Shown here piece after piece: positions 1 to 64,000 of a stretch of 64,000 nt of DNA. The DNA is from Moritella viscosa (GTDB lineage: Bacteria; Pseudomonadota; Gammaproteobacteria; Enterobacterales; Moritellaceae), in assembly GCA_000953735.1 (NCBI GenBank), contig LN554852.1, forward strand, positions 868,001 through 932,000. The letters run 5' to 3'. A model generated the notes under the pieces. That model saw nothing but the letters and a program-made list of their open reading frames with translations. It had not been told where the DNA came from and did not search any database. A program made the position numbers and the translations under genes. Positions within the stretch are counted from its first letter, which is position 1. Each line of letters starts with the position of its first letter.

Positions 1-680
1 ATGATACCCAACATCATGCCCATCGGAAAACCTAATGAGTAAACGTTTAAAGACGGAGCGCTTCGGTTCATGACACCGAAGGTGATATTAACTAACAGCA
101 TAGCGACAATAGCAGGCATAGCTAACATTAGCGCGGCCATAAACATCCAACTGACAAGTTTTAAAACTATATCGATATTTAATAAGTAAATAGAAGAGCC
201 GATTGGCCAAGTAGCAAAACTTTCAACTAAAATATCTAAGACAATTAAATGGCCATTGAAACTCAAAAATAACAGCGTAGCAAAAATAGTCAGTAAATGA
301 GAGTTAACGTGAGAACTACCACCACTGCTTGGATCATTCATCACAGCCATCGATAAGCCCATTTGCATTGAAAGCATTTCACCAATCAATTTCATCATTG
401 TAAACAGCATCGTTAAGCTGAGACCAAAAAATAGTCCAAATAAGATCTGTTCTAAAGCTAAAATTATACTACCTAAAGAAAAAGGATTGATGTTGCCTAC
501 GACGGGAACCACTGGAGAAATTAAAATCGCTAAAGTTAAAGCAAACAAAATACGCACACTAGGTGTAATGCGAGTATCACCAAATAAAGGTAATAGCCAT
601 AATGCTGAAATAATGCGAAAGAATGGCCACCATATTTTACCTATCATGGTCATTAATTCGATACTAGACAAGTTAAGCAT
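1..680 (-). CDS. fliR: FliR, lateral flagellar export gate protein (partial, 3' end off window)
   Basis: Translating the minus strand from the ATG at 680 gives an open frame of 226 codons to the window edge, beginning MLNLSSIELMTMIGKIWWPF. It is strongly hydrophobic with several membrane spans, and the final visible part has the FliR-like stretch NITFGVMNRSAPSLNVYSLG. FliR is usually about 260 residues, so about 35 are missing. It forms the inner-membrane export gate with FliP and FliQ. It starts 2 bases after the fliQ stop, in the order fliM-N-P-Q-R. flhB and flhA would be expected beyond the left edge. Confidence 0.93.
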   Translation of the reverse strand, partial: MLNLSSIELMTMIGKIWWPFFRIISALWLLPLFGDTRITPSVRILFALTLAILISPVVPVVGNINPFSLGSIILALEQILFGLFFGLSLTMLFTMMKLIGEMLSMQMGLSMAVMNDPSSGGSSHVNSHLLTIFATLLFLSFNGHLIVLDILVESFATWPIGSSIYLLNIDIVLKLVSWMFMAALMLAMPAIVAMLLVNITFGVMNRSAPSLNVYSLGFPMGMMLGI

Positions 681-682
681 AG

Positions 683-952
683 CTAACCGATGAGTCCTGG
701 AATATTCAAAAACATATAATCAAAAAGTGCGCTAACTTGCGCTAATAGCCAATGACCTGCAAATGTAACCATTAATAAAGTAACGATTAATTTTGGTAAA
801 AAGCTTAATGTTTGCTCTTGGATTTGTGTTGCAGCTTGAAAAACACTGACAATTAAGCCGACAACTAATCCAGGGATCACTAATACAGACACCATAGCAA
901 TAATAGTGTTAACAGCTAAGCCCATTAACGATACAACCTGTTCAGGAGTCAT
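683..952 (-). CDS. fliQ: FliQ, lateral flagellar export gate protein
   Basis: The 89-residue protein begins MTPEQVVSLMGLAVNTI and has two long hydrophobic helices, the usual FliQ size and layout. The frame is open further upstream, but I choose the ATG at 952. It lies 2 bases after the fliP stop and gives the typical N-terminus, while the upstream alternative would run into fliP. FliQ packs with FliP and FliR in the type III export gate at the base of the flagellum. Translation is probably coupled to fliP. Confidence 0.93.
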   Translation of the reverse strand: MTPEQVVSLMGLAVNTIIAMVSVLVIPGLVVGLIVSVFQAATQIQEQTLSFLPKLIVTLLMVTFAGHWLLAQVSALFDYMFLNIPGLIG

Positions 953-954
953 CG

Positions 955-1695
955 TTAGCCCCCAAAACTGGCTGTTAATGTACCGACCGTCATTGCCCAA
1001 CCATCAACTAAAACAAATATCATCAGTTTGAAAGGTAAAGAAATAATAAGTGGCGATAGCATCATCATGCCCATTGCCATCAGCACACTTGCGACGACAA
1101 GATCGATGACAAGAAATGGAAGAAACAGCATGAATCCGATCTGGAATGCTGTTTTTAATTCGCTGAGGACAAATGCAGGCATTAAGACAACAAAGGGGAT
1201 ATCATCAACCGAGGTCATTGGGGGTTCATTCGCAATTTTTAGCATCTGTTCAAGGTCGCTTTCACGAGTTTGTTTAAGCATAAAACTGCGTAAAGGAATT
1301 TCTGCTTTTCCTAGCGCCTCAATAAGTGTCATATTACCGTTGTCGTAAGGTAAGAATGCATCCTCGTGTATCTGAGTCCATACGGGTCTCATGATCAGTA
1401 TCGTTAGGGTTAGCGCGATACCAACGAGTACTCGATTGGGTGGACTTTGTTGTAAACCAATAGCTTGTCGTAATATTGCCAGCACCACCACAATACGGGT
1501 GAAGCTTGTCAGCATCAATAACATAGCGGGTAATAAACTCAATGCTGTCATCAGTAATAACAGTTGTAGTTTTATACTGTATTCTTGAGATTGCCCGCCA
1601 TTATTGACAGAAAACAAGGCTAAATCAGCATGCGCTGGTGCCGAAAGACTGATAAATGCTAAGAATACGGCTAAGCAGATGCTGAACTTTCTCAT
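955..1695 (-). CDS. fliP: FliP, lateral flagellar export gate protein
   Basis: This 246-residue protein starts with a cleavable signal peptide (about residues 1-23, ending APAHA), as FliP does. It has the family segment LLLMTALSLLPAMLLMLTSF followed by FTRIVVVLAILRQA, and the C-terminal membrane helices with MGMMMLSPLIISLPFK. FliP is the core ring subunit of the flagellar type III export gate. The start overlaps the end of fliN by four bases, so the two are translationally coupled. This is the lateral-type copy; a polar system would have its own fliP elsewhere (inference). Confidence 0.96.
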   Translation of the reverse strand: MRKFSICLAVFLAFISLSAPAHADLALFSVNNGGQSQEYSIKLQLLLLMTALSLLPAMLLMLTSFTRIVVVLAILRQAIGLQQSPPNRVLVGIALTLTILIMRPVWTQIHEDAFLPYDNGNMTLIEALGKAEIPLRSFMLKQTRESDLEQMLKIANEPPMTSVDDIPFVVLMPAFVLSELKTAFQIGFMLFLPFLVIDLVVASVLMAMGMMMLSPLIISLPFKLMIFVLVDGWAMTVGTLTASFGG

Positions 1696-2060
1696 GCTTT
1701 TAATCCACTCACCACATCATCTACAACATCAATTAACTTAACGCCGTATTTACCATTTACAACTACCACTTCAGCGGTTGCTAAAAGTTGCCCGTTAACT
1801 TTCACGTCAAGAGGTTCATCAGCGAGCTTATCTAATTCTATAACAGCACCGCTGCTTAGCATCATTAAGTCACCAATGACGAGTTTAGTGCTGGCCACTT
1901 CGAGTGTTACATCAACGGGAATATTATGAAAAAAGCTAAGATCTTTCTTTATTGGCTTATTTTCTGCCGTCATAAGAGAACTATCATCTTGTAAAATATC
2001 GTCCAGGCTATCGATACTATCCATATCTAAGTTGATATCTCCTACATTAAAATTACTCAT
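1692..2060 (-). CDS. fliN: FliN, lateral flagellar motor switch protein
   Basis: The 122-residue protein has a variable acidic N-terminus and a conserved SpoA-type C-terminal domain (about 45-120), with IPVDVTLEVASTKLVIGDLM and LDVKVNGQLLATAEVVVVNG. FliN is part of the cytoplasmic C-ring below the MS ring, where it helps control rotation and docks the FliH/FliI export ATPase complex. It lies between fliM and fliP in one transcription unit, 17 bases downstream of fliM. Confidence 0.94.
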   Translation of the reverse strand: MSNFNVGDINLDMDSIDSLDDILQDDSSLMTAENKPIKKDLSFFHNIPVDVTLEVASTKLVIGDLMMLSSGAVIELDKLADEPLDVKVNGQLLATAEVVVVNGKYGVKLIDVVDDVVSGLKA

Positions 2061-2077
2061 TATTTAGATCTCCAAAA

Positions 2078-2950
2078 TTAATCGTTTGTATCGGTTACTT
2101 GCATTACTAATCGTCCAGACTGAACGACTACTCGGCCATGAGCTATAACATGATCACCAGTACAGGCACTGACAATTTCAGGTAAGTCCATCATAATGAA
2201 ATCACCTGTTCTTAGCTGTGTGAGTTGTTCGATATTAAGCTGAGTATTCGCAAGAATAACCTTGATATTAGTTGGTATATTCGTTGCTGCGTTAGCCAGT
2301 TTTGTTGCTAACAATTCATAATCTGGCATCGTACTGTTGCTTGATAATGTTTGGCTAATAAATTCTTTTGGGTACCAAATTTTCCAACTGGGAAGGTACT
2401 CTTTTATCGTGCAATCAATAGTTGATGCAATAAAATCACCACCTGTAATTGGTTGATTAGTATGACTTATGACCCATTCGTGATCATGGTTTAATTGATT
2501 GTCTAACGCGTCAAGTTGGATTGTTAAAATGCGCTTAAGTAGTCGATATTCAGAATCACTTGGTTGCTCTAAGCTATCTTTGTTGCTGGGTTTACTTGCT
2601 CCAAGAAAGATTTCTGTCAGGGTATATAACATCGAATTATTGATTGATAATAATACTTTTAGCCCCGCATTATTTTTGGCTTGAAGCCAAATTATATTGG
2701 TACTTAAATCGTCAGAATTAACCTTTTTATGGGTGAATTTTTGTAGCACGATTCTGCATTCATATTCATTAAATAATTGAGATAAACGTCGCTCAATGTC
2801 ACGATTCGCCAAGGAAAGATCTGAATTAATGACTTCAAGGTAATCAGTCCACTGACGACGTTCACCGAGTAGATCGTATTTTTCAATCTCAGCTGATTCG
2901 GCTGCGAGTGTAATTTTAGGACTAACCGATGTAGGTTTTACAACCAACAT
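2078..2950 (-). CDS. fliM: FliM, lateral motor switch protein lacking the CheY-binding N-terminus
   Basis: A 290-residue FliM-like protein whose C-terminal SpoA domain is recognisable (about 215-285, with LTQLRTGDFIMMDLPE and ARGRVVVQSGR-like sequence). Its position directly upstream of fliN supports the call. It is shorter than the usual FliM of about 330 residues. The N-terminus (MLVVKPTSVSPKITL...) has no match to the conserved CheY-binding motif LSQxEIDALL. It probably heads the fliMNPQR operon, transcribed away from motY across an 800-base intergenic region. Divergence of lateral FliM fits motors that respond differently to chemotaxis signals; that is inference. Confidence 0.85.
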   Translation of the reverse strand: MLVVKPTSVSPKITLAAESAEIEKYDLLGERRQWTDYLEVINSDLSLANRDIERRLSQLFNEYECRIVLQKFTHKKVNSDDLSTNIIWLQAKNNAGLKVLLSINNSMLYTLTEIFLGASKPSNKDSLEQPSDSEYRLLKRILTIQLDALDNQLNHDHEWVISHTNQPITGGDFIASTIDCTIKEYLPSWKIWYPKEFISQTLSSNSTMPDYELLATKLANAATNIPTNIKVILANTQLNIEQLTQLRTGDFIMMDLPEIVSACTGDHVIAHGRVVVQSGRLVMQVTDTND

Positions 2951-3100
2951 AGTAAATTCTCCAATGGATAATGCCTAATTAGACTTAATATAATATTTGA
3001 TAACGTCGGTTGATAACATTGAATCAACAGAGGTTCAGACATAGATGTATGTATAAAATAATATTTATATATGTATAAATAATATTTCATGCGTATATCA

Positions 3101-3110
3101 GGGGGGGGGG
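3101..3110. repeat. Homopolymeric G10 tract upstream of fliM
   Basis: Ten consecutive G residues in an otherwise AT-rich stretch, about 150 bases upstream of the fliM start (C10 on the fliM coding strand). Tracts of this length are prone to slippage during replication. Confidence 0.9.
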
Positions 3111-3676
3111 ATTTGAAATATATATTAATTTGAAGGACCATAGCAAATTAAATTTCAATATTGCTTAAATATAATACTATTCTGTATCACTTTATTAGTA
3201 TTCTCTTATGTTTTAATTAAATGAACAGTCTATTTATTGTTCGTTTTTTGGGCGTTAATATAACCACTCAATATTTATTTTAAATTTATTTAATATTTAT
3301 TCAATATGCGTTTATGTATATGTCATGTGCATTTAATGGATGTTTAATATATTTTATATGTATTTAATATATATTTCATATGGGTTTTTAATTGCTTTGT
3401 GGTTTGGGATGTTGTTAAATGAATTTTTGTAAAAGGGCAAACAAATCGTGAGGTTTGGACGCAAAGTTACCAGTCTGTATTTTTTATTGCAGATAGTGGA
3501 ACTACCAAAAGGTAAATTATTAATATTTTTTTGAAAATATTAATTCCGGGGGGAAGATCTATCTTTTTTCTGCTAAATACCTCATCTGTTGCTTTTTTCT
3601 TTACGTTATTAGGCTAGTCAATAGGGTGTTACTTAAACGTCGCTATTGAGCTACTTATCATTATTATTATCAATTT

Positions 3677-3706
3677 ATTCGCATTCGTATTCGCATTCGT
3701 ATTCGT
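3677..3706 (+). repeat. Five tandem ATTCGY hexamers upstream of motY
   Basis: The units read ATTCGC, ATTCGT, ATTCGC, ATTCGT, ATTCGT with no interruption, ending 40 bases before the motY start codon. The array lies where the promoter or 5' leader of motY-lafK should be. Confidence 0.85.
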
Positions 3707-3746
3707 TTTGGTTGATTTTGTACTGTAAACGATTTAAGGAGGAATC

Positions 3747-4601
3747 ATGTCTCTAAAGGTTTTACTACCTGCTTTCGGCAACTTGTTTTTTTGTTCAATA
3801 TTGAATGCACAACCTTTTATTTCTGAATTAGACCAGGTGCAATGGCAATTGAGCTCAAATTCGTTTGAGTGCAGAATGACAACGAAAGTTGAAACACTAG
3901 GGACAGTTAGTATTGTTAAACAAGCGGGATATCCTGAATTTATTGACGTAACGTCCACAATTTATACACAAAAAATTAAGCGTTATAGGCTTGGTAGTTC
4001 AAAAGCACCTTGGGGAGTAAAAACACTGCCTGACGCTCGTTGGCTAGCTCCCGCCTTACCACTTGAAAATAAAATTTCAGACGGTGTTGCTCGTTTTACT
4101 CGACACCTGCAGCAGGGAGATTGGGGACATATAGCCTTGACCTATGCTGACAGCGAAGGCATACATGCAGTACTACCCTCAGTAAACATAGGTGACGTAT
4201 TCGATGGTTATTATCAATGTCTCCACGATATATCTCCTTTTTCATATGAGCAAGTAAGAGACCGGAATTTATATTATTCTGGTGGCTCGTATTTATTGAA
4301 TACCCAACAAAAGCAAGAAATGGCTGCGATCGTTAAATACATATCTCTTGATGATTCAGTGACCAAAGTACTCATTGATGGACATTCGAATAGTATTGGC
4401 AATACAGTAAATAATTTATTGTTATCACAGCAACGTGCTGATGATGTTTATATGTATCTTATGGAGGCTGGTATCTCTACAACACTGATGGAAGTACGCT
4501 CTCACGGTGATCGTTACCCATTAAAATCAGACCGGACAGCATTAGGTCGTAAAAAAAATAGACGTGTGAATTTACGTATTATTCGTCGGTTGGGTAAATA
4601 A
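3747..4601 (+). CDS. motY: MotY-type T-ring protein of the lateral motor
   Basis: A 284-residue exported protein with an N-terminal signal peptide (about 1-21, ending LNAQP) and a C-terminal OmpA-like peptidoglycan-binding domain from about 180. Key features are the LIDGHSNSIGN segment near 209 and the basic KKNRRVNLRII motif near the end. MotY forms a periplasmic ring that helps stators assemble around the basal body, and lateral systems of the Vibrio type carry their own copy next to lafK, as here. The ATG at 3747 follows a near-perfect AAGGAGG site. It is followed after 3 bases by lafK. Confidence 0.88.
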   Translation: MSLKVLLPAFGNLFFCSILNAQPFISELDQVQWQLSSNSFECRMTTKVETLGTVSIVKQAGYPEFIDVTSTIYTQKIKRYRLGSSKAPWGVKTLPDARWLAPALPLENKISDGVARFTRHLQQGDWGHIALTYADSEGIHAVLPSVNIGDVFDGYYQCLHDISPFSYEQVRDRNLYYSGGSYLLNTQQKQEMAAIVKYISLDDSVTKVLIDGHSNSIGNTVNNLLLSQQRADDVYMYLMEAGISTTLMEVRSHGDRYPLKSDRTALGRKKNRRVNLRIIRRLGK

Positions 4602-4604
4602 TAT

Positions 4605-5936
4605 ATGTCGGATAATTATGAGCAAGATAATATATTATTGATTCTTGAATCTCCTTCAGTGACGAGCCTTGATAGGAAAGTGGTAGAGCAAGAAGGCTAT
4701 GTGGTTCATCGCTGTCTGAATGCTGAAGATGCTTTTTTAAATGCCTCGACGTTATCACCCACTGTGGTTCTTGTCGATGCTGAATTAGCTGATATGTCAT
4801 TAGTTGATTTTGTTAATGCCTTTTCTCGTAATCACCCCGACTCCGTTATCATCGTTTCGGTGCAAAGTAGTCAATGTGAACTTGCTGCTGAGGCGATCGT
4901 AGCTGGTGCCGCGGATTATTTACTGAAACCATTCTCTGATTATCAGTTGATTAAAGCGATAAAGCGAGCGGTGAGCTTACGCAAACCAATGGATGATTTT
5001 ATTGTTGGTTCTGCTGAAAGTCGTCAGGTTGTACAACTTGCACATCGTGCTGCACAAACCGATGCAACTGTATTTATTCGAGGTGAATCGGGCACAGGTA
5101 AAGAGTTGTTGGCTCGCTATATCCACACTCATTCTCCGCGTGCAAATGGACCGTTTGTAGCTTTTAATTGCGCCGCTATCCCTGAAACGATGATTGAAGC
5201 CATGCTATTAGGTCATACAAAGGGTGCCTTTACCGGTGCAACTAGTGACCAGATGGGGAAGTTTGAACTCGCCAATAATGGCACCATCATGTTAGATGAA
5301 ATTGCTGAAATGCCATTGCAATTACAAGCTAAGTTACTACGAGTTATCCAGGAACGAGAAGTTGAACGGCTCGGAAGTAATAAAAAAATTAAGCTTAATA
5401 TTCGTATCATCGCTGCAACAAATAAAAATTTACAAGAGGCCGTTGAAAAAGGTCTGTTCCGTCAAGATCTGTATTACCGATTAGATGTATTACCTTTGCA
5501 ATGGGGTGCGTTGCGAGAGCGTAAAGATGACATTCTGCCTCTCGCGGAGTTCTTCATTCGTAAGTATGCGCCAACGCCTGATTATTTCATAAGTAGTGCT
5601 GCCAAATTGATGCTATTAGGACATGCTTGGCCTGGTAATGTCCGTGAATTAGAAAATGTAATTCAACGGGCACTCATTATTGCTCGAGGTATGGAAATAC
5701 AAGAGGCTGATTTAATGCTACCAGCACAGTTAAATGAAAAGAAAACGGTGTTGAAAACTGTTCACCAATTTGAAGGATTGGAATCAACTAAAAAAAGGGC
5801 TGAGTACCAATATGTTTTAGATACATTAAAACAATTTAAAGGACATAGAATGAAAACCGCTGCTGCACTAGGTGTAAGCACTAGAGCGTTGCGTTACAAA
5901 ATGGTCGCAATGCGAGAGCAAGGTATAGCAATTTAA
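4605..5936 (+). CDS. lafK: LafK, sigma-54-dependent lateral flagellar master regulator
   Basis: The 443-residue protein has a receiver-like N-terminal domain (about 8-115), an AAA+ sigma-54 interaction domain (about 130-365) and a Fis-type helix-turn-helix at the C-terminus. The Walker A motif GESGTGKE starts at residue 160, and the sigma-54-contacting GAFTGA loop is at 207-212, so it should activate RpoN promoters. The receiver keeps D58 at the phosphorylation position but has LLILESP where an acidic pair normally sits, so control by phosphorylation is doubtful. It is co-transcribed with motY and the fliE-J genes and probably activates the flgB operon promoter seen at 13074. Confidence 0.93.
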   Translation: MSDNYEQDNILLILESPSVTSLDRKVVEQEGYVVHRCLNAEDAFLNASTLSPTVVLVDAELADMSLVDFVNAFSRNHPDSVIIVSVQSSQCELAAEAIVAGAADYLLKPFSDYQLIKAIKRAVSLRKPMDDFIVGSAESRQVVQLAHRAAQTDATVFIRGESGTGKELLARYIHTHSPRANGPFVAFNCAAIPETMIEAMLLGHTKGAFTGATSDQMGKFELANNGTIMLDEIAEMPLQLQAKLLRVIQEREVERLGSNKKIKLNIRIIAATNKNLQEAVEKGLFRQDLYYRLDVLPLQWGALRERKDDILPLAEFFIRKYAPTPDYFISSAAKLMLLGHAWPGNVRELENVIQRALIIARGMEIQEADLMLPAQLNEKKTVLKTVHQFEGLESTKKRAEYQYVLDTLKQFKGHRMKTAAALGVSTRALRYKMVAMREQGIAI

Positions 5937-5947
5937 CTGGTAATAAT

Positions 5948-6277
5948 ATGAAAATCGAAGCAAATACCCAATCAATTAATTTGATGAATAAAATGGAGCT
6001 AATGAAGCTTCAAGCTGGTAATGAAATTGAAAGTAATCCATTAGGTTCAAATCAAGCGGTATCATTTAACCAGACAATGAAAATGATGGTCAGTGATATT
6101 AATCAGCAGCAGTTAAAAGCTAATGGCATGATGTCAGCCGTCGATTCAGGTCGTAGTGATGACTTAGTTGGTGCGATGGTTATGACAAAAAAAGCGGATT
6201 TAAGTTTTTCGGTATTAATGCAAGTTAGAAATAAGTTAATGACCGGTTTTGATAATATTATGCGTATACCGTTGTAG
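5948..6277 (+). CDS. fliE: FliE, basal body MS ring-rod junction protein
   Basis: The 109-residue protein has the FliE C-terminal half, with VSFNQTMKMMVSDINQQQ and the ending SFSVLMQVRNKLMTGFDNIM. FliE joins the MS ring to the proximal rod and is exported early. It lies 11 bases after lafK and 8 bases before fliF, in the expected gene order. Confidence 0.94.
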   Translation: MKIEANTQSINLMNKMELMKLQAGNEIESNPLGSNQAVSFNQTMKMMVSDINQQQLKANGMMSAVDSGRSDDLVGAMVMTKKADLSFSVLMQVRNKLMTGFDNIMRIPL

Positions 6278-6285
6278 GGGCTAGT

Positions 6286-8028
6286 GTGGACATTTTATCT
6301 CAAGAAACAGGTCTCATCAAAAACTCAAGCGCAGGTAACGGAAACGTGATAAAGAACATGCAATCGCGGTTGAAACTAACTCGCGAAAAATTCTATCGAT
6401 TTAGGTCTTTATTTTTTATTGGATTGTTATCAAGCCTTATTGCTGCTGTTATTGTTGCATCTTTATGGACTGCTGAGCAGTATGTTCCCTTGTATGGGAA
6501 GCAAGAAATGTATGATAAAGCCAACATTCTTGAGCTGCTAGAGCAACAAAAAGCTGATTTTCAGTTGGATCGAGAGTCAGGACAAATTTTAGTCGCGAAA
6601 AATCAACTCGCTCAATTACGTATGGCGTTAGCTGCACTGGGTGTCAAAAAGAATATCCCAATGGGGATGGGTGGTCTTGAAGGTAAAATGGGACTGGGCA
6701 CAAGTCAGTTTATGGAGTCTAAAAGCTATCGTTTTGCGCTTGAAGGAGAGTTAGCATTATCGATTATCACTATCGATACAGTTCGTAATGCGCGTGTACA
6801 TTTGGCGTTACCTGAACGCACACTGTTTATTGGACGTGATGAGGAACAGGCTTCGGCTTCGGTCATGCTTGATTTGCAACCCGGTAGAGAACTTTCTCAA
6901 GGGCAAGTTAGCGCGATCATTAATTTAGTCGCGAACAGTGTAACAAATATGAAACCCGATAATATTTCGGTGGTCGATCAAGCGGGTCGATTATTAACCT
7001 TATCCGGTAGTCAGTCGAGTAATCGGGGACAACTGGCCACGCAGCAGGTTACATTTACACATGATCTCGAAGCTCGATTAACGCGTCGAATAAGTGATCT
7101 TTTATATCCACTTGTTGGTGCTGACAATTTTAGAATACAACTAACCGCAGATTTAGATTTCAACGAGGTCGAAGAGACTGTAGAGATGGTGAGCCCTGAA
7201 ACTGTATTAACAAAGGAAAATATACGTGAACAAGTTTCTGGTGATGTAAATGCTGTTGGTATTCCAGGTTCGTTATCAAATTTACCACCCGTTAAAAAAG
7301 TGACAAAGAAAGGTAAAAAAACAGCATCGAGTAAAGCTGAATCATCGATGATCACTAAGCGTAATGATTACAGCAAAGAATATGTTGTTGGTCGCTCTGT
7401 GATGCATAAAAAACATGAATTTGGCCGCATTAATAACTTAAGTGTTTCCGTTATTTTGAATAATAAAATAGCAACGGGCACTGAAGGTTGGAGTGATGAT
7501 GAGTTAGCTAAAATATCTAGCACGATAAAAAATGCTATTGGTATGATTGCTAGTCGTGGCGATCAGTTCAATATTTCTGGTTATGATTTTATCGCTGTTC
7601 CTGAAACAACGCTTGAAGGATTACCTTGGTGGCAGATGGATGCCATACAAGCGTACTTGCGTTATATCGTTATTACAATTCTCGGCTTAACGTTAATTAT
7701 ATTTGTAATCAGACCGTTAATTAAAAACTTCGTTAGTCAATCACGAGAAACAGAAAATGCTGCTCTTGCGTTAACAGACCAAAAAAGTGAACCTAAAACG
7801 AATAGTTTAAGCTCTGATATTAAGCCGGATGAGATCTCGAAGACAAGTAAGGCGGTCGATATGGCCGAGTTAACAGCAGTTGAAGTGCCAACTTTACCAG
7901 CCCCTGGAAGTGAGTTTAGCGTGCAATTAAACCACCTACAAATTTTAGCGGATAAAGAAGCTGTTCGTGTTGCGGAAGTATTGAAAGGCTGGGTTAAGTC
8001 TAACGGAGGGAGTCAGAATGAGTCGTAA
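6286..8028 (+). CDS. fliF: FliF, lateral flagellar MS ring protein
   Basis: The 580-residue protein has one membrane helix near 43-62 and a second near 463-480, with the periplasmic ring-building domains between them and a short acidic FliG-binding tail. Family sequence is clear in KSYRFALEGELALSI and VRNARVHLALPE. A lysine/serine-rich linker near 345-360 is typical of the variable beta-collar region. The start codon is GTG at 6286, after a GGGG-containing site. The end overlaps fliG by 11 bases. It forms the inner-membrane ring on which the C-ring and export gate assemble. Confidence 0.95.
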   Translation: MDILSQETGLIKNSSAGNGNVIKNMQSRLKLTREKFYRFRSLFFIGLLSSLIAAVIVASLWTAEQYVPLYGKQEMYDKANILELLEQQKADFQLDRESGQILVAKNQLAQLRMALAALGVKKNIPMGMGGLEGKMGLGTSQFMESKSYRFALEGELALSIITIDTVRNARVHLALPERTLFIGRDEEQASASVMLDLQPGRELSQGQVSAIINLVANSVTNMKPDNISVVDQAGRLLTLSGSQSSNRGQLATQQVTFTHDLEARLTRRISDLLYPLVGADNFRIQLTADLDFNEVEETVEMVSPETVLTKENIREQVSGDVNAVGIPGSLSNLPPVKKVTKKGKKTASSKAESSMITKRNDYSKEYVVGRSVMHKKHEFGRINNLSVSVILNNKIATGTEGWSDDELAKISSTIKNAIGMIASRGDQFNISGYDFIAVPETTLEGLPWWQMDAIQAYLRYIVITILGLTLIIFVIRPLIKNFVSQSRETENAALALTDQKSEPKTNSLSSDIKPDEISKTSKAVDMAELTAVEVPTLPAPGSEFSVQLNHLQILADKEAVRVAEVLKGWVKSNGGSQNES

Positions 8029-9031
8029 TGATATGACCACAGCGTTTAGTGAAAGAGATAAAGCCGCTATTTTACTGTTAAGCATGGGTGAAGAATCAGC
8101 TGCAAAAATATTGAGATTGATGGAGCCTGAAGAAGTTAAAGATGTATCAATGGCAATGGCTCGCCTCAGTAATGTATCAAGTATTGATGCTCAGCAAATT
8201 TTACAACAATTTTTTGAACAATATACTCAGCAAAGTGGGATTAGCAGGGCATCTCGTGAATATCTTGAGAAATCATTAGATATGGCGCTTGGACGAAAAC
8301 TGGCTAGTGGCATGTTAGATTCCATTTATGGTGATGTAATGTCGAACGATATTCAGCGTCTACAGTGGCTACCAGCTGATGTATTAGCTCGTTTTTTCCG
8401 TCATGAACACTTGCAAATGCAAGCGGTTATGTTGGCATTTTTACCACCTGATACAGCCAATGCGGTGCTAAAGAATTTACCTTTAGAGTCTCATGATGAA
8501 CTTATCTATCGTATCGCTAATTTAGAAGAAATCAGTGATCATGTAATTAATGATTTAAGAGTCACACTACAACTTTGTATTGATTTTGTTGCTGAACAGT
8601 CTGGCGCTAAAGTTGATGGCAGCAGCCAAGCGGCAAATATCCTTAATCGTTACAGTGGCGATAAAGCTAACTTAATTGAATTAGTTGAGATGCATAACCT
8701 TGATACAGCTAACGCTATTAGAGATAACATGTACAACTTTATAATCATTGGACGACAGCCATTAGATGTTCTGCAAGCGCTTATTGAGGCTGTTCCTAAT
8801 GAGGTTTTAGCTACGGCTTTGAAAGGTGCAGATAAATCAATTATCGATAAAATCGAAGAAGCATTGCCAAAACGTATGGCTGAAGCGCTTAATGCTGAAA
8901 TTCAACGTTTGGGTCCTATGCCGTTGAGTAAAATCGAAGTTTCACGCACAGAGGTTATGGCTATTGCCCGTAGGCTCTTTGAAAGTGGTGAATTACAGTT
9001 ACAATTATTCGAAGAACAAGTGGTTAGCTAA
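8018..9031 (+). CDS. fliG: FliG, lateral motor switch protein
   Basis: The 337-residue protein has the usual three FliG parts. The N-terminal FliF-binding domain shows KAAILLLSMGEESAAKIL, the middle domain contains the EHLQMQAVMLAFL region, and the C-terminal torque domain ends with SKIEVSRTEVMAIARRL. FliG is the C-ring component that contacts the LafT stator and generates torque. It overlaps fliF and its stop overlaps the fliH start by one base, so translation is coupled throughout. Confidence 0.96.
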   Translation: MSRNDMTTAFSERDKAAILLLSMGEESAAKILRLMEPEEVKDVSMAMARLSNVSSIDAQQILQQFFEQYTQQSGISRASREYLEKSLDMALGRKLASGMLDSIYGDVMSNDIQRLQWLPADVLARFFRHEHLQMQAVMLAFLPPDTANAVLKNLPLESHDELIYRIANLEEISDHVINDLRVTLQLCIDFVAEQSGAKVDGSSQAANILNRYSGDKANLIELVEMHNLDTANAIRDNMYNFIIIGRQPLDVLQALIEAVPNEVLATALKGADKSIIDKIEEALPKRMAEALNAEIQRLGPMPLSKIEVSRTEVMAIARRLFESGELQLQLFEEQVVS

Positions 9032-9720
9032 TGAACTCAGCTCAAATTATTAAATCCAATAAAACCAGTTACCGACGGCATGTATTTCCACCATTTCGTG
9101 TGGCTGGCGGTTCGAATCTTGGCGTTATTGATGAGGTATCACCTAATTTTGAGCAAGGATTTCAACAAGGTTTGGAAGAGGGGCATAAAGAAGGTGCTGA
9201 GCGTGGCTTGCAGCAAGGTTTGGTTGATGGTCACCAAGAAGGGCATAACGCGGGTCTTATGAAAGGTATTGCGGAAGGCCAAATTAAAGGTGCGCAGTTA
9301 TTTAAAGATGCAATAGCTCAGCTTTCAACAGTGCAGAGAAAAGTCGATGAATTGGCTAAGCATAAGCTCGTAGTTCAACAAGAACTGATTGCTGATTTAG
9401 TTGGACAGGTATCTCGTCAAGTTATCCGTGCCGAGCTGACTTTAAGCCCTAAACAAGTGTTAAACCTTGTTGAAGAGGCTATCCAAGTGTTTGCCGATGA
9501 TATTGAAAAAGTACGTATCTTCTTAAATGTTGATGATAAAAAACGCCTTAAAGACCTCGGTATATCAGACTTGAATGGTTGGACGTTGGAAGCTGATGAG
9601 AAATTAGCTGTCGGAGATAGTTATATTAATAGTTCAGATAAGGAGATTTCAGTTGATACCGAAGAACGCTTTCAACAGTGCATGGAATCTGTGAATCAGT
9701 CAATGACAGAAGCTAGCTAG
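9031..9720 (+). CDS. fliH: FliH, regulator of the export ATPase
   Basis: The 229-residue protein has the classic FliH pattern of repeated GxxxG helices (about residues 42-90: GFQQGLEEGHKEG followed by further glycine repeats), then a C-terminal V-ATPase-E-like domain. FliH holds FliI at the C-ring through FliN and restrains its ATPase activity. It lies between fliG and fliI as usual. Confidence 0.93.
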   Translation: MNSAQIIKSNKTSYRRHVFPPFRVAGGSNLGVIDEVSPNFEQGFQQGLEEGHKEGAERGLQQGLVDGHQEGHNAGLMKGIAEGQIKGAQLFKDAIAQLSTVQRKVDELAKHKLVVQQELIADLVGQVSRQVIRAELTLSPKQVLNLVEEAIQVFADDIEKVRIFLNVDDKKRLKDLGISDLNGWTLEADEKLAVGDSYINSSDKEISVDTEERFQQCMESVNQSMTEAS

Positions 9721-9754
9721 TTCAATTTTATGATGTTGCAAGGGGAACTCGGCT

Positions 9755-11077
9755 ATGAATGAAGCATTAAAAGAGCGGTTGATTCAGGCTATGGACAGTA
9801 TTGACGCCGGTGCTGTTGCAAAAGTTTATGGGCGACTTGTGCGTATTAATGGTTTGACACTCGAGGTGACTGGCTGTCGACTGGCTGTCGGTCAACGTTG
9901 CTTTATTGAAACACTTAATAATGGCAGTTTAGCTGCTGAAGTGGTTGGCTTCAACAGAGATATTAGTTATTTAATGCCACTTCATCATGCTGTAGGCTTG
10001 TTTTCGGGTGCGAGGGTTTCATCACAAAGTGGTATTGAAAATATTATTGTTGGCGAACAATTATTAGGTCGGGTTGTTGATGGGCTATTGCAACCACTTG
10101 ATGGCCTTCCTGCCATTACTGGTGAGTCTATTCCCCTTTTTTCTTTGCCAAATAACCCGCTTAGCCGTCAACCTATCTCTGAACCAATTGATGTAGGTAT
10201 TCGCTGTATTAATGCAGTGTTAACACCTGGTAAAGGGCAGCGTTTAGGCCTATTTGCGGGCTCTGGTGTCGGTAAAAGTGTGTTATTAGGCATGATGACC
10301 CGCTATACCGAAGCTGACATTATTATTGTAGGGCTTATTGGTGAACGCGGTCGGGAAGTTCATGAATTTATAGTACACAGTTTAGGTGAAGAAGGTCGTA
10401 AACGCGCGATTGTTGTTGCAGCTCCTGCGGATGCTACCGCCTTGATGCGCTTGCGTGCAGCACAAGTTTGTCATCGTTTAGCTGAGCATTTCCGTGATCA
10501 AGGGAAGCACGTTTTATTATTAATGGATTCTTTGACCCGCTATGCGCAAGCGCAGCGTGAGATTGGTTTAGCGATGGGAGAGCCTCCGGCAACGAAAGGC
10601 TATCCACCTTCTGTATTCAGTCTACTTACTCAATTAGTTGAACGCGCGGGCAATGGACTCGGTAGTGGCAGCATGACTGCTATCTATACCGTATTGGTTG
10701 AAGGTGATAATCAGCAAGAACCTATTGCTGATGCTGCTCGCGCTATTTTAGATGGTCATATCGTGCTTAGTCGTGATCTCGCTGAACAAGGACATTACCC
10801 AGCCATTGATATTAGTGCATCGATTAGTCGTGTTATGCCACAAGTCGTGAGAAAAGATTATCTCGCGCATGCGATTAAATTGAAAAAATTATACAGCAGT
10901 TATCAACAAATAAGGGAACTGATCCCATTAGGTGGTTATCAACCCGGTAAGGATATGCAAGTAGACTATGCTGTACAAAAATTTCCTGAGATAGCGAAAT
11001 TTTTACAGCAAGGCTTAGATGAGCAAACAGGGCTAAGCGATAGTATGAATCAATTGATACATCTGATGGATAATTAG
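9755..11077 (+). CDS. fliI: FliI, flagellum-specific export ATPase
   Basis: The 440-residue ATPase has a Walker A GSGVGKS at about 169-175, a Walker B region HVLLLMDSLTRYAQAQREIG, and the family signature GYPPSVFSLL. It couples ATP hydrolysis to delivery of rod, hook and filament substrates to the export gate. The ATG follows an AGGGGAACT ribosome site, and the next gene, fliJ, starts one base after its stop codon. Confidence 0.97.
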   Translation: MNEALKERLIQAMDSIDAGAVAKVYGRLVRINGLTLEVTGCRLAVGQRCFIETLNNGSLAAEVVGFNRDISYLMPLHHAVGLFSGARVSSQSGIENIIVGEQLLGRVVDGLLQPLDGLPAITGESIPLFSLPNNPLSRQPISEPIDVGIRCINAVLTPGKGQRLGLFAGSGVGKSVLLGMMTRYTEADIIIVGLIGERGREVHEFIVHSLGEEGRKRAIVVAAPADATALMRLRAAQVCHRLAEHFRDQGKHVLLLMDSLTRYAQAQREIGLAMGEPPATKGYPPSVFSLLTQLVERAGNGLGSGSMTAIYTVLVEGDNQQEPIADAARAILDGHIVLSRDLAEQGHYPAIDISASISRVMPQVVRKDYLAHAIKLKKLYSSYQQIRELIPLGGYQPGKDMQVDYAVQKFPEIAKFLQQGLDEQTGLSDSMNQLIHLMDN

Positions 11078-11078
11078 C

Positions 11079-11492
11079 ATGCTAAATAAATTAATTGTTA
11101 TAGAACAAAAAAAATTAGATGAATTAGCTATGCAGCGAATACAGTTTAATGAACAGTTGCAGCGCAAAAAATATCAGGTATCTCAACTCGCGATTTATCA
11201 GCAAGCCTTAACTGCAAATAGTGGTGATAGCCAAGTATTACATTTGCAAAATATGCAGTCGATGCGAAATCAACTTGACGGTTTGATTGATAATCAACAG
11301 TTTGAAATTGATTTACATGAAGCGGACCTATTACGGCAGAATACGCTTATCAGCCAGAAAATTGGGCAGGTTAAAGGCTTTGAAACCGTGATAAGAAGGC
11401 GTGAATCTAAGGCGCAATTAGCACAAGATATAGCTGAACAATTTCAAAATGATGAGCTAGCTATACAAGTTTTTTTTCGGTATAGAGATTAA
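11079..11492 (+). CDS. fliJ: FliJ, export chaperone and ATPase stalk
   Basis: The 137-residue protein is almost entirely helical, charged and glutamine-rich, with heptad-like repeats as expected for the FliJ coiled coil. Sequence similarity between FliJ proteins is low, so the call rests on size, coiled-coil character and position directly after fliI. It ends this plus-strand operon and faces flgN on the other strand with only four bases between. Confidence 0.85.
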   Translation: MLNKLIVIEQKKLDELAMQRIQFNEQLQRKKYQVSQLAIYQQALTANSGDSQVLHLQNMQSMRNQLDGLIDNQQFEIDLHEADLLRQNTLISQKIGQVKGFETVIRRRESKAQLAQDIAEQFQNDELAIQVFFRYRD

Positions 11493-11496
11493 TAAC

Positions 11497-11943
11497 TTAG
11501 TATTCACCAGCTGTATTTGATGAATACTCATCTTGCGGTTGTGTATGTAAGACTTTATTTAATAGTTCAGATTGCAATGCGAGTAGTTGGCCATTCACTT
11601 CATTCTGGTTGTGGCAGTTGTGAGTTAGCTGCTTTAACTTTTCCCATAATAGGGCAACTTGAGGACTCGATTTCGCATCGAGTACGGCAAGTATTTTTTC
11701 CATCCCTGCATTATCAGCGGTAACACCAATATTATACATCAGTTGTTTACGGCGTATTGCTTGCTCGCGAATTGTTTCTAATAATATACTATGATCTTGA
11801 TTTAACGTAATGAGTTCTTCATTCTTATGCTGCTGCATAAGGCTTTGTTGCTTATGCAGTAATTCATGGAATCTTGAATAATTTTTAATATCTGTCTTTA
11901 GGCCTGAGATTAAAGCTATGATACATTGACGAACTTTACTCAT
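11497..11943 (-). CDS. flgN: FlgN, chaperone for hook-filament junction proteins
   Basis: A 148-residue helical protein with a FlgN-like layout (an N-terminal region LLHKQQSLMQQHKNEELITL and a C-terminal LLWEKLKQLTHNCHNQNEVN). FlgN binds FlgK and FlgL before export. Its start overlaps the end of flgM by four bases, the standard flgM-flgN arrangement. It converges on fliJ. Confidence 0.87.
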   Translation of the reverse strand: MSKVRQCIIALISGLKTDIKNYSRFHELLHKQQSLMQQHKNEELITLNQDHSILLETIREQAIRRKQLMYNIGVTADNAGMEKILAVLDAKSSPQVALLWEKLKQLTHNCHNQNEVNGQLLALQSELLNKVLHTQPQDEYSSNTAGEY

Positions 11944-12215
11944 CGACGGTGCATCTCAACAATACTATCAGCCAGTATGTCTAAATCTAAGCTTAATTTG
12001 CCTTCTCTAAGTAGCGCTGAGATTCGGTTTACTTTATCCATGTCCACATCAGAAGTAGGCGCTAACTTATCACTGATATTAACAAAGTTATCGGCTTTGC
12101 GGTTCACTTCCGTTGTTTGTTTTAAACCTTGAACAGCTGTATCAGTTGTTACTTTAGTTGAGCCTGATGCAGCTTTAGCCATTGCGTGATTATTAATGCT
12201 ATTAGTTATTTTCAT
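11940..12215 (-). CDS. flgM: FlgM, anti-sigma-28 factor for LafS
   Basis: A 91-residue protein with a disordered Ser/Thr-rich N-terminus and a C-terminal FlgM helix region (VDMDKVNRISALLREGKLSL, then DILADSIVEM). FlgM binds the flagellar sigma-28, here LafS (28442-29158), and is exported once the hook is complete, releasing late gene expression. It sits between flgA and flgN in one minus-strand unit. Confidence 0.9.
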   Translation of the reverse strand: MKITNSINNHAMAKAASGSTKVTTDTAVQGLKQTTEVNRKADNFVNISDKLAPTSDVDMDKVNRISALLREGKLSLDLDILADSIVEMHRR

Positions 12216-12298
12216 GTTGTTCTCGTACCTAAATTATCCGATTATTATAATTAAGCGACATAAACTGAGTGTAACTGTAATTCTAAATGGAAAATAAA

Positions 12299-13051
12299 CT
12301 AAAATAAAGTTTCAACAACACCTGACGCAATGATTTTAGCCTGAATTTTGTTTCCTGATGACAGGTTCTTAATATAGATTTTATCACCTAGTTTACCATC
12401 TTGCAGGGCTTTTCCTTTCATTGATACAACAAAGCTGCCTGAACTGGCTCTTATTATGACTTCATCACTACGTTTGACTAAGAGACGTTGTTGTAATTGA
12501 CTTGGTAAGATAATTTTACCCGATCTAATTCGGCGTTTAGCTCGTTGATTGATTAATTGCTGTGGGCTTGTAATAAAACGTTGAGTGTGACGACTTATTA
12601 TTCCCCGTTGTAACCGAATATTTTGTTTTTTAAGTATTTGATTAGGGTTAATGTCTGTTTTAGCATGCCACACTTCTAACCCTATTTTTACTTTAGCATG
12701 TGCGCGGATCTTCCAGCTTGGCTGTGTACAAGATATTAAGTAATTGACTCGACCGATAGGTGCATTATTTGGTGTTGTCCGTTGATATTGAACGCTGTCT
12801 TTACAGGCTGGCAAGTGTTCTGCTTTATTTGGTAGCCAGATGAGGATCTCAGCATCATAATTTAGCCAGTTTTGTTGCTGGCTATAGCGCTTAATATCTT
12901 GCTCAACTTGTTGCTGAAATAAATGCGCAGACACGCTGTTATTCAGTAACCACAAAATAGTTAATATCAGTAACTTCCTGAAAGGAAGCTGAACTTCCGT
13001 TCCCACTTCCGTTCCCACTTCCCTTTCCTGCTTACTTCTTTTGTAAATCAT
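12299..13051 (-). CDS. flgA: FlgA, P-ring assembly chaperone
   Basis: About 250 residues from the ATG at 13051, with an export signal near residues 27-44 (RKLLILTILWLLNNSVSA) and a C-terminal SAF-like domain (about 125-250) with LVKRSDEVIIRASSGSFVV. FlgA is a periplasmic chaperone for FlgI. The frame is open up to 13171, but that would overlap flgB, so the internal start is preferred. The signal peptide is preceded by an unusual stretch encoding repeated EVGT from a 12-bp tandem DNA repeat. The true start could instead be a GTG inside this repeat. Confidence 0.87.
   Translation of the reverse strand: MIYKRSKQEREVGTEVGTEVQLPFRKLLILTILWLLNNSVSAHLFQQQVEQDIKRYSQQQNWLNYDAEILIWLPNKAEHLPACKDSVQYQRTTPNNAPIGRVNYLISCTQPSWKIRAHAKVKIGLEVWHAKTDINPNQILKKQNIRLQRGIISRHTQRFITSPQQLINQRAKRRIRSGKIILPSQLQQRLLVKRSDEVIIRASSGSFVVSMKGKALQDGKLGDKIYIKNLSSGNKIQAKIIASGVVETLF
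12984..13023 (-). repeat. 12-bp tandem repeat in the 5' end of flgA
   Basis: On the plus strand GTTCCCACTTCC occurs twice in tandem, flanked by partial copies (AACTTCC before, CTTTCC after). It encodes the repeated EVGT peptide ahead of the FlgA signal peptide. The GGAAGT core also recurs at 26443. Confidence 0.75.
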
Positions 13052-13073
13052 TGTTTTTATAGTCTTTAATTTG

Positions 13074-13089
13074 TGGCGTGAATATTGCT
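13074..13089 (+). promoter_or_regulatory. Sigma-54 promoter of the flgB operon
   Basis: TGGCGTG-AATA-TTGCT matches the sigma-54 -24/-12 consensus, with exact GG-N10-GC spacing. It lies 47 bases upstream of the flgB start, in the divergent flgA/flgB region. LafK, with its GAFTGA loop, is the likely activator. Confidence 0.85.
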
Positions 13090-13135
13090 TTAAGTGAACT
13101 ACGTTTATTATATCAAACAATAGGAATCGCAGTTC

Positions 13136-13507
13136 ATGGCAATAAATTTTGATAAAGCACTGGGGATACATCCTTATGCTTTACAAGCGCGAGTTCAACG
13201 CAGCGAGATTTTAGCTGGTAACTTAGCCAATGTTGATACTCCGGGTTACCTGGCCCGCGATTATGATTTCAAGTCCGTGCTGACAAATTTAGAAGCGCAA
13301 TTAAATCAATCAACGGGCGGTAGATTACCAGAACTTGAAATGCATAGTCTATATCGCGTGCCATTTCAAGCTTCAAAAGACGGTAATACTGCGGAGTTAG
13401 GTGTTGAACAAGCAAAATTTAATAACAATGCGATGAATTTCCAAAGTAGTTTAACGTTCTTAAATATGCGTATTCAAGGACTTCAAAAAGTAATCGATGG
13501 ACGCTAA
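13136..13507 (+). CDS. flgB: FlgB, proximal rod protein
   Basis: The 123-residue protein has the rod-protein N-terminal signature RSEILAGNLANVDTPGYLAR and a C-terminal FlgB helix (NNNAMNFQSSLTFLNMRIQG). FlgB forms the proximal rod with FlgC and FlgF. It is the first gene of the flgB-L operon, downstream of the sigma-54 promoter. Confidence 0.96.
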   Translation: MAINFDKALGIHPYALQARVQRSEILAGNLANVDTPGYLARDYDFKSVLTNLEAQLNQSTGGRLPELEMHSLYRVPFQASKDGNTAELGVEQAKFNNNAMNFQSSLTFLNMRIQGLQKVIDGR

Positions 13508-13509
13508 TT

Positions 13510-13932
13510 ATGTCGTTTAACAATATCTATGAAATTGCTGGCAGTGGTATGCGAAGCCAGACATTACGTTTGAATACAGTCGCCTCAAATTTAGCGAATG
13601 TAAACTCGGCAGCGAGTAGCGAAAAAGAAGCATATCATGCTTTGAAACCGGTGTTTTCGACTATTTATCAGACGAGTCAAGAAACGTTAGAGGTGACGGG
13701 AGCAAGCGTTAATATGCTTGGTGTTACTCAATCACAACAAACTATTGACCGTCGATATGAGCCTGAGAATACACTCGCAAATAAGGATGGTTACGTCTTT
13801 TATTCGAATGTGAATGCGGTTGGTGAAATGGCTGACATGATGTCTGCGTCTCGTAGTTTTGAGAGCTCGGCTGAGGTTATGCGCCGTGTAAATAGCATGC
13901 AGCAAAGTTTATTAAGACTTGGACAAGGATAA
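13510..13932 (+). CDS. flgC: FlgC, proximal rod protein
   Basis: The 140-residue protein begins MSFNNIYEIAGSGMRSQTLR, continues with the family motif ASNLANVNS, and ends with the helical FlgC motif SSAEVMRRVNSMQQSLLRLG. It starts two bases after the flgB stop and builds the rod with FlgB, FlgF and FlgG. Confidence 0.96.
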   Translation: MSFNNIYEIAGSGMRSQTLRLNTVASNLANVNSAASSEKEAYHALKPVFSTIYQTSQETLEVTGASVNMLGVTQSQQTIDRRYEPENTLANKDGYVFYSNVNAVGEMADMMSASRSFESSAEVMRRVNSMQQSLLRLGQG

Positions 13933-13937
13933 CGGTT

Positions 13938-14594
13938 ATGAATCCAATAAATAATATCAATAGAACGGATCCTGCTCAGGCAGCAGATGCTAAAGGCAGT
14001 AATGCTTTGGGTTTGAAAAATGAATTTTTAGACATGATGGTTGCGCAAATTAAAAACCAGGACCCCCTTAATCCACTTGATGGCACTGAGTATGTCGGCC
14101 AACTCGCCCAGTTTTCGATGGTTGAAGGTATTGAGGGTCTACGTGCCAGTCAAGCTGGTCAAGCTGAAATGCTCTACACCCAACAAGTACTGCAGAGTAC
14201 TGCCTTAATAGGTACCGAAGTATTAGTTCCATCTACAGGCATTGCTGCAAAGCAAGGTGAAAAACCTTCTGGTGTTATCCGAATCGATAGTGCAGCGGAA
14301 GAGGTTACACTGAGTGTAAAAGATTTGAACGGCAATGTTGTTGACACCCAAACTTGGAAATACCCTGAGTCTGGAGATATTGAATTCGCAGTGTCAGAAC
14401 TCGATGAAGGAAGTTATGTGTTTGATGTTGAAGTTAAAGTTGGTGATCAGGTATTAAAAGGTGCCCCTTTACTATCGCGAGAAGTTGAAAAAATCACGCT
14501 GCCAAAAACAGGTTCTGATATTCAACTGTCAATTGCAGGTATGGGCAGTGTCTCCCTGTTCTCTATTTCTGAATTTGGTAAAACAGCAAGTTAA
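13938..14594 (+). CDS. flgD: FlgD, hook cap (scaffold) protein
   Basis: The 218-residue protein has the conserved FlgD N-terminal signature NEFLDMMVAQIKNQDPLNPL, followed by EYVGQLAQFSMVEGIEGL and a C-terminal Ig/FlgD domain. FlgD caps the growing hook and is needed for FlgE polymerisation. It lies between flgC and flgE in the standard order. Confidence 0.95.
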   Translation: MNPINNINRTDPAQAADAKGSNALGLKNEFLDMMVAQIKNQDPLNPLDGTEYVGQLAQFSMVEGIEGLRASQAGQAEMLYTQQVLQSTALIGTEVLVPSTGIAAKQGEKPSGVIRIDSAAEEVTLSVKDLNGNVVDTQTWKYPESGDIEFAVSELDEGSYVFDVEVKVGDQVLKGAPLLSREVEKITLPKTGSDIQLSIAGMGSVSLFSISEFGKTAS

Positions 14595-14603
14595 GGATTT
14601 AAA

Positions 14604-15806
14604 ATGTCTTATAGTATCGGTTTGTCAGGGCTTCGTTCTACGAATGAACAGCTTGATGTTATTTCGCAAAATATTGCCAATGTAAATACTGCGGGTTTTA
14701 AATCCGGTCGTGCAGAGTTCTCCGCTGTTTACAGTGGTGGGTCTGCTGGTGGTGTTGAAGTTGCTGCAGTTTCAAGTAATTTTGATCGCGATGGTGATGT
14801 TGTTAACACTGGTCGTTCAATGGATTTAGCTATCTCTGGTCGTGGTTTCTTTGTGTTAAATAATGGCGGTGAAACGTCTTATACACGTGCTGGTTCGTTT
14901 GTTCGTAATGCGAGTAATTATATTGAAAACAGTGGTGGTGCGCGCTTACAAGGCTACCCTGTTGATGCAAATGGCGCACTTTTAAGTGGTGTTGTTTCGG
15001 ATCTAAAGGTCGGCACCGGTACGTTACCTGCGAAAGCATCGTCAAATGTTGAATTTGCCGCTAACTTAAAAGCGGATGCTTCAGCCCCTACGACAGCGTT
15101 TGACCCTGCTAATATCCAACCAGATATGTATAACTATTCACAATCAGGCAAAGTTTATGATTCACTCGGTACTGAACACGTATTAACACAGTATTTTGTA
15201 AAATCTGCGGGACCTGCAACAAATGAATGGACTGCGCATTATTTTATTGATGGTGAACAAGCAGGCACTACCGCAACGAAAACATTAAACTTTGATACCA
15301 GTGGTAAAATGATTTCGCCTATAAATGCTGTTGAACTTTCTAAGGTTATTACGGGTGCAGAGCCGTTGAATATCAAGATGTCAATGACCAATATGAGCCA
15401 AAATGCAGCAAGTTTCAGCTTGAGCCGTAATGAAACGAACGGTTATGGCGCTGGCGATCTGAAAACAATTCGTATTGATGATGATGGTTCTCTATACGGT
15501 GTTTACACTAATGGTCAAGATAAGTTACAAGGTAAAGTAATTTTAGCTGATTTTGCTAATCCAAATGGTTTACGCCAAGGTGATAATACGGCGTGGAGTC
15601 AAAGCTTTGCCTCGGGTGCGCCAAATATAGGCTTACCAAGTAGCGGTACGCTGGGTGCATTAACGTCGGGTGCTTATGAAGGTTCTAATGTAGACCTAAC
15701 TGGTGAACTTGTTAGTTTGATGACTGCTCAGCGTAACTATCAAGCTAACTCTAAAACTATTTCAGCAGCTGAAAAAATGACTCAAGTGTTATTTAACGCA
15801 TTTTAA
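14604..15806 (+). CDS. flgE: FlgE, hook protein
   Basis: The 400-residue protein has the axial N-terminal motif SQNIANVNTAGFKSGRAEF and the C-terminal motif SNVDLTGELVSLMTAQRNYQ, with two variable surface domains between. FlgE polymerises into the curved hook. An AAGGA-type ribosome site lies ahead of the ATG at 14604. Confidence 0.96.
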   Translation: MSYSIGLSGLRSTNEQLDVISQNIANVNTAGFKSGRAEFSAVYSGGSAGGVEVAAVSSNFDRDGDVVNTGRSMDLAISGRGFFVLNNGGETSYTRAGSFVRNASNYIENSGGARLQGYPVDANGALLSGVVSDLKVGTGTLPAKASSNVEFAANLKADASAPTTAFDPANIQPDMYNYSQSGKVYDSLGTEHVLTQYFVKSAGPATNEWTAHYFIDGEQAGTTATKTLNFDTSGKMISPINAVELSKVITGAEPLNIKMSMTNMSQNAASFSLSRNETNGYGAGDLKTIRIDDDGSLYGVYTNGQDKLQGKVILADFANPNGLRQGDNTAWSQSFASGAPNIGLPSSGTLGALTSGAYEGSNVDLTGELVSLMTAQRNYQANSKTISAAEKMTQVLFNAF

Positions 15807-15819
15807 TAGGAACTAGTTG

Positions 15820-16542
15820 ATGAAACTACTCTATACCGCTTTATCTGGTGCTGAGCAAAGCCAAACTGCAATGAATATTCGCGCAAATAATCTAGCGAAT
15901 GTTAATACCAATGGTTTTAAAGCTGATATTGATCGCGCAGTAGCTTACAAGATCGAAGGCGCAGGTTATGAAACCCGTTATCTCAGTCAAGGTGCAGCGT
16001 CAGGTACTAATTTTACTGCTGGTGAGCTAGAAAAGACTGGGCGTAGCTTAGATATCGCAATTCAAGGCGAAGGCTATATCGCAGTTCAAACGCCGGGTGG
16101 TGCTGAAGCATATACCCGGGCTGGCAGCATGAAATTAGATAGCGAAGGTCGTGCTTCCATTAATGGTAACGCTGTACTTGCTGATGGTGCGCAACTTACT
16201 TTTCCTGAATACCAAAGTATTGAAATTGGAAGTGATGGGACTGTTACTGCCATTACGTTAGGTGGCGCACAGGTTCAAGTTGGTCAAATAAAGCTGATTA
16301 GACCTGAAGCTGGCAGCATGATGAAAGGACAGGATGGCTTTTTGCATTTAAAGGCGGGTGCTGTTGGAAATCAAGCTGAAGATGTCGTATTAGTGTCAGG
16401 ATTTCTGGAAGGTTCTAATGTAAATGCCGTGACAGAGTTGGTTTCATCAATGAAGGTTAATCGCCAGTTTGAACTTCAAATTAAGATGATGAAAACGGCT
16501 GATACATTGGCTCAAAAAGGTAATCAACTGATCAACGGTTGA
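15820..16542 (+). CDS. flgF: FlgF, rod protein
   Basis: The 240-residue protein starts MKLLYTALSGAEQSQTAMNI and carries the axial motif NNLANVNTNGFKAD and a C-terminal GSNVNAVTELVSSMKVNRQF. I choose the ATG at 15820 over the adjacent in-frame TTG at 15817, which would just add one residue. It is a proximal rod component in the flgB operon. Confidence 0.95.
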   Translation: MKLLYTALSGAEQSQTAMNIRANNLANVNTNGFKADIDRAVAYKIEGAGYETRYLSQGAASGTNFTAGELEKTGRSLDIAIQGEGYIAVQTPGGAEAYTRAGSMKLDSEGRASINGNAVLADGAQLTFPEYQSIEIGSDGTVTAITLGGAQVQVGQIKLIRPEAGSMMKGQDGFLHLKAGAVGNQAEDVVLVSGFLEGSNVNAVTELVSSMKVNRQFELQIKMMKTADTLAQKGNQLING

Positions 16543-16607
16543 TTATAATTAATTACTTTAGATTTAAATAATTAATCATCTTAGGTTTAAATAGTAGGAA
16601 TAATATA

Positions 16608-17393
16608 ATGAGCTCAGCACTTTGGACAAGTAAAACCGGGTTGGCAGCACAAGATGTAAAAATGTCAACAATTGCAAATAACCTAGCCAATGTTAATACC
16701 ACTGGTTTTAAAAAAGATCGCGTTGCATTCTCGGATCTATTTTATGATATTAAACGTCAGCCTGGGGCATTAGCAGACCAAAACAATGAAATACCAACAG
16801 GCGTTCAAGTTGGTAATGGTGTTCGAATTACTGGTACTCAAAAAGTATTCACACCGGGGAGTTTTTCTGAAACGGGTCAAGAACTGGATATGGCTATTAT
16901 TGGGAAAGGTTTTTTCCAAATTGAACAGGTCAGCGGTGAAATCGCATTTACACGTAATGGTCAATTTACGTTGAACTCTGATAGTCAAATTGTCAATAGT
17001 GATGGTTTGCCATTGGTTCCAAGTATCCAAATTCCAGCTGATGCAACCAGTATTACTATTGGTTCAGACGGTACCATAACAGCGCAGTTAGCGGGTGAAA
17101 GTGCACCGCAAGATGTAGGACAAATAACACTGACCAGTTTTGCTAATCCTGCAGGTTTAGTTGCGTTAGGTGGTAATTTATATACTGAAACGGGTTCATC
17201 TGGTGCAGCACAAGAAGGTGTGGCTGGCGAGGCCTCATTAGGAACAATTAAGCAACGCGGTCTGGAAGGTTCAAATGTAAGTGTAGTGGAAGAAATGGTA
17301 GATATGATTTCGACTCAACGAGCTTATGAAATGAATGCCAAGGTAGTGTCTGCAGCGGATAAGATGTTGCAGTTTGTTACTCAATCTTTATAA
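16608..17393 (+). CDS. flgG: FlgG, distal rod protein
   Basis: The 261-residue protein is the usual FlgG length. It has the motif NNLANVNTTGFKKDRVAFSD near the N-terminus, the glycine-rich GVQVGNGVRI segment, and the C-terminal EGSNVSVVEEMVDMISTQRA. It forms the distal rod. A 65-base gap with a repeated TAGGTTTAAAT/TAGATTTAAAT sequence separates it from flgF. Confidence 0.97.
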   Translation: MSSALWTSKTGLAAQDVKMSTIANNLANVNTTGFKKDRVAFSDLFYDIKRQPGALADQNNEIPTGVQVGNGVRITGTQKVFTPGSFSETGQELDMAIIGKGFFQIEQVSGEIAFTRNGQFTLNSDSQIVNSDGLPLVPSIQIPADATSITIGSDGTITAQLAGESAPQDVGQITLTSFANPAGLVALGGNLYTETGSSGAAQEGVAGEASLGTIKQRGLEGSNVSVVEEMVDMISTQRAYEMNAKVVSAADKMLQFVTQSL

Positions 17394-17409
17394 CCGATAG
17401 GTGCTCATT

Positions 17410-18099
17410 ATGTTGGCTAAATGGCTGGTGAAACTTAGTGTGTTAACACTGTTGGGTGCTTGTGCCGATAGCACTTATAATGTGTTTGAAGCAAAACCGG
17501 GTGAGGCCGAATGGTCACCAACAATCACAACTAAACCGGAAATAGAAAATGATGATGCGACCTTAGGTGATGGTAGTTTATTGGCTAATTCCTCGCTATT
17601 AAATATGTTTCAAGATCGTCGAGCTTACAATGTTGGCGATATTTTAACGGTAATACTAGAAGAGCAGACTCAGTCTAGTAAGCGAGCGAACTCAGGTATT
17701 AAAAAGAACGTTAAAAGTGGAGGTAATTATACCAGTAACCTCCCATTTTTTGATGAAACAGGTACGTTTAGTTTTGGCTCTGACCGATCATTTAATGGTG
17801 GTGGAGCATCAAGCCAACAAAATGCATTATCTGGAGCTATCACGGTGACGGTTGCTGAAATTTTACCTACGGGTGCGTTGCGTATTCGTGGCGAAAAATG
17901 GATCAAACTCAATCAAGGTGATGAGTATATTCGTTTGACAGGTCTAGTCCGGGTTGATGACATTGATAAATCGAATCGGATAAGTTCTCAAAGACTTGCA
18001 GATGCGAATATTACTTATGCTGGACGTGGAGAACTTGCTGAGTCGAATCAACAAGGTTGGTTTACACGATTTATTAATAGTAAGTGGTTTCCTTTTTAG
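17410..18099 (+). CDS. flgH: FlgH, L-ring lipoprotein
   Basis: About 229 residues with a lipoprotein signal ending in LLGAC (lipidated Cys18 from this start). FlgH sequence is clear in SLLNMFQDRRAYNVGDILTV and LRIRGEKWIKLNQGDEYIRL. FlgH forms the outer-membrane bushing. I choose the ATG at 17410 over the GTG at 17401, since it gives a normal short lipoprotein signal and lies after GATAGGTG. Confidence 0.95.
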   Translation: MLAKWLVKLSVLTLLGACADSTYNVFEAKPGEAEWSPTITTKPEIENDDATLGDGSLLANSSLLNMFQDRRAYNVGDILTVILEEQTQSSKRANSGIKKNVKSGGNYTSNLPFFDETGTFSFGSDRSFNGGGASSQQNALSGAITVTVAEILPTGALRIRGEKWIKLNQGDEYIRLTGLVRVDDIDKSNRISSQRLADANITYAGRGELAESNQQGWFTRFINSKWFPF

Positions 18100-18168
18100 G
18101 TATCAATCTGTGGTTGGTAGAACGTATTCAAAATGTGATTTAGAGACAATATAGCTTAGGTTAAATGA

Positions 18169-19281
18169 ATGAAGAAACTAATTTTGTTATCAGTGTTGTT
18201 ATACTCGACATTGTTATCTGTCGGTGCCAATGCGGAGTATCAGCGTATGTTATTGGATATTACCGATATCCAAGGGCTACGTAAGAATCAGCTGATTGGC
18301 TATGGACTTGTTGTGGGGTTAGATGGCTCTGGTGATAAGAGTCAGGTGCAATTTACGACTCAGTCAATGGTTAATATGTTGCAGCAGTTTGGCGTAAAGC
18401 TTGGAGATAAAGGCAAGCCTAAATTAAAAAATGTGGCTGCAGTTATGATTACTGCAGAGATTGGATCTCAGGCTGGTAAAGGTCAAACGACTAATATTAC
18501 AGTGTCTTCGATTGGTGATGCGAAAAGCTTACGTGGTGGTACGCTGCTTTTAACTCCGTTACGTGGTATGGATGGTGAAATTTATGCTACAGCTCAAGGT
18601 AATCTTGTTGTTGGCGGCATTAAAGCATCTGGTGGTTCAGGTTCATCAGTGACAGTGAATACGCCGACTGTTGGTATTATTCCTAACGGGGGAACGATTG
18701 AAAAAGAGATCCAGACTAATTTTATTAGCGCAAAAGAAGTGGTTCTTAATCTTAAAAAACCGAACTTTAAAACGGCACGTAATATCGAACTTGCCATCAA
18801 TGATATTTTTGGTGACGGTGTAGCACAAGCGCAAGGACAACATCGTGTGACCGTTGCTGCCCCCGTCGATGCGCGTCAACGTGTTACTTTCATGTCGATG
18901 CTAGAAGAGATAGAAATTGAGTTAGGCCGAGTTAATCCGCGTATTGTGTTTAATAGCCGAACAGGGACTGTGGTGATGGGGGCTAATGTGAAAGTTCGCA
19001 AAGCGGCTGTTAGTCACGGTAACTTAACGGTAACCATTAATGAACGCTCAAATGTAAGCCAACCAAATGCATTCTCTAATGGCGATACTACGATAACACC
19101 TGAGTCGTCGATCTATGTACAGGAAGGCGATAACCCGATGTTTATTGTGCCTGAAGGTACATCTCTGGATGTTATTGTCCGAGCTATTAATAGTTTAGGT
19201 GCATCGCCAGACGATTTAATGTCAATTTTACAAGCACTTGATCAAGCTGGTGCATTAGAAGCTGAATTGGTAGTGATTTAA
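18169..19281 (+). CDS. flgI: FlgI, P-ring protein
   Basis: The 370-residue protein has a signal peptide (about 1-22, ending VGANA), the FlgI start [20 protein letters not shown], and the ending [20 protein letters not shown]. It forms the periplasmic P ring with help from FlgA. Its stop codon overlaps the flgJ start by one base. Confidence 0.96.
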
Positions 19282-19802
19282 TGACAAAGATAGAAATAAC
19301 GGGGTTAACAATGGACCCTACAACCGTTAATACAATTAAAGAAAATGGAAATACGGTTGAAGGTTTGACTCAGGCGGCCGATCAATTTGAAACTATGTTC
19401 TTACAAATGGTATTAAAAAGTATGCGTACTGCTAGTGATGCGTTAGCTTCTGATGATTCATTTGTTAATAGCGACCGCCAGCGTATGTATCGCGATATGT
19501 ACGATGGGCAGTTAACAATGGCAATGGCGGATAAGAGTGCTCTCGGTATTGCTGACGCAATGGTTAGGCAGATGTCACCATTGGTTGAGAGTGTTAAAGA
19601 TGTAATTGTTAAACAGGCGTTGCCATTAGTAACAAGTCTTTCTGAAGCATCTCTGGAAAATAATTTTAATTTTGGATTAAAGTTTAATGAAAAAAAGGTC
19701 GATTGTAGTTATCAAGGAACTAATAGTTATCAGCAAGAGGCTAATAGTATTCAAGAAACTTTGCTTGGCTCATTTAGCCAGTCGTTATTAAATATCCAGT
19801 AG
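19281..19802 (+). CDS. flgJ: FlgJ, rod-binding domain only
   Basis: The 173-residue protein contains the FlgJ rod-cap domain (about 25-100, with AADQFETMFLQMVLKSMRTA and MYRDMYDGQLTMAMADK). It then ends after a short low-complexity tail. The C-terminal peptidoglycan hydrolase domain of polar or enterobacterial FlgJ (about 310 residues in total) is absent. No frameshift explains this, because flgK begins only 18 bases later. A separate hydrolase must therefore open the wall (inference). Confidence 0.9.
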   Translation: MTKIEITGLTMDPTTVNTIKENGNTVEGLTQAADQFETMFLQMVLKSMRTASDALASDDSFVNSDRQRMYRDMYDGQLTMAMADKSALGIADAMVRQMSPLVESVKDVIVKQALPLVTSLSEASLENNFNFGLKFNEKKVDCSYQGTNSYQQEANSIQETLLGSFSQSLLNIQ

Positions 19803-19820
19803 ATTAAGAGTAAATTAATT

Positions 19821-21152
19821 ATGAGCATTTTCAGTAATGCATTATCTGGTTTAAATGCGTCGCAGATGGGAATTAAAGTAGTCGGTAATAATGTTGCGAG
19901 TGTTAACATTGCTGGTTATAGCCGTCTTGATGTGATCAGTAGTTCGCGCTATAGCGCAAGTAACTCAAACTTAAGTTCTGGTCAAGGCGTTGAGGTTACG
20001 TCTATCCGCCGTATCGCGGATAATTATCTCAATAATAGCCTGTGGCGAAGTAATTCAAAGAATGGTTTTGCTCAAGCGTATAGTGGCTATCTTACGAGTA
20101 GTGAGCTGCTTGTTTCTAATGAAAACATCAGTATATCTAAAGGCTTAGATGGCTTGTTTAGCGCTCTGGATGCAGCAACGACAGAACCAAGTACCATAGC
20201 ACCTCGGCAGCAAATTATAGCTTCAGCGGATGCGCTTGCTAATCGTTTTAATTCTTTATATTCAAATTTAGATATTCAGAGTACAGATATTTCACAACAA
20301 ACTAATGGCATGATGATCTCTGCGAATATAATGTTTTCGCAAGTGGCTGCTTTAAATAGTAAAATTGTAGAGAGTAGTTCGGCGGGTGGTAATGTGTCAG
20401 CGTTACAGGACCAACGCGCTGAAACGATTAGTAAATTAGCTGAATTGATGGATCTTGATGTCAGTCGTCAGAACGATGGTTCTATCACGCTTTCTCTTTC
20501 CGGCGGACAACCTGTTGTATTGGGGGCAAGTGCAGCAATGTTATTAAGCAAAGGGGTTGGCTACGCGGTGAGCATCGCGGGGCAGAGCTTTACTTTTAAT
20601 GGTGACGTTGGCGGTAAAATTGGTGGTGTTTTATCCTATAAGAATCATGTTTTAGAACCCACTAAAGCAGAATTAGATAAATTAGCAAAAGATACCGCTG
20701 ATGCGATGAATAAGCAATTGGAATTAGGCCAAGATATTAACGAACCAGTTGGTGTAGGTAAACCTTTGCTTAGTTATGACCCAGCCAATCCTGCGGGATC
20801 ATTTCAGGTGTCAGATGGATTTAAGCCGAAAGATTTAGCGCTTGGTGCTGTCGGTACCGGACCTGGTGATAATACTAATTTGGTGGCATTACTTGAGATG
20901 AAAGATGGCTTTTTAGGTACTTACAATGGGTTGGTTGGTGATTTAGCTATTAAAAGTGGCGAGGCACAGTCTAGTGCGAAAGCAAGTAAAACGATTGCTA
21001 AAAATGCACTGGCTCAACGAGAGTCTGTAAGTGGTGTTAACCTTGATGAAGAAGGTATGTCATTAATGAAGTATCGGCAGTCTTATAATGCTAACTCAAA
21101 AGTAATAAGCGTAGCTGATGAGCTGTTCTCAACCCTATTAATGATGATGTAA
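19821..21152 (+). CDS. flgK: FlgK (HAP1), hook-filament junction protein
   Basis: The 443-residue protein starts MSIFSNALSGLNASQMGIKV with the motif NNVASVNIAGYSR, and it ends with a typical FlgK tail (SGVNLDEEGMSLMKYRQSYN, then AD ELFSTLL-like sequence). FlgK joins the hook to the filament together with FlgL and is a client of FlgN. Confidence 0.95.
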   Translation: MSIFSNALSGLNASQMGIKVVGNNVASVNIAGYSRLDVISSSRYSASNSNLSSGQGVEVTSIRRIADNYLNNSLWRSNSKNGFAQAYSGYLTSSELLVSNENISISKGLDGLFSALDAATTEPSTIAPRQQIIASADALANRFNSLYSNLDIQSTDISQQTNGMMISANIMFSQVAALNSKIVESSSAGGNVSALQDQRAETISKLAELMDLDVSRQNDGSITLSLSGGQPVVLGASAAMLLSKGVGYAVSIAGQSFTFNGDVGGKIGGVLSYKNHVLEPTKAELDKLAKDTADAMNKQLELGQDINEPVGVGKPLLSYDPANPAGSFQVSDGFKPKDLALGAVGTGPGDNTNLVALLEMKDGFLGTYNGLVGDLAIKSGEAQSSAKASKTIAKNALAQRESVSGVNLDEEGMSLMKYRQSYNANSKVISVADELFSTLLMMM

Positions 21153-21161
21153 GGAATAATT

Positions 21162-22064
21162 ATGCGAGTGAGTACAGTTCAGCTTCAGCGTACCGTCATG
21201 AGTGGAATGGAACGAAGTGCAAGTATTTTTTCTCATATCAGTCAACAAAAGGCATCGGGCAAGCGTATGGTTAAACCATCAGATGATCCGCTAGGTGCAG
21301 TGAAACTGATGGCTTTACAAGCTGAACAGGTGAGTCTAAAGCAGTTTGATACAAATATTGAAAATGTGCGTAGACACTTATCGGGTGCTGAAACATATAT
21401 TACCAGTATTAATGATCACTTTGACAAGTTACGTGATTTAACGTTAGAAGCGGGTAATGGCACGCTAAACGAAGAAGGACGTAAAGCGATTGCGTTGGAA
21501 ATGAAGTCTGTAAAAGACTCATTATTAGCCACCGTAAATTCGAAAGGCAGTAATGGTAAATACTTATTTTCTGGCTCTGAAGTAGAGAAACAACCGATTG
21601 CAGGACCGGATCCTGTTACGGGGGATTATAGCTATGGCGGTGATAATGGTGAACGTTACATTACCATTGCGTCTGGAGTGAAAGTGGCTGCCAATGTGAA
21701 TGCTGATGCGACATTCTTTGATGGCGGTAAAGATTTTTTCAAAGATGTAGATGGGTATATTGAAAAATTGAATCTAGGTACCGAAGTGCCTGGTGATATA
21801 AAGATGATGTTAGGTGCGGTGGATTCGAGTATCGATACTAATTTACAATTACTTACAATTGTAGGTACTCGTCTATCAGAAATTATGCAAACGAAAGATA
21901 CAAATGCTGATATTAGTTTATATGGCAAAAATCTGCAGTTATCCTTAGAACAACTCGATTATGGCATGGCGTCATTTGATTTGGCTCAAGCTGAATTAGC
22001 ACTAAAAACTACACAGCAGGTTTATGTTAAGGCAAGTAGATTAAGCTTGTTTAATGTGATGTAA
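21162..22064 (+). CDS. flgL: FlgL (HAP3), hook-filament junction protein
   Basis: The 300-residue protein has the flagellin-like N-terminus RVSTVQLQRTVMSGMERSAS, the motif SGKRMVKPSDDPLGAVKLMA, and a C-terminal helix DLAQAELALKTTQQVYVKAS. It links FlgK to the flagellin filament. The next gene starts 4 bases after its stop. Confidence 0.95.
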   Translation: MRVSTVQLQRTVMSGMERSASIFSHISQQKASGKRMVKPSDDPLGAVKLMALQAEQVSLKQFDTNIENVRRHLSGAETYITSINDHFDKLRDLTLEAGNGTLNEEGRKAIALEMKSVKDSLLATVNSKGSNGKYLFSGSEVEKQPIAGPDPVTGDYSYGGDNGERYITIASGVKVAANVNADATFFDGGKDFFKDVDGYIEKLNLGTEVPGDIKMMLGAVDSSIDTNLQLLTIVGTRLSEIMQTKDTNADISLYGKNLQLSLEQLDYGMASFDLAQAELALKTTQQVYVKASRLSLFNVM

Positions 22065-22068
22065 GACA

Positions 22069-23103
22069 ATGATAAATTTACTTAATAAAGTTAGTGATAA
22101 TTTAATTAATAGCACTAAACATTCCCCATATCTTGCTACTCCAGCTGCAAATAAATCGACTAAAGGGTCGAGTGTTGATGCCGTTGATAGCAAGTTAGCG
22201 ACGAATGAACTGCACAAACAAGGCAATGCTAATGTAGCAGCATCAGGCTTAGCGCGTTGGTCTGGGCTGAATTCAAACCAATTGGCTTTTAGTCAATATA
22301 AAAGTGCTGAGAGTAGTTTAGGTACAGTGTATCGGGAGCTTGTTAATATTAATACTATGCTCAATAGCAAAGTTAATAATGTTGAAGTGATGTCTAACCG
22401 AGTGCGCCAACTTGACCATGTCACAAGTAAAGATTTAAATGGCCAATTACAGCCAAAAGTATTGAATCGCCATTCAGACCGCCCTAATTACGTGTTGAAT
22501 AGTGTGAATTTATTAGCGAAAAAACCTGCAGAAACACTGAGTATGGTATTGCCATCCGCGGGTAAATCGGTGAGTTTTCATATTCCAGCTTATGCTGAGC
22601 CAAAAGAAATATTAATGAGTATTAACCGCTCTTTAGCTGCGGTTGATACCAAGGTGACACTTAATGCTGAGCAAAAATTAGTATTCAATCCGACATCTGA
22701 TAATAGTCGGTTCTTTAATGAACCGGTATTATTTTCTGGTGAAGGTATTCGAGTACCTGCGGGGAATCCTGTGCCAGTGCAGATGCGATTACAAGTTGGT
22801 GCTTTATTGAGTTTAGCTGACGCTATCGACGGCAATGCCGATAAACAAAATGTGCATAAGCAAGACGTCAATGAACAAGTAAGACAAGTACAAGCTGATG
22901 TGCGTCATGCCATCGTTCAGCTAAGAGCCGCAATGGATCAGGTTAAGAATAAAAATGTACAATCTGGCCGTATTGATATTAGAGCCGTGGAATCTGAGTT
23001 GTCTGAATTATTAACTGAGGGAGACTTTGGTAGCCGATTAACGAGTTTATTAGCACAAGCGAATATCTCTCGAAATACTGCAGTATCATTACTCAGAAAA
23101 TAA
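22069..23103 (+). CDS. Unrecognised 344-residue protein following flgL (LafW-like position)
   Basis: I do not recognise this protein by sequence. It has no signal peptide or membrane span. The N-terminal 120 residues are Ser/Asn-rich and helical. A compact middle part (about 160-245) looks beta-rich, with KSVSFHIPAYAEPKEILM and FSGEGIRVPAGNPVPVQMRL. The C-terminal part is a charged amphipathic helix (VRQVQADVRHAIVQLRAAMD). It starts 4 bases after flgL, so it is probably the last gene of the flgB operon and an axial or hook-associated protein. Some lateral systems have a gene called lafW at this place; equivalence is a guess. Confidence 0.6.
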   Translation: MINLLNKVSDNLINSTKHSPYLATPAANKSTKGSSVDAVDSKLATNELHKQGNANVAASGLARWSGLNSNQLAFSQYKSAESSLGTVYRELVNINTMLNSKVNNVEVMSNRVRQLDHVTSKDLNGQLQPKVLNRHSDRPNYVLNSVNLLAKKPAETLSMVLPSAGKSVSFHIPAYAEPKEILMSINRSLAAVDTKVTLNAEQKLVFNPTSDNSRFFNEPVLFSGEGIRVPAGNPVPVQMRLQVGALLSLADAIDGNADKQNVHKQDVNEQVRQVQADVRHAIVQLRAAMDQVKNKNVQSGRIDIRAVESELSELLTEGDFGSRLTSLLAQANISRNTAVSLLRK

Positions 23104-23381
23104 CAAATAACAAATAATATGTAATAAACAATATGTAATATATGAAAATGTATTTAATGACCTCAGTTATAACTGGATTCATTGAGTGCATTTTTATTAT
23201 TCGATAGATAAAGTTATTTTTATTCAATTAACTTTTTTTATTTTTAGTTATTTTAAATAAAAACAAAAATAAATTTAAGTTTTTAAAATCGAATGTCGCT
23301 TTTTATTTATAAGCGAGATGAGAAGGCATTGAATACTTTTACTTCATCTCTTTATAACTAATTACATTAGGATACTCCAAC
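23104..23381 (+). promoter_or_regulatory. Intergenic leader of the lateral flagellin gene
   Basis: 278 very AT-rich bases between the flgL-linked gene and lafA, which must contain the late (LafS) flagellin promoter. I could not assign a confident sigma-28 site; TTTAAGTTTT near 23274 followed by GTCGCTTT is a weak candidate. An inverted repeat TCGCTT...AAGCGA at 23296-23316 probably forms a hairpin in the leader. Confidence 0.45.
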
Positions 23382-24494
23382 ATGGCTTTATCAATTCATA
23401 CTAACTACGCGTCACTGGCTACTCAAAACCAACTGGGCAAAACTAACAGCATGCTATCAACAGCAATGCAACGTTTGGGTACCGGTATGCGTATCAATTC
23501 TGCATCGGATGATGCGGCGGGCCTACAGATCGCAACACGTTTACAAACTCAGTCTAACGGTCAGAAAGTGGGTATGCGTAACGCGCAGGATTCAATCTCT
23601 ATGATGCAAACTGCAGAAGGCGCATTGTCAGAGATGAGCAGCATTGGTCAACGTATGAAAGATATTGCTACGCAAGCGTCTAACGGCACTAACGGCAAAG
23701 CAGAATACACAGCGCTAAATGATGAATATAAAGAGTTAGCGGCAGAATTAACTAACATCGCGCAAAATACTCAGTACGGTGAAGGTAAAAAACTACTTTC
23801 AAAAGAAGTTAAAAATGCTGACGTTCTCAACTTTGCGTCTAAGAAAACTACTGCTGACAAAGCTGTGACTGATGCTAAACTAGAAATGACAAAAACGGGT
23901 GGTCATAATGAAACCCTTGCAGCCGCTAAAACTGCTTTTGATGCTCTTGCAACGCCTACCGGCGCCGAAATAAAAACTTGGGTAGATGCACAAGCGGCAC
24001 ACAAGACCGAAGCTGACAAAGTTACTGTCGCTGAAAAAGCGGCTAAACCATACGCTGGTGCAGCGCCTGTGAAATCGGAAGCTGGTGCCTTTGCTAAAGA
24101 TATCACTTTCCAGATCGGTGCTTCTTCAAATGAAAGCATGAAGTTAAACGTTTCTGCTAAACTGGATGACTTGGCTACAGCGCAAGCTGGTTTAGGTAAC
24201 GTTAGTGATCAGAAAAGCGCACAGACGGCAATGAAGAGTGCGGATGCTTTGATTGATGCTGTTGGCTCTTTACGTGGTCAATTCGGTGCATCTATCAACC
24301 GTTTAGATCATACAATCAATAACCTTGGCAACATGAACCAAAATACGGAACTGTCTAAAGGTCGTATTATGGATGCTGATTTTGCTTCAGAATCTGCAAG
24401 CATGACTAAGCAACAGCTGTTAATGCAATCTGGTATGTCTGTTCTTGGTAAGAGCAACCAGATCGGCGGCATGGTAATGGGGCTATTACGTTAA
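23382..24494 (+). CDS. lafA: LafA, lateral flagellin
   Basis: The 370-residue flagellin has conserved D0/D1 ends: ALSIHTNYASLATQNQL and SASDDAAGLQIATRL at the N-terminus, and ADFASESASMTKQQLLMQSG at the C-terminus. The central part (about 150-240) is an alanine/lysine/threonine-rich helical insert. It makes this protein longer than typical lateral flagellins of about 280-300 residues. It is the single flagellin gene of the locus, followed by its own terminator, and is expected to be LafS-dependent. Confidence 0.95.
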   Translation: MALSIHTNYASLATQNQLGKTNSMLSTAMQRLGTGMRINSASDDAAGLQIATRLQTQSNGQKVGMRNAQDSISMMQTAEGALSEMSSIGQRMKDIATQASNGTNGKAEYTALNDEYKELAAELTNIAQNTQYGEGKKLLSKEVKNADVLNFASKKTTADKAVTDAKLEMTKTGGHNETLAAAKTAFDALATPTGAEIKTWVDAQAAHKTEADKVTVAEKAAKPYAGAAPVKSEAGAFAKDITFQIGASSNESMKLNVSAKLDDLATAQAGLGNVSDQKSAQTAMKSADALIDAVGSLRGQFGASINRLDHTINNLGNMNQNTELSKGRIMDADFASESASMTKQQLLMQSGMSVLGKSNQIGGMVMGLLR

Positions 24495-24543
24495 TCGCGT
24501 AATGACCGAGTTATACATTAATTCCGTTTGGAATTAAAAATAT

Positions 24544-24580
24544 GATCCTATATCCAGCTATGAATATAGGATCTTTTTTG
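24544..24580 (+). terminator. Rho-independent terminator after lafA
   Basis: Perfect 10-bp stem GATCCTATAT / ATATAGGATC with a 10-base loop, followed by a T run. It isolates the highly expressed flagellin message from lafB, which starts 17 bases later. Confidence 0.92.
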
Positions 24581-24596
24581 TTTTTATGGAGTCGTT

Positions 24597-25973
24597 ATGG
24601 CAATAGATCCCGCTTCTTTATCCTCAAAGTTGGTGGCTGCTACCCGTGCAGGTTTGGATAAACACAGTAATACGCAGAAAGCGACTGTCAATAATAAGAT
24701 TAGAGCGTTCAAAGCATTAGACGGAAAGGTAGGTGATTTATCAACAGCGCTTAAAGATTTAAGTAAAAACAGTGACTTGAGGGCGACAAATACGAAGTTA
24801 AGTAGTGAAGGCATTATTAAAGCCAGCACCACTGACGGCGCTATTGTGGGTGATTACAGCATTGAGGTCAGCCAGTTGGCCAAGGCATCACGCATCGGCC
24901 TGACGTTTAAAGATGAGAATGTGAAGATACCGAATGAGGGCGAACTCATTTTTACGGTAGGTGGTAAGCCGTGGACGCTCACGCTCAGTGATACCAAGAT
25001 ATTACCTGCCGACGCTAACCTGATGGATTTGCGTAACGCGATCAACAATGCGAAAGATAATCCCGGGGTGCAGGCTGCCATTATTCGCACCGGTACAGAT
25101 GTTAAACTGGTATTGAGCAGTTCAAAAACCGGTACCGAGCATGCGCTGAAAGTGGAGTATGTCGGAGGTTCTAAGACATTAGATGAAATAGTTACCCCTA
25201 AAACTGTTACAGACCCTGCTGATCCCAAGAAAACTATAGTCACAGGTCAAATCGAATTGAGCAAGGCGCAGGATGCCGAATTAACCTTTAATGGCATCAA
25301 GATTATTTCACAGTCAAACAAAGTTGAAAATATTACCGATAATCTCACCTTGGAATTAATAACCAAAACCGAAACCGACAAGCCGCTCACATTAACGGTC
25401 GGGCGTGATGATGATGCCATCACCAAATCATTAGAGTCGCTGGTCAGTGCTTATAATAGCTTGGTCGGTCGGGTAAAAACCGCGACGGTCTCTAAGGTTG
25501 AGAGTGGGGATACTAAAAAGATAACTCGGGCAGCTCTGTCTGGTGACAGCACGGCTTCCTCGATGATGCGTCAGTTACGCGCTGTATTTTCTAATTTGCC
25601 CGATGGTGGCTACCTGAGTCAGGTTGGTCTTAAGTTTGACAAAAATGGCGAAATATCCCTAGATAAAACAGCTTTGGCCAAATCGTTAGATAAAGATCCG
25701 GATATTCTCAATAACATGTTGTTGGGTAAAGATAGCATTGTGGACAGATTATCTACGACGTTAGAACCTTATAGCAAATCACGCGGTCTCTTTGATAACC
25801 GAGTGTCGAGTTTAAATTCAGAAATTGATAGACTGCAAGATAAAACCGCGCAGTTAGATGTGCAGATGGAGAGTCTGTATCAGCGCTACCTGAAACAGTT
25901 TACTGCGATGCAGCAATTACAGAGTCAGATGCAGCAGACCAGTCGTCTGTTTGGTATGAGCCAACAATTTTAG
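24597..25973 (+). CDS. lafB: LafB (FliD), lateral filament cap protein
   Basis: The 458-residue protein matches FliD. The N-terminal coiled-coil part contains KVGDLSTALKDLSKNSDLRA, the core has the FliD pattern YSIEVSQLAKA, and the C-terminal coiled coil ends LQDKTAQLDVQMESLYQRYL. It caps the filament and guides flagellin polymerisation. Base and codon use are visibly more GC-rich (CTG, GTC, CGC, GGC) than in the neighbouring laf genes, suggesting recent allelic replacement. Confidence 0.92.
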   Translation: MAIDPASLSSKLVAATRAGLDKHSNTQKATVNNKIRAFKALDGKVGDLSTALKDLSKNSDLRATNTKLSSEGIIKASTTDGAIVGDYSIEVSQLAKASRIGLTFKDENVKIPNEGELIFTVGGKPWTLTLSDTKILPADANLMDLRNAINNAKDNPGVQAAIIRTGTDVKLVLSSSKTGTEHALKVEYVGGSKTLDEIVTPKTVTDPADPKKTIVTGQIELSKAQDAELTFNGIKIISQSNKVENITDNLTLELITKTETDKPLTLTVGRDDDAITKSLESLVSAYNSLVGRVKTATVSKVESGDTKKITRAALSGDSTASSMMRQLRAVFSNLPDGGYLSQVGLKFDKNGEISLDKTALAKSLDKDPDILNNMLLGKDSIVDRLSTTLEPYSKSRGLFDNRVSSLNSEIDRLQDKTAQLDVQMESLYQRYLKQFTAMQQLQSQMQQTSRLFGMSQQF

Positions 25974-25989
25974 TCAATAGGATAGAAAC

Positions 25990-26382
25990 ATGAACGAATT
26001 TGATCCGGGTTATGATGCCTACCAGGAAACCAATACCGAAGCACAGGCTGCCACGGCCGATCCCCACAAATTAGTGGTGATGTTAATTGATGGGCTATTA
26101 GATGAAATAGCACGTGCAGAAGGTCATATTTTAGGTCGTAGATATGAGCATAAAGGTAAATCTATTAGTAAATGTTTAGATATTGTATCGGGTTTAGATG
26201 CGGCACTTGATATGGAAGAGGGCGGCGAAGTAGCGGTTAATCTTCATCATTTATATGAGTACTGTGCAAATGCACTATATAACATGAGTATCAGTAATGA
26301 TGTTGAAGAACTTACTACTGTTGTTAATGTCATGGAAAATTTGAAAGAGGGCTGGGAAAATATAGGCCGAGATGCTGCTTAG
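25990..26382 (+). CDS. lafC: LafC (FliS), flagellin export chaperone
   Basis: The 130-residue protein has the FliS signature: a Y-rich start (DPGYDAYQETNTEAQ), then PHKLVVMLIDGLLDEIARAE and a C-terminal VNVMENLKEGWENIG. It binds flagellin C-termini to prevent polymerisation in the cell. The first third shares the GC-rich composition of lafB; the rest is AT-rich like the cluster. Confidence 0.93.
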   Translation: MNEFDPGYDAYQETNTEAQAATADPHKLVVMLIDGLLDEIARAEGHILGRRYEHKGKSISKCLDIVSGLDAALDMEEGGEVAVNLHHLYEYCANALYNMSISNDVEELTTVVNVMENLKEGWENIGRDAA

Positions 26383-26434
26383 TTTTAGCTCGATAATATT
26401 GGACTATAATGCTGGGGCATCCCGGTGTTATTAG

Positions 26435-26464
26435 TTCCGCTTGCGGAAGTTAAGCGGAAGTTAA
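26435..26464 (+). repeat. Short palindrome and tandem repeat between lafC and lafD
   Basis: TTCCGC-TT-GCGGAA is a perfect palindrome (26435-26448). It overlaps two tandem copies of GCGGAAGTTAA (26443-26464). The CGGAAGT core is the same as in the repeat at the start of flgA. It lies in the 166-base gap between lafC and lafD and could form a hairpin in the message. Confidence 0.75.
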
Positions 26465-26548
26465 GTTTCCTTTATTATTTTAATTTTACTTAAATAACAA
26501 GGCTTTAACAGTTGGTCTGTAGTTTGCATAATATTTCATTAGGGCGTA

Positions 26549-26884
26549 TTGACTGAGGTAGTAAGAGTGTTAGATATAAAATCATTACAGCAGCAAATTA
26601 TTATTTTACATAATCATTTTTGCCGCGTTATAAATGCAAGTAATGAAAATATTAACGTCGACGTAATGGTTAAGTTAGACAATGAAGTTGCTACCTTACT
26701 TTCGTTATTGAATTTAAAACCAGCGCTAAAGTTACAATTACATAGAGAACTCACTGCCTTAAAAAGCAGCCATTATAAAGTCCTAGAATTATGCAAACAG
26801 CAACAAACGCGTCTCGCTAGCTTAATGGAAAACCATACCCAAAATAGAGAAGGTATCATGGCGTATCAGGAACTAGAAATATGA
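26549..26884 (+). CDS. lafD: LafD (FliT-like) export chaperone
   Basis: A 105-111-residue helical, charged protein in the place where lateral systems encode LafD/FliT, between fliS and fliK homologues. The start is unclear. A TTG at 26549 has TAGGG upstream, while an in-frame GTG at 26567 has GAGGTAG upstream and gives MLDIKSLQQQ. The stop overlaps the lafE ATG (ATGA). FliT proteins are poorly conserved, so the call rests on size, helical character and position. Confidence 0.65.
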   Translation: MTEVVRVLDIKSLQQQIIILHNHFCRVINASNENINVDVMVKLDNEVATLLSLLNLKPALKLQLHRELTALKSSHYKVLELCKQQQTRLASLMENHTQNREGIMAYQELEI

Positions 26885-27966
26885 TTGCAATGAACAGGAC
26901 TGCAGTCAGTCATACAGGCGCTCAACATCATACTTCTACGAATACTATCAAGCAGCAACCTCAGCAAGCGAAAGAGGCTGATAAACAAAGTGGTCATAGT
27001 ATTGATGCTGAAGATCAAGATAGTATTGATTTTGTTAGCCCAGATCATCAGGACAATTTAGTTCCTCGAGACAAAAATAAAGACAGTGATTTTGCTCATT
27101 TTTTAGCACCTGAAGAGAATGTAACTGCAACTGCAACTACAACTACAACAGTAGAGTTGGCAGTGACGAGTGCCTCCGTTGCATCTATGTCGCCACTTTC
27201 TACACAGTTTGAGAGTCGCTCTGTGTCGGCAATAAATACAGTAAATAATGTTGAACTTACCCATCAACAAGCATCGTCAATATCGCTGTTACAAGCAGTG
27301 AGGCATCAAACGCAATCTACAGATACGAGTGCGGCGGATGCCGTTAAAGTGAAGGGGATAGCTAACCCTGACATTAAGGCGATGCAAACATTATCGACTG
27401 CAGCATTGCTGGATAGGTTAACGAATGCACATCTAAGCGATAAAAAACCAGTGGATGTTGCAAGCCTGCGTATCGAGCAACAAGTTGCCGATATTAACGC
27501 CCCTGATCGTTTAGTACAGCAAGCAAGTCAAGGAAGACATGAGTGGTCAGCTGTCAAAATGGATAGTCAGCAAAATGCATGGTCTAAACAATTATTTAAT
27601 GTGTTGCAAGATCGTATTGAAATGCAAGTTCATCAGAATATCAAACAAGCAAATATACGTTTGGATCCACCTGATCTTGGCCGCTTAGATTTATCTGTTC
27701 GCATGGACGGAGACCGTTTAACTGTAATGGTTAATACCAGTAACAGTGCGATCAGAGATGCACTACAGGCATCATTACAGCAGCTTCGAAGTGAGCTTTC
27801 TAATCAGTTTGGTACTGGTGTCGATGTTAATGTCGGTGGCGGTTCTGGAGAAAAAGAATTTAAGGAAAGTGAAAATAATGTCGCATTATCTTTTTCTGAA
27901 GAGCAAACAGAAAATGCAATGCTTCCGCCAATCGAGTTGCATGGTTTATTTAATACTCTGGTGTGA
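26881..27966 (+). CDS. lafE: LafE (FliK), hook-length control protein
   Basis: The 361-residue protein has a long low-complexity N-terminal ruler part, including an ATATTTTTTV stretch near residue 85. The C-terminal FliK core is conserved (about 240-320, with RLDPPDLGRLDLSVRMDGDR and SNSAIRDALQASLQQLR). FliK measures the hook and switches export to filament substrates. It overlaps lafD by four bases. Confidence 0.9.
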   Translation: MIAMNRTAVSHTGAQHHTSTNTIKQQPQQAKEADKQSGHSIDAEDQDSIDFVSPDHQDNLVPRDKNKDSDFAHFLAPEENVTATATTTTTVELAVTSASVASMSPLSTQFESRSVSAINTVNNVELTHQQASSISLLQAVRHQTQSTDTSAADAVKVKGIANPDIKAMQTLSTAALLDRLTNAHLSDKKPVDVASLRIEQQVADINAPDRLVQQASQGRHEWSAVKMDSQQNAWSKQLFNVLQDRIEMQVHQNIKQANIRLDPPDLGRLDLSVRMDGDRLTVMVNTSNSAIRDALQASLQQLRSELSNQFGTGVDVNVGGGSGEKEFKESENNVALSFSEEQTENAMLPPIELHGLFNTLV

Positions 27967-27994
27967 TTTTAAAAATTAAGGTTTTAATACATAT

Positions 27995-28432
27995 ATGAAA
28001 GTCAAAATATTAATTGTTGGGTTAGTAATTATCGCTGCAATGGGATTTTTAGGTTTTAAATATCAGGATCAGATTAAAGCATTAGTGCAAACGCCAGAAG
28101 TAGCACAATCGGTACGACCGTTTTATATACCTCTTGATAAAATGGTAGTAAGTGTTGAAAGTGAACGCACTATTTACTACGTCATGATGGAAGTTACTTT
28201 AGAGACTAAATTAGAAGCGTCTATTGAGGGGATTAATTATTACATGCCGGTGATCCGTAATTCTTTTGTTCAGAATCTCAGTCAACGCAGTTATGACATG
28301 ATTCGTAAAAATTTGAAAAATATAGAACAATTAGAAATAGAGATGCTGTCAGGCTTAGATGAAGAACTCACTCGGTATGAAATGAATGGCATCATTGATG
28401 ATGTTCTGATTACCAAACTGGTTATTCAATAG
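27995..28432 (+). CDS. lafF: LafF (FliL), stator-associated membrane protein
   Basis: The 145-residue protein has a single N-terminal membrane helix (about 4-22) and a periplasmic FliL domain, with YIPLDKMVVSVESERTIYYV and an ending containing MNGIIDDVLITKLVIQ. FliL rings surround the stators and improve torque under load, which matters for swarming. Located directly ahead of lafS and the stator genes. Confidence 0.9.
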   Translation: MKVKILIVGLVIIAAMGFLGFKYQDQIKALVQTPEVAQSVRPFYIPLDKMVVSVESERTIYYVMMEVTLETKLEASIEGINYYMPVIRNSFVQNLSQRSYDMIRKNLKNIEQLEIEMLSGLDEELTRYEMNGIIDDVLITKLVIQ

Positions 28433-28441
28433 GGGCTTGCT

Positions 28442-29158
28442 GTGACAAACTCGGTTGCTTGGGACGACAGTTCTTTTAATGCTAGAACATCAGTTGTAGA
28501 TGAAAATGCGTTATTGATTAAATATATGCATTTAGTCAAGCGGGCGGTGACGCATTTACGTAGCCAGATTGGTACGCTGCAATCCTATGAAGATCTTGTT
28601 CAGATTGGGACTATGGGTTTACTTGAAGCTATTCGCCGTTATGGCTGTGAGCCTGATGATGCATTTGAAAGCTACGCTTTTCAGCGTATACGAGGTGAGA
28701 TATTAGACGAACTAAGGAGGCTGGATTGGCGCCCACGTCAAGCACGTCAACAAGGTCACTCATTAAATCATGCTAGGCGTACTTTATCTCGTACGTTAGG
28801 TCGGGAAGCGAATGAAAAAGAGTTAATGGCATTTTTAGAGATTGATGCTGAACAGCTGCAAGATATGATCTTTGATAGTGTATCTGAAGAGATGCAGAGC
28901 TTCGATGAGTTACTGCAAGCAGGTACTGATATTAAAGATGAAAACTCAGATATTCAAAACTTTGATATGAAGCGTAGCCTTAAAAAAACACTGTCTTTAC
29001 TCGATCAAAGAGATCAATTATTACTGACCTTATATTATCAATATGAACTTAATATGAAAGAGATATCCCTTACCCTTAAGATCACTGAATCTAGAGTGTG
29101 TCAGTTACATCAATTGGCGCTTAAGAAGCTCCATTCTCATTTAACCAATTTATTGTAA
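28442..29158 (+). CDS. lafS: LafS, lateral flagellar sigma-28 (FliA-type)
   Basis: The 238-residue sigma factor has region 2 (YEDLVQIGTMGLLEAIRRYG, then AFESYAFQRIRGEILDELR) and region 4 (KEISLTLKITESRVCQLHQL). It directs RNA polymerase to late lateral genes such as lafA and is presumably held by FlgM (11940-12215). The start codon is GTG at 28442, 9 bases after lafF. Confidence 0.95.
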   Translation: MTNSVAWDDSSFNARTSVVDENALLIKYMHLVKRAVTHLRSQIGTLQSYEDLVQIGTMGLLEAIRRYGCEPDDAFESYAFQRIRGEILDELRRLDWRPRQARQQGHSLNHARRTLSRTLGREANEKELMAFLEIDAEQLQDMIFDSVSEEMQSFDELLQAGTDIKDENSDIQNFDMKRSLKKTLSLLDQRDQLLLTLYYQYELNMKEISLTLKITESRVCQLHQLALKKLHSHLTNLL

Positions 29159-29167
29159 GGCATTGTT

Positions 29168-30025
29168 ATGCAAAAATTTGTAGGTCTGGGGGTCATCCTC
29201 CTTTGTGTTTTCGGTGGTTTTGTCCTTGCAGGAGGAAAACTTGCTGCAATGTGGCAACCAGCTGAATTACTGATTATTCTAGGTGCTGGTATTGGTTCAA
29301 TGTTGATCGCAAATCCTAAGTATGTATTGGTTGAATTAAAAAATCAGTTCTTTGCATCTTTTAAAAAAGAACCCGAACGCGGCGAGGTAATGAAAGAATT
29401 ACTGTTGGTGATGCATACGCTGCTGGAAATGGTTCGTAATAAAGGACTAAAGTCGATTGATGAACACATTGAAAATTGGGAAACGAGTTCATTATTCTTA
29501 CAATACGAAAACATCCATTCTGATCGTCTATTAATGCATTTTATTACTGATAACTTTCGTATGATGTCAATGGGTAAAATGTCGCCTCATGAGTTAGAAC
29601 ATGTGTTAGAAAGTGAAATAGAAGCGCTTGAAGATGATTTATTAAAACCATCAGAAGCCTTGCATACTACTGGTGAAGCTATGCCTGGCTTTGGTATTTT
29701 AGCAGCCGTAATGGGTATTATTATTACTATGTCTTCGCTAGACGGACCATTAATGATGATTGGTTTACACGTTGGTGCAGCTTTAGTCGGGACTTTTCTT
29801 GGTATTTTTTTATGCTACTGCTTATTTGAACCGATTGGCGAATCACTTGCTGCGCGCGTTCATCATAAATTAATGCTATTGACTTGCGTAAAAACGATGA
29901 TGGTGACACATATTTCAGGTAAATCACCGGTGCTATCTGTTGATTCTGGGCGCAAGCTGATAGATCGAGAAATTAAGCCGACATTTATTGAAATGGAAGA
30001 GTGGCTTAACGCTAAGGTAGGCTAA
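29168..30025 (+). CDS. lafT: LafT (MotA), lateral stator subunit
   Basis: The 285-residue protein has four membrane helices and the MotA features GEAMPGFGILAAVMGIIITM and GAALVGTFLGIFLCYCLFEP, containing the two conserved prolines, plus a large charged cytoplasmic loop that meets FliG. It forms the ion-driven stator with LafU. Lateral stators of this type are generally proton-driven (family knowledge). The stop overlaps the lafU ATG by one base. Confidence 0.95.
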   Translation: MQKFVGLGVILLCVFGGFVLAGGKLAAMWQPAELLIILGAGIGSMLIANPKYVLVELKNQFFASFKKEPERGEVMKELLLVMHTLLEMVRNKGLKSIDEHIENWETSSLFLQYENIHSDRLLMHFITDNFRMMSMGKMSPHELEHVLESEIEALEDDLLKPSEALHTTGEAMPGFGILAAVMGIIITMSSLDGPLMMIGLHVGAALVGTFLGIFLCYCLFEPIGESLAARVHHKLMLLTCVKTMMVTHISGKSPVLSVDSGRKLIDREIKPTFIEMEEWLNAKVG

Positions 30026-31029
30026 TGTCAGAAAGTATTATTGTTAAGCGTAAAAAAAGAAATCGCGGTAAATCTAAAGGTGGCGGTGCTTGGAAAGTCG
30101 CATTTGCTGATTTCATGTTAGCTTTGATGGCTTTTTTTATGGTGTTGTGGATCCTCGCTGTTTCTGAACCCGATGAACGTGAGGAATTTTCTAAACGAGT
30201 ACGTAGTTATTCATTATTTGAGAGTGAAAGTAATCCATTTGATTTTAATGGTGATCCTTTGCCGATAAGTATTGGCGCTGACTTATCTGTATTAGACAGT
30301 AAACATCAGCCAGATCTAACAAAAAAATCAGTATCTAAAAAAACGGCTCGTTCTTTAAATCAGCGTACTGCAGATGATGAAGGGGATAGTGGTTACGGTG
30401 ATAAGGCTATGATGAGTTCATTGCTGAAAGGGCAGTTAACTTCTCCAGAACAATTAGCATTATTAGCCTCTAAATTAGAAGCTATTACTGATTCGATTGG
30501 TGCAGCGGAAAATATTGACATTGAAGTGGTGCCACAAGGTTTACGAATTCTATTACGTGATAACGCTCAACATAAGATGTTCCGCCGTGGTAGTGCTCAG
30601 ATGACTCCATTTTTTCAGGATGTCTTACGCTCATTAGCGCCCGTTTTTATTCCTATTGAAAATAAGTTAATGATCTCTGGGCATACAGATCGCTCTAAGT
30701 TTCATAATGCGGCATTTACTAATTGGGAGCTGTCTAGCCAACGGGCGCTACAAGCAAGGCAAATGCTACAAATTGGTGGAATGCCGAGAGAGCGTGTTGC
30801 ACAAGTCGTCGCTATGTCAGATACGATGCCTATTGATGCTGCGAACCCTAAATCGAGTGTTAATCGACGGATCGAGTTATTGTTACTGACTGAAGACGCT
30901 GAAGAAGCCATTAAGTCGTTATTTAATCGAGATAAACCGGATAATGCTATTGATAACGCGGTTGATAGGGCTGAATATAATAGACCCGTATTAAGATCAA
31001 AAGTCTTATTTGATAACGTAGGGAAGTGA
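30025..31029 (+). CDS. lafU: LafU (MotB), lateral stator subunit
   Basis: The 334-residue protein has one N-terminal membrane helix beginning KVAFADFMLALMAFF; the aspartate at residue 29 is the ion-carrying residue. The C-terminal OmpA-like peptidoglycan-binding domain includes LMISGHTDRSKFHNAAFTNW and NRRIELLLL. It anchors the LafTU stator to the wall. Confidence 0.95.
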   Translation: MSESIIVKRKKRNRGKSKGGGAWKVAFADFMLALMAFFMVLWILAVSEPDEREEFSKRVRSYSLFESESNPFDFNGDPLPISIGADLSVLDSKHQPDLTKKSVSKKTARSLNQRTADDEGDSGYGDKAMMSSLLKGQLTSPEQLALLASKLEAITDSIGAAENIDIEVVPQGLRILLRDNAQHKMFRRGSAQMTPFFQDVLRSLAPVFIPIENKLMISGHTDRSKFHNAAFTNWELSSQRALQARQMLQIGGMPRERVAQVVAMSDTMPIDAANPKSSVNRRIELLLLTEDAEEAIKSLFNRDKPDNAIDNAVDRAEYNRPVLRSKVLFDNVGK

Positions 31030-31031
31030 TT

Positions 31032-31448
31032 ATGGAGATTGAACCGAATCGTAAATTTTATCGTTGGAAGTTTGAATCAAGATCAATTCCACTTATCTAT
31101 CAAACTAAAGGCCTGCCAATAAAAATTTATCGACGTTTTTTGTTTATGGATTTTTTTTTGGCTAAAGCAATAGCTAAAGATATCAGTATTGGTGGTGTTG
31201 GTTTTGTTGTTTCACGTAAATTAGGTCGTAAATTAGCACGTAAATTTGTCATTTGTTGGCCGAATGGAGAGCGTATGCTCTGTACTGAAAAACATCACTT
31301 TGATATTGGGAGTAAACTTACTTTTTACGGAGTAGCTTGGAGCGAGGATGAAGCAAGCCGAGTTTTACCTTTGTTAAAACTTTACAGTCGTAAAGCATTT
31401 AGAGGTGATGTAACAACGAGTAATGTTACTGAGTTTGTTAAAAAGTGA
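31032..31448 (+). CDS. PilZ-domain-like protein linked to the lateral stator genes
   Basis: A 138-residue protein whose KDISIGGVGFVVS segment matches the (D/N)xSxxG part of PilZ domains. Together with an arginine-rich N-terminal stretch (RKFYRWKFESRS) it suggests cyclic-di-GMP binding. I start it at the ATG at 31032, which follows AGGGAAG; a GTG at 31026 overlaps the lafU stop. It is the last gene before a strong terminator and is probably co-transcribed with lafTU, so it may work as a c-di-GMP-responsive motor brake. The function is inferred from position and motif only. Confidence 0.6.
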   Translation: MEIEPNRKFYRWKFESRSIPLIYQTKGLPIKIYRRFLFMDFFLAKAIAKDISIGGVGFVVSRKLGRKLARKFVICWPNGERMLCTEKHHFDIGSKLTFYGVAWSEDEASRVLPLLKLYSRKAFRGDVTTSNVTEFVKK

Positions 31449-31461
31449 ATGAATTTGCTAT

Positions 31462-31490
31462 AAAAAACGCGCTACTTTAGCGCGTTTTTT
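31462..31490 (+). terminator. Terminator ending the lateral flagellar locus
   Basis: Perfect 13-bp stem AAAAAACGCGCTA / TAGCGCGTTTTTT with a CTT loop, 13 bases after the PilZ-like gene. Its A- and T-rich arms make it usable from both sides. Confidence 0.95.
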
Positions 31491-31603
31491 ATAAGTATTA
31501 AGTTTGATGTTTGCAGCTGTGGTGTTCTTAACTTGATCTTCTGCGACTTGATAACTAGACTAGCGGACTATTTCAATTTTAAGTTCGATTTTAAGGTACC
31601 TTC

Positions 31604-32653
31604 ATGCAGGTTTCAGATTTCAATTTTAGTCTTCCTGACGAGTTAATTGCCCGTTATCCGAAAGCGGATCGCCGTTCAAGCCGTCTACTCCAACTAAACG
31701 GTAATAGCGGTGAGCTGGCTGATAAGCAGTTTACTGATATCCTCGATTTAGTTGAAGCTGGCGATTTAATGGTATTTAATAATACGCGTGTTATTCCTGC
31801 GCGTATGTACGGTCAAAAAGCTTCAGGTGGTAAAATTGAAGTACTTGTTGAGCGTGTTATTAGTGAGCACTCTGTACTTGCGCATGTGCGTTCTTCTAAG
31901 TCCCCTAAAGTTGGTGCTCAACTTATCTTAGAAGGCACTGTAAATGCCGAAATGATTGCCCGTCACGATGCGTTATTCGAACTGAAATTTTTAGACGAAC
32001 GCCATGTATTGGAAGTATTAGAAGACATTGGTCATATGCCATTGCCGCCTTATATCGATCGTCCTGATGAAGATTCAGACAAAGAACGCTATCAAACGGT
32101 TTACAATGAAAAACCGGGTGCTGTAGCGGCACCAACAGCGGGTTTACATTTTGATGAAGCATTGTTAGCAGAGCTTGCTAAGAAAGGTGTAAGCACGGCG
32201 TTTGTGACACTGCACGTTGGTGCGGGAACTTTCCAGCCAGTACGTGTGGATAATATTCTTGATCATCATATGCATTCAGAGTATGCCGAAGTTTCTGAAG
32301 AAGTTGTCACCAAAATTGCTGAAACAAAAGCGAGCGGCGGTCGCGTGATTGCAGTGGGTACAACGTCAGTCCGTTCTTTAGAAAGTGCAGCGCAAGCAAC
32401 AATGGCAAAAGGCTTACCGCTAGCGCCATTCTTTGATGACACTGAAATCTTTATTTACCCTGGTTACGAGTTCCAACTTGTTGATGCTATGGTCACTAAT
32501 TTCCACTTACCAGAATCAACGTTGATTATGTTGTTATCTGCATTCGCTGGTTATGACCATGTGATGTCAGCTTATCAACATGCTATAGCTGAAAAATACC
32601 GCTTCTTTAGTTATGGTGATGCGATGTTTGTGACTAAGCAGACCGCTGTATAA
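31604..32653 (+). CDS. queA: QueA, tRNA preQ1(34) S-adenosylmethionine ribosyltransferase-isomerase
   Basis: The 349-residue protein matches QueA over its full length: [20 protein letters not shown] at the start, [30 protein letters not shown], and [20 protein letters not shown] near the end. It adds the epoxy-cyclopentanediol ring to preQ1 at the tRNA wobble base in queuosine synthesis. It is followed by tgt, its pathway partner. Confidence 0.97.
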
Positions 32654-32660
32654 ATTTAAT

Positions 32661-32694
32661 TAACCGTGAGTTGATGTTTATTCATTCACGGTTA
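32661..32694 (+). terminator. Stem-loop between queA and tgt
   Basis: TAACCGTGA / TCACGGTTA form a perfect 9-bp stem with a 16-base loop, directly after queA. It is followed only by GTTTGTTC, so termination is likely to be weak or partial. Confidence 0.55.
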
Positions 32695-32774
32695 GTTTGT
32701 TCACGATAAACAATTGCCAATCGCGTATGTTGTTTGAATTTTTTAAGAGAAGTAATGTCAGACTGTTTCTCTGA

Positions 32775-33926
<1,152 letters not shown>

Positions 33927-34044
33927 TTATTAAGCAAACACTAATCTGATTGTCGATCAAAGTTTGGTAAACCTTTCTCATTAGTAGTAATGTAATGTGA
34001 TTGGTTTATCATATCAATATCAAAATTTATAAAGGGAAATAAAA

Positions 34045-34386
34045 ATGAGTAATTTTTTCATTGCAAACGCAGTTGCTGCTGAAGGTGTTCCTGCTCCAGC
34101 TGGTGGTGGTTACGAAATGTTGATCATGTTAGGTATTTTTGGTGTGATTTTCTACTTTATGATCTATCGTCCACAAGCGAAACGTCAAAAAGAACAGAAA
34201 AACCTAATGTCATCGTTGTCTAAAGGTGAGGAAGTACTTACTGTTGGTGGCATCGTGGGCAAAATCACAAAGATTTCTGATGGTAATGATTATGTTGTCA
34301 TCAGTATTGCTGATGCCACTAACGTCACTATTAAGCGTGATTACATTGCAGCAGTATTACCAAAAGGTAGCATGCAGTCGCTTTAA
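34045..34386 (+). CDS. yajC: YajC, Sec translocon accessory protein
   Basis: The 113-residue protein has one membrane helix (MLIMLGIFGVIFYFMIYRPQ) followed by the YajC motif AKRQKEQKNLMSSLSKGEEV and a small cytoplasmic domain. YajC associates with SecDF. An AAGGGAAAT site lies ahead of the ATG. Confidence 0.95.
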   Translation: MSNFFIANAVAAEGVPAPAGGGYEMLIMLGIFGVIFYFMIYRPQAKRQKEQKNLMSSLSKGEEVLTVGGIVGKITKISDGNDYVVISIADATNVTIKRDYIAAVLPKGSMQSL

Positions 34387-34415
34387 TCTTTTCCGTATCC
34401 CAGTAAGGTAATATT

Positions 34416-36260
34416 GTGTTAAACAAATATCCTCTGTGGAAGTATCTAATGGTGATCGCTACGATCGCCATTTGTTTACTCTATGCCACACCGAATCTAT
34501 ACGGGGAAGACCCCGCTGTTCAAGTCTCTGCTGCACGTGGTGCTGTTATTGAAGTATCAACACTCGATAAAGTTAAAGCAGAACTCGATAAACAAGAGCT
34601 CAGTTATAAAAGCGTTTCATTAGAAAATAATCAAGTATTGATTCGTTTAAATGACAGCGAACAACAACTACTTGCTAGTGAAATTTTAAAAGAACAACTT
34701 GGTCAGAAATTCATTGTTGCTTTAAACCTTGCCCCTTCAACGCCTGACTGGTTACAAAGTCTTGGTGCTGGACCGTTAAAACTTGGTCTTGATTTACGTG
34801 GTGGTGTTCACTTCTTATTAGAAGTTGATATGCAAGAAGCGTTAGTGAAAGCACAAGATCAAATGTTGCAAGATTTTCGTACCGATTTACGTGAAGAAAA
34901 ACTGCGTTATACCGCAATACGTAAAAACAGTAACGGTGTTACAGCGCGTTTTCGTGATGCTGAAACACGCGACAAAGCAGAGAAATTCCTTAAGTCTAAA
35001 TATGCAGATCTACTGTTAACTGACAGTGAAAGTAATGGTCAATTTAGTCTCTCAGCAAAAATGTCAGAATCCAAACTTGCCGAAATCAAAGAATATGCCC
35101 TTCAACAAAACATCACTATTATCCGTAATCGTGTAAACCAATTAGGTGTTGCTGAGCCGCTAGTACAGCGTCAAGGTGCAGACCGCATTGTTGTTGAATT
35201 ACCGGGTGTTCAGGATACCGCTGGTGCGAAAGAAATTTTAGGTGCTACGGCTACGTTAGAATTCCGTTTAGTTGATAATAAAGCGGACCCTTACAGCAAC
35301 CGAGTACCTGCTGGTAGCCAAAAATATACCACGCGTGACGGTCGTCCAGTCGTACTGAAGAAACAAGTTATCTTAACGGGTAACCACATCACAGGTGCAA
35401 CATCGAGTTTAGATGAGTTTAGCCGTTCACAGGTTAATATTGATCTTGATTCGCAAGGTGGCAGTAAAATGTCTCGTGCGACGAAGAAAGCAATCGGCAC
35501 ATCAATGGCAACGGTATTCATTGAATACAAGCCTACGGGTGAGAAAACTGCTGATGGTAAATCGAAATTACAAAAAATTGAAGAAGTCATTAACGTGGCG
35601 ACAATTCAAGCGCAGTTAGGTCGTAGTTTCCGTATTACGGGTTTAGACAGCGCAAGCGAAGCTAAAAATCTGGCGTTATTATTACGTGCAGGTGCGTTAG
35701 TTGCGCCAGTTCAAATCGTTGAAGAACGTACCATTGGTCCTAGCTTAGGTAAGCAAAACATCGAAAACGGCTTATCTGCGATGATTTATGGCATGATCGC
35801 AATTGTTATCTTCATGGCTATCTATTACCGTAAATTTGGTCTTGTTGCCAATGTCGCGTTATCTGCAAATATCATCATGATCATTGGTATCATGTCGATG
35901 ATCCCAGGCGCTACAATGACGCTACCAGGTATTGCTGGTATCGTATTAACGATTGGTATGGCGGTTGATGCGAACGTACTAGTATTTGAACGTATTCGTG
36001 AAGAACTAAAAGAAGGCAGAAGCATTCAGCAAGCAATTCATAGTGGTTATGATAATGCGTTATCAACTATTGCCGATGCAAATATTACCACGTTATTAAC
36101 AGCGATCATTTTGTTTGCGGTTGGTACTGGTGCGATTAAAGGTTTCGCTATTACGTTAGCAATTGGTATTGCTGCTTCTATGTTTACTTCCATCATAGGT
36201 ACACGTGCGATCGTGAACTTCCTTTGGGGTAATAAAAAAATCGATAAACTTTCAATCTAA
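34416..36260 (+). CDS. secD: SecD, protein translocase subunit
   Basis: The 614-residue protein has one N-terminal membrane helix, a long periplasmic domain and five more helices. Motifs are [38 protein letters not shown], and the RND-type [20 protein letters not shown]. SecDF uses the proton or sodium gradient to pull exported proteins through SecYEG. The start codon is GTG at 34416, downstream of CAGTAAGGT. Confidence 0.97.
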
Positions 36261-36271
36261 GGGGATTAATT

Positions 36272-37216
36272 ATGTTTGAAATTATTAAAACAGAACGCAC
36301 GATCCACTTTATGAAGATGGCGAAGCCCGCGTTTATTTTGTCTGCGCTGTTAGTTATTTTATCGATATCTTCTATTGCGATTAAAGGTATTAATTGGGGT
36401 CTTGATTTCACCGGTGGTACGGTGATTGAAGTTGGTTATGATAAACCAGCTGATCTTGAGGTTATCCGTCCGCTATTATCTGCGGAAGGATTTGATGATG
36501 CGGTGATCCAACATTTCGGCTCTAGTCGTGATGTCTTGATCCGTATTGCCCCACGTGAAGGTTTGGATAATAAGCATCTTGGTAGTCAAATTATCAATGC
36601 ATTACAGGGCTATAATAAGAGCGTAGAAATGCGTCGTATCGAGTTTGTTGGTCCAAACGTCGGTGATGAATTAACAGAGCAAGGTGGTCTAGCGCTGCTT
36701 GCTGCGTTAATTTGTATCTTGCTTTATGTTGGTGTACGTTTTGAATGGCGTTTAGCATCGGGCGCTGTATTGGCTCTTGCGCATGACGTTATTATCACGT
36801 TAGGTATCTTCTCGGTATTACAGATTGAGTTTGATTTAACTATTTTAGCGGCGCTATTGACCGTTATTGGTTATTCATTGAATGATACTATCGTTGTATT
36901 TGACCGTATCCGTGAAAACTTCCGCCGCATGCGCACTGATGACTCTGTGGAAATCATGGACGTATCATTGACGCAGACATTATCACGTACGTTAATCACG
37001 TCAGGTACAACATTAATGGTATTAGTATCATTATTCCTGAAAGGTGGCGCACTGATCCACGGTTTTGCTCTTGCATTACTGATTGGTATTGTAGTTGGTA
37101 CATACTCTTCGATTTACGTAGCAAGTGCATTAGCACTACGCTTAGGCGTAAGTCGTGAAACGATGTTACCACCAGTGGTAGAAAAAGAAGGCGCAGACCA
37201 AGACCCTATGATGTAA
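36272..37216 (+). CDS. secF: SecF, protein translocase subunit
   Basis: The 314-residue protein has six membrane helices and the SecF motifs GINWGLDFTGGTVIEVGYD and GYSLNDTIVVFDRIRENFRR. It pairs with SecD, whose stop is 11 bases upstream. The ATG follows AAGGGGATT. Confidence 0.97.
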   Translation: MFEIIKTERTIHFMKMAKPAFILSALLVILSISSIAIKGINWGLDFTGGTVIEVGYDKPADLEVIRPLLSAEGFDDAVIQHFGSSRDVLIRIAPREGLDNKHLGSQIINALQGYNKSVEMRRIEFVGPNVGDELTEQGGLALLAALICILLYVGVRFEWRLASGAVLALAHDVIITLGIFSVLQIEFDLTILAALLTVIGYSLNDTIVVFDRIRENFRRMRTDDSVEIMDVSLTQTLSRTLITSGTTLMVLVSLFLKGGALIHGFALALLIGIVVGTYSSIYVASALALRLGVSRETMLPPVVEKEGADQDPMM

Positions 37217-37258
37217 GCCTTAGGGAAACCTAGTTAACTTGTTGGTCTTCAGACTGTT

Positions 37259-37284
37259 AAAAAACCCGCTTCGGCGGGTTTTTT
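37259..37284 (+). terminator. Terminator after secF
   Basis: Perfect 11-bp stem AAAAAACCCGC / GCGGGTTTTTT with a TTCG tetraloop and a T run. It marks the border between the housekeeping block and the accessory region. Confidence 0.96.
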
Positions 37285-37415
37285 GTTTTATGAATTCAGT
37301 AATTTAATTAAAGAGATTTGAATCAAATTGGTTATGATGTATAGCAAAATTTTTTAAATGAAATTATCTATAGATTCACCGATTTTTCTATCTGATTGCT
37401 TTTTAAAGAGTACAT

Positions 37416-38708
37416 TTACCTTCTTCTAGATGGTAAAGATTGATCGAGACGTCCTATAATACAGAGTAGTGATAGTAACCAAGTACTATCAAAGCTGCCT
37501 CCTGAAGCTGCTTTTTTCTCATTTATGTTAATTCCCCCTAACGTATTTTCAGCTATCGCGATTGTGAGTTGGTATGTGCTTTCTATTGAGTTAGCTATAA
37601 CCCAATTTGAGTCCGTTGTTATGTTGAATATAATGTTATTGGTTGAATCTTGATACCAGTCATTAGCGGATAATAATTGGTATTTTCCTTGATTACTTAA
37701 GGCGTAAATTAATAAGGATTTTGGTAGCGGTTGAGAAAATTTAAGGTTTATTTTTGTTTGCTCCAATATATTTGAAGGAACGGCTAAATCCAGAGACAGG
37801 TTTCCCCAAGGGTAAGTAATTCCTGGTTGACCTAAGCTGGAATCTAAATTAGGAAAATCATCACTGCTATCAGGATTTGGTACCTCAAGGTACATTGAGG
37901 CAACAATGACATTTTTTATTGTTAGTGGATCACTTGTTTCAACGGTTAAATGTTGCTTATTCTTAGTGAGTAATCCAGTGACTTTCTGTGGATTTAGCGC
38001 TGAATCACCAAACTCTAATGCGTCAATTATGGAGTCATCATCTGAATCCAGTGGGTTATTGTGATCTGAACCTAATTCTATAAAATCTGAGATACCGTCG
38101 TTGTCGGTATCTAATTTGTTTGGATTAAGCCCGAGTGAAAGTGCAATTTGGTCATCGATACCATCTTGGTTATAATCTGTATTTACTTGAACAATATTAC
38201 CCACGAAATCGGGTTCAATCGTGAGCGGGAAGACATTGTATATTTTAGTTCCTGGGATGCCATCATTCCCATCAACCTCCCTGTCTATGGTCTCAATTAG
38301 AAACTTGGCCCCATTTTTATGGATACGGAATGTGGTTGTGGTGTTCGCTATTGGGTTACCTAAGCTTGGATTATAAACTTGTAAGGCATAAGCAAGCGTT
38401 ATAGTACTATCATTATTGCGGATAAAGTGCAGAATATCATGAGATTTATCTGCGTCATCAGGATCATGCAGTAGATAGTTAAAACCAACAGAAAGGGTCG
38501 TACCAGAAAGCGTTGCAGTATCGGTGTCAAAGTCCCATGTCCATCGAACTTTTTTAACGCCTACGCCCAAAATACTACCCAGCGGTGCTGCACGCATCGT
38601 AATACTATATTCTCCCTGATATTGGCCTGTTGTAGGTACACTTGCGTACAGTATTGAGCTTGGTAGGGTAAATGTTACAAACAAAATTAAGAGTGAACGT
38701 ATTACCAT
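37416..38708 (-). CDS. Secreted calcium-repeat protein with GlyGly-CTERM sorting signal
   Basis: A 430-residue exported protein with a signal peptide at about 1-22. The N-terminal domain is shared with the proteins at 40815 and 42356 (GQYQGEYSITM, then WTWDFD, YALQVYNPSLGNP, and DGNDGIPGTKIYNVFPLTIE). Thrombospondin type-3-like acidic repeats follow at about 180-235 (DTDNDGISD, DSDDDSIID). The C-terminus reads GGSFDSTWLLSLLCIIG followed by an arginine-rich end, the GlyGly-CTERM pattern for rhombosortase cleavage and surface display after type II secretion (family knowledge). Its start overlaps the end of the TonB-receptor gene by 7 bases. The function is unknown; a ligand-capture partner of the receptor is my inference. 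Confidence 0.75.
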   Translation of the reverse strand: MVIRSLLILFVTFTLPSSILYASVPTTGQYQGEYSITMRAAPLGSILGVGVKKVRWTWDFDTDTATLSGTTLSVGFNYLLHDPDDADKSHDILHFIRNNDSTITLAYALQVYNPSLGNPIANTTTTFRIHKNGAKFLIETIDREVDGNDGIPGTKIYNVFPLTIEPDFVGNIVQVNTDYNQDGIDDQIALSLGLNPNKLDTDNDGISDFIELGSDHNNPLDSDDDSIIDALEFGDSALNPQKVTGLLTKNKQHLTVETSDPLTIKNVIVASMYLEVPNPDSSDDFPNLDSSLGQPGITYPWGNLSLDLAVPSNILEQTKINLKFSQPLPKSLLIYALSNQGKYQLLSANDWYQDSTNNIIFNITTDSNWVIANSIESTYQLTIAIAENTLGGININEKKAASGGSFDSTWLLSLLCIIGRLDQSLPSRRR

Positions 38709-40806
38709 GTGTATGTAACTCCAATAATTGCATTGATGCCAGGTCCTGGGATAAATGTTGGTAATTCGGGGGCGCCTTGTCCTCGAATAACGTAAGCTGA
38801 TTGATAATTAGTGTTGGTTAGATTATTAACTTCGAAAAATATTTTAGGTCCTTTTTGTATCTCATATCCCAATTTTACCCCTAAAAGAAAATAAGGATCT
38901 TGTGTATTCTTATTGGAATTAAGGTGATCGGTATAGGTTGAGGTTGGTTGCCATGTAAAATTGGGGATAATTCGCCAGCCAGAAGATAACTTATAATCAA
39001 CCTGTCCTTGAATTAAATGAACTGGCACACCTGCAATTTGATTATGATGATATGGCCCATCTTTAAAATAAAAATTGCTCCAGTTATATAAAAGTTGGGC
39101 CGACAGTTGATCCTCTTTCATTATCCAATCAGTGCTTTGGTGTTTAATCGCTACCTCTAAGCCATGATGAATTGTATTACCTTGATAATTAATTGTTTTT
39201 CCGTTTACGGCAAAATCACCAACGACAGAAATCAATTCATTTTCAACGGCAGAATAATACCAAGAAGCACTGATATTTAAGTGATTACTTTTTATTTCTG
39301 CCCCTATCTCTCCAGTTAATGCAGTCTGTGCTTCTAATGCATTAATGTAAACATGATTGTTTAGAGGATCTGTTGGATTTGCTGAAACGGTTGCGAGTTG
39401 CCAAAAGTTTGGGGACTCCGAACTACCACTTAAGTTGGCGTATAAACGCGTTTGTTCGGCTAGTTGATAGATGAAACCAAGTTTAGGGTTAAGAATTTGG
39501 TAAGTAAACAAACTATCTAAGACCCCTGGGTTCATCTTATCCGTTATCTTTCGTTCGTTATATACCAGCTGAAGTGATGCTAAGACTTGTAGATCTCGTA
39601 GTAATTCATAGCGAATTTGCCCACCCAGCACTGCATTACTAGCTTGTAGATCCATTTGTGCAAAAGCAGACATAAGTTTGCTAGTTACTGGATGTACCGA
39701 GTTAATTTCTCGTAGCATGTTGCCTGTATTAGCTGACATAAAAAAGAGATAATTTCGTTGATAATATTCATCGGTGAAAATATCCCATTCTGCACTGTAG
39801 TCTATTCCCATATTCCCATATTCCCATAGGACGTATTAGCTTGTGTTAATGGGTCTCTAAACTGATCTTCTAATGATTCAAAATAAAAACCTAATTTTTG
39901 AGTCGTTATTTTACTCAACCATTCTGTTTTGTTTGCAATACGTAGTTGCTTTGTATATCGGAAAGGTTTTCGTATTGGAATATTCAGCAACTTATCCATT
40001 GGTTCGTTGCCTTCGTCCATAACTTGATCTGATGAGAGTTTGGCACGTTCTTTTGTTAGTAAAAAAGGAATGTTAAAATTATTTTTGGTAAAAGAAAGAT
40101 AAGTTCTGTTATCCCAATCTATACCAGTATAACCAATATTTAAGGCTATATTTTGGCGCAGTGCTTCACTGTTATTTCGATAACCCTCTTGCTGACTGTG
40201 AGAAGAAGATAGAAAGTAGTCCCAATTACCTATTTGTTGAGCGAGCATTCCCGTTGCTTTGTATAGCCCATAAGAGCCTAACTCTAATTGAACTTGATTG
40301 ATTGCATTTTTGCCTGTTTTATTGTGAAAATTAATAGCTCCCCCCAGCGTGGTTGCTCCGTAACGCATGCCATTTGCACCTCGGTATACGCTGATTAAAT
40401 CAGCTTGTTCTGGGTCGACTAATCCGATAATGAAGGACCCATCTGCTTGGTTAAGCGTTAAACCGTCATTGAGCAGCTGGATACCACGATTCACTGGATT
40501 ATCCTGAATTCCTGAACCTCGAATATTAATCCGAGGTTGATCATTACCACCAAAATACTCTTGGACCACGATACCAATTTGCTGATTTAATACTTTAGCC
40601 AATGAGGATTGATTGCCGCCAAGAGAACTAGTTTCGATAAGATTTGTACCACCGGCTACTTGCTCTAACTCTTCTTCTAACAATTGGAGCTCTATATCTT
40701 CCTGTTGTTGGCCGATAATTAGCATCGTTTCTTGCTGTGGCTGTGCCCAAGACATTGAACTTACTGTGGCAATGTATGCCACAGTTATCATATTAATTCT
40801 CTTCAT
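38702..40806 (-). pseudogene. TonB-dependent receptor, frame broken by an 8-bp repeat (possibly phase-variable)
   Basis: Two overlapping frames together encode one receptor. The upstream part (40806 to 39802) has a signal peptide, a TonB-box-like ETMLIIG, and the plug domain with INIRGSGIQDNPVNRGIQLL and YRGANGMRYGATTLGGAINF. The downstream part (39811 to 38702) holds beta-barrel strands and the typical aromatic C-terminus VTYTW. They are separated by three copies of an 8-bp unit at 39804-39827. With two copies the frame is continuous, at 698 residues, which is normal for this family. The ATG at 40806 is preferred over the upstream start at 40872 because it gives a clean signal peptide. The ligand is unknown; nearby Fur-like sites suggest iron or heme. 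Confidence 0.85.
39804..39827 (-). repeat. Three tandem copies of an 8-bp unit at the receptor frameshift
   Basis: ATTCCCAT occurs three times without interruption on the plus strand (ATGGGAAT on the coding strand). The coding frame before the array terminates at TAG just after it; removing one unit joins ...SYGNMGI to DYSAEW in frame. Copy numbers of 2, 5 and so on would be ON; three, the present state, is OFF. Confidence 0.95.
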
Positions 40807-40814
40807 TGCAGGGT

Positions 40815-42302
40815 CTATACCTTCGCCACACGTCGATGAATAGTTAATAAGCCACAGATAAGGAGCGACCACCAGTCTAAGCTACCACCTGATTTTGTTG
40901 GCTTAGCGGGATCTGTTGGCTTGATAGGGTCTGTTGGTTTGGCAGGATCTGTTGGCTTGATAGGGTCTGTTGGTTTGACAGGGGGGACTTTTAGATCTTC
41001 CGTTGTCGCAAATATGAATTCAATGCCTTCATTTGGAAACCCTGGTGTGCTTGATATGTTAATCGAGATTTCATTCGGATTCACTTGTTTCCATTGTATT
41101 TTTTCAAAGCTTTGTTCGACACGGCCTGTTGTAAAATTAAGCCCTTTTTTGATTCGATAAATTTCAAGTCCGACAGGTTGTTGATCAAATATCATCTTGA
41201 AAGGTAATACCGGAGTCATGGTATTATTATCAAACATAAACCCCACATTACCTAATTTATAATTAAGTGTTTTACCTTGTGTGTTGGTCCCCGGTGGCAA
41301 TTCACCCACCAAAGTATGAAGAGGAGATATGGAAATATCGAATGGTTTAAAAAAGGCTTTAGACATACCTACAGACTTGCTATCTGTACCCACAGAATAG
41401 ATACTGACGTTACGAAAGTATTGTAAAGATACTCCAGATAATATATTTGTATTATTAGCATAATCTCCGGATTCATGTGCATCAGATAAACCATCAGCAT
41501 CACTATCTTTACCACGAATATAAGCGGGTGTTTCAATTATATCATCGAGGCCGTCACCATCGGTATCCGTTTTTGATGGATCTAAATAAAGTAATTTTGC
41601 CATCGCATCGCTGATACCATCCGTATTACTATCTTTCAGTGAATCAACAACCATATTTGGCGCGTTATATTCGATTTGTACAATGGCAGGAAAAACGCTA
41701 GCCAAACGAGTGCCAGGAACACCATCAGGCTCAATTCCATTTTCAACATCGGCAGTACTGATCGAAACAATATCGCTACTATTTTTTACAACATGAAAAC
41801 TAGTGATAGACTCGCCAATAGGGTAATCCTTGACACCATCAACCTTGATAGGTGGCTTTACATACATTTTCTGAGCATATCTAATACTGTAGAGATCAGT
41901 CGATTCATCATAATTGAGTGGTAATCGCACTTCATCAATGGCTGAAATAGTGATGGTTTTATCCTGTTTTTTATTTTCAATTTCACTAAGATTAAAAGCT
42001 TGAAAAGGGACGTAAAACGAACTCATGGCGAAAATTGTACTGCCACCAATGGTAACTATATCGTTGTCAAAATCCCAGCGCCATACTCCATCTTTAATGG
42101 TTGATCCTAATGTCATATATTTTTTACCTTGCAAGGCAAAACTGGGCCACGGTTGTCCTCCAATACCGTTATCTTTGTGCGCATTCATGGTTAATGAATA
42201 ATATCCTAGATAGTTACCTGTGATTTTTTCTGCGAATACAGAGTGAGAAAATATAGTAGCTGGTAGTACTATAGTCAGAAATAGTGTTTTGTTAAATTTC
42301 AT
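40815..42302 (-). CDS. Secreted calcium-repeat protein with Pro-rich linker and GlyGly-CTERM signal
   Basis: A 495-residue exported protein (signal peptide about 1-24). The shared N-terminal domain has GNYLGYYSLTM, WRWDFD and DGVPGTRLASVFPAIVQIEY. Acidic thrombospondin type-3-like repeats follow (DSNTDGISD, DTDGDGLDD, DSDADGLSD, about 225-280), then a beta domain. Next comes a spacer of repeated PTDPIK/PTDPAK units (about 443-472) and the C-terminal signal SGGSLDWWSLLICGLL, ending in HRRVAKV. This is a strong GlyGly-CTERM candidate, and the spacer would hold the protein away from the surface. It lies 8 bases upstream of the TonB-receptor start, so the two are probably co-expressed. The biochemical role is unknown. 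Confidence 0.78.
   Translation of the reverse strand: MKFNKTLFLTIVLPATIFSHSVFAEKITGNYLGYYSLTMNAHKDNGIGGQPWPSFALQGKKYMTLGSTIKDGVWRWDFDNDIVTIGGSTIFAMSSFYVPFQAFNLSEIENKKQDKTITISAIDEVRLPLNYDESTDLYSIRYAQKMYVKPPIKVDGVKDYPIGESITSFHVVKNSSDIVSISTADVENGIEPDGVPGTRLASVFPAIVQIEYNAPNMVVDSLKDSNTDGISDAMAKLLYLDPSKTDTDGDGLDDIIETPAYIRGKDSDADGLSDAHESGDYANNTNILSGVSLQYFRNVSIYSVGTDSKSVGMSKAFFKPFDISISPLHTLVGELPPGTNTQGKTLNYKLGNVGFMFDNNTMTPVLPFKMIFDQQPVGLEIYRIKKGLNFTTGRVEQSFEKIQWKQVNPNEISINISSTPGFPNEGIEFIFATTEDLKVPPVKPTDPIKPTDPAKPTDPIKPTDPAKPTKSGGSLDWWSLLICGLLTIHRRVAKV
40897..40990 (-). repeat. Tandem 18-bp repeats encoding the PTDP(I/A)K linker
   Basis: Alternating near-identical 18-bp units with GGATCTGTTGG and AGGGTCTGTTGG cores on the plus strand. 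Each encodes six residues (KPTDPI or KPTDPA). Whole-unit changes would keep the frame and only alter linker length. Confidence 0.85.
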
Positions 42303-42316
42303 TGTAGATCCCTAGT

Positions 42317-42340
42317 AAGGAGGTCGCTTGGTACCTCCTT
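42317..42340 (-). promoter_or_regulatory. Hairpin containing a perfect Shine-Dalgarno and its complement
   Basis: AAGGAGGT and ACCTCCTT form a perfect 8-bp stem with an 8-base loop. It lies 15 bases upstream of the start codon of the 495-residue protein gene and 15 bases downstream of the previous gene's stop. It could stabilise or process the message. The actual ribosome site appears to be TAGGG nearer the ATG. Confidence 0.6.
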
Positions 42341-42355
42341 TAGCCTAATTTATGT

Positions 42356-42847
42356 TTAGTTTGCTGAACCAGTCCAGTTCAACTCAATGTCCCAAGGGAA
42401 AAGTCCATAAATAGCTTCACCGATGACACCATCGGCATCAGAATCAATAGTTTTGAATTCTAACCCAAATTCAGTATCTGTAATTTCAAATGTGCTACTC
42501 GTCTGTGCTTTTGGGTAAAAATATATAGGGTTATAAGCTTGGAATACATAGTTGATAGTGTAAGTTCCATCTTCGTTATCTATGAGTGAGATAGGAGCGT
42601 GCGCCGCGTAACCGACCGGAAATGGTATGTGGGCGTTTTTGATATAGCCCGCATTAATAGTGACAATTTTATTATCAAAATCCCATTTCCATTGATTGGC
42701 TTGTGTGCTTTTTGCTTTGACTACATTATCAGTAGTTCTGACTTCAAGGTTGTAAGTACCAGAATAGTTACCGCTTATGTTGGTTGTACCTGCAAAGCTA
42801 GCTGTTGAAAATAGTGCTAGTGCAACAATTGTCATATTAGTTTTCAT
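42356..42847 (-). CDS. Small secreted paralogue of the GlyGly-CTERM proteins, without anchor
   Basis: A 163-residue protein with a signal peptide (about 1-19, ending SFAG). It consists only of the domain shared with the two larger neighbours: GNYSGTYNLEV, WKWDFD, YVFQAYNPIYF, and DADGVIGEAIYGLFPWDIEL. It lacks the calcium repeats and the C-terminal sorting signal, so it is probably secreted or periplasmic. It is the first gene of the apparent operon leading into the TonB receptor, with GGAG ahead of the ATG and a Fur-box-like site just upstream. Confidence 0.75.
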   Translation of the reverse strand: MKTNMTIVALALFSTASFAGTTNISGNYSGTYNLEVRTTDNVVKAKSTQANQWKWDFDNKIVTINAGYIKNAHIPFPVGYAAHAPISLIDNEDGTYTINYVFQAYNPIYFYPKAQTSSTFEITDTEFGLEFKTIDSDADGVIGEAIYGLFPWDIELNWTGSAN

Positions 42848-42859
42848 TTTTAACTCCAG

Positions 42860-42874
42860 TGTTAATAGTTATCA
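42860..42874 (-). promoter_or_regulatory. Fur-box-like site upstream of the secreted-protein/TonB-receptor operon
   Basis: On the minus strand TGATAACTATTAACA matches 12 of the 14 defined bases of the 7-1-7 Fur consensus TGATAATnATTATCA. It lies 13 bases before the start of the 163-residue gene. A second perfect inverted repeat, TGATAAATATCA, occurs at 42923-42934. Confidence 0.55.
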
Positions 42875-42951
42875 TTTAGATTTGAATTATTGAATTATTG
42901 AATTATTTTTCACTAGCACAAATGATAAATATCAAGTTAGGAAAAATGGCG

Positions 42952-43392
42952 TTACCATTGGATATAGAACATACCTTTTGCGAGAAAGATGATGGCTAGC
43001 ATGTGGAAAAATACACTTAAGTGTGTGTATTTAAATATTTTTGTTGTCATATCCCCACAAACAGAGTGCTTCATAGCAAGAATAAAGTGGATTAATACGC
43101 TCACTGCCAATATAATTTTGATTGTCAATAATGTAGAAAAAGATGTTGCAAAGGGCGATGGCAGTGGACTCAAGTGGTGGTAGCCCATAAAGCCCCCGGT
43201 AATGAATAGCGTTGCAACGATGAAGGGCATAATTTTGCGGCCTCGTAAGTGTATACCTTGCTCAACTAACGACATGGTTTTAGCTGGTAAGTGTTGTCTA
43301 ATACCTTCCAAAATTAATACTTCAAACGCAACAACCCCAATGAAAATGGTTGCACAGAGTAGATGCAACCCAACTAATAAACCGTAATGCAT
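42952..43392 (-). CDS. Four-helix membrane protein, CopD-like
   Basis: A 146-residue protein with four membrane helices and conserved-looking histidines inside or near them (LHLL near 10, LIHFI, THLSVFFHML). The layout resembles CopD-like or heme-binding small membrane proteins; I cannot name the family with certainty. The ATG follows AAAGGATT. It is divergent from the Crp/Fnr regulator, with a strong Fur-like site between them, suggesting metal- or redox-responsive expression. Confidence 0.55.
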   Translation of the reverse strand: MHYGLLVGLHLLCATIFIGVVAFEVLILEGIRQHLPAKTMSLVEQGIHLRGRKIMPFIVATLFITGGFMGYHHLSPLPSPFATSFSTLLTIKIILAVSVLIHFILAMKHSVCGDMTTKIFKYTHLSVFFHMLAIIFLAKGMFYIQW

Positions 43393-43432
43393 GATGAATC
43401 CTTTAGTGTAATGATAATTTAAAAAGTGGTGA

Positions 43433-43447
43433 TGATAATGATTGTCA
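43433..43447. promoter_or_regulatory. Near-consensus Fur box in a divergent promoter region
   Basis: TGATAATGATTGTCA matches the Fur 7-1-7 consensus TGATAATnATTATCA at 13 of the 14 defined bases. It lies between the divergent starts of the CopD-like gene (43392) and the Crp/Fnr gene (43504). Confidence 0.7.
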
Positions 43448-43503
43448 TTCAGGTTAACATGTGAATATAGATTTCAAATGACATTTATCAACGAGAGTAA
43501 AAA

Positions 43504-44262
43504 ATGGATTCACATACTCATACTCTAATTAATAACACCTTTATTTTTTCTGAGATCTCAATAGATATTAAAACCTCACTTTGTAAAGGCATGCAGGTTA
43601 TTCCGCTCTCTCAGGGTAAACATATCTTTCATTCTGGTGATGATGCTAAACGATTTTATGTTGTTAAATCTGGAGAAGTAACGCTCTATCGTTTCTCTCC
43701 AGAAGGAGATGAAAAGGTATTCCAGCAAGTTATACGGGGCAATGCCATTGCGGAGGCTGCGATGTTCATGTTACCAAGCCTTTATCCCGTGAGTGCTAAA
43801 GCTAAAACTGATGCTGTTGTGCTTTCATTTTCGCGAAATGTGTTACTAGATTTATGCACATCGAATGCGACATACGCTTTACAGCTTTTAAGTGCGATGG
43901 CCTTGAAGCTCAATCAAGCAGTTAATCGAGTAGACCAATTGACCTTGAAAGGGGCTAATCAACGCTTGGTTTCATATTTACTCGATTTATATAAGCAGCA
44001 AGGCTCTGAGTGGATGCGCTTGCCTGTTGCACATAGTGTATTGGCAGGACAATTAAATATTGCACCTGAAACATTGTCACGCCTATTCAAAAAAATGCGT
44101 GACGATGAAATAATAAGTGGTAAAGGTAGCGTTGTTGTTTTATTAGACGTTGATAGTATGTGCCGTGTGGTCAATATACCAAATCCTTTCAATACAAATG
44201 CTAGTTCGACTCAAAATGGTGCATGGGGAGGCTGTTGCAACCTAACCGGTCATTGGATTTAA
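43504..44262 (+). CDS. Crp/Fnr-family transcription regulator with Cys-containing C-terminal tail
   Basis: The 252-residue regulator has a cyclic-nucleotide-type sensor domain (about 15-130, with GKHIFHSGDDAKRFYVVKSG) and a Crp helix-turn-helix (VLAGQLNIAPETLSRLFKKM). It lacks the N-terminal cysteine cluster of Fnr, so an iron-sulfur oxygen sensor is unlikely; it is closer to Dnr/Crp-like members. The tail after the DNA-binding domain is unusual, ending NGAWGGCCNLTGHWI with a cysteine pair. The rhodanese downstream and the CopD-like protein upstream suggest a redox or sulfur/metal signal (inference). Confidence 0.8.
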   Translation: MDSHTHTLINNTFIFSEISIDIKTSLCKGMQVIPLSQGKHIFHSGDDAKRFYVVKSGEVTLYRFSPEGDEKVFQQVIRGNAIAEAAMFMLPSLYPVSAKAKTDAVVLSFSRNVLLDLCTSNATYALQLLSAMALKLNQAVNRVDQLTLKGANQRLVSYLLDLYKQQGSEWMRLPVAHSVLAGQLNIAPETLSRLFKKMRDDEIISGKGSVVVLLDVDSMCRVVNIPNPFNTNASSTQNGAWGGCCNLTGHWI

Positions 44263-44265
44263 TAC

Positions 44266-44278
44266 ATAGTTATCATTT
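44266..44278 (+). promoter_or_regulatory. Shared 13-bp motif upstream of the rhodanese gene
   Basis: ATAGTTATCATTT occurs here, at 42865-42877 (overlapping the Fur-like site) and at 47913-47925 (upstream of the aerolysin gene), each time in an intergenic region. Confidence 0.5.
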
Positions 44279-44379
44279 GAGTGTTTGTTGAATAAGATGG
44301 TTTTTAGTGATTGAAATATAGAATACAAAATGAAATAGTAGTTTAGCAAACACTTGGTATTAACTGAAAGGATAACAAC

Positions 44380-44748
44380 ATGGCTCATAGTCAACGATTT
44401 TTAGATTTATGTAATGAAGCACGTAAAGTAGTCAAAGAATGTAGTTGTGATGATGTAAAGCAGTGGCAAGACGAAGGTAAGCAATTTGTACTGGTTGATG
44501 TGCGCGAAGAAAGCGAATGGGCTGCAAGTCGTATAAGCGGCGCTGAATACATGGGCCGTGGCATCATCGAGCGTGATTTAGAAGCTAAATACCCAGCACT
44601 TGATACCTGTATTGTACTGTATTGTGGTGGCGGTTATCGTTCTGCGTTATCAGCTGAGTTCATCCAACGAATGGGTTATAGAGACGTAATCTCAATGGAT
44701 GGCGGCATCCGTGAGTGGAAAATGAAAAACTACCCAATCAGTAAATAG
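44380..44748 (+). CDS. Single-domain rhodanese (sulfurtransferase)
   Basis: The 122-residue protein is one rhodanese domain, with VLVDVREESEWAASRISGAE and the active-site loop CGGGYRS (Cys82), ending MDGGIREWKMKNYPISK. It transfers sulfane sulfur, or may serve in thiol signalling; the natural partner is unknown. It lies 117 bases downstream of the Crp/Fnr gene. A decayed copy of its 3' end is found at 46417. Confidence 0.9.
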   Translation: MAHSQRFLDLCNEARKVVKECSCDDVKQWQDEGKQFVLVDVREESEWAASRISGAEYMGRGIIERDLEAKYPALDTCIVLYCGGGYRSALSAEFIQRMGYRDVISMDGGIREWKMKNYPISK

Positions 44749-44765
44749 GTTATTTTGATTATCGA

Positions 44766-44797
44766 ATGAATGTTGTAATGTGAAGTACAACATTCAT
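44766..44797 (+). terminator. Hairpin downstream of the rhodanese gene
   Basis: ATGAATGTTGTA / TACAACATTCAT form a perfect 12-bp stem with an 8-base loop, 17 bases after the stop. There is no strong T run, so it may be a weak terminator or an mRNA-stabilising element. Confidence 0.5.
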
Positions 44798-44853
44798 ATT
44801 GTTAACGTGCTAAGACTCTAAGAATCGATAAGCTCAGCACTCTTCTTATTACG

Positions 44854-46074
44854 CTATTGCCAGACAACTTGGTTTCGGCCATTTGTTTTCGCTTTGTATA
44901 AACGAGAATCGGCTTCAGAGAGCATTTCATCAATTGGTTTATTGCCAAAGCAGGAGCCAATACTGATTGTGATCTTGATTTCTGCGCTATTGTGCGTCAT
45001 GGTTAATTGCTCAATCTTATGGCGTATTGATTCCAGCTGCGATACAAAAACAGTACGGTCGCTATTGCTTTGAATACAGAATTCTTCTCCTCCAAAACGT
45101 GCAACCGTCGCATCTGAAAAGTGCTGTTGTAATTGTTGAGCGATGGATACTAAGACTGTATCACCACCATCATGACCATAGTTGTCATTCACTTTTTTGA
45201 AAAAATCAATGTCCAACATGGCAATATTTTTATCCTCAGCTGTGCTACCGCTACTGTGCTGGCTAAAGAAGTAGCGTCGGTTCCATAAACCTGTTAACGC
45301 ATCCTGGTTGGCCATCTTGTAGAGTTTGTCGGCGGTATCTTTCATGCTTAGAATATGATGAATACGGCAATAAAACTCTTCTTGATTAAAAGGCTTATAG
45401 AGAAAATCATTGGCGCCAGCTTTAAGGAAGCGGGCTGTCATCGATCGATCACTACTGCCAGATAAACCTAGAATAGCCAGTTGATTCCGATCGAATTTTC
45501 GTCGGATCTCTCGGGTCATGGTAATACCATCTTTAATAGGCATATCATGATCTGTGATGATCAAACTGATATCAGGATGCTGCTGTAATAACTCGATTGC
45601 TTGCTCACCATTCTCAGCCGCAATGACCTGCAGGTTTTGTCGCTCAAGTAAGTTAATGAGATGGAAACGCACGGTTGCAGAGTCTTCAACGACCAGTGCT
45701 TTATGGCGACAATTTTCTTGCAGACGTTGTAATAATGGGATTAGATATGATACGGACGATACACTGTCTTTTAACAAGTAGTCAATGACACCTTTTGATA
45801 GCACCTTTTCACGAATTTGATCACTGAAATGAGCGGTTAAAATAATGGCTTGTACACCATAACTCAATACATGTTCGATGATCTCGCCGTCATGGCCATC
45901 AGGTAAGCAGTAGTCGAGTACAGAACAAAGAAAATCACTTTCTCGTGCTAGGATCTCACGTGCTTGTGTTATTGATTCAGCAAATACTACTTGAAAACCA
46001 GCTCGACTCAGCTGGACATTAAGGTATTTGCGAAAAGCTCGGCTGTCTTCAACAACAAGTATTTTGCTGAGCAA
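44854..46074 (-). CDS. Diguanylate cyclase with two receiver domains
   Basis: A 406-residue cytoplasmic protein with two receiver domains. REC1 is about 1-120, with ILVVEDS and phospho-site LDYCLPDG; REC2 is about 123-245, with ALVVEDS and TDHDMPIKDG. A GGDEF domain follows (about 255-405), with DALTGLWNRRYFF and an intact GGEEF active loop. It should make cyclic-di-GMP in response to phosphorelay input. No kinase gene is adjacent. Its product could influence the swarming locus (PilZ-like gene at 31032) or matrix formation, but that link is only inference. Confidence 0.93.
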   Translation of the reverse strand: MLSKILVVEDSRAFRKYLNVQLSRAGFQVVFAESITQAREILARESDFLCSVLDYCLPDGHDGEIIEHVLSYGVQAIILTAHFSDQIREKVLSKGVIDYLLKDSVSSVSYLIPLLQRLQENCRHKALVVEDSATVRFHLINLLERQNLQVIAAENGEQAIELLQQHPDISLIITDHDMPIKDGITMTREIRRKFDRNQLAILGLSGSSDRSMTARFLKAGANDFLYKPFNQEEFYCRIHHILSMKDTADKLYKMANQDALTGLWNRRYFFSQHSSGSTAEDKNIAMLDIDFFKKVNDNYGHDGGDTVLVSIAQQLQQHFSDATVARFGGEEFCIQSNSDRTVFVSQLESIRHKIEQLTMTHNSAEIKITISIGSCFGNKPIDEMLSEADSRLYKAKTNGRNQVVWQ

Positions 46075-46504
46075 TTAGATATCCTTATTTTCGTTAACAT
46101 GACAATCGCCATTATTATAGTGTAACGTATTGAAATTAATAGGTTGTCACTATGTGTGTGATTGTTCGATTCTATTTTTTCGGTGGGGTATTATAGCACC
46201 ATAATATTGTTTATGTACTATAGCCTAATATATAAAATTTAGACTTGTTTAGTTTATTGTGGCTGATTACGATAATGTTTTGAACTGAGGTATGCCTAAT
46301 TAGTTGGTTACTATTATCTATAATTTTGTCTGATAGCTCGGAAAAGCATATATTGGTTCGCTTTTAGAAAATAAATATAGATGTGAATCTACAATTACCT
46401 GCGTAGATCTAAGGGGAAATGAAAGATTACTCAATTAGTAAATAAGTTGATCATTGGATGAATGTTCCTCCAAGGTGATGGAAGAACACTCAGTTAATTC
46501 AGTT
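46075..46504. other. Intergenic region with a decayed copy of the rhodanese 3' end
   Basis: 430 AT-rich bases with no intact gene. Near 46417-46448 the sequence closely resembles the end of the rhodanese gene and the bases after its stop: ATGAAAGATTACTCAATTAG followed by TAAATAAGTT, reading MKDYSISK-stop against MKNYPISK-stop. A following GATGAATGTT also matches. The rest shows nothing I can interpret. Confidence 0.6.
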
Positions 46505-47806
46505 TTAATTACTCATCATCATATCGGTAGGTTGTGAAATATTTAGACCTGAAATGATACCGTCGGGATCGTTATTTTCAATATTTTCAATAACCATCTC
46601 AATTTGGCTGAATGACGCTGAACGTCTTGTTCTTGTTGCTTTATTTTTACTTTTACGGTTTGCATAATCTTCAGCGGTCAATGGAATTGATTCGCTGGCA
46701 TCAACATTAAACTGACTCGCATCGACTGTAGTAAACTTACCGGCAATACTAGCACCGTGTTTTCTGCTTAAATTAGCAAGATTCCATTCAAACCAATATT
46801 TACTTTTTGATGATTGTACTGCACTAGGCCAATCCCATTCCCCATAACCATTAATATCCTGATGTAGGTATTGATCAACTAGCGCTTCTGGACCGCTTAG
46901 GTTTTTGGCATTCGCACCGCCAAATGTATAAGGGAAATTAGGTCTATTGGTTGGGTGGTCAATATGTGAATTACCACTCCATCTCAAGAAATTCTCATAG
47001 TTAATATCGTACAACATAAACACTTTAGAGTTATATGGAATATCAGCTTTTTGTTTAAATAAGGTGATTGTTACATAGCGCTTACTCCGTGGCTCCATTA
47101 TAGCTCTGTATTGGGCTGAGCCCGCTAGTGTTGTCGAATTGCCGTTGCTTTCATTCCAGCCTTGACTTGCTGAAAATTCGGCTTTTATTTCCGAGCTAGC
47201 ACCGCCAATACCCGGTATGCCAACTTCATATTTATTCGTTACACCAATCGTTTGTGAAAATGAAAAGTTATCTGTTTTTGACCAGCTGCTTTGCTGGTTA
47301 TAATTTAATGAGGCAACGGCTGTATCTTCGAGATCTCCCCAATTGTAGTAAACATGAGTCTCTGTGTATAAAACTTCACGATCATATACTTGTGGTTCAC
47401 CTAAGGTTAGATCTTTCGGGTTAGTCACAAAACGAATGTTGTTTAGTTTTACCTTTAAACGTTCACTGGCACGGTAACCGTCAGCATAAGGATCACTAGC
47501 GTTGTAACGGGCATTAAGGCTGTATTCATTTTCTGATTCTCTTCTTATTGCGATATCTTCACCAACATACCGTGATTGAGTTCCTCCGGCCCAAGCATAG
47601 CCGAGGTGATGACCTAGATAAAATAAAGAGTTAACAAACGAGGAATCTGTAATTATATTATTTTTCAGGGAATCTAAATCCGGTGAAGCATGCTCTACCA
47701 TAGATAGGTTTGGTATGGTGTTTGGAATTGCGGCGGCTACAGAACCTGTTGTTAATACAGAGATGCACGCTAGAGTTATGATATTTAAATGAGAGATTAT
47801 TTTCAT
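46505..47806 (-). CDS. Aerolysin-family pore-forming toxin lacking N-terminal lobe
   Basis: A 433-residue secreted protein (signal peptide about 1-25). It matches aerolysin in many places: LGHHLGYAWAGGTQSRYVGE, WSKTDNFSFSQTIGVTNKYE, SASQGWNESNGNSTTL, and NFLRWSGNSHIDHPTNRPNF. Near the C-terminus is a basic site TRTRRSAS, equivalent to the protease activation site, leaving a 38-residue propeptide. Lobe 1 of aerolysin, the small N-terminal receptor-binding domain, is missing; the mature protein begins at the equivalent of domain 2, as in Clostridium septicum alpha-toxin. It should be exported, cleaved and form heptameric beta-barrel pores. A shared 13-bp motif lies upstream at 47913. Confidence 0.88.
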   Translation of the reverse strand: MKIISHLNIITLACISVLTTGSVAAAIPNTIPNLSMVEHASPDLDSLKNNIITDSSFVNSLFYLGHHLGYAWAGGTQSRYVGEDIAIRRESENEYSLNARYNASDPYADGYRASERLKVKLNNIRFVTNPKDLTLGEPQVYDREVLYTETHVYYNWGDLEDTAVASLNYNQQSSWSKTDNFSFSQTIGVTNKYEVGIPGIGGASSEIKAEFSASQGWNESNGNSTTLAGSAQYRAIMEPRSKRYVTITLFKQKADIPYNSKVFMLYDINYENFLRWSGNSHIDHPTNRPNFPYTFGGANAKNLSGPEALVDQYLHQDINGYGEWDWPSAVQSSKSKYWFEWNLANLSRKHGASIAGKFTTVDASQFNVDASESIPLTAEDYANRKSKNKATRTRRSASFSQIEMVIENIENNDPDGIISGLNISQPTDMMMSN

Positions 47807-48231
47807 TGGTATCCCTTAGGCAGTTGTTTAAGTTGGATATATTGTCAATCGCCCAGTTATTATTCTGGGTTCAGGTGCACGTTATGATTTCGTATTATGC
47901 CAGTCAACATAAATAGTTATCATTTGTGTTACCGTTAACGTTATATTATTCAGCGTATATCAAAACTGTGATGCACAAACATTAAACTACCTCTGGTTGG
48001 TTATTGCTCTGCCTCTGGTTGATTATTGAGCTAAGGAAGATTGTTGGACTACGAACTCTATATCACTAAATCTATCCTGCTTAGTGCCATTTTTCGCTAT
48101 TTAAATGTTTACTACAATGTAAAGGCGGGCATTTATATTGATTCGTGGTTTAGCTAAATTATGAGCTTGTTCTATATTAAGGTAGCTGTCATGATTAAGA
48201 TTCATTTTAAACATAAGTAAGGATGATATTG
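47807..48231. other. Intergenic region between the aerolysin and EamA genes
   Basis: About 425 bases without a supported gene. It contains the shared ATAGTTATCATTT motif at 47913-47925, probably in the aerolysin promoter. There is also a locally repeated CTCTGGTTG(G/A)TTATTG sequence at about 47990-48028. Nothing else is recognisable. Confidence 0.5.
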
Positions 48232-48294
48232 ATGACAGCTTATTCTTGTACTTACTTTGTTGTTCGATTATGGCTGCTCTGGAGACCAGAGTAG
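48232..48294 (+). CDS. Possible 20-residue leader peptide upstream of the EamA transporter
   Basis: The frame reads MTAYSCTYFVVRLWLLWRPE then TAG, with AAGGA about 10 bases upstream of the ATG. It has two Trp and three Leu codons in a short row, and its last codons overlap a strong hairpin (48273-48298). This is the layout of an attenuation or ribosome-arrest leader, 95 bases ahead of a transporter gene. It is a hypothesis based only on layout. Confidence 0.35.
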   Translation: MTAYSCTYFVVRLWLLWRPE

Positions 48295-48311
48295 CAGCTA
48301 ACTAATTTTTG
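48273..48311 (+). promoter_or_regulatory. Hairpin overlapping the leader peptide, possible attenuator
   Basis: GCTGC-TCTGG pairs with CCAGA-GTA-GCAGC (a 10-bp stem with a three-base bulge and an AGA loop). A TTTTT run comes 8 bases later, downstream of the putative leader and upstream of the EamA gene. This resembles an imperfect terminator/attenuator. Confidence 0.4.
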
Positions 48312-48389
48312 GCGAGGCTACGGGATCTGTAGTCAGCTATCTGTTTTATTCTACTTATTCCTAGCCTTCATTTTTATCTTGGAGGGGTC

Positions 48390-49364
48390 ATGGAACAGAC
48401 TACTATCAGCAGTAATAGCACCAGTACTACCAATCACACAAAGCAACACAATACTCGTTTAGTTTTACGTAATAAGCTATCAGCACATAAAATGGGTTTA
48501 TTATGCGCATTTTTTGCTACCTGCTTGTTTTCGACCAAAGGAATTTTCATTAAACTTGCTTATCAATATGGGGTTGATAGCATTACGTTAATGACGTATC
48601 GCATGCTAATGTCGCTGCCTTTTTATATCGCAGTATTTGTGTGGATGATAAGAAAAACACCATCGTTATCATCTCCTATAAAAGTACAGTTTATTCCGGT
48701 GATGGGTATTGGTCTTTTGGGTTATTACTTGTCGAGTTATTTTGATCTTCAAGGGCTTAACTATATTAGCTCACAGCTAGAGCGATTAGTGTTATTTACC
48801 TATCCTACGGTTGTCGTGATCCTCAGTTGGTTAGTGTTGGGGAACCGGATTAACCGACAAGTTATAGGTGCGCTTATCTTAGCCTATGCAGGGGTTTTTG
48901 TACTGTTTTATCATGACTTAGGTAAACAGGGTGAGGGGGTGATAACGGGCTCGTTATTAGTACTAACGGCTTGTTTTACTTTCGCTTGTTATTTACTACT
49001 GAGTAAAGCCAAGATCCAGCAGTTAGGCAGTTTAGTTTTTACGTGTATCGCTATGTTTGGTGCGAGTTTCATGATCTTTGTTCATTTTTCGGTGGTGCAT
49101 GATATTAAAGATCTTAGTATCCCTCTGCCGGTATTTTGGATTTCACTGTGGTTAGCGATTGGCTGTACCGTGATCCCTTCATTTTTGATGAGTGAGGGCA
49201 TTGCGAGAGTTGGGCCTGAGCAAGCATCGATTGTGGGGGGCAGTGGCCCTGTGTTAACTGCATTGATGGCCGTATTTCTGTTAGGGGAAAGTTTCACCCT
49301 TTATCATTTTTTAGGTATGTTTATGGTAATTGTTGCTATTGTTTGGTTAAGTGTTAGAAGATAG
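48390..49364 (+). CDS. EamA/DMT-family transporter
   Basis: The 324-residue protein has a hydrophilic N-terminal extension of about 30 residues (Ser/Thr/Asn-rich) and then ten membrane helices as two EamA repeats (FATCLFSTKGIFIKLAYQYG in the first, GPVLTALMAVFLLGESFTLY in the second). Members export amino acids or other metabolites; the substrate here cannot be told. A GGAGGGG ribosome site precedes the ATG. The upstream hairpin and leader frame suggest regulation by attenuation. Confidence 0.85.
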   Translation: MEQTTISSNSTSTTNHTKQHNTRLVLRNKLSAHKMGLLCAFFATCLFSTKGIFIKLAYQYGVDSITLMTYRMLMSLPFYIAVFVWMIRKTPSLSSPIKVQFIPVMGIGLLGYYLSSYFDLQGLNYISSQLERLVLFTYPTVVVILSWLVLGNRINRQVIGALILAYAGVFVLFYHDLGKQGEGVITGSLLVLTACFTFACYLLLSKAKIQQLGSLVFTCIAMFGASFMIFVHFSVVHDIKDLSIPLPVFWISLWLAIGCTVIPSFLMSEGIARVGPEQASIVGGSGPVLTALMAVFLLGESFTLYHFLGMFMVIVAIVWLSVRR

Positions 49365-49420
49365 CCGCCTATCTCAATGTCAGTTGGACATTTACGTCGT
49401 AGTTATCTGCAGAGGGTTGT

Positions 49421-50092
49421 ATGGTTAAGGTTAAAGTTTGGGACGGATTTATTCGTGGCTATCACTGGTTACAAGTGAGTTTGCTATTTGCATTGTGGTA
49501 CTGCGCTGATAACGGCGAAATGGAATGGCACTTTTTGTTTGGCTATGCACTACTGGGGCTTTGGATAACGCGTTTTATTTGGGGCTTTATTGGTAGTGAT
49601 ACTGCAAAGTTTCGCTATTTTCTAAAAAGCCCAAAAGCATTAATCGATTATCTTAGTGATAAGAATAAATTTGATCGAGTTAAATTTGGTCATAATCCTG
49701 CTGGCGCATGCATGGTTATACTATTTTTAGGCTTAATAATAACCCAGCTATTTACCGGACTCAGTGCCAGTGATGATATTTTGTCAGAAGGTCCCTTAGC
49801 GCAATATTTTGCAGCGGATACTGTTAGCTTTATGACATGGTTACATAGCGTGAATTTTGATGTATTACTTTGGGCAATAGGCTTACATGTCGTTGCTATC
49901 GTCGCTTATAAACTCAAAAAACAGCCATTAGTGAAAACGATGATAACAGGCGTAGCAGAGTATAAATTAGTGAATTCGATTGTACAGCCAAAAATGATGA
50001 ATGGTTTATTGGCTTGGGTTATCTACGTATGTATTGCTGGTGCCATTTGGTGGCAATGGGGACATGAAAATTTAGGTTACTTACTTTATTGA
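49421..50092 (+). CDS. Cytochrome b561-type membrane protein
   Basis: The 223-residue protein has four membrane helices and the b-type heme pattern of the bacterial cytochrome b561 / Ni-Fe hydrogenase b-subunit family. It starts VWDGFIRGYHWLQVSLLF with a histidine in helix 1 and has further histidines in helix 2 and near LHSVNFDVLLWAIGLHVVA. It should pass electrons between the quinone pool and a partner. No c-type cytochrome partner is adjacent. Confidence 0.82.
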   Translation: MVKVKVWDGFIRGYHWLQVSLLFALWYCADNGEMEWHFLFGYALLGLWITRFIWGFIGSDTAKFRYFLKSPKALIDYLSDKNKFDRVKFGHNPAGACMVILFLGLIITQLFTGLSASDDILSEGPLAQYFAADTVSFMTWLHSVNFDVLLWAIGLHVVAIVAYKLKKQPLVKTMITGVAEYKLVNSIVQPKMMNGLLAWVIYVCIAGAIWWQWGHENLGYLLY

Positions 50093-50344
50093 TTGCAAGA
50101 AAAGATAGTTAGGACGTTAATATTAGTCACTATACTTGCGAATTAATATATATAAACCTTATAAAGATAAATCATAAAATGGATTTTGCAGGCATTAAGG
50201 TAAAATTTTTAGTTTTAATGTCTTAATCTTTTAAGTGTGTAACAGTATTGCACTCACTATCACCTCTATACTCACTCTCATGCATAGCATTTAAATCTTG
50301 TATGTTGATGTTAAATCAGCTTTATTTTCATGGAGTAGAAATAA
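50093..50344. other. Gap upstream of the NADAR-RibA fusion gene
   Basis: About 250 AT-rich bases with no gene. I looked for an FMN riboswitch ahead of this ribA-type gene and did not see its conserved blocks. Confidence 0.5.
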
Positions 50345-51397
50345 ATGATAGATGAAATACAATTTTACGAACCCAACGAAGATTTCGGTTTTCTCTCGAA
50401 TTTTGCGTTAGCCCCCATCAAGGCTGCCGGGGTTAAATGGCCAAGTAGCGAACATTATTATCAAGCGCAAAAATTCAATGATCTTGAATTACAAAATTTA
50501 ATTCGTCAAGCATCGACACCTGATAAAGCCTTTAGTTTAAGCCGAGAGTATGCGCAATTTGTAAAATCAGATTGGATGGCTGTACGTGACAGTGTCATGC
50601 GTGATGTCGTGATGAAAAAATTTAGTCAGAATCCATTTTATGCCTATCAACTTGTGGCAACGGGTGAGCAAGTATTAACAGAGCATTCGCATAAAGACAC
50701 TTATTGGGGGGACGGTGGTGATGGTTGCGGACGCAATGAACTTGGTCGGATATTAATGGATGTACGTTGTGATTTAGCTCAGCAAGCACCTTATAATTTG
50801 ATCACTTATGTTGATAGTGCAAAGTTGCCGACTAAATTCGGTACATTTCAAATGAATGGCTTTATTGAAAACGCGACAGGTAAAGAGCACTTAGCTTTAG
50901 TTTATGGTGAGCTTGATCCAAGTGAGCCTGTATTAATTCGTTTACATTCGGAATGTTTGACTGGTGACGCCTTATTCAGTGCGCGTTGTGATTGTGGCTT
51001 TCAGTTAGCAAAAGCAATGCAAAATATTGTTGCTAAAGGGAGTGGTGTGATCTTGTATTTACGCCAAGAGGGGCGTGGCATCGGTTTGTTAAATAAAATT
51101 AGAGCTTACCACCTACAAGATAATGGCGCAGATACAGTTGAAGCAAATGAACGTCTAGGGTTTGCGGCTGATATGCGAGATTATACTTTTTGCCAAGGAA
51201 TGTTAGGCCACTTGAATATAAATGCAGTTAATTTAATGACCAATAATCCGCGTAAGGTAAATGCGTTAATGAAAGCGGGGATCAATATTGCGGAACGCGT
51301 GCCGTTACAAGAAGGTCATAACCTGCATAATGCAGGTTACCTTAAAACTAAAGCTGACAAGCTAGGACATATGTTTGAATCTAGTTATGTTGATTAA
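50345..51397 (+). CDS. ribA: NADAR (YbiA-like) domain fused to GTP cyclohydrolase II (RibA)
   Basis: A 350-residue two-domain enzyme. Residues about 1-145 are a NADAR/YbiA domain ([51 protein letters not shown]). Proteins of this family act as N-glycosidases that remove reactive early riboflavin intermediates. Residues about 150-345 are GTP cyclohydrolase II, with zinc-binding Cys204, Cys215 and Cys217 and the motif [20 protein letters not shown], which makes the first riboflavin intermediate from GTP. The fusion therefore joins production and clean-up of the same unstable compounds. It is likely a second, dedicated RibA beside a housekeeping copy elsewhere (inference). Confidence 0.92.
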
Positions 51398-51481
51398 ATT
51401 TGATGCACCTTAATAGATTTTAAAAGGGGTAATACATACACCGATAACTAAGTTAGCGACTTATTTACCGGTGTAATAGTG

Positions 51482-52237
51482 TCAGATATAGCGATTAATT
51501 ATTTCTGTTAGTGAACCTGAATCAGACATGTCGGATAATTTCTGGTTAATAAATGTTTGGATGTCTTTATCCATCTTTGGATCGAGCGCTAAGTAAATAG
51601 GGTAGCTTGGGATTAATGCTGAAAAGTCTTGTAACTTATATTGTTTTAGATCTCGACCTTGTATTTTTAAGTTGTATTTAATACGAGAGGTCATTTCCAC
51701 AAACACTGCGTCTTGCGGCATTTTTTCTAAGACACGAAAGGCTGCAGCATAGTCTTTTACTCTTAATTCTGTCATTTGACCGCTATCAATTAAGGGTTGT
51801 AAGTTTGGATAATCAAAGCCATACAGTAATACAAAGACTTTATCGTTTATGTCTTTCAGATTATTGTAAAAAAAGTCAGATTTAGCGTTGGTTAAGATAC
51901 TATGGCGTACCGTATAAATCGGTATATCAGATAAGTTTGCAGCTTGTACTTCTCCCCAATTAGGGCTGCCATAAGTTATCCAGTTTCTCTCTCTCCCGGC
52001 TTTTAATTCTGAAATCATACGGTTGAATGGATAAGTATGATAATTGACGATATAATTATCAACAAATATACGTGAGATGATGTCTGAAACTATGCCTGAA
52101 TGTTTTCCACTACTTGTTGTTATTTGAAAAGGCATTGCTTGTTTAGCAATGACATAGTAATTAATAGATTTTGCATTCGTAGCAAAACTAGCGATACAAA
52201 TCTGTAGAGTTAACATTATTGAAATAAACAGTTTCAT
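51482..52237 (-). CDS. Periplasmic solute-binding protein (SBP_bac_3-like)
   Basis: A 251-residue exported protein (signal peptide about 1-23, ending ATNAKS). It has the two-lobed family-3 solute-binding pattern, with YYVIAKQAMPFQITTSSGKH, DIISRIFVDNYIVNYHTYPFNRMI and a C-terminal helix LSDMSDSGSLTEIINRYI. No permease or ATPase genes are adjacent. It is divergent from a hybrid sensor kinase with 68 bases between, so it could sense a ligand for that kinase rather than import it (inference). Confidence 0.8.
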   Translation of the reverse strand: MKLFISIMLTLQICIASFATNAKSINYYVIAKQAMPFQITTSSGKHSGIVSDIISRIFVDNYIVNYHTYPFNRMISELKAGRERNWITYGSPNWGEVQAANLSDIPIYTVRHSILTNAKSDFFYNNLKDINDKVFVLLYGFDYPNLQPLIDSGQMTELRVKDYAAAFRVLEKMPQDAVFVEMTSRIKYNLKIQGRDLKQYKLQDFSALIPSYPIYLALDPKMDKDIQTFINQKLSDMSDSGSLTEIINRYI

Positions 52238-52305
52238 TTTTACTTCCTTATCGTAGTAATTCCGTAGTAGTGTCTATCATTAGATTAGTTGATTAGCAAT
52301 AGGAT

Positions 52306-54624
52306 GTGAGTTTGGGGATGAATAAAGCGACGCTGCATAAGAAAAAAATAGGTATCGCGAGGCAATTACTCGTATCAATTATACTTATCAGTTCTTTTTT
52401 TACATTACTCATTACAGGCTTGAATGTCTACCTTGATTATAAAGAAGATATATCAGGTATTGAGGTTCAGCTTGAGCAAGTAAGGCAAAGTAATTTGTCC
52501 AGCTTAACGGCGAGCTTGTGGGTTGAAGATCGAGACCAATTAAAATTACAGGCAGAAGGGATAATGAAACTACCTAACGTTCATTACCTCGAAATTAAAG
52601 ATGATAGCGGTACAATCCTTAAACTAGGAACGCCATTATCGGAATATGAATATCAAGTGTCTTGGCCAATGCTACAAGATTTTGGCAGTAAGACGTTTGA
52701 TCTCGCCACTCTCAAGGTTCAGGCCAACCTCTATCCTATCTATAAGGGATTGTGGGATAAATTTATTTTCTTGTTGTTGTCTCAGGCGGTACAAACCTCC
52801 ATTGTGGCATTATTTATTATTTTTGTTGTGTATAAAATAGTGATAAGACCGTTAACCGAAATGTCGGATGCCGTGAATAAGTTTGATAGTGATCAGCTAT
52901 TACAACCACTTGAATTAATGCCTCGTCCATTTGATGACGAGATCACTAATTTAACGGCAAGTTATAATGCTTCAATTATGCGCATTCGTCATAACTATCA
53001 TGAGCTGGAAGTTGCTAAGCATCAAGCTGAAGATGCTAACTTAAAGAAAAGTGAGTTTTTAGCAAATATGAGCCATGAGATCCGGACACCAATGAACGGT
53101 GTGATTGGTACGGCATCCTTATTACAAGACATGCCAATGGATAGTGAGCAGAAAGAGTTTGTTGATATGCTTTACTCTTCTTCGATTACACTACTGGATT
53201 TAATTAACGATATTCTCGATTTCTCTAAAATTGAATCTGGGCAACTTGTATTGGCAAAAAATCCGCTGAATTTATTTGAGTTATGTAAAGAGATTGAAGC
53301 TAATTTTTCAATTGTCGCGGGACAAAAACAGATTGTTTTAGTTTGTCATATTGATGAGCAAGTACCGGACATGGTGCTTGGTGATATCACGCAATTACGC
53401 CAAGTATTAAATAATCTTTTATCTAATGCGATCAAATTTACCTCTGTGGGTCACGTGCATCTCAATATTAAGTTAATGGAGCGTGAAGATAATAGTGCAG
53501 GGATCATGTTTCAAATTATTGATACTGGTATTGGTATTGCTGCGGAAAACCAACAAAAAATATTTGAGAAATTTCAACAAGCAGATGGTAGCACTACACG
53601 TAATTATGGTGGTACAGGATTAGGCTTAGCTATCTGCCGTAGTATTGTTCAGTTAATGGATAGTGACATTATTGTTTATAGTAAGCCGGGTGAAGGCAGT
53701 CGATTTGAATTTACCGTTGAATTTGAATCTATTGATGAACTTTTACACGGAACGGATACAGAACAAAGCCTTGCGGGGCTGTCAATATTACTTGTCGATG
53801 ACAGTATGCTAAATATGCGTATTACTTCTGCACAATTGAAAAATTTTGGCGCTACATCAATGTCTTGCAATGACCCATGTTTGGCCAAACAAATTGTGCT
53901 TGATGCCTTAGATAAAGGAAAGCCATTTGATTTGGTTATTATTGATAAAATCATGCCCAATTTGGATGGTTTTACAGTAGCAAAACAATTACAAGATGAA
54001 TTTGCTGAATTAACACCTCGCTTAATGCTGATGTCTGCAGAAGCACAGATCGGTGATGATGTGTTAGCTAAACAACTTGGTATTAAAGCTTTTTTAAGTC
54101 GTCCTTATAAAGCTGATACATTAAAAAATGTGGTCCTTAAAACCATGCTTAATGAGGACGCAGAACAAACTGAAAAGGTTGTAGATCAAACGGCCGCCAG
54201 CGATGTAATGAAAGTGCTCCTAGTTGAAGATACATTTATCAATCAGAAAGTGACTAAGATGATGTTACAAAATCTCGGTATCGCGGTGACGATTGCCGAT
54301 AATGGCCAAATAGCGGTTGATTTATGTAAAGAGCAAACATTTAATTTAATATTGATGGATTGCCAGATGCCTGTCCTTGATGGTTTTGAGGCAACCAAGA
54401 TTATTCGAGAAAGAGAAACCCTTGATCAGCACACACCTATCGTGGCGTTAACCGCGAATGTATTACAAACAGAAAAAGATAAATGTTTTATTGCTGGAAT
54501 GGATGATTTCATAGCGAAACCAGTGAGTAAGCAAGTATTAACGTTAATGTTACAAAAACATTTGTCGCCTTGGTTAGCAAGTGCGCCGCGGAGACAACTC
54601 GCTACTAACATAGATAAAGTATAA
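52306..54624 (+). CDS. Hybrid sensor histidine kinase with two receiver domains
   Basis: About 770 residues. There is a membrane helix at about 17-40, a periplasmic sensor part to about 155, a second helix at about 157-178, and HAMP. HisKA follows ([15 protein letters not shown], His257 from the GTG start), then HATPase_c ([26 protein letters not shown]) and two receivers (LLVDDS...[11 protein letters not shown] at about 490-610; LLVEDT...[11 protein letters not shown] at about 640-755). It ends without an Hpt domain, so a separate phosphotransfer protein is needed. The start may be GTG 52306 or ATG 52318; I cannot decide from the ribosome site. The phosphorelay target is unknown. Confidence 0.92.
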
Positions 54625-54663
54625 TAATTGGTTTTTGGTGTGAACTGATATTCTAAAATAAAG

Positions 54664-54700
54664 AAAGGCGAACAAATACATTTGTTTGCCTTTTTATTTT
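54664..54700 (+). terminator. Terminator after the hybrid kinase gene
   Basis: A 14-bp stem AAAGGCGAACAAAT / ATTTGTTTGCCTTT with one G-T pair, a two-base loop and a T-rich tail. Confidence 0.9.
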
Positions 54701-54955
54701 ATTCGTTTTAATCGATGTGCTGCGGTGGGAATAATTAGCGATGTAAGTCCGGCTAACTCTAGTGTTTTTCTCTAAAATATATTACTTCTTTATTTATTAT
54801 TGTTAAGATCATTATTCAATAACCTACTGCTATGCACTTGATAGTGACCCATTTTCAGGCATGGGGAAATGTGATGCATTACATTATTTATCAAAATATT
54901 ATGTGTTAAATTAATTACCTTACCTCGACAGTATTTAGTAGCTAAGGAAAGCATA
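54701..54955. other. Intergenic region before the ABC_sub_bind gene
   Basis: About 255 AT-rich bases after the terminator. They presumably hold the promoter of the next gene, but I cannot single out a site with confidence. No gene is seen. Confidence 0.4.
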
Positions 54956-55879
54956 ATGCGAGAAGGTCATATCATGGAACGATCACTCCTATCATTGTGT
55001 CATATTGGCATACCATCAGTCGTATTTTTAACGTTTTTACTTTCTTTACTCTCCCAAGCCGCTCAGGCAAGTCAGCTTAGAGTCAGCCTCTCGACTTTAG
55101 ATTCTGGCATGGTGGTCGAACACATTCAATCAGGATTACAATCGGAGTTAACTCGACAAGGTTATGTCGTAGGTACGAATCTCACTTGGCTGGATGAAAA
55201 TCAGGCGCAATTATCAGATGTTAATATGACTATTTCTATATCACAAAACACGCCTTTTATTATCTTGGTTAGCCAGCAAGGTCTATCAACCGATATTTAC
55301 CTTGATAAGAGTAGTATTGATGAGAATAATAATCACAATGAATTAATAGATCATTATGACGTTAACGTTATTAAAAAATTACTGCCTGGTATTAATGCCT
55401 TAGGCGTAATAATTGATAAGAACTCGATTGATAACTTTAATGTAGAGCAATTTTTAACACAGCAAAAACAAAAAGGTGTACAGGTTATTTATTATTACAT
55501 TGATGGTAGTACAGAGCTTAGATCTTCGGCTAGAGTACTCGTACCACAAGTCGATGCGATATATTTACCACATCATATTACTGATATGCCTGACTTAAAC
55601 TACGTTGTAACAGTGGCAGAGCGGAATGACGTTGCATTGATAGGTGAGGACCACCGTAGTATCGATAAAGGTATTTTTGCTGTCTACAACATCGACTATG
55701 TGCAAATAGGCAAGGACGCCGCTGATTTATTAGTTCGCTTAGCTGAAGGTAAGAAAGGCTTACACACCGATAATTATCTTGTTCAACCTGTACTTTCCAT
55801 TAATTTGGATGCAGCTGCAAGAATGGGGATTGAGTTATCTGGTGAAGTCATTGATAAAGCTAAGTATATTGTTGAGTAG
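54956..55879 (+). CDS. ABC_sub_bind-family periplasmic binding protein (orphan)
   Basis: A 307-residue protein with an export signal (about 1-38 from this start, ending AAQAS) and the ABC transporter substrate-binding family pattern (IQSGLQSELTRQGYVVGTNL, LPGINALGVIID, VPQVDAIYLPHHITDMPDL, IDYVQIGKDAADLLVRLAEG). These proteins usually work with a permease and ATPase encoded next door; none is present. The ATG at 54956 follows AAGGAAAG; an ATG at 54974 after AGAAGG is possible. The ligand is unknown. Confidence 0.82.
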   Translation: MREGHIMERSLLSLCHIGIPSVVFLTFLLSLLSQAAQASQLRVSLSTLDSGMVVEHIQSGLQSELTRQGYVVGTNLTWLDENQAQLSDVNMTISISQNTPFIILVSQQGLSTDIYLDKSSIDENNNHNELIDHYDVNVIKKLLPGINALGVIIDKNSIDNFNVEQFLTQQKQKGVQVIYYYIDGSTELRSSARVLVPQVDAIYLPHHITDMPDLNYVVTVAERNDVALIGEDHRSIDKGIFAVYNIDYVQIGKDAADLLVRLAEGKKGLHTDNYLVQPVLSINLDAAARMGIELSGEVIDKAKYIVE

Positions 55880-55987
55880 TTGAAGTGTTGATTGACTTAA
55901 ATAGCGGTATTATTAACTTTTTTAAACTATATTTAGGTCTATTTTCGTAATTATATTCAATTTTTTTTTAATTAATTCACGTTTCTG

Positions 55988-56015
55988 CTTGAAGCCTCTC
56001 ATTTTGTCCCCATAT
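55988..56015 (+). promoter_or_regulatory. Sigma-32 promoter of dnaK (upstream)
   Basis: CTTGAAG, a 13-base spacer and CCCCATAT match the heat-shock consensus CTTGAAA-N13-15-CCCCATnT at all but one base. It lies 147 bases before the dnaK start. Confidence 0.85.
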
Positions 56016-56084
56016 TTATTTTCAATCGCAGAGATAACCTTGCAAGACGCGGGTTATCAGTGATGGAAAAAGTATTTTAATAGA

Positions 56085-56113
56085 CTTGAAATAGCTTTTC
56101 ACTGTCACCATTT
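56085..56113 (+). promoter_or_regulatory. Sigma-32 promoter of dnaK (proximal)
   Basis: CTTGAAA, a 14-base spacer and CACCATTT differ from the heat-shock consensus at one base. It lies about 50 bases before the dnaK start and is the second of two tandem heat-shock promoters. Confidence 0.8.
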
Positions 56114-56162
56114 ATTCTGTATCAAATTTGTAAATGAAAGTATTTATTGGAGAATTACGATT

Positions 56163-58091
56163 ATGGGTAAAATCATTGGTATCGATTTAGGTACAACTAA
56201 CTCTTGTGTATCAATCTTAGATGGCGACACTGCTCGCGTAATCGAGAATGCTGAAGGTGATCGTACTACTCCGTCAATCATCGCATACACTGCAGATGGT
56301 GAAACTTTAGTTGGTCAGCCTGCAAAACGTCAAGCTGTAACAAATCCTGAAAACACGCTGTTTGCAATCAAGCGTATGATCGGTCGTCGCTTTGAAGATG
56401 AAGAAATTCAACGTGACATCAAAATTATGCCTTACAAAATTGTTAAAGCTGACAATGGTGATGCATGGGTAGAAGCGAAAGGCCAAAAAATGGCTCCGCC
56501 ACAAATCTCTGCTGAAGTTTTGAAAAAGATGAAGAAAACAGCTGAAGACTACTTAGGTGAAGCAGTTACTGAAGCTGTTATTACAGTTCCAGCTTACTTC
56601 AATGATTCACAACGCCAAGCAACGAAAGATGCTGGCCGTATTGCTGGTCTTGATGTTAAGCGTATCATCAACGAACCAACTGCTGCTGCATTTGCTTACG
56701 GTGTAAACACGGCTAAAGGCGATAGCGTTGTTGCTGTATATGACCTTGGTGGTGGTACATTCGATATCTCTATTATCGAAATCGATGAAGTTGATGGCGA
56801 AAAAACATTTGAAGTATTAGCGACTAACGGTGATACGCACTTAGGTGGTGAAGATTTCGATACACGTCTAATCAACTACCTAGTAGCAGAATTCAAAAAA
56901 GAACAAAACTTTGACCTAACAAACGATCCGCTAGCAATGCAACGTCTAAAAGAAGCTGCAGAAAAAGCGAAGATCGAACTGTCTTCAGCATCACAAACTG
57001 ATGTAAACCTACCTTACATCACTGCTGATGCGTCAGGTCCTAAGCACCTTAACATCAAAGTTACTCGTGCTAAATTAGAGTCACTAGTAGAAGATCTAGT
57101 TAAAGCAACAATGGAACCACTACGTATTGCATTACAAGATGCAGACCTAGCTGTTGGCGACATTAACGACATCATCCTAGTTGGTGGCCAAACGCGTATG
57201 CCTATGGTTCAAGCCGCTGTTACTGAATTCTTCGGTAAAGAAGCACGTAAAGACGTTAACCCTGATGAAGCAGTTGCAATGGGCGCAGCGATTCAAGGTG
57301 CAGTACTTTCTGGCGACAAAACAGACGTACTTCTTCTAGATGTTACACCTCTATCTCTAGGTATTGAGACTATGGGTGGTGTTATGACTAAGCTTATCGA
57401 GAAAAACACAACTATCCCGACTAAAGCGTCACAAACATTCTCAACAGCTGAAGATAACCAAGCTGCTGTAACCGTTCACGCAATTCAAGGTGAGCGTAAA
57501 CGTGCTGCTGACAACAAATCACTAGGTCAATTCAACCTAGAAGGTATCCGTCCTGCACAACGTGGTATTCCACAAATCGAAGTTGCTTTCGATATTGATG
57601 CTGATGGTATCTTACACGTATCTGCTACAGATAAAGATACTGGTAAAGAGCAAAAAATCACAATCCAAGCGTCTTCTGGTCTTTCTGATGAAGAAGTTGA
57701 AGCAATGGTACGTGATGCTGAAGCAAACTCTGCTGAAGATGCTAAATTCGAAGAGCTAGTACAAGCACGTAACCAAGCTGATGCAATGGTTCACGGTACA
57801 CGTAAGCAAATCGAAGAAGCTGGCGAAGCACTACCTGCTGACGAAAAAGAAAAAATCGAAGCGGCTATTGTTGAACTAGAAGCTGCAATTAAAGGCGAAG
57901 ACAAAGAAGCGATTGAAGCGAAAACTCAAGCGTTGATGGAAGCCGCTCAAAAATTGATGGAAATTGCTCAACAGCAAGCTCAAGCACAACAAGCTGGCGC
58001 TGAAGCTGGTGCAGAACAACCGCAAGAGAAAGACGTTGCTGGTGATGTTGTTGATGCTGAGTTCGAAGAAGTGAAAGACGACAAAAAATAA
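56163..58091 (+). CDS. dnaK: DnaK (Hsp70) chaperone
   Basis: The 642-residue protein is full length. The nucleotide-binding domain starts [20 protein letters not shown] and has [17 protein letters not shown] and [12 protein letters not shown]. The substrate domain has [17 protein letters not shown], and the tail ends [12 protein letters not shown]. With DnaJ and GrpE it folds and protects proteins. Codon use is strongly biased, as in highly expressed genes. Two sigma-32-type promoters precede it and dnaJ follows. Confidence 0.99.
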
Positions 58092-58121
58092 TAACGCCTG
58101 AGTTATTAGTTTTTAAATAGC

Positions 58122-58150
58122 AAAGGCGTTGGTGCTTCACCAACGCCTTT
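58122..58150 (+). terminator. Hairpin between dnaK and dnaJ
   Basis: Perfect 13-bp stem AAAGGCGTTGGTG / CACCAACGCCTTT with a CTT loop. It lacks a strong T run, so it probably stabilises the dnaK message or attenuates read-through into dnaJ, lowering DnaJ relative to DnaK. Confidence 0.75.
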
Positions 58151-58186
58151 CGTGTATCTACATTATTTCAATTTAAGCTGATTATT

Positions 58187-59311
58187 ATGTCAAAACGCGA
58201 TTATTACGAAGTGCTAGGCGTATCACGCGACGCTAGCGAAAAAGATGTTAAAAAGGCCTATAAACGCCTTGCAATGAAATTTCACCCTGACAGAACGAAG
58301 GGTGATAAAGCGATGGAAGAGCAATTTAAAGAAGTTAAAGAAGCTTATGAAGTGCTAAATGATGCACAGAAAAAAGCGGCTTATGACCAATATGGACATG
58401 CAGGTGTAAATCAACAAGGCGGACACGGTGGTCAAGGTGACTTCGGTGATATCTTTGGTGATGTGTTTGGTGACATCTTCGGTGGTGGTGGTCGTGGCCG
58501 TCAGCAACGCGCTGCACGTGGTAGTGATCTACGTTATAACATGGAACTTACGCTTGAAGAAGCGGTTCGTGGCGTAAGCAAAACGATTCGTATCCCAAGC
58601 CAATGTCACTGTGAAGTGTGTAATGGTTCAGGTGCTAAGTCAGGCTGTAAAGCAACAACTTGTGGTACTTGTCATGGTCAAGGCCAAGTACAAATGCGTC
58701 AAGGTTTCTTTGCAGTAAATCAAGCTTGTCCAACCTGTCATGGTAAAGGCAAAATCATTAAAGATCCTTGCCGTAAATGTCATGGTGAAGGCCGCTACGA
58801 ACGTAGCAAAGATCTAAAAGTAACAATTCCTGCAGGTGTTGATACTGGCGATCGTATTCGTTTAACTGGTGAAGGCGAAGCGGGCGATATGGGGGCACCA
58901 TCTGGTGATCTGTATGTGCAGGTAAGTGTTCGTCAACACGCAATCTTTGAGCGTGATGGCAGCAACCTTTATTGTGAAGTACCAATTAGCTTTACACATG
59001 CTGGTATCGGTGGCGAAATCGAAGTACCGACTTTAGATGGTCGCGTTAAATTAAAAGTACCAGCAGAAACGCAGACTGGTCGCATGTTCCGTTTACGCGG
59101 TAAAGGCGTGAAATCAGTACGTGGTGGCGCAACAGGTGATTTACTGTGTAAAGTAATACTTGAAACGCCTGTTAAGTTAAACACTGAACAAAAAGATTTA
59201 CTACAACAGTTTGAAGCATCGCTAAATAATGCGTCAGCAAAGAAACACAAGCCTAAATCAGAAGGTTTTTTTGATGGTGTTAAAAGCTTCTTTGATGATT
59301 TAACTAAATAA
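58187..59311 (+). CDS. dnaJ: DnaJ (Hsp40) co-chaperone
   Basis: The 374-residue protein has the J domain (about 1-70, with the FHPDRT loop) and a Gly/Phe region ([20 protein letters not shown]). Four CxxCxGxG zinc repeats follow ([32 protein letters not shown]), then the C-terminal substrate domains. It stimulates DnaK ATPase and delivers clients. Confidence 0.98.
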
Positions 59312-59341
59312 CTAAATCATCTTATAGATTTCGTTATGCTA

Positions 59342-59371
59342 AAGCCGCAGTTTTTACTGCGGCTTATTTTT
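59342..59371 (+). terminator. Terminator after dnaJ
   Basis: 10-bp stem AAGCCGCAGT / ACTGCGGCTT with a TTTT loop and a following ATTTTTAT tail. Confidence 0.92.
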
Positions 59372-59401
59372 ATCAATCATTATTACTTTTTTAGTTTCTA
59401 C

Positions 59402-60124
59402 TTAATCGCTCTTGATGGGAGTCGTATTACGTAAAAAAGCTTGGGTGAGTTGCTGATATAGCATGTCTATACTTGGGCGCTCTTGAATATGTTCAAACAA
59501 ACAAGTGTGCGCACTCGCCTTCACTAATGGTGCCTTACCTAGCATTTCATAACAAAGATTGACTGGTTTAATTAATTCATCGAGTAGTACATCAATTAAT
59601 ATAAATGCTTGCGCCAGTACGATCTTACGACCGCCTTTTTTTAGTATCACGCGTTGTGCAGTACCAACGATCTTTCGACCATTAATATTTAAATTGTAAT
59701 CACCGTCGCAATAAGAGAAGGGAGTTTCAGCCGCTTCACTTTCTAACCCATATTGGGAAAAAAAGTCATTGAGTACCGTACACAAATTTATATAAGCAGC
59801 AGCTGTAGAATAAGGTGTTTTTTCTGGCCAAATATAGATGTGAGATAAGTTGATGATACCGGGTGATTGAGGAACTGGCGCGCCCCCAGTTTGTCTCGAT
59901 AATACCTGCCAAGATTGTTCTGCAAGCGCTTGTTTTAGCATATCCGATTCAGGCCATTTATTCCCTGCCGGTAATACCAATGTTGGTGTCTTCGCTTGCC
60001 ATAACATTAAGCATTGGTTTAATTCATCCTGTTTTATCTGGGATATGAATTGTGCTTCTTTAGCGAAAGCATTATCTATATCGATACTGTTAAAACGGAT
60101 GGACTTATTTTTAGGTGGCGGCAT
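59402..60124 (-). CDS. Lipoate-protein ligase A-like (BPL_LplA_LipB family) protein
   Basis: The 240-residue protein has the family fold motifs: PTLVLPAGNKWPESDML, the substrate loop SRQTGGAPVPQSPGIINLSH (compare RRxTGGG in ligases), and NINGRKIVGTAQRVILKKGG with the catalytic-type lysine. It may attach or transfer lipoyl or octanoyl groups. It lacks a separate C-terminal LplA domain, so it could be an octanoyl/lipoyl transferase-type member. It converges on dnaJ and stands alone. Confidence 0.78.
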   Translation of the reverse strand: MPPPKNKSIRFNSIDIDNAFAKEAQFISQIKQDELNQCLMLWQAKTPTLVLPAGNKWPESDMLKQALAEQSWQVLSRQTGGAPVPQSPGIINLSHIYIWPEKTPYSTAAAYINLCTVLNDFFSQYGLESEAAETPFSYCDGDYNLNINGRKIVGTAQRVILKKGGRKIVLAQAFILIDVLLDELIKPVNLCYEMLGKAPLVKASAHTCLFEHIQERPSIDMLYQQLTQAFLRNTTPIKSD

Positions 60125-60388
60125 TTTTAAATCTATTGTTTGGACTGTTATTACTACTTTAAGCTTTATCTCTTGTAACTACAAACCCTTAAGTTGGTGC
60201 GGTATAGACTAACTGAATGTGGTTTCATCTTGTTCTTCAGTATTTCTGGTTACAGGATATATAATAAATTGTTGACGTGTGATTGATTATATAAATATAA
60301 CGCTGCCTATTCGTATGAAATTGATTACACTTTCATTATTAGTAGAAGTGCAATGATTTAGCTGTTGTTTAATGGTTATGGAGGTTAA
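60125..60388. other. Divergent intergenic region before nagK
   Basis: 264 bases between the divergent lipoate-ligase-like and nagK genes. A sigma-70-like promoter, TTGACG - 18 bases - TATAAC (60272-60301), faces nagK. Nothing else stands out. Confidence 0.55.
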
Positions 60389-61321
60389 ATGTATTACGGT
60401 TTTGATATTGGCGGTACTAAGATAGAATTTTCGGTATATAACACAGCACTAGAATGTGTTTTTAATGAGCGGATCCCCGCACCTACCGAAGATTATGAAG
60501 AATTATTAGATGCACTCGATACTTTTATTTTTAAAGCAGATAAAAAATTTGGTTGCAAAGGACTTGTCGGGATTGGTTACCCAGGTGTCATGGACGCTGA
60601 AACGAATGCATTAGTGTGCTCAAATTTACCCAGCTTACATGGACACAATTTACAGTCAGATTTACAAAAACGGATTAACCGTGATGTAAAAGTTCAGAAT
60701 GACGCTAATTGCTTCGCGCTGTCGGAATGTTATAAAGGTGCAGCTGAAAATGCTGAAATCGCGATTGCGGTGACGCTCGGTACAGGCTTAGGTGGTGCGA
60801 TCTGCATTAATAAAACTATTTTATCAGGGCACAATTTTGGCGCTGGTGAATTTGGTCATATGGCGATCCCTGGTACTATGCTGCAGTGTTACCCTGACCT
60901 ACCTGTTACGCACTGTGGTTGTGGTGGTCATTCTTGTTTGGAAACCTATTGTTCAGGCACTGGCCTTGCTGCGTTATATAAGCATTACAAAATACATATG
61001 AATGGCTCGTGTAGTGAAGAACAGGCGTTAAAAGGACCCGATATTATTACTGCTTATGAAGCTAATGAAATGGTCGCCGTTAAAACTGTGACTGTATTTT
61101 TAGATATTTTAGCCGCGGCGCTAGGGAGTCTGATTATGGCTCTCGATCCTAATGTTATTGTGTTTGGTGGCGGGTTAGCACGATTTGAAGCTTTATATTC
61201 AATATTACCTGAAAAAATGGATGCTTACGTGTTTAGTAATATGAAGTTACCCGCTTTAAAACAGGCTGAATTTGGTGGCGAAGGTGGCGTGCGTGGCGCG
61301 GCGCTGTTGAACTATAAATAA
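60389..61321 (+). CDS. nagK: NagK-like N-acetylglucosamine kinase (ROK family)
   Basis: The 310-residue sugar kinase aligns along its length with E. coli NagK: MYYGFDIGGTKIEFSVYN, KFGCKGLVGIGYPGVMDAET, NDANCFALSE and GTGLGGAI. The ROK zinc site reads HCGCGGHSCLETYCSGTG, and the ending is GGEGGVRGAALL. It phosphorylates N-acetylglucosamine released in chitin or cell-wall recycling. A GGAGG site precedes the ATG. Confidence 0.88.
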   Translation: MYYGFDIGGTKIEFSVYNTALECVFNERIPAPTEDYEELLDALDTFIFKADKKFGCKGLVGIGYPGVMDAETNALVCSNLPSLHGHNLQSDLQKRINRDVKVQNDANCFALSECYKGAAENAEIAIAVTLGTGLGGAICINKTILSGHNFGAGEFGHMAIPGTMLQCYPDLPVTHCGCGGHSCLETYCSGTGLAALYKHYKIHMNGSCSEEQALKGPDIITAYEANEMVAVKTVTVFLDILAAALGSLIMALDPNVIVFGGGLARFEALYSILPEKMDAYVFSNMKLPALKQAEFGGEGGVRGAALLNYK

Positions 61322-61466
61322 GCCTTTTGGCGTTTATTAAATACTGAATATTGTTTAAGGGACGAAATTTTTATTTATTCCCTTGTTTTTAAATAAATCG
61401 CCCATATCTAATTATTTAAGCAACACAGTCACTGTGTTTATCATTAAGAATTATGGAAGTTTAATT

Positions 61467-62084
61467 ATGTCTGAATTTGCAACAAGTGAACAAAAAGGTA
61501 GTTACGGTATTGGTCTACAAATGGGTCAACAACTTGCAGCTAACCCATTCGAAGGTCTAGATATTTCAGCTGTTCAAGCTGGTCTTGCTGATGCGTTCGC
61601 TGGTTTAGAAAGCAAAGTGAGCAATGAAGAGCTAAATGATGCTTTTAAACTAATCCATGAGAAATTAGAAGCTGAAAAAGCTGAAAAATCTAAAATTTTT
61701 GCTGCTGAAGGTGAAAAATTCTTAGCTGAAAATTCAGAACGTGAAGAAGTAACTGTAACTGAATCTGGTCTACAGTACGAAGTTATCGCACGTGGCGACA
61801 TTGAGCAAAAACCAACTGCAGAATCTACAGTACGTGTTCACTACCATGGCATGTTAACAGACGGTTCTGTATTTGATAGCTCTGTTGAACGTGGTCAACC
61901 TGCTGAGTTCCCAGTTGGTGGCGTAATCGCTGGTTGGACTGAAGCACTACAACTAATGAATGTTGGTGATAAATTTAAACTATCTATCCCACACAACCTT
62001 GCTTATGGCGAACAGGGCGCAGGCGCTGCAATCGGTCCATTCCAAGCACTAGTATTTGAAGTAGAACTATTAGACATCATCTAA
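61467..62084 (+). CDS. fklB: FklB (FKBP22-type) peptidyl-prolyl isomerase
   Basis: About 205 residues. A helical N-terminal dimerisation domain (GSYGIGLQMGQQLAANPFEG) is followed by a long helix and a C-terminal FKBP domain (VRVHYHGMLTDGSVFDSSVE, IGPFQALVFEVELLDI). I choose the ATG at 61467 (MSEFATSEQ) with GGAAG upstream, rather than the frame start at 61383, which adds an unrelated extension. It speeds cis-trans proline isomerisation; FKBP22 proteins are prominent in cold-living bacteria. Confidence 0.95.
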   Translation: MSEFATSEQKGSYGIGLQMGQQLAANPFEGLDISAVQAGLADAFAGLESKVSNEELNDAFKLIHEKLEAEKAEKSKIFAAEGEKFLAENSEREEVTVTESGLQYEVIARGDIEQKPTAESTVRVHYHGMLTDGSVFDSSVERGQPAEFPVGGVIAGWTEALQLMNVGDKFKLSIPHNLAYGEQGAGAAIGPFQALVFEVELLDII

Positions 62085-62108
62085 TCAGTCCTATTACAGA
62101 CTAGCTAA

Positions 62109-62147
62109 ACGCCTTGTTCATAGCGATATGAGTAAGGCGTTTTTTTA
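62109..62147 (+). terminator. Terminator after fklB
   Basis: AACGCCTT / AAGGCGTT stem with an 18-base loop (itself containing a partial CAT..ATG pairing) and a T7 run. Confidence 0.88.
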
Positions 62148-62342
62148 TGTCTAAAATATGTATTCTGTTAATTCGTTCGTGCTACATCATCACGAATTTT
62201 GCTATTTATATAGTAGTGAAACCTAAAATTATCACTACCTATAAAGGTATAAATTTATTGTGTGGCTGATATAGTTGCTGCTGAGCCATAATTATTTAGG
62301 TAAGATGTTTTTTGATTTATATCAATTAATGGATAATGAGTA

Positions 62343-62453
62343 ATGGCAACATATAACGATTTTAACTGGAAATACGCATTAGTATTTTTAATTGTATTCT
62401 TAACAATACCTACGATGCACTTATGGGCTGGCCTATTTGGTATCTTCGGTTGA
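62343..62453 (+). CDS. 36-residue single-helix membrane peptide
   Basis: An ATG at 62343 opens a 36-residue frame, MATYNDFNWKYALVFLIVFL continuing TIPTMHLWAGLFGIFG, followed by TGA and a strong terminator. It has one membrane helix with charged residues only at the N-terminus, which suggests a real small inner-membrane protein. It has its own gap and terminator, so it is a free-standing unit. I do not recognise a named family. It is too short for standard gene calling. Confidence 0.6.
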   Translation: MATYNDFNWKYALVFLIVFLTIPTMHLWAGLFGIFG

Positions 62454-62470
62454 TTGCTAATATTCAGTAT

Positions 62471-62512
62471 AAAAAAACCCGCATTCTAGCACTTAGAATA
62501 GCGGGTTTTTTT
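62471..62512 (+). terminator. Terminator after the small membrane peptide gene
   Basis: Long stem: AAAAAAACCCGC with GCGGGTTTTTTT, extended inside by ATTCTA / TAGAAT-type pairing, then a T run. Can act in both directions. Confidence 0.93.
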
Positions 62513-62626
62513 ATGCCTAAATTATGCTTAAGAAAGCGCAGTCGACTCTGTTGATGTGTTTCTATGAGTGTTATCATCAAAGTACTTTAACTATTTGATT
62601 AATGATAAACACAGGGAGAAGTCTAG

Positions 62627-63445
62627 ATGGGACAAGCAGTAAGAGTCGCGGTTATGGGTTGTAATGGTCGTATGGGCCGCACGATTTTAGAAGCTATTCA
62701 AGATAGTGATGGCGCAGCTGTTGTTGGTGCTGCAATCGAACGTCCTGAGTGCAACTTCTTAGGTGCTGATGTTGGTGAGTTAGCTGGTCTCGGTTCACTC
62801 GGTGTTAAAGTCGTGAGTAGCCTTGCTGATGTGGTGAATGATTTTGATGTGATTGTCGACTTTACGACGACGGAAGCTACATTGAATCATCTTGAGTTTG
62901 CTGTTGCTAACAATAAGAAAATAGTCATTGGTACAACAGGCTTTAGTGATGAACAAAAACAACAAATACATGATGCTGGTAATACGATAGGTGTGGTATT
63001 TGCGCCAAACATGAGTGTCGGTGTTAATGTAATGTTTAAACTGTTAGAAATGGCGGCTAAAGTCATGGGCGACTACACTGACATTGAGATCATTGAAGGT
63101 CATCACCGTTATAAAGTTGATGCTCCGTCTGGTACAGCATTAGGCATGGGTGAGGTGATCGCTGATACATTAGGTCGCGACTTGAAAAAAGTAGCTGTGT
63201 ATGGTCGCGAAGGTAATACCGGTGAGCGAGAGCGAGAAACCATTGGTTTTTCTACTATTCGTGCGGGTGATTTAGTGGGTGAGCATACAGCAATGTTTGC
63301 TGATATCGGTGAACGTATTGAAATTACACATAAAGCATCAAGCCGTATGACATTTGCAAAAGGTGCGATACGTGCATCTGCTTGGGTATTTTCCCAAGAG
63401 AAAGGCTTGTATACAATGCAAGATGTCCTTGATCTTAAATCTTAA
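62627..63445 (+). CDS. dapB: DapB, 4-hydroxy-tetrahydrodipicolinate reductase
   Basis: The 272-residue enzyme has the NAD(P)-binding [14 protein letters not shown], the [16 protein letters not shown] region, [10 protein letters not shown], and the catalytic/substrate motifs [20 protein letters not shown]. It makes tetrahydrodipicolinate for lysine and peptidoglycan diaminopimelate. A GGGAGAA site precedes the ATG. It is followed by carA, as in many gammaproteobacteria. Confidence 0.97.
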
Positions 63446-63468
63446 ATTTAAAACATAAAATAAAACAG

Positions 63469-63497
63469 TTGCGTAACATTTATTTTATCTGTATTAT
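63469..63497 (+). promoter_or_regulatory. Sigma-70-like promoter of carA
   Basis: TTGCGT - 17 bases - TATTAT lies about 130 bases upstream of carA. Just downstream, AGTAATTC (63519-63526) and GAATTACT (63548-63555) form an inverted repeat that may be a leader hairpin or operator. Confidence 0.6.
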
Positions 63498-63627
63498 GCG
63501 CGGAATTTGCCAAAATTTAGTAATTCAGAGGTTGTTTTTTAAATCTCGAATTACTATGCTGTGTGACAGCCTGGGGTAAATAGTTGATTTATTTTATTAT
63601 TTTTCTATCTATTTTTTGGAGGTTGTC

Positions 63628-64000
63628 TTGAGTAATATCGCCTTGTTGGTGTTGGAAGACGGAACAGTTTTCCGTGGTGTGTCTATCGGTGCAGAAGGTC
63701 ATTCGGTAGGTGAAGTGGTTTTTAATACTTCAATGACTGGTTATCAAGAAATATTAACCGATCCTTCCTATTCTCGCCAAATCGTTACTCTCACTTACCC
63801 ACATATCGGAAACACCGGTACAAATGATGAAGATGCCGAATCTTCAGATGTTCATGCTTGTGGACTAATCATTCGAGATCTTCCGCTAATCACTTCTAAT
63901 TTTCGTAATCAACAATCACTCACTGACTATTTAAAAGAACGTAATGTTGTTGGTATTGCTGATATTGATACTCGTAAACTTACACGTATTTTACGTGAAA
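63628..64000 (+). CDS. carA: CarA, carbamoyl-phosphate synthase small subunit (partial, runs off window)
   Basis: An open frame of 124 codons from a TTG start at 63628, preceded by TTGGAGG, reaches the window edge. It reads [20 protein letters not shown] and contains [20 protein letters not shown] and [15 protein letters not shown], matching CarA closely. A TTG start also occurs in E. coli carA. The small subunit supplies glutamine-derived ammonia for carbamoyl phosphate, used in arginine and pyrimidine synthesis. About two thirds of the gene, and probably carB, lie beyond the window. Confidence 0.97.

What the first reader, a model, noticed from the sequence alone, without database searches (positions are those of the whole stretch)
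39804..39827. An 8-bp tandem repeat puts a TonB-dependent receptor out of frame: likely ON/OFF phase switch
The receptor coding sequence is intact on both sides of three perfect copies of an 8-bp unit. Three copies give a stop right after the array. Two copies would give a continuous 698-residue receptor. Removing 8 bases makes the span from 40806 to 38702 exactly 699 codons, which fits slipped-strand gain or loss rather than random decay. Neither half shows other stops. Phase-variable TonB receptors are known in pathogens such as Neisseria; an octamer switch in a marine bacterium would be notable.
Basis: partly seen in the sequence, partly recalled or inferred. Interest (0 to 1): 0.8.

Follow-up and report, generated by a model that had tools for sequence, protein, structure and literature searches.

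The report
Octamer repeat breaks receptor gene frame
In a fish-disease bacterium, a short eight-letter repeat has knocked an otherwise healthy outer-membrane receptor gene out of frame, in a way that could be reversible; a second repeat of the same size sits in front of the same gene group, but whether either works as a switch has to be shown by looking at more strains.

Summary
A perfect 26-base array (3.25 units of 8) at 39803-39828 lies inside a TonB-dependent receptor gene on the minus strand. Both flanking halves are stop-free, but in different frames. The genome equals Moritella viscosa 06/09/139, a salmon pathogen, in total and in all three replicon sizes. It was sequenced by 454, Illumina and PacBio, so an error is unlikely. 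The receptor belongs to a ~7 kb cluster absent from that site in four other Moritella. Two relatives with an intact receptor share the cluster and have no array there.

Such arrays are rare: one in 800 kb sampled elsewhere. The cluster also has its own operator motif, conserved in cluster relatives and absent from ten other Moritella.

Best reading: slippage produced an OFF state that the same process could reverse. Whether it is a selected phase switch or a strain-level lesion cannot be decided from one genome; three units is short for a fast switch. The receptor was not joined or mended.

The parts
39803..39828 (-). 8-bp tandem array, 3.25 perfect units, inside the receptor coding sequence; puts the two halves in different frames
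   Evidence: two-unit word found only here in the genome
39829..40806 (-). upstream part of the TonB-dependent receptor gene (signal peptide by inspection, plug, first barrel strands), 326 codons
   Evidence: Pfam PF07715 E=1.1e-9; 56-58% identity to the two closest relatives, which are intact
38702..39802 (-). downstream part of the receptor gene (most of the barrel), 366 codons and stop
   Evidence: Pfam PF00593 E=2.5e-28; 51-52% identity, no gaps, to the same two relatives
42882..42907 (-). second 8-bp array, 3.25 perfect units, in the promoter region of the same operon
42919..42935 (-). Crp-type operator-like site upstream of the operon, drifted from the relatives' consensus
   Evidence: pattern written after seeing the site
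43475..43491 (-). Crp-type operator-like site between the divergent regulator and the 146-aa membrane protein gene
   Evidence: only exact match of the relatives' motif in the genome
42356..42847 (-). 163-aa probably secreted single-domain protein (similar to the N-terminal parts of the 495- and 430-aa proteins, through the relatives)
40815..42302 (-). 495-aa protein with a calcium-repeat-like region (by inspection) and GlyGly-CTERM sorting signal
   Evidence: TIGR03501 17.3 bits, cut-off 15.5, E=0.006; rhombosortase in genome
37416..38708 (-). 430-aa related protein, choice-of-anchor U-like but below cut-off
42952..43392 (-). 146-aa membrane protein (by inspection), 75% identical in both closest cluster relatives
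   Evidence: no Pfam or NCBIfam match at 0.001
43504..44262 (+). Crp/Fnr-family regulator, divergent from the operon
   Evidence: PF00027, PF13545
37330..44305 (.). approximate extent of the cluster that is absent between secF and the rhodanese-like gene in four other Moritella

Best explanation
Slipped-strand gain of a unit in a short octamer array has put this strain's receptor gene out of frame, so no full-length receptor is made: an OFF state. The same slippage can in principle undo it, so the locus would act as a low-rate translational ON/OFF switch. The receptor sits in an operon beside its own Crp-type regulator, probably also under iron control (Fur-like sites). A second octamer array between operator and first gene may tune the same operon by changing promoter spacing. 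Shown: both arrays, the frame break, stop-free halves, cluster conservation, the operator motif. Inferred: slippage as cause, reversibility, selection for switching, iron control, any effect of the promoter array.
For: The array is the only lesion seen: 326 and 366 stop-free codons, and the downstream half aligns to the two closest relatives without a gap. These relatives have receptors of 703 and 707 codons with no tandem array at that place. Divergence is highest at third codon positions in both halves (0.62-0.63 against 0.23-0.43). The partner genes are open. Two 8-bp arrays lie 3.1 kb apart in one operon, against one in 800 kb elsewhere. Much longer arrays exist in this genome (a heptamer of 30 copies). 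Sequencing combined 454, Illumina and PacBio.
Against: Only 3.25 units, below the 6-15 copies in the octamer rows I saw for H. influenzae, although one tract there spans 1 to 6. No second genome of the species could be examined, so no copy-number variation is shown. The two closest relatives have no array, so no conserved switch is seen. This strain carries 163 pseudo or partial CDSs and 49 IS elements, so a broken gene is not unusual. The only other 8-bp array in the sample is intergenic, near genes with no obvious surface role.
Confidence: 0.48

Rival explanations
1. One-off loss of function: a slippage mutation fixed in this strain or during culture, the start of ordinary gene decay, not a selected switch.
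For: Short array; 163 pseudo or partial CDSs in the strain; the two closest relatives have no array there, so no conserved switch is seen.
Against: No other lesion seen in about 692 codons; partner genes open; a second, equally rare octamer array in the same operon's promoter region.
Confidence: 0.43
2. Sequencing or assembly error in unit number.
For: Only one assembly was available here.
Against: 454, Illumina and PacBio were combined (PMC4462113, passage); a 26-bp array is far shorter than the reads (inference); an 8-bp step is not a typical error of these methods (general knowledge).
Confidence: 0.03
3. The out-of-frame state is still productive, by re-initiation at a start codon inside the array or as a two-piece receptor.
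For: The downstream half has an in-frame ATG inside the array, at 39811.
Against: That piece would lack signal peptide and plug; no two-piece TonB receptor is known to me; the two closest relatives are one piece.
Confidence: 0.03

Closest known systems
Heptamer array in the H. influenzae TonB-dependent receptor gene HI1369 (PMC2651432; abstract and passages seen)
   Same: Repeat unit that is not a multiple of three, in a TonB-dependent receptor gene; one strain (R3655) is reported as frameshifted by it
   Different: Heptamer, 8 and 13 units, copy number varies among strains; here an octamer, 3.25 units, one genome
HmbR and HpuAB haemoglobin receptors of N. meningitidis (PMC3352162, PMC3786947; listing and start of abstract only)
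   Same: TonB-dependent iron receptors with reversible switching; one listed abstract places poly-G tracts in the open reading frame
   Different: Homopolymer tracts, switching established; here an octamer, no switching shown, ligand unknown
nadA promoter of N. meningitidis: repeat tract between operators changes spacing (PMC2791445; abstract and passages)
   Same: Layout of the second array: repeat between a regulator site and the gene
   Different: TAAA tract and NadR repressor, effect shown; here TTGAATTA units, Crp-type operator, no expression data
PqqU/YncD TonB-dependent transporter (6v81, 9c4o)
   Same: The only two PDB sequences that match the intact relative L111 at E up to 1e-5
   Different: E about 1e-20 over two parts only; NCBIfam PqqU scores far below its cut-off for window half and relative; not shown to be an orthologue

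Membership tests
Repeat-mediated (slipped-strand) phase-variable genes | Perfect tandem repeat in the coding sequence with a unit not divisible by three | tested here: met
Repeat-mediated (slipped-strand) phase-variable genes | Gene otherwise intact, so unit number alone decides the frame | tested here: met
Repeat-mediated (slipped-strand) phase-variable genes | Unit number differs between isolates or cells | not testable with these tools
   one genome of this species held; no reads
Repeat-mediated (slipped-strand) phase-variable genes | Frequent, reversible ON/OFF switching | not testable with these tools
   needs cultures or deep sequencing
Repeat-mediated (slipped-strand) phase-variable genes | Tract long enough for frequent slippage | tested here: inconclusive
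   3.25 units; H. influenzae octamer rows seen have 6-15, one tract spans 1-6
TonB-dependent receptors | Plug and beta-barrel domains | tested here: met
   PF07715 on the upstream half and PF00593 on the downstream half, searched apart
Promoter-spacing phase variation (nadA type) | Repeat between regulator site and gene; unit number changes expression | tested here: inconclusive
   layout met; expression not testable here
GlyGly-CTERM / rhombosortase cargo (495-aa partner) | TIGR03501 above cut-off and rhombosortase in the genome | tested here: met
   17.3 bits against 15.5, E=0.006; TIGR03902 161 bits against 84, while 14 of 14 control genomes match it but 0 over the cut-off; the 430-aa partner gave no TIGR03501 row

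The most novel reading that the evidence does not exclude
A doubly switched iron-uptake operon: one octamer array sets transcription by spacing a private Crp-type operator from the promoter, and a second octamer array of the same size gates translation of the receptor, so that M. viscosa cells in one population differ in both level and presence of a surface receptor.
Probability: 0.17. Interest if true: 0.62.

Novelty: new member of a known kind. Interest (0 to 1): 0.4.

Why it matters
If the array varies, M. viscosa, the agent of winter ulcer in salmon, would have a switchable surface receptor. That would bear on strain differences and on TonB-dependent receptors as vaccine antigens, a class proposed for fish pathogens including this one in PMC8954842 (passages; not this receptor in particular). 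It would also extend repeat-driven switching of TonB receptors to Moritella. Two octamer arrays in one operon, where such arrays are otherwise rare, give a simple testable prediction: both should vary among isolates. If neither varies, this is an ordinary strain-level broken gene.

Tried and rejected
Close relatives: the first genome-contig scan with the downstream half found none. Of 40 genomes (own included), 4 matched at E up to 0.001: the own genome, with its own gene and a second weak place, and 3 others weakly. The other Moritella have only distant TonB receptors: 7 of 10 match the upstream half, at 24-28% identity. In the plasmid collection 48 records match, all below 60% identity, at most 32% among the 20 listed. 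Of 394 order genomes, 10 match at E up to 1e-15, own included; of 24 genomes of the closest relatives' genus, 2 at 1e-40; of 369 class genomes, 2 at 1e-40, own included. One of the ten (G115, L118) is a piece at a contig end and was not used for the junction or the operator.

The junction could be judged in only 2 of the 11 loci (L110, L111). In L112-L117, L162 and L163 the alignments to the downstream half begin well inside it. L161 gave a value unlike the two closest relatives by alignment ends and with gaps, although by eye the conserved flanking residues are equally far apart in its protein.

A Fur box before the first gene of the window operon is not significant: 13 of 19, reached by 73 of 500 controls. 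No site with up to 3 mismatches exists in the window. The Fur consensus is recalled. The site between regulator and membrane-protein gene scores 15 of 19 (4 of 500). Five promoter regions of L110 and L111 score 14-16 (0 to 12 of 500). sigma-70 scans gave no more than shuffles (28 against 27.2), and terminator-like sites 7 against 4.8.

Literature: searches for Moritella with TonB-dependent, with phase variation, and M. viscosa with tandem repeat, listed no title or abstract opening that reports this array or phase variation in Moritella. I opened only PMC4462113, PMC2651432, PMC7074318, PMC2791445, PMC8954842 and PMC5084427, each for passages. PMC5084427 gave no octamer or minimum-unit figure that I could use. 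Most subscription papers are not held. The M. viscosa proteome paper PMC7074318 has no word beginning with TonB or receptor in its main text. How the public annotation of this genome labels the gene was not seen.

Full report
Observation. On the minus strand, 39803-39828 is a perfect 8-bp tandem array of 3.25 units. It lies in a TonB-dependent receptor gene that starts at 40806 and whose downstream part ends at 38702. The upstream part has the plug domain (PF07715) and the downstream part the barrel (PF00593), searched apart. Neither part (326 and 366 codons) has a stop outside the array, and they lie in different frames. Chance is excluded: 150 Markov resamples of the window gave no 8-bp array of three or more copies.

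Organism. SecF (named by inspection) is 95-97% identical to four named Moritella. The genome (5,093,989 bases; replicons of 5,086,074, 4,059 and 3,856) equals the published figures for Moritella viscosa 06/09/139, all three replicons included (PMC4462113, passages). That paper gives 163 pseudo or partial CDSs and 49 IS elements, and sequencing by 454, Illumina and PacBio. The species causes winter ulcer in salmon, so the receptor was treated with restraint: halves searched apart, nothing joined or mended.

Surroundings. The receptor is the third of four minus-strand genes. The others encode proteins of 163, 495 and 430 residues with no Pfam match at 0.001, related to one another through their relatives' N-terminal parts. 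The 495-residue one carries a GlyGly-CTERM signal above cut-off, and the genome has a rhombosortase. Upstream are a 146-residue membrane protein gene and a divergent Crp/Fnr-family regulator. In four other Moritella (L008-L011) secF is followed by the rhodanese-like gene, and roughly 37330-44305 is missing; L010 has about 720 other bases there. None of 10 other Moritella genomes matches the downstream half at 0.001, and 7 of 10 match the upstream half at 24-28% identity. The cluster was therefore gained by M. viscosa or lost elsewhere.

Relatives. Two genomes of one other genus in the order (G236, G175) carry the same cluster in the same order, L111 with one extra 163-like gene, and intact receptors of 703 and 707 codons. 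Upstream halves are 56-58% and downstream halves 51-52% identical. The downstream alignment has no gap. The alignments reach both edges of the array, one residue short in L110, and the relatives have there a short in-frame stretch without a tandem array. These are 2 of the 11 loci examined: eight (L112-L117, L162, L163) have downstream alignments that begin well inside the half, and L161 gave a different value by alignment ends, so these nine were not counted. Third codon positions differ 1.5 to 2.7 times as often as first or second ones in both halves. Together with the lack of other lesions this suggests a recent break; it does not date it.

Second array. At 42882-42907, 35-60 bases before the first gene of the same operon, is another perfect 8-bp array of 3.25 units with an unrelated sequence. 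In 800 kb of the same chromosome (40 spaced stretches) there is one 8-bp array of three or more copies, and 12 rows over all periods 5-20, some of them neighbours. At the 8-bp rate, two in the 7-kb cluster has a probability near 4e-5. Using any period 5-20 it is about 0.005 (hand calculation, after the fact). None of 13 other loci (4 Moritella, 9 loci with receptor relatives) has a perfect array of three or more copies of period 5-20; imperfect in-frame repeats do occur there.

Operator. A palindrome TTGAYAAATGTCAT stands in 8 of 8 loci L110-L117, two or three sites each, upstream of the receptor or its operon and of the regulator gene by the positions. L162 (Diaphorobacter) has it between regulator and receptor; L163 has looser sites beside its regulator gene, not directly before the receptor. 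In L161 the held contig shows no regulator gene and only a weaker site. In M. viscosa the motif matches once in the whole genome, in this cluster, and 0 times in 10 other Moritella. A drifted copy stands at 42919-42935. The patterns were written after I had seen these sequences. The second array lies between this drifted operator and a weak, not significant Fur-like site. From the operator centre to the AATGAT word is 52 bases, against 39, 42 and 43 in three promoters of relatives. An AATAAT word recurs in the units and could serve as a -10 box, but promoter scans do not exceed chance.

Mechanism. Slippage at the coding array is the best account of the frame break. A reversible OFF state follows if slippage also runs the other way, which is not shown. 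Three units is short. In the H. influenzae passages the octamer rows have 6-15 units, and one tract varies from 1 to 6 (PMC2651432). That paper also describes a heptamer in a TonB receptor gene, so the kind is known. The promoter array resembles nadA spacing control (PMC2791445, abstract and passages) in layout only.

Verdict. The switch itself is unproven and about as likely as a strain-level lesion.

Noticed in passing
40896-40983: 36-bp (2 x 18) in-frame repeat in the 495-aa partner encodes a Pro-Thr-Asp-Pro-Lys-type linker before the sorting signal; the relative L111 has a 30-bp array (4629-4733) and L110 a 15-bp one (6052-6089) in the corresponding gene's end, so the stalk varies in length without changing frame.
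   Followed up: partly
L136:3933-4143 (G000 C1:4303933-4304143): Heptamer array of 30 copies directly at the 3' end of an acetyltransferase-like gene, beside flippase-like and transposase-like genes (all named by inspection); a likely hypervariable locus in M. viscosa.
   Followed up: partly
L156:11323-11388 (C1:4436323-4436388): Heptamer array of 9.4 copies, intergenic, about 260 bp before a chemoreceptor-like gene (named by inspection).
   Followed up: no
L140:7115-7151 (C1:432115-432151): 8-bp array of 4.6 copies about 45 bp before a phosphatase-like gene (named by inspection); the only other 8-bp array of three or more copies in the 800-kb sample.
   Followed up: no
43475-43491 and loci L110-L117, L162: Conserved operator TTGAYAAATGTCAT next to a Crp-family regulator and TonB receptor in several genera, also on a Diaphorobacter plasmid: a local regulon unknown to me (no literature search made on it).
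   Followed up: partly
37330-44305: About 7 kb present in M. viscosa and absent between secF and the rhodanese-like gene in four other Moritella; no integrase or transposase seen, by inspection, among its ORFs of 80 aa or more.
   Followed up: partly
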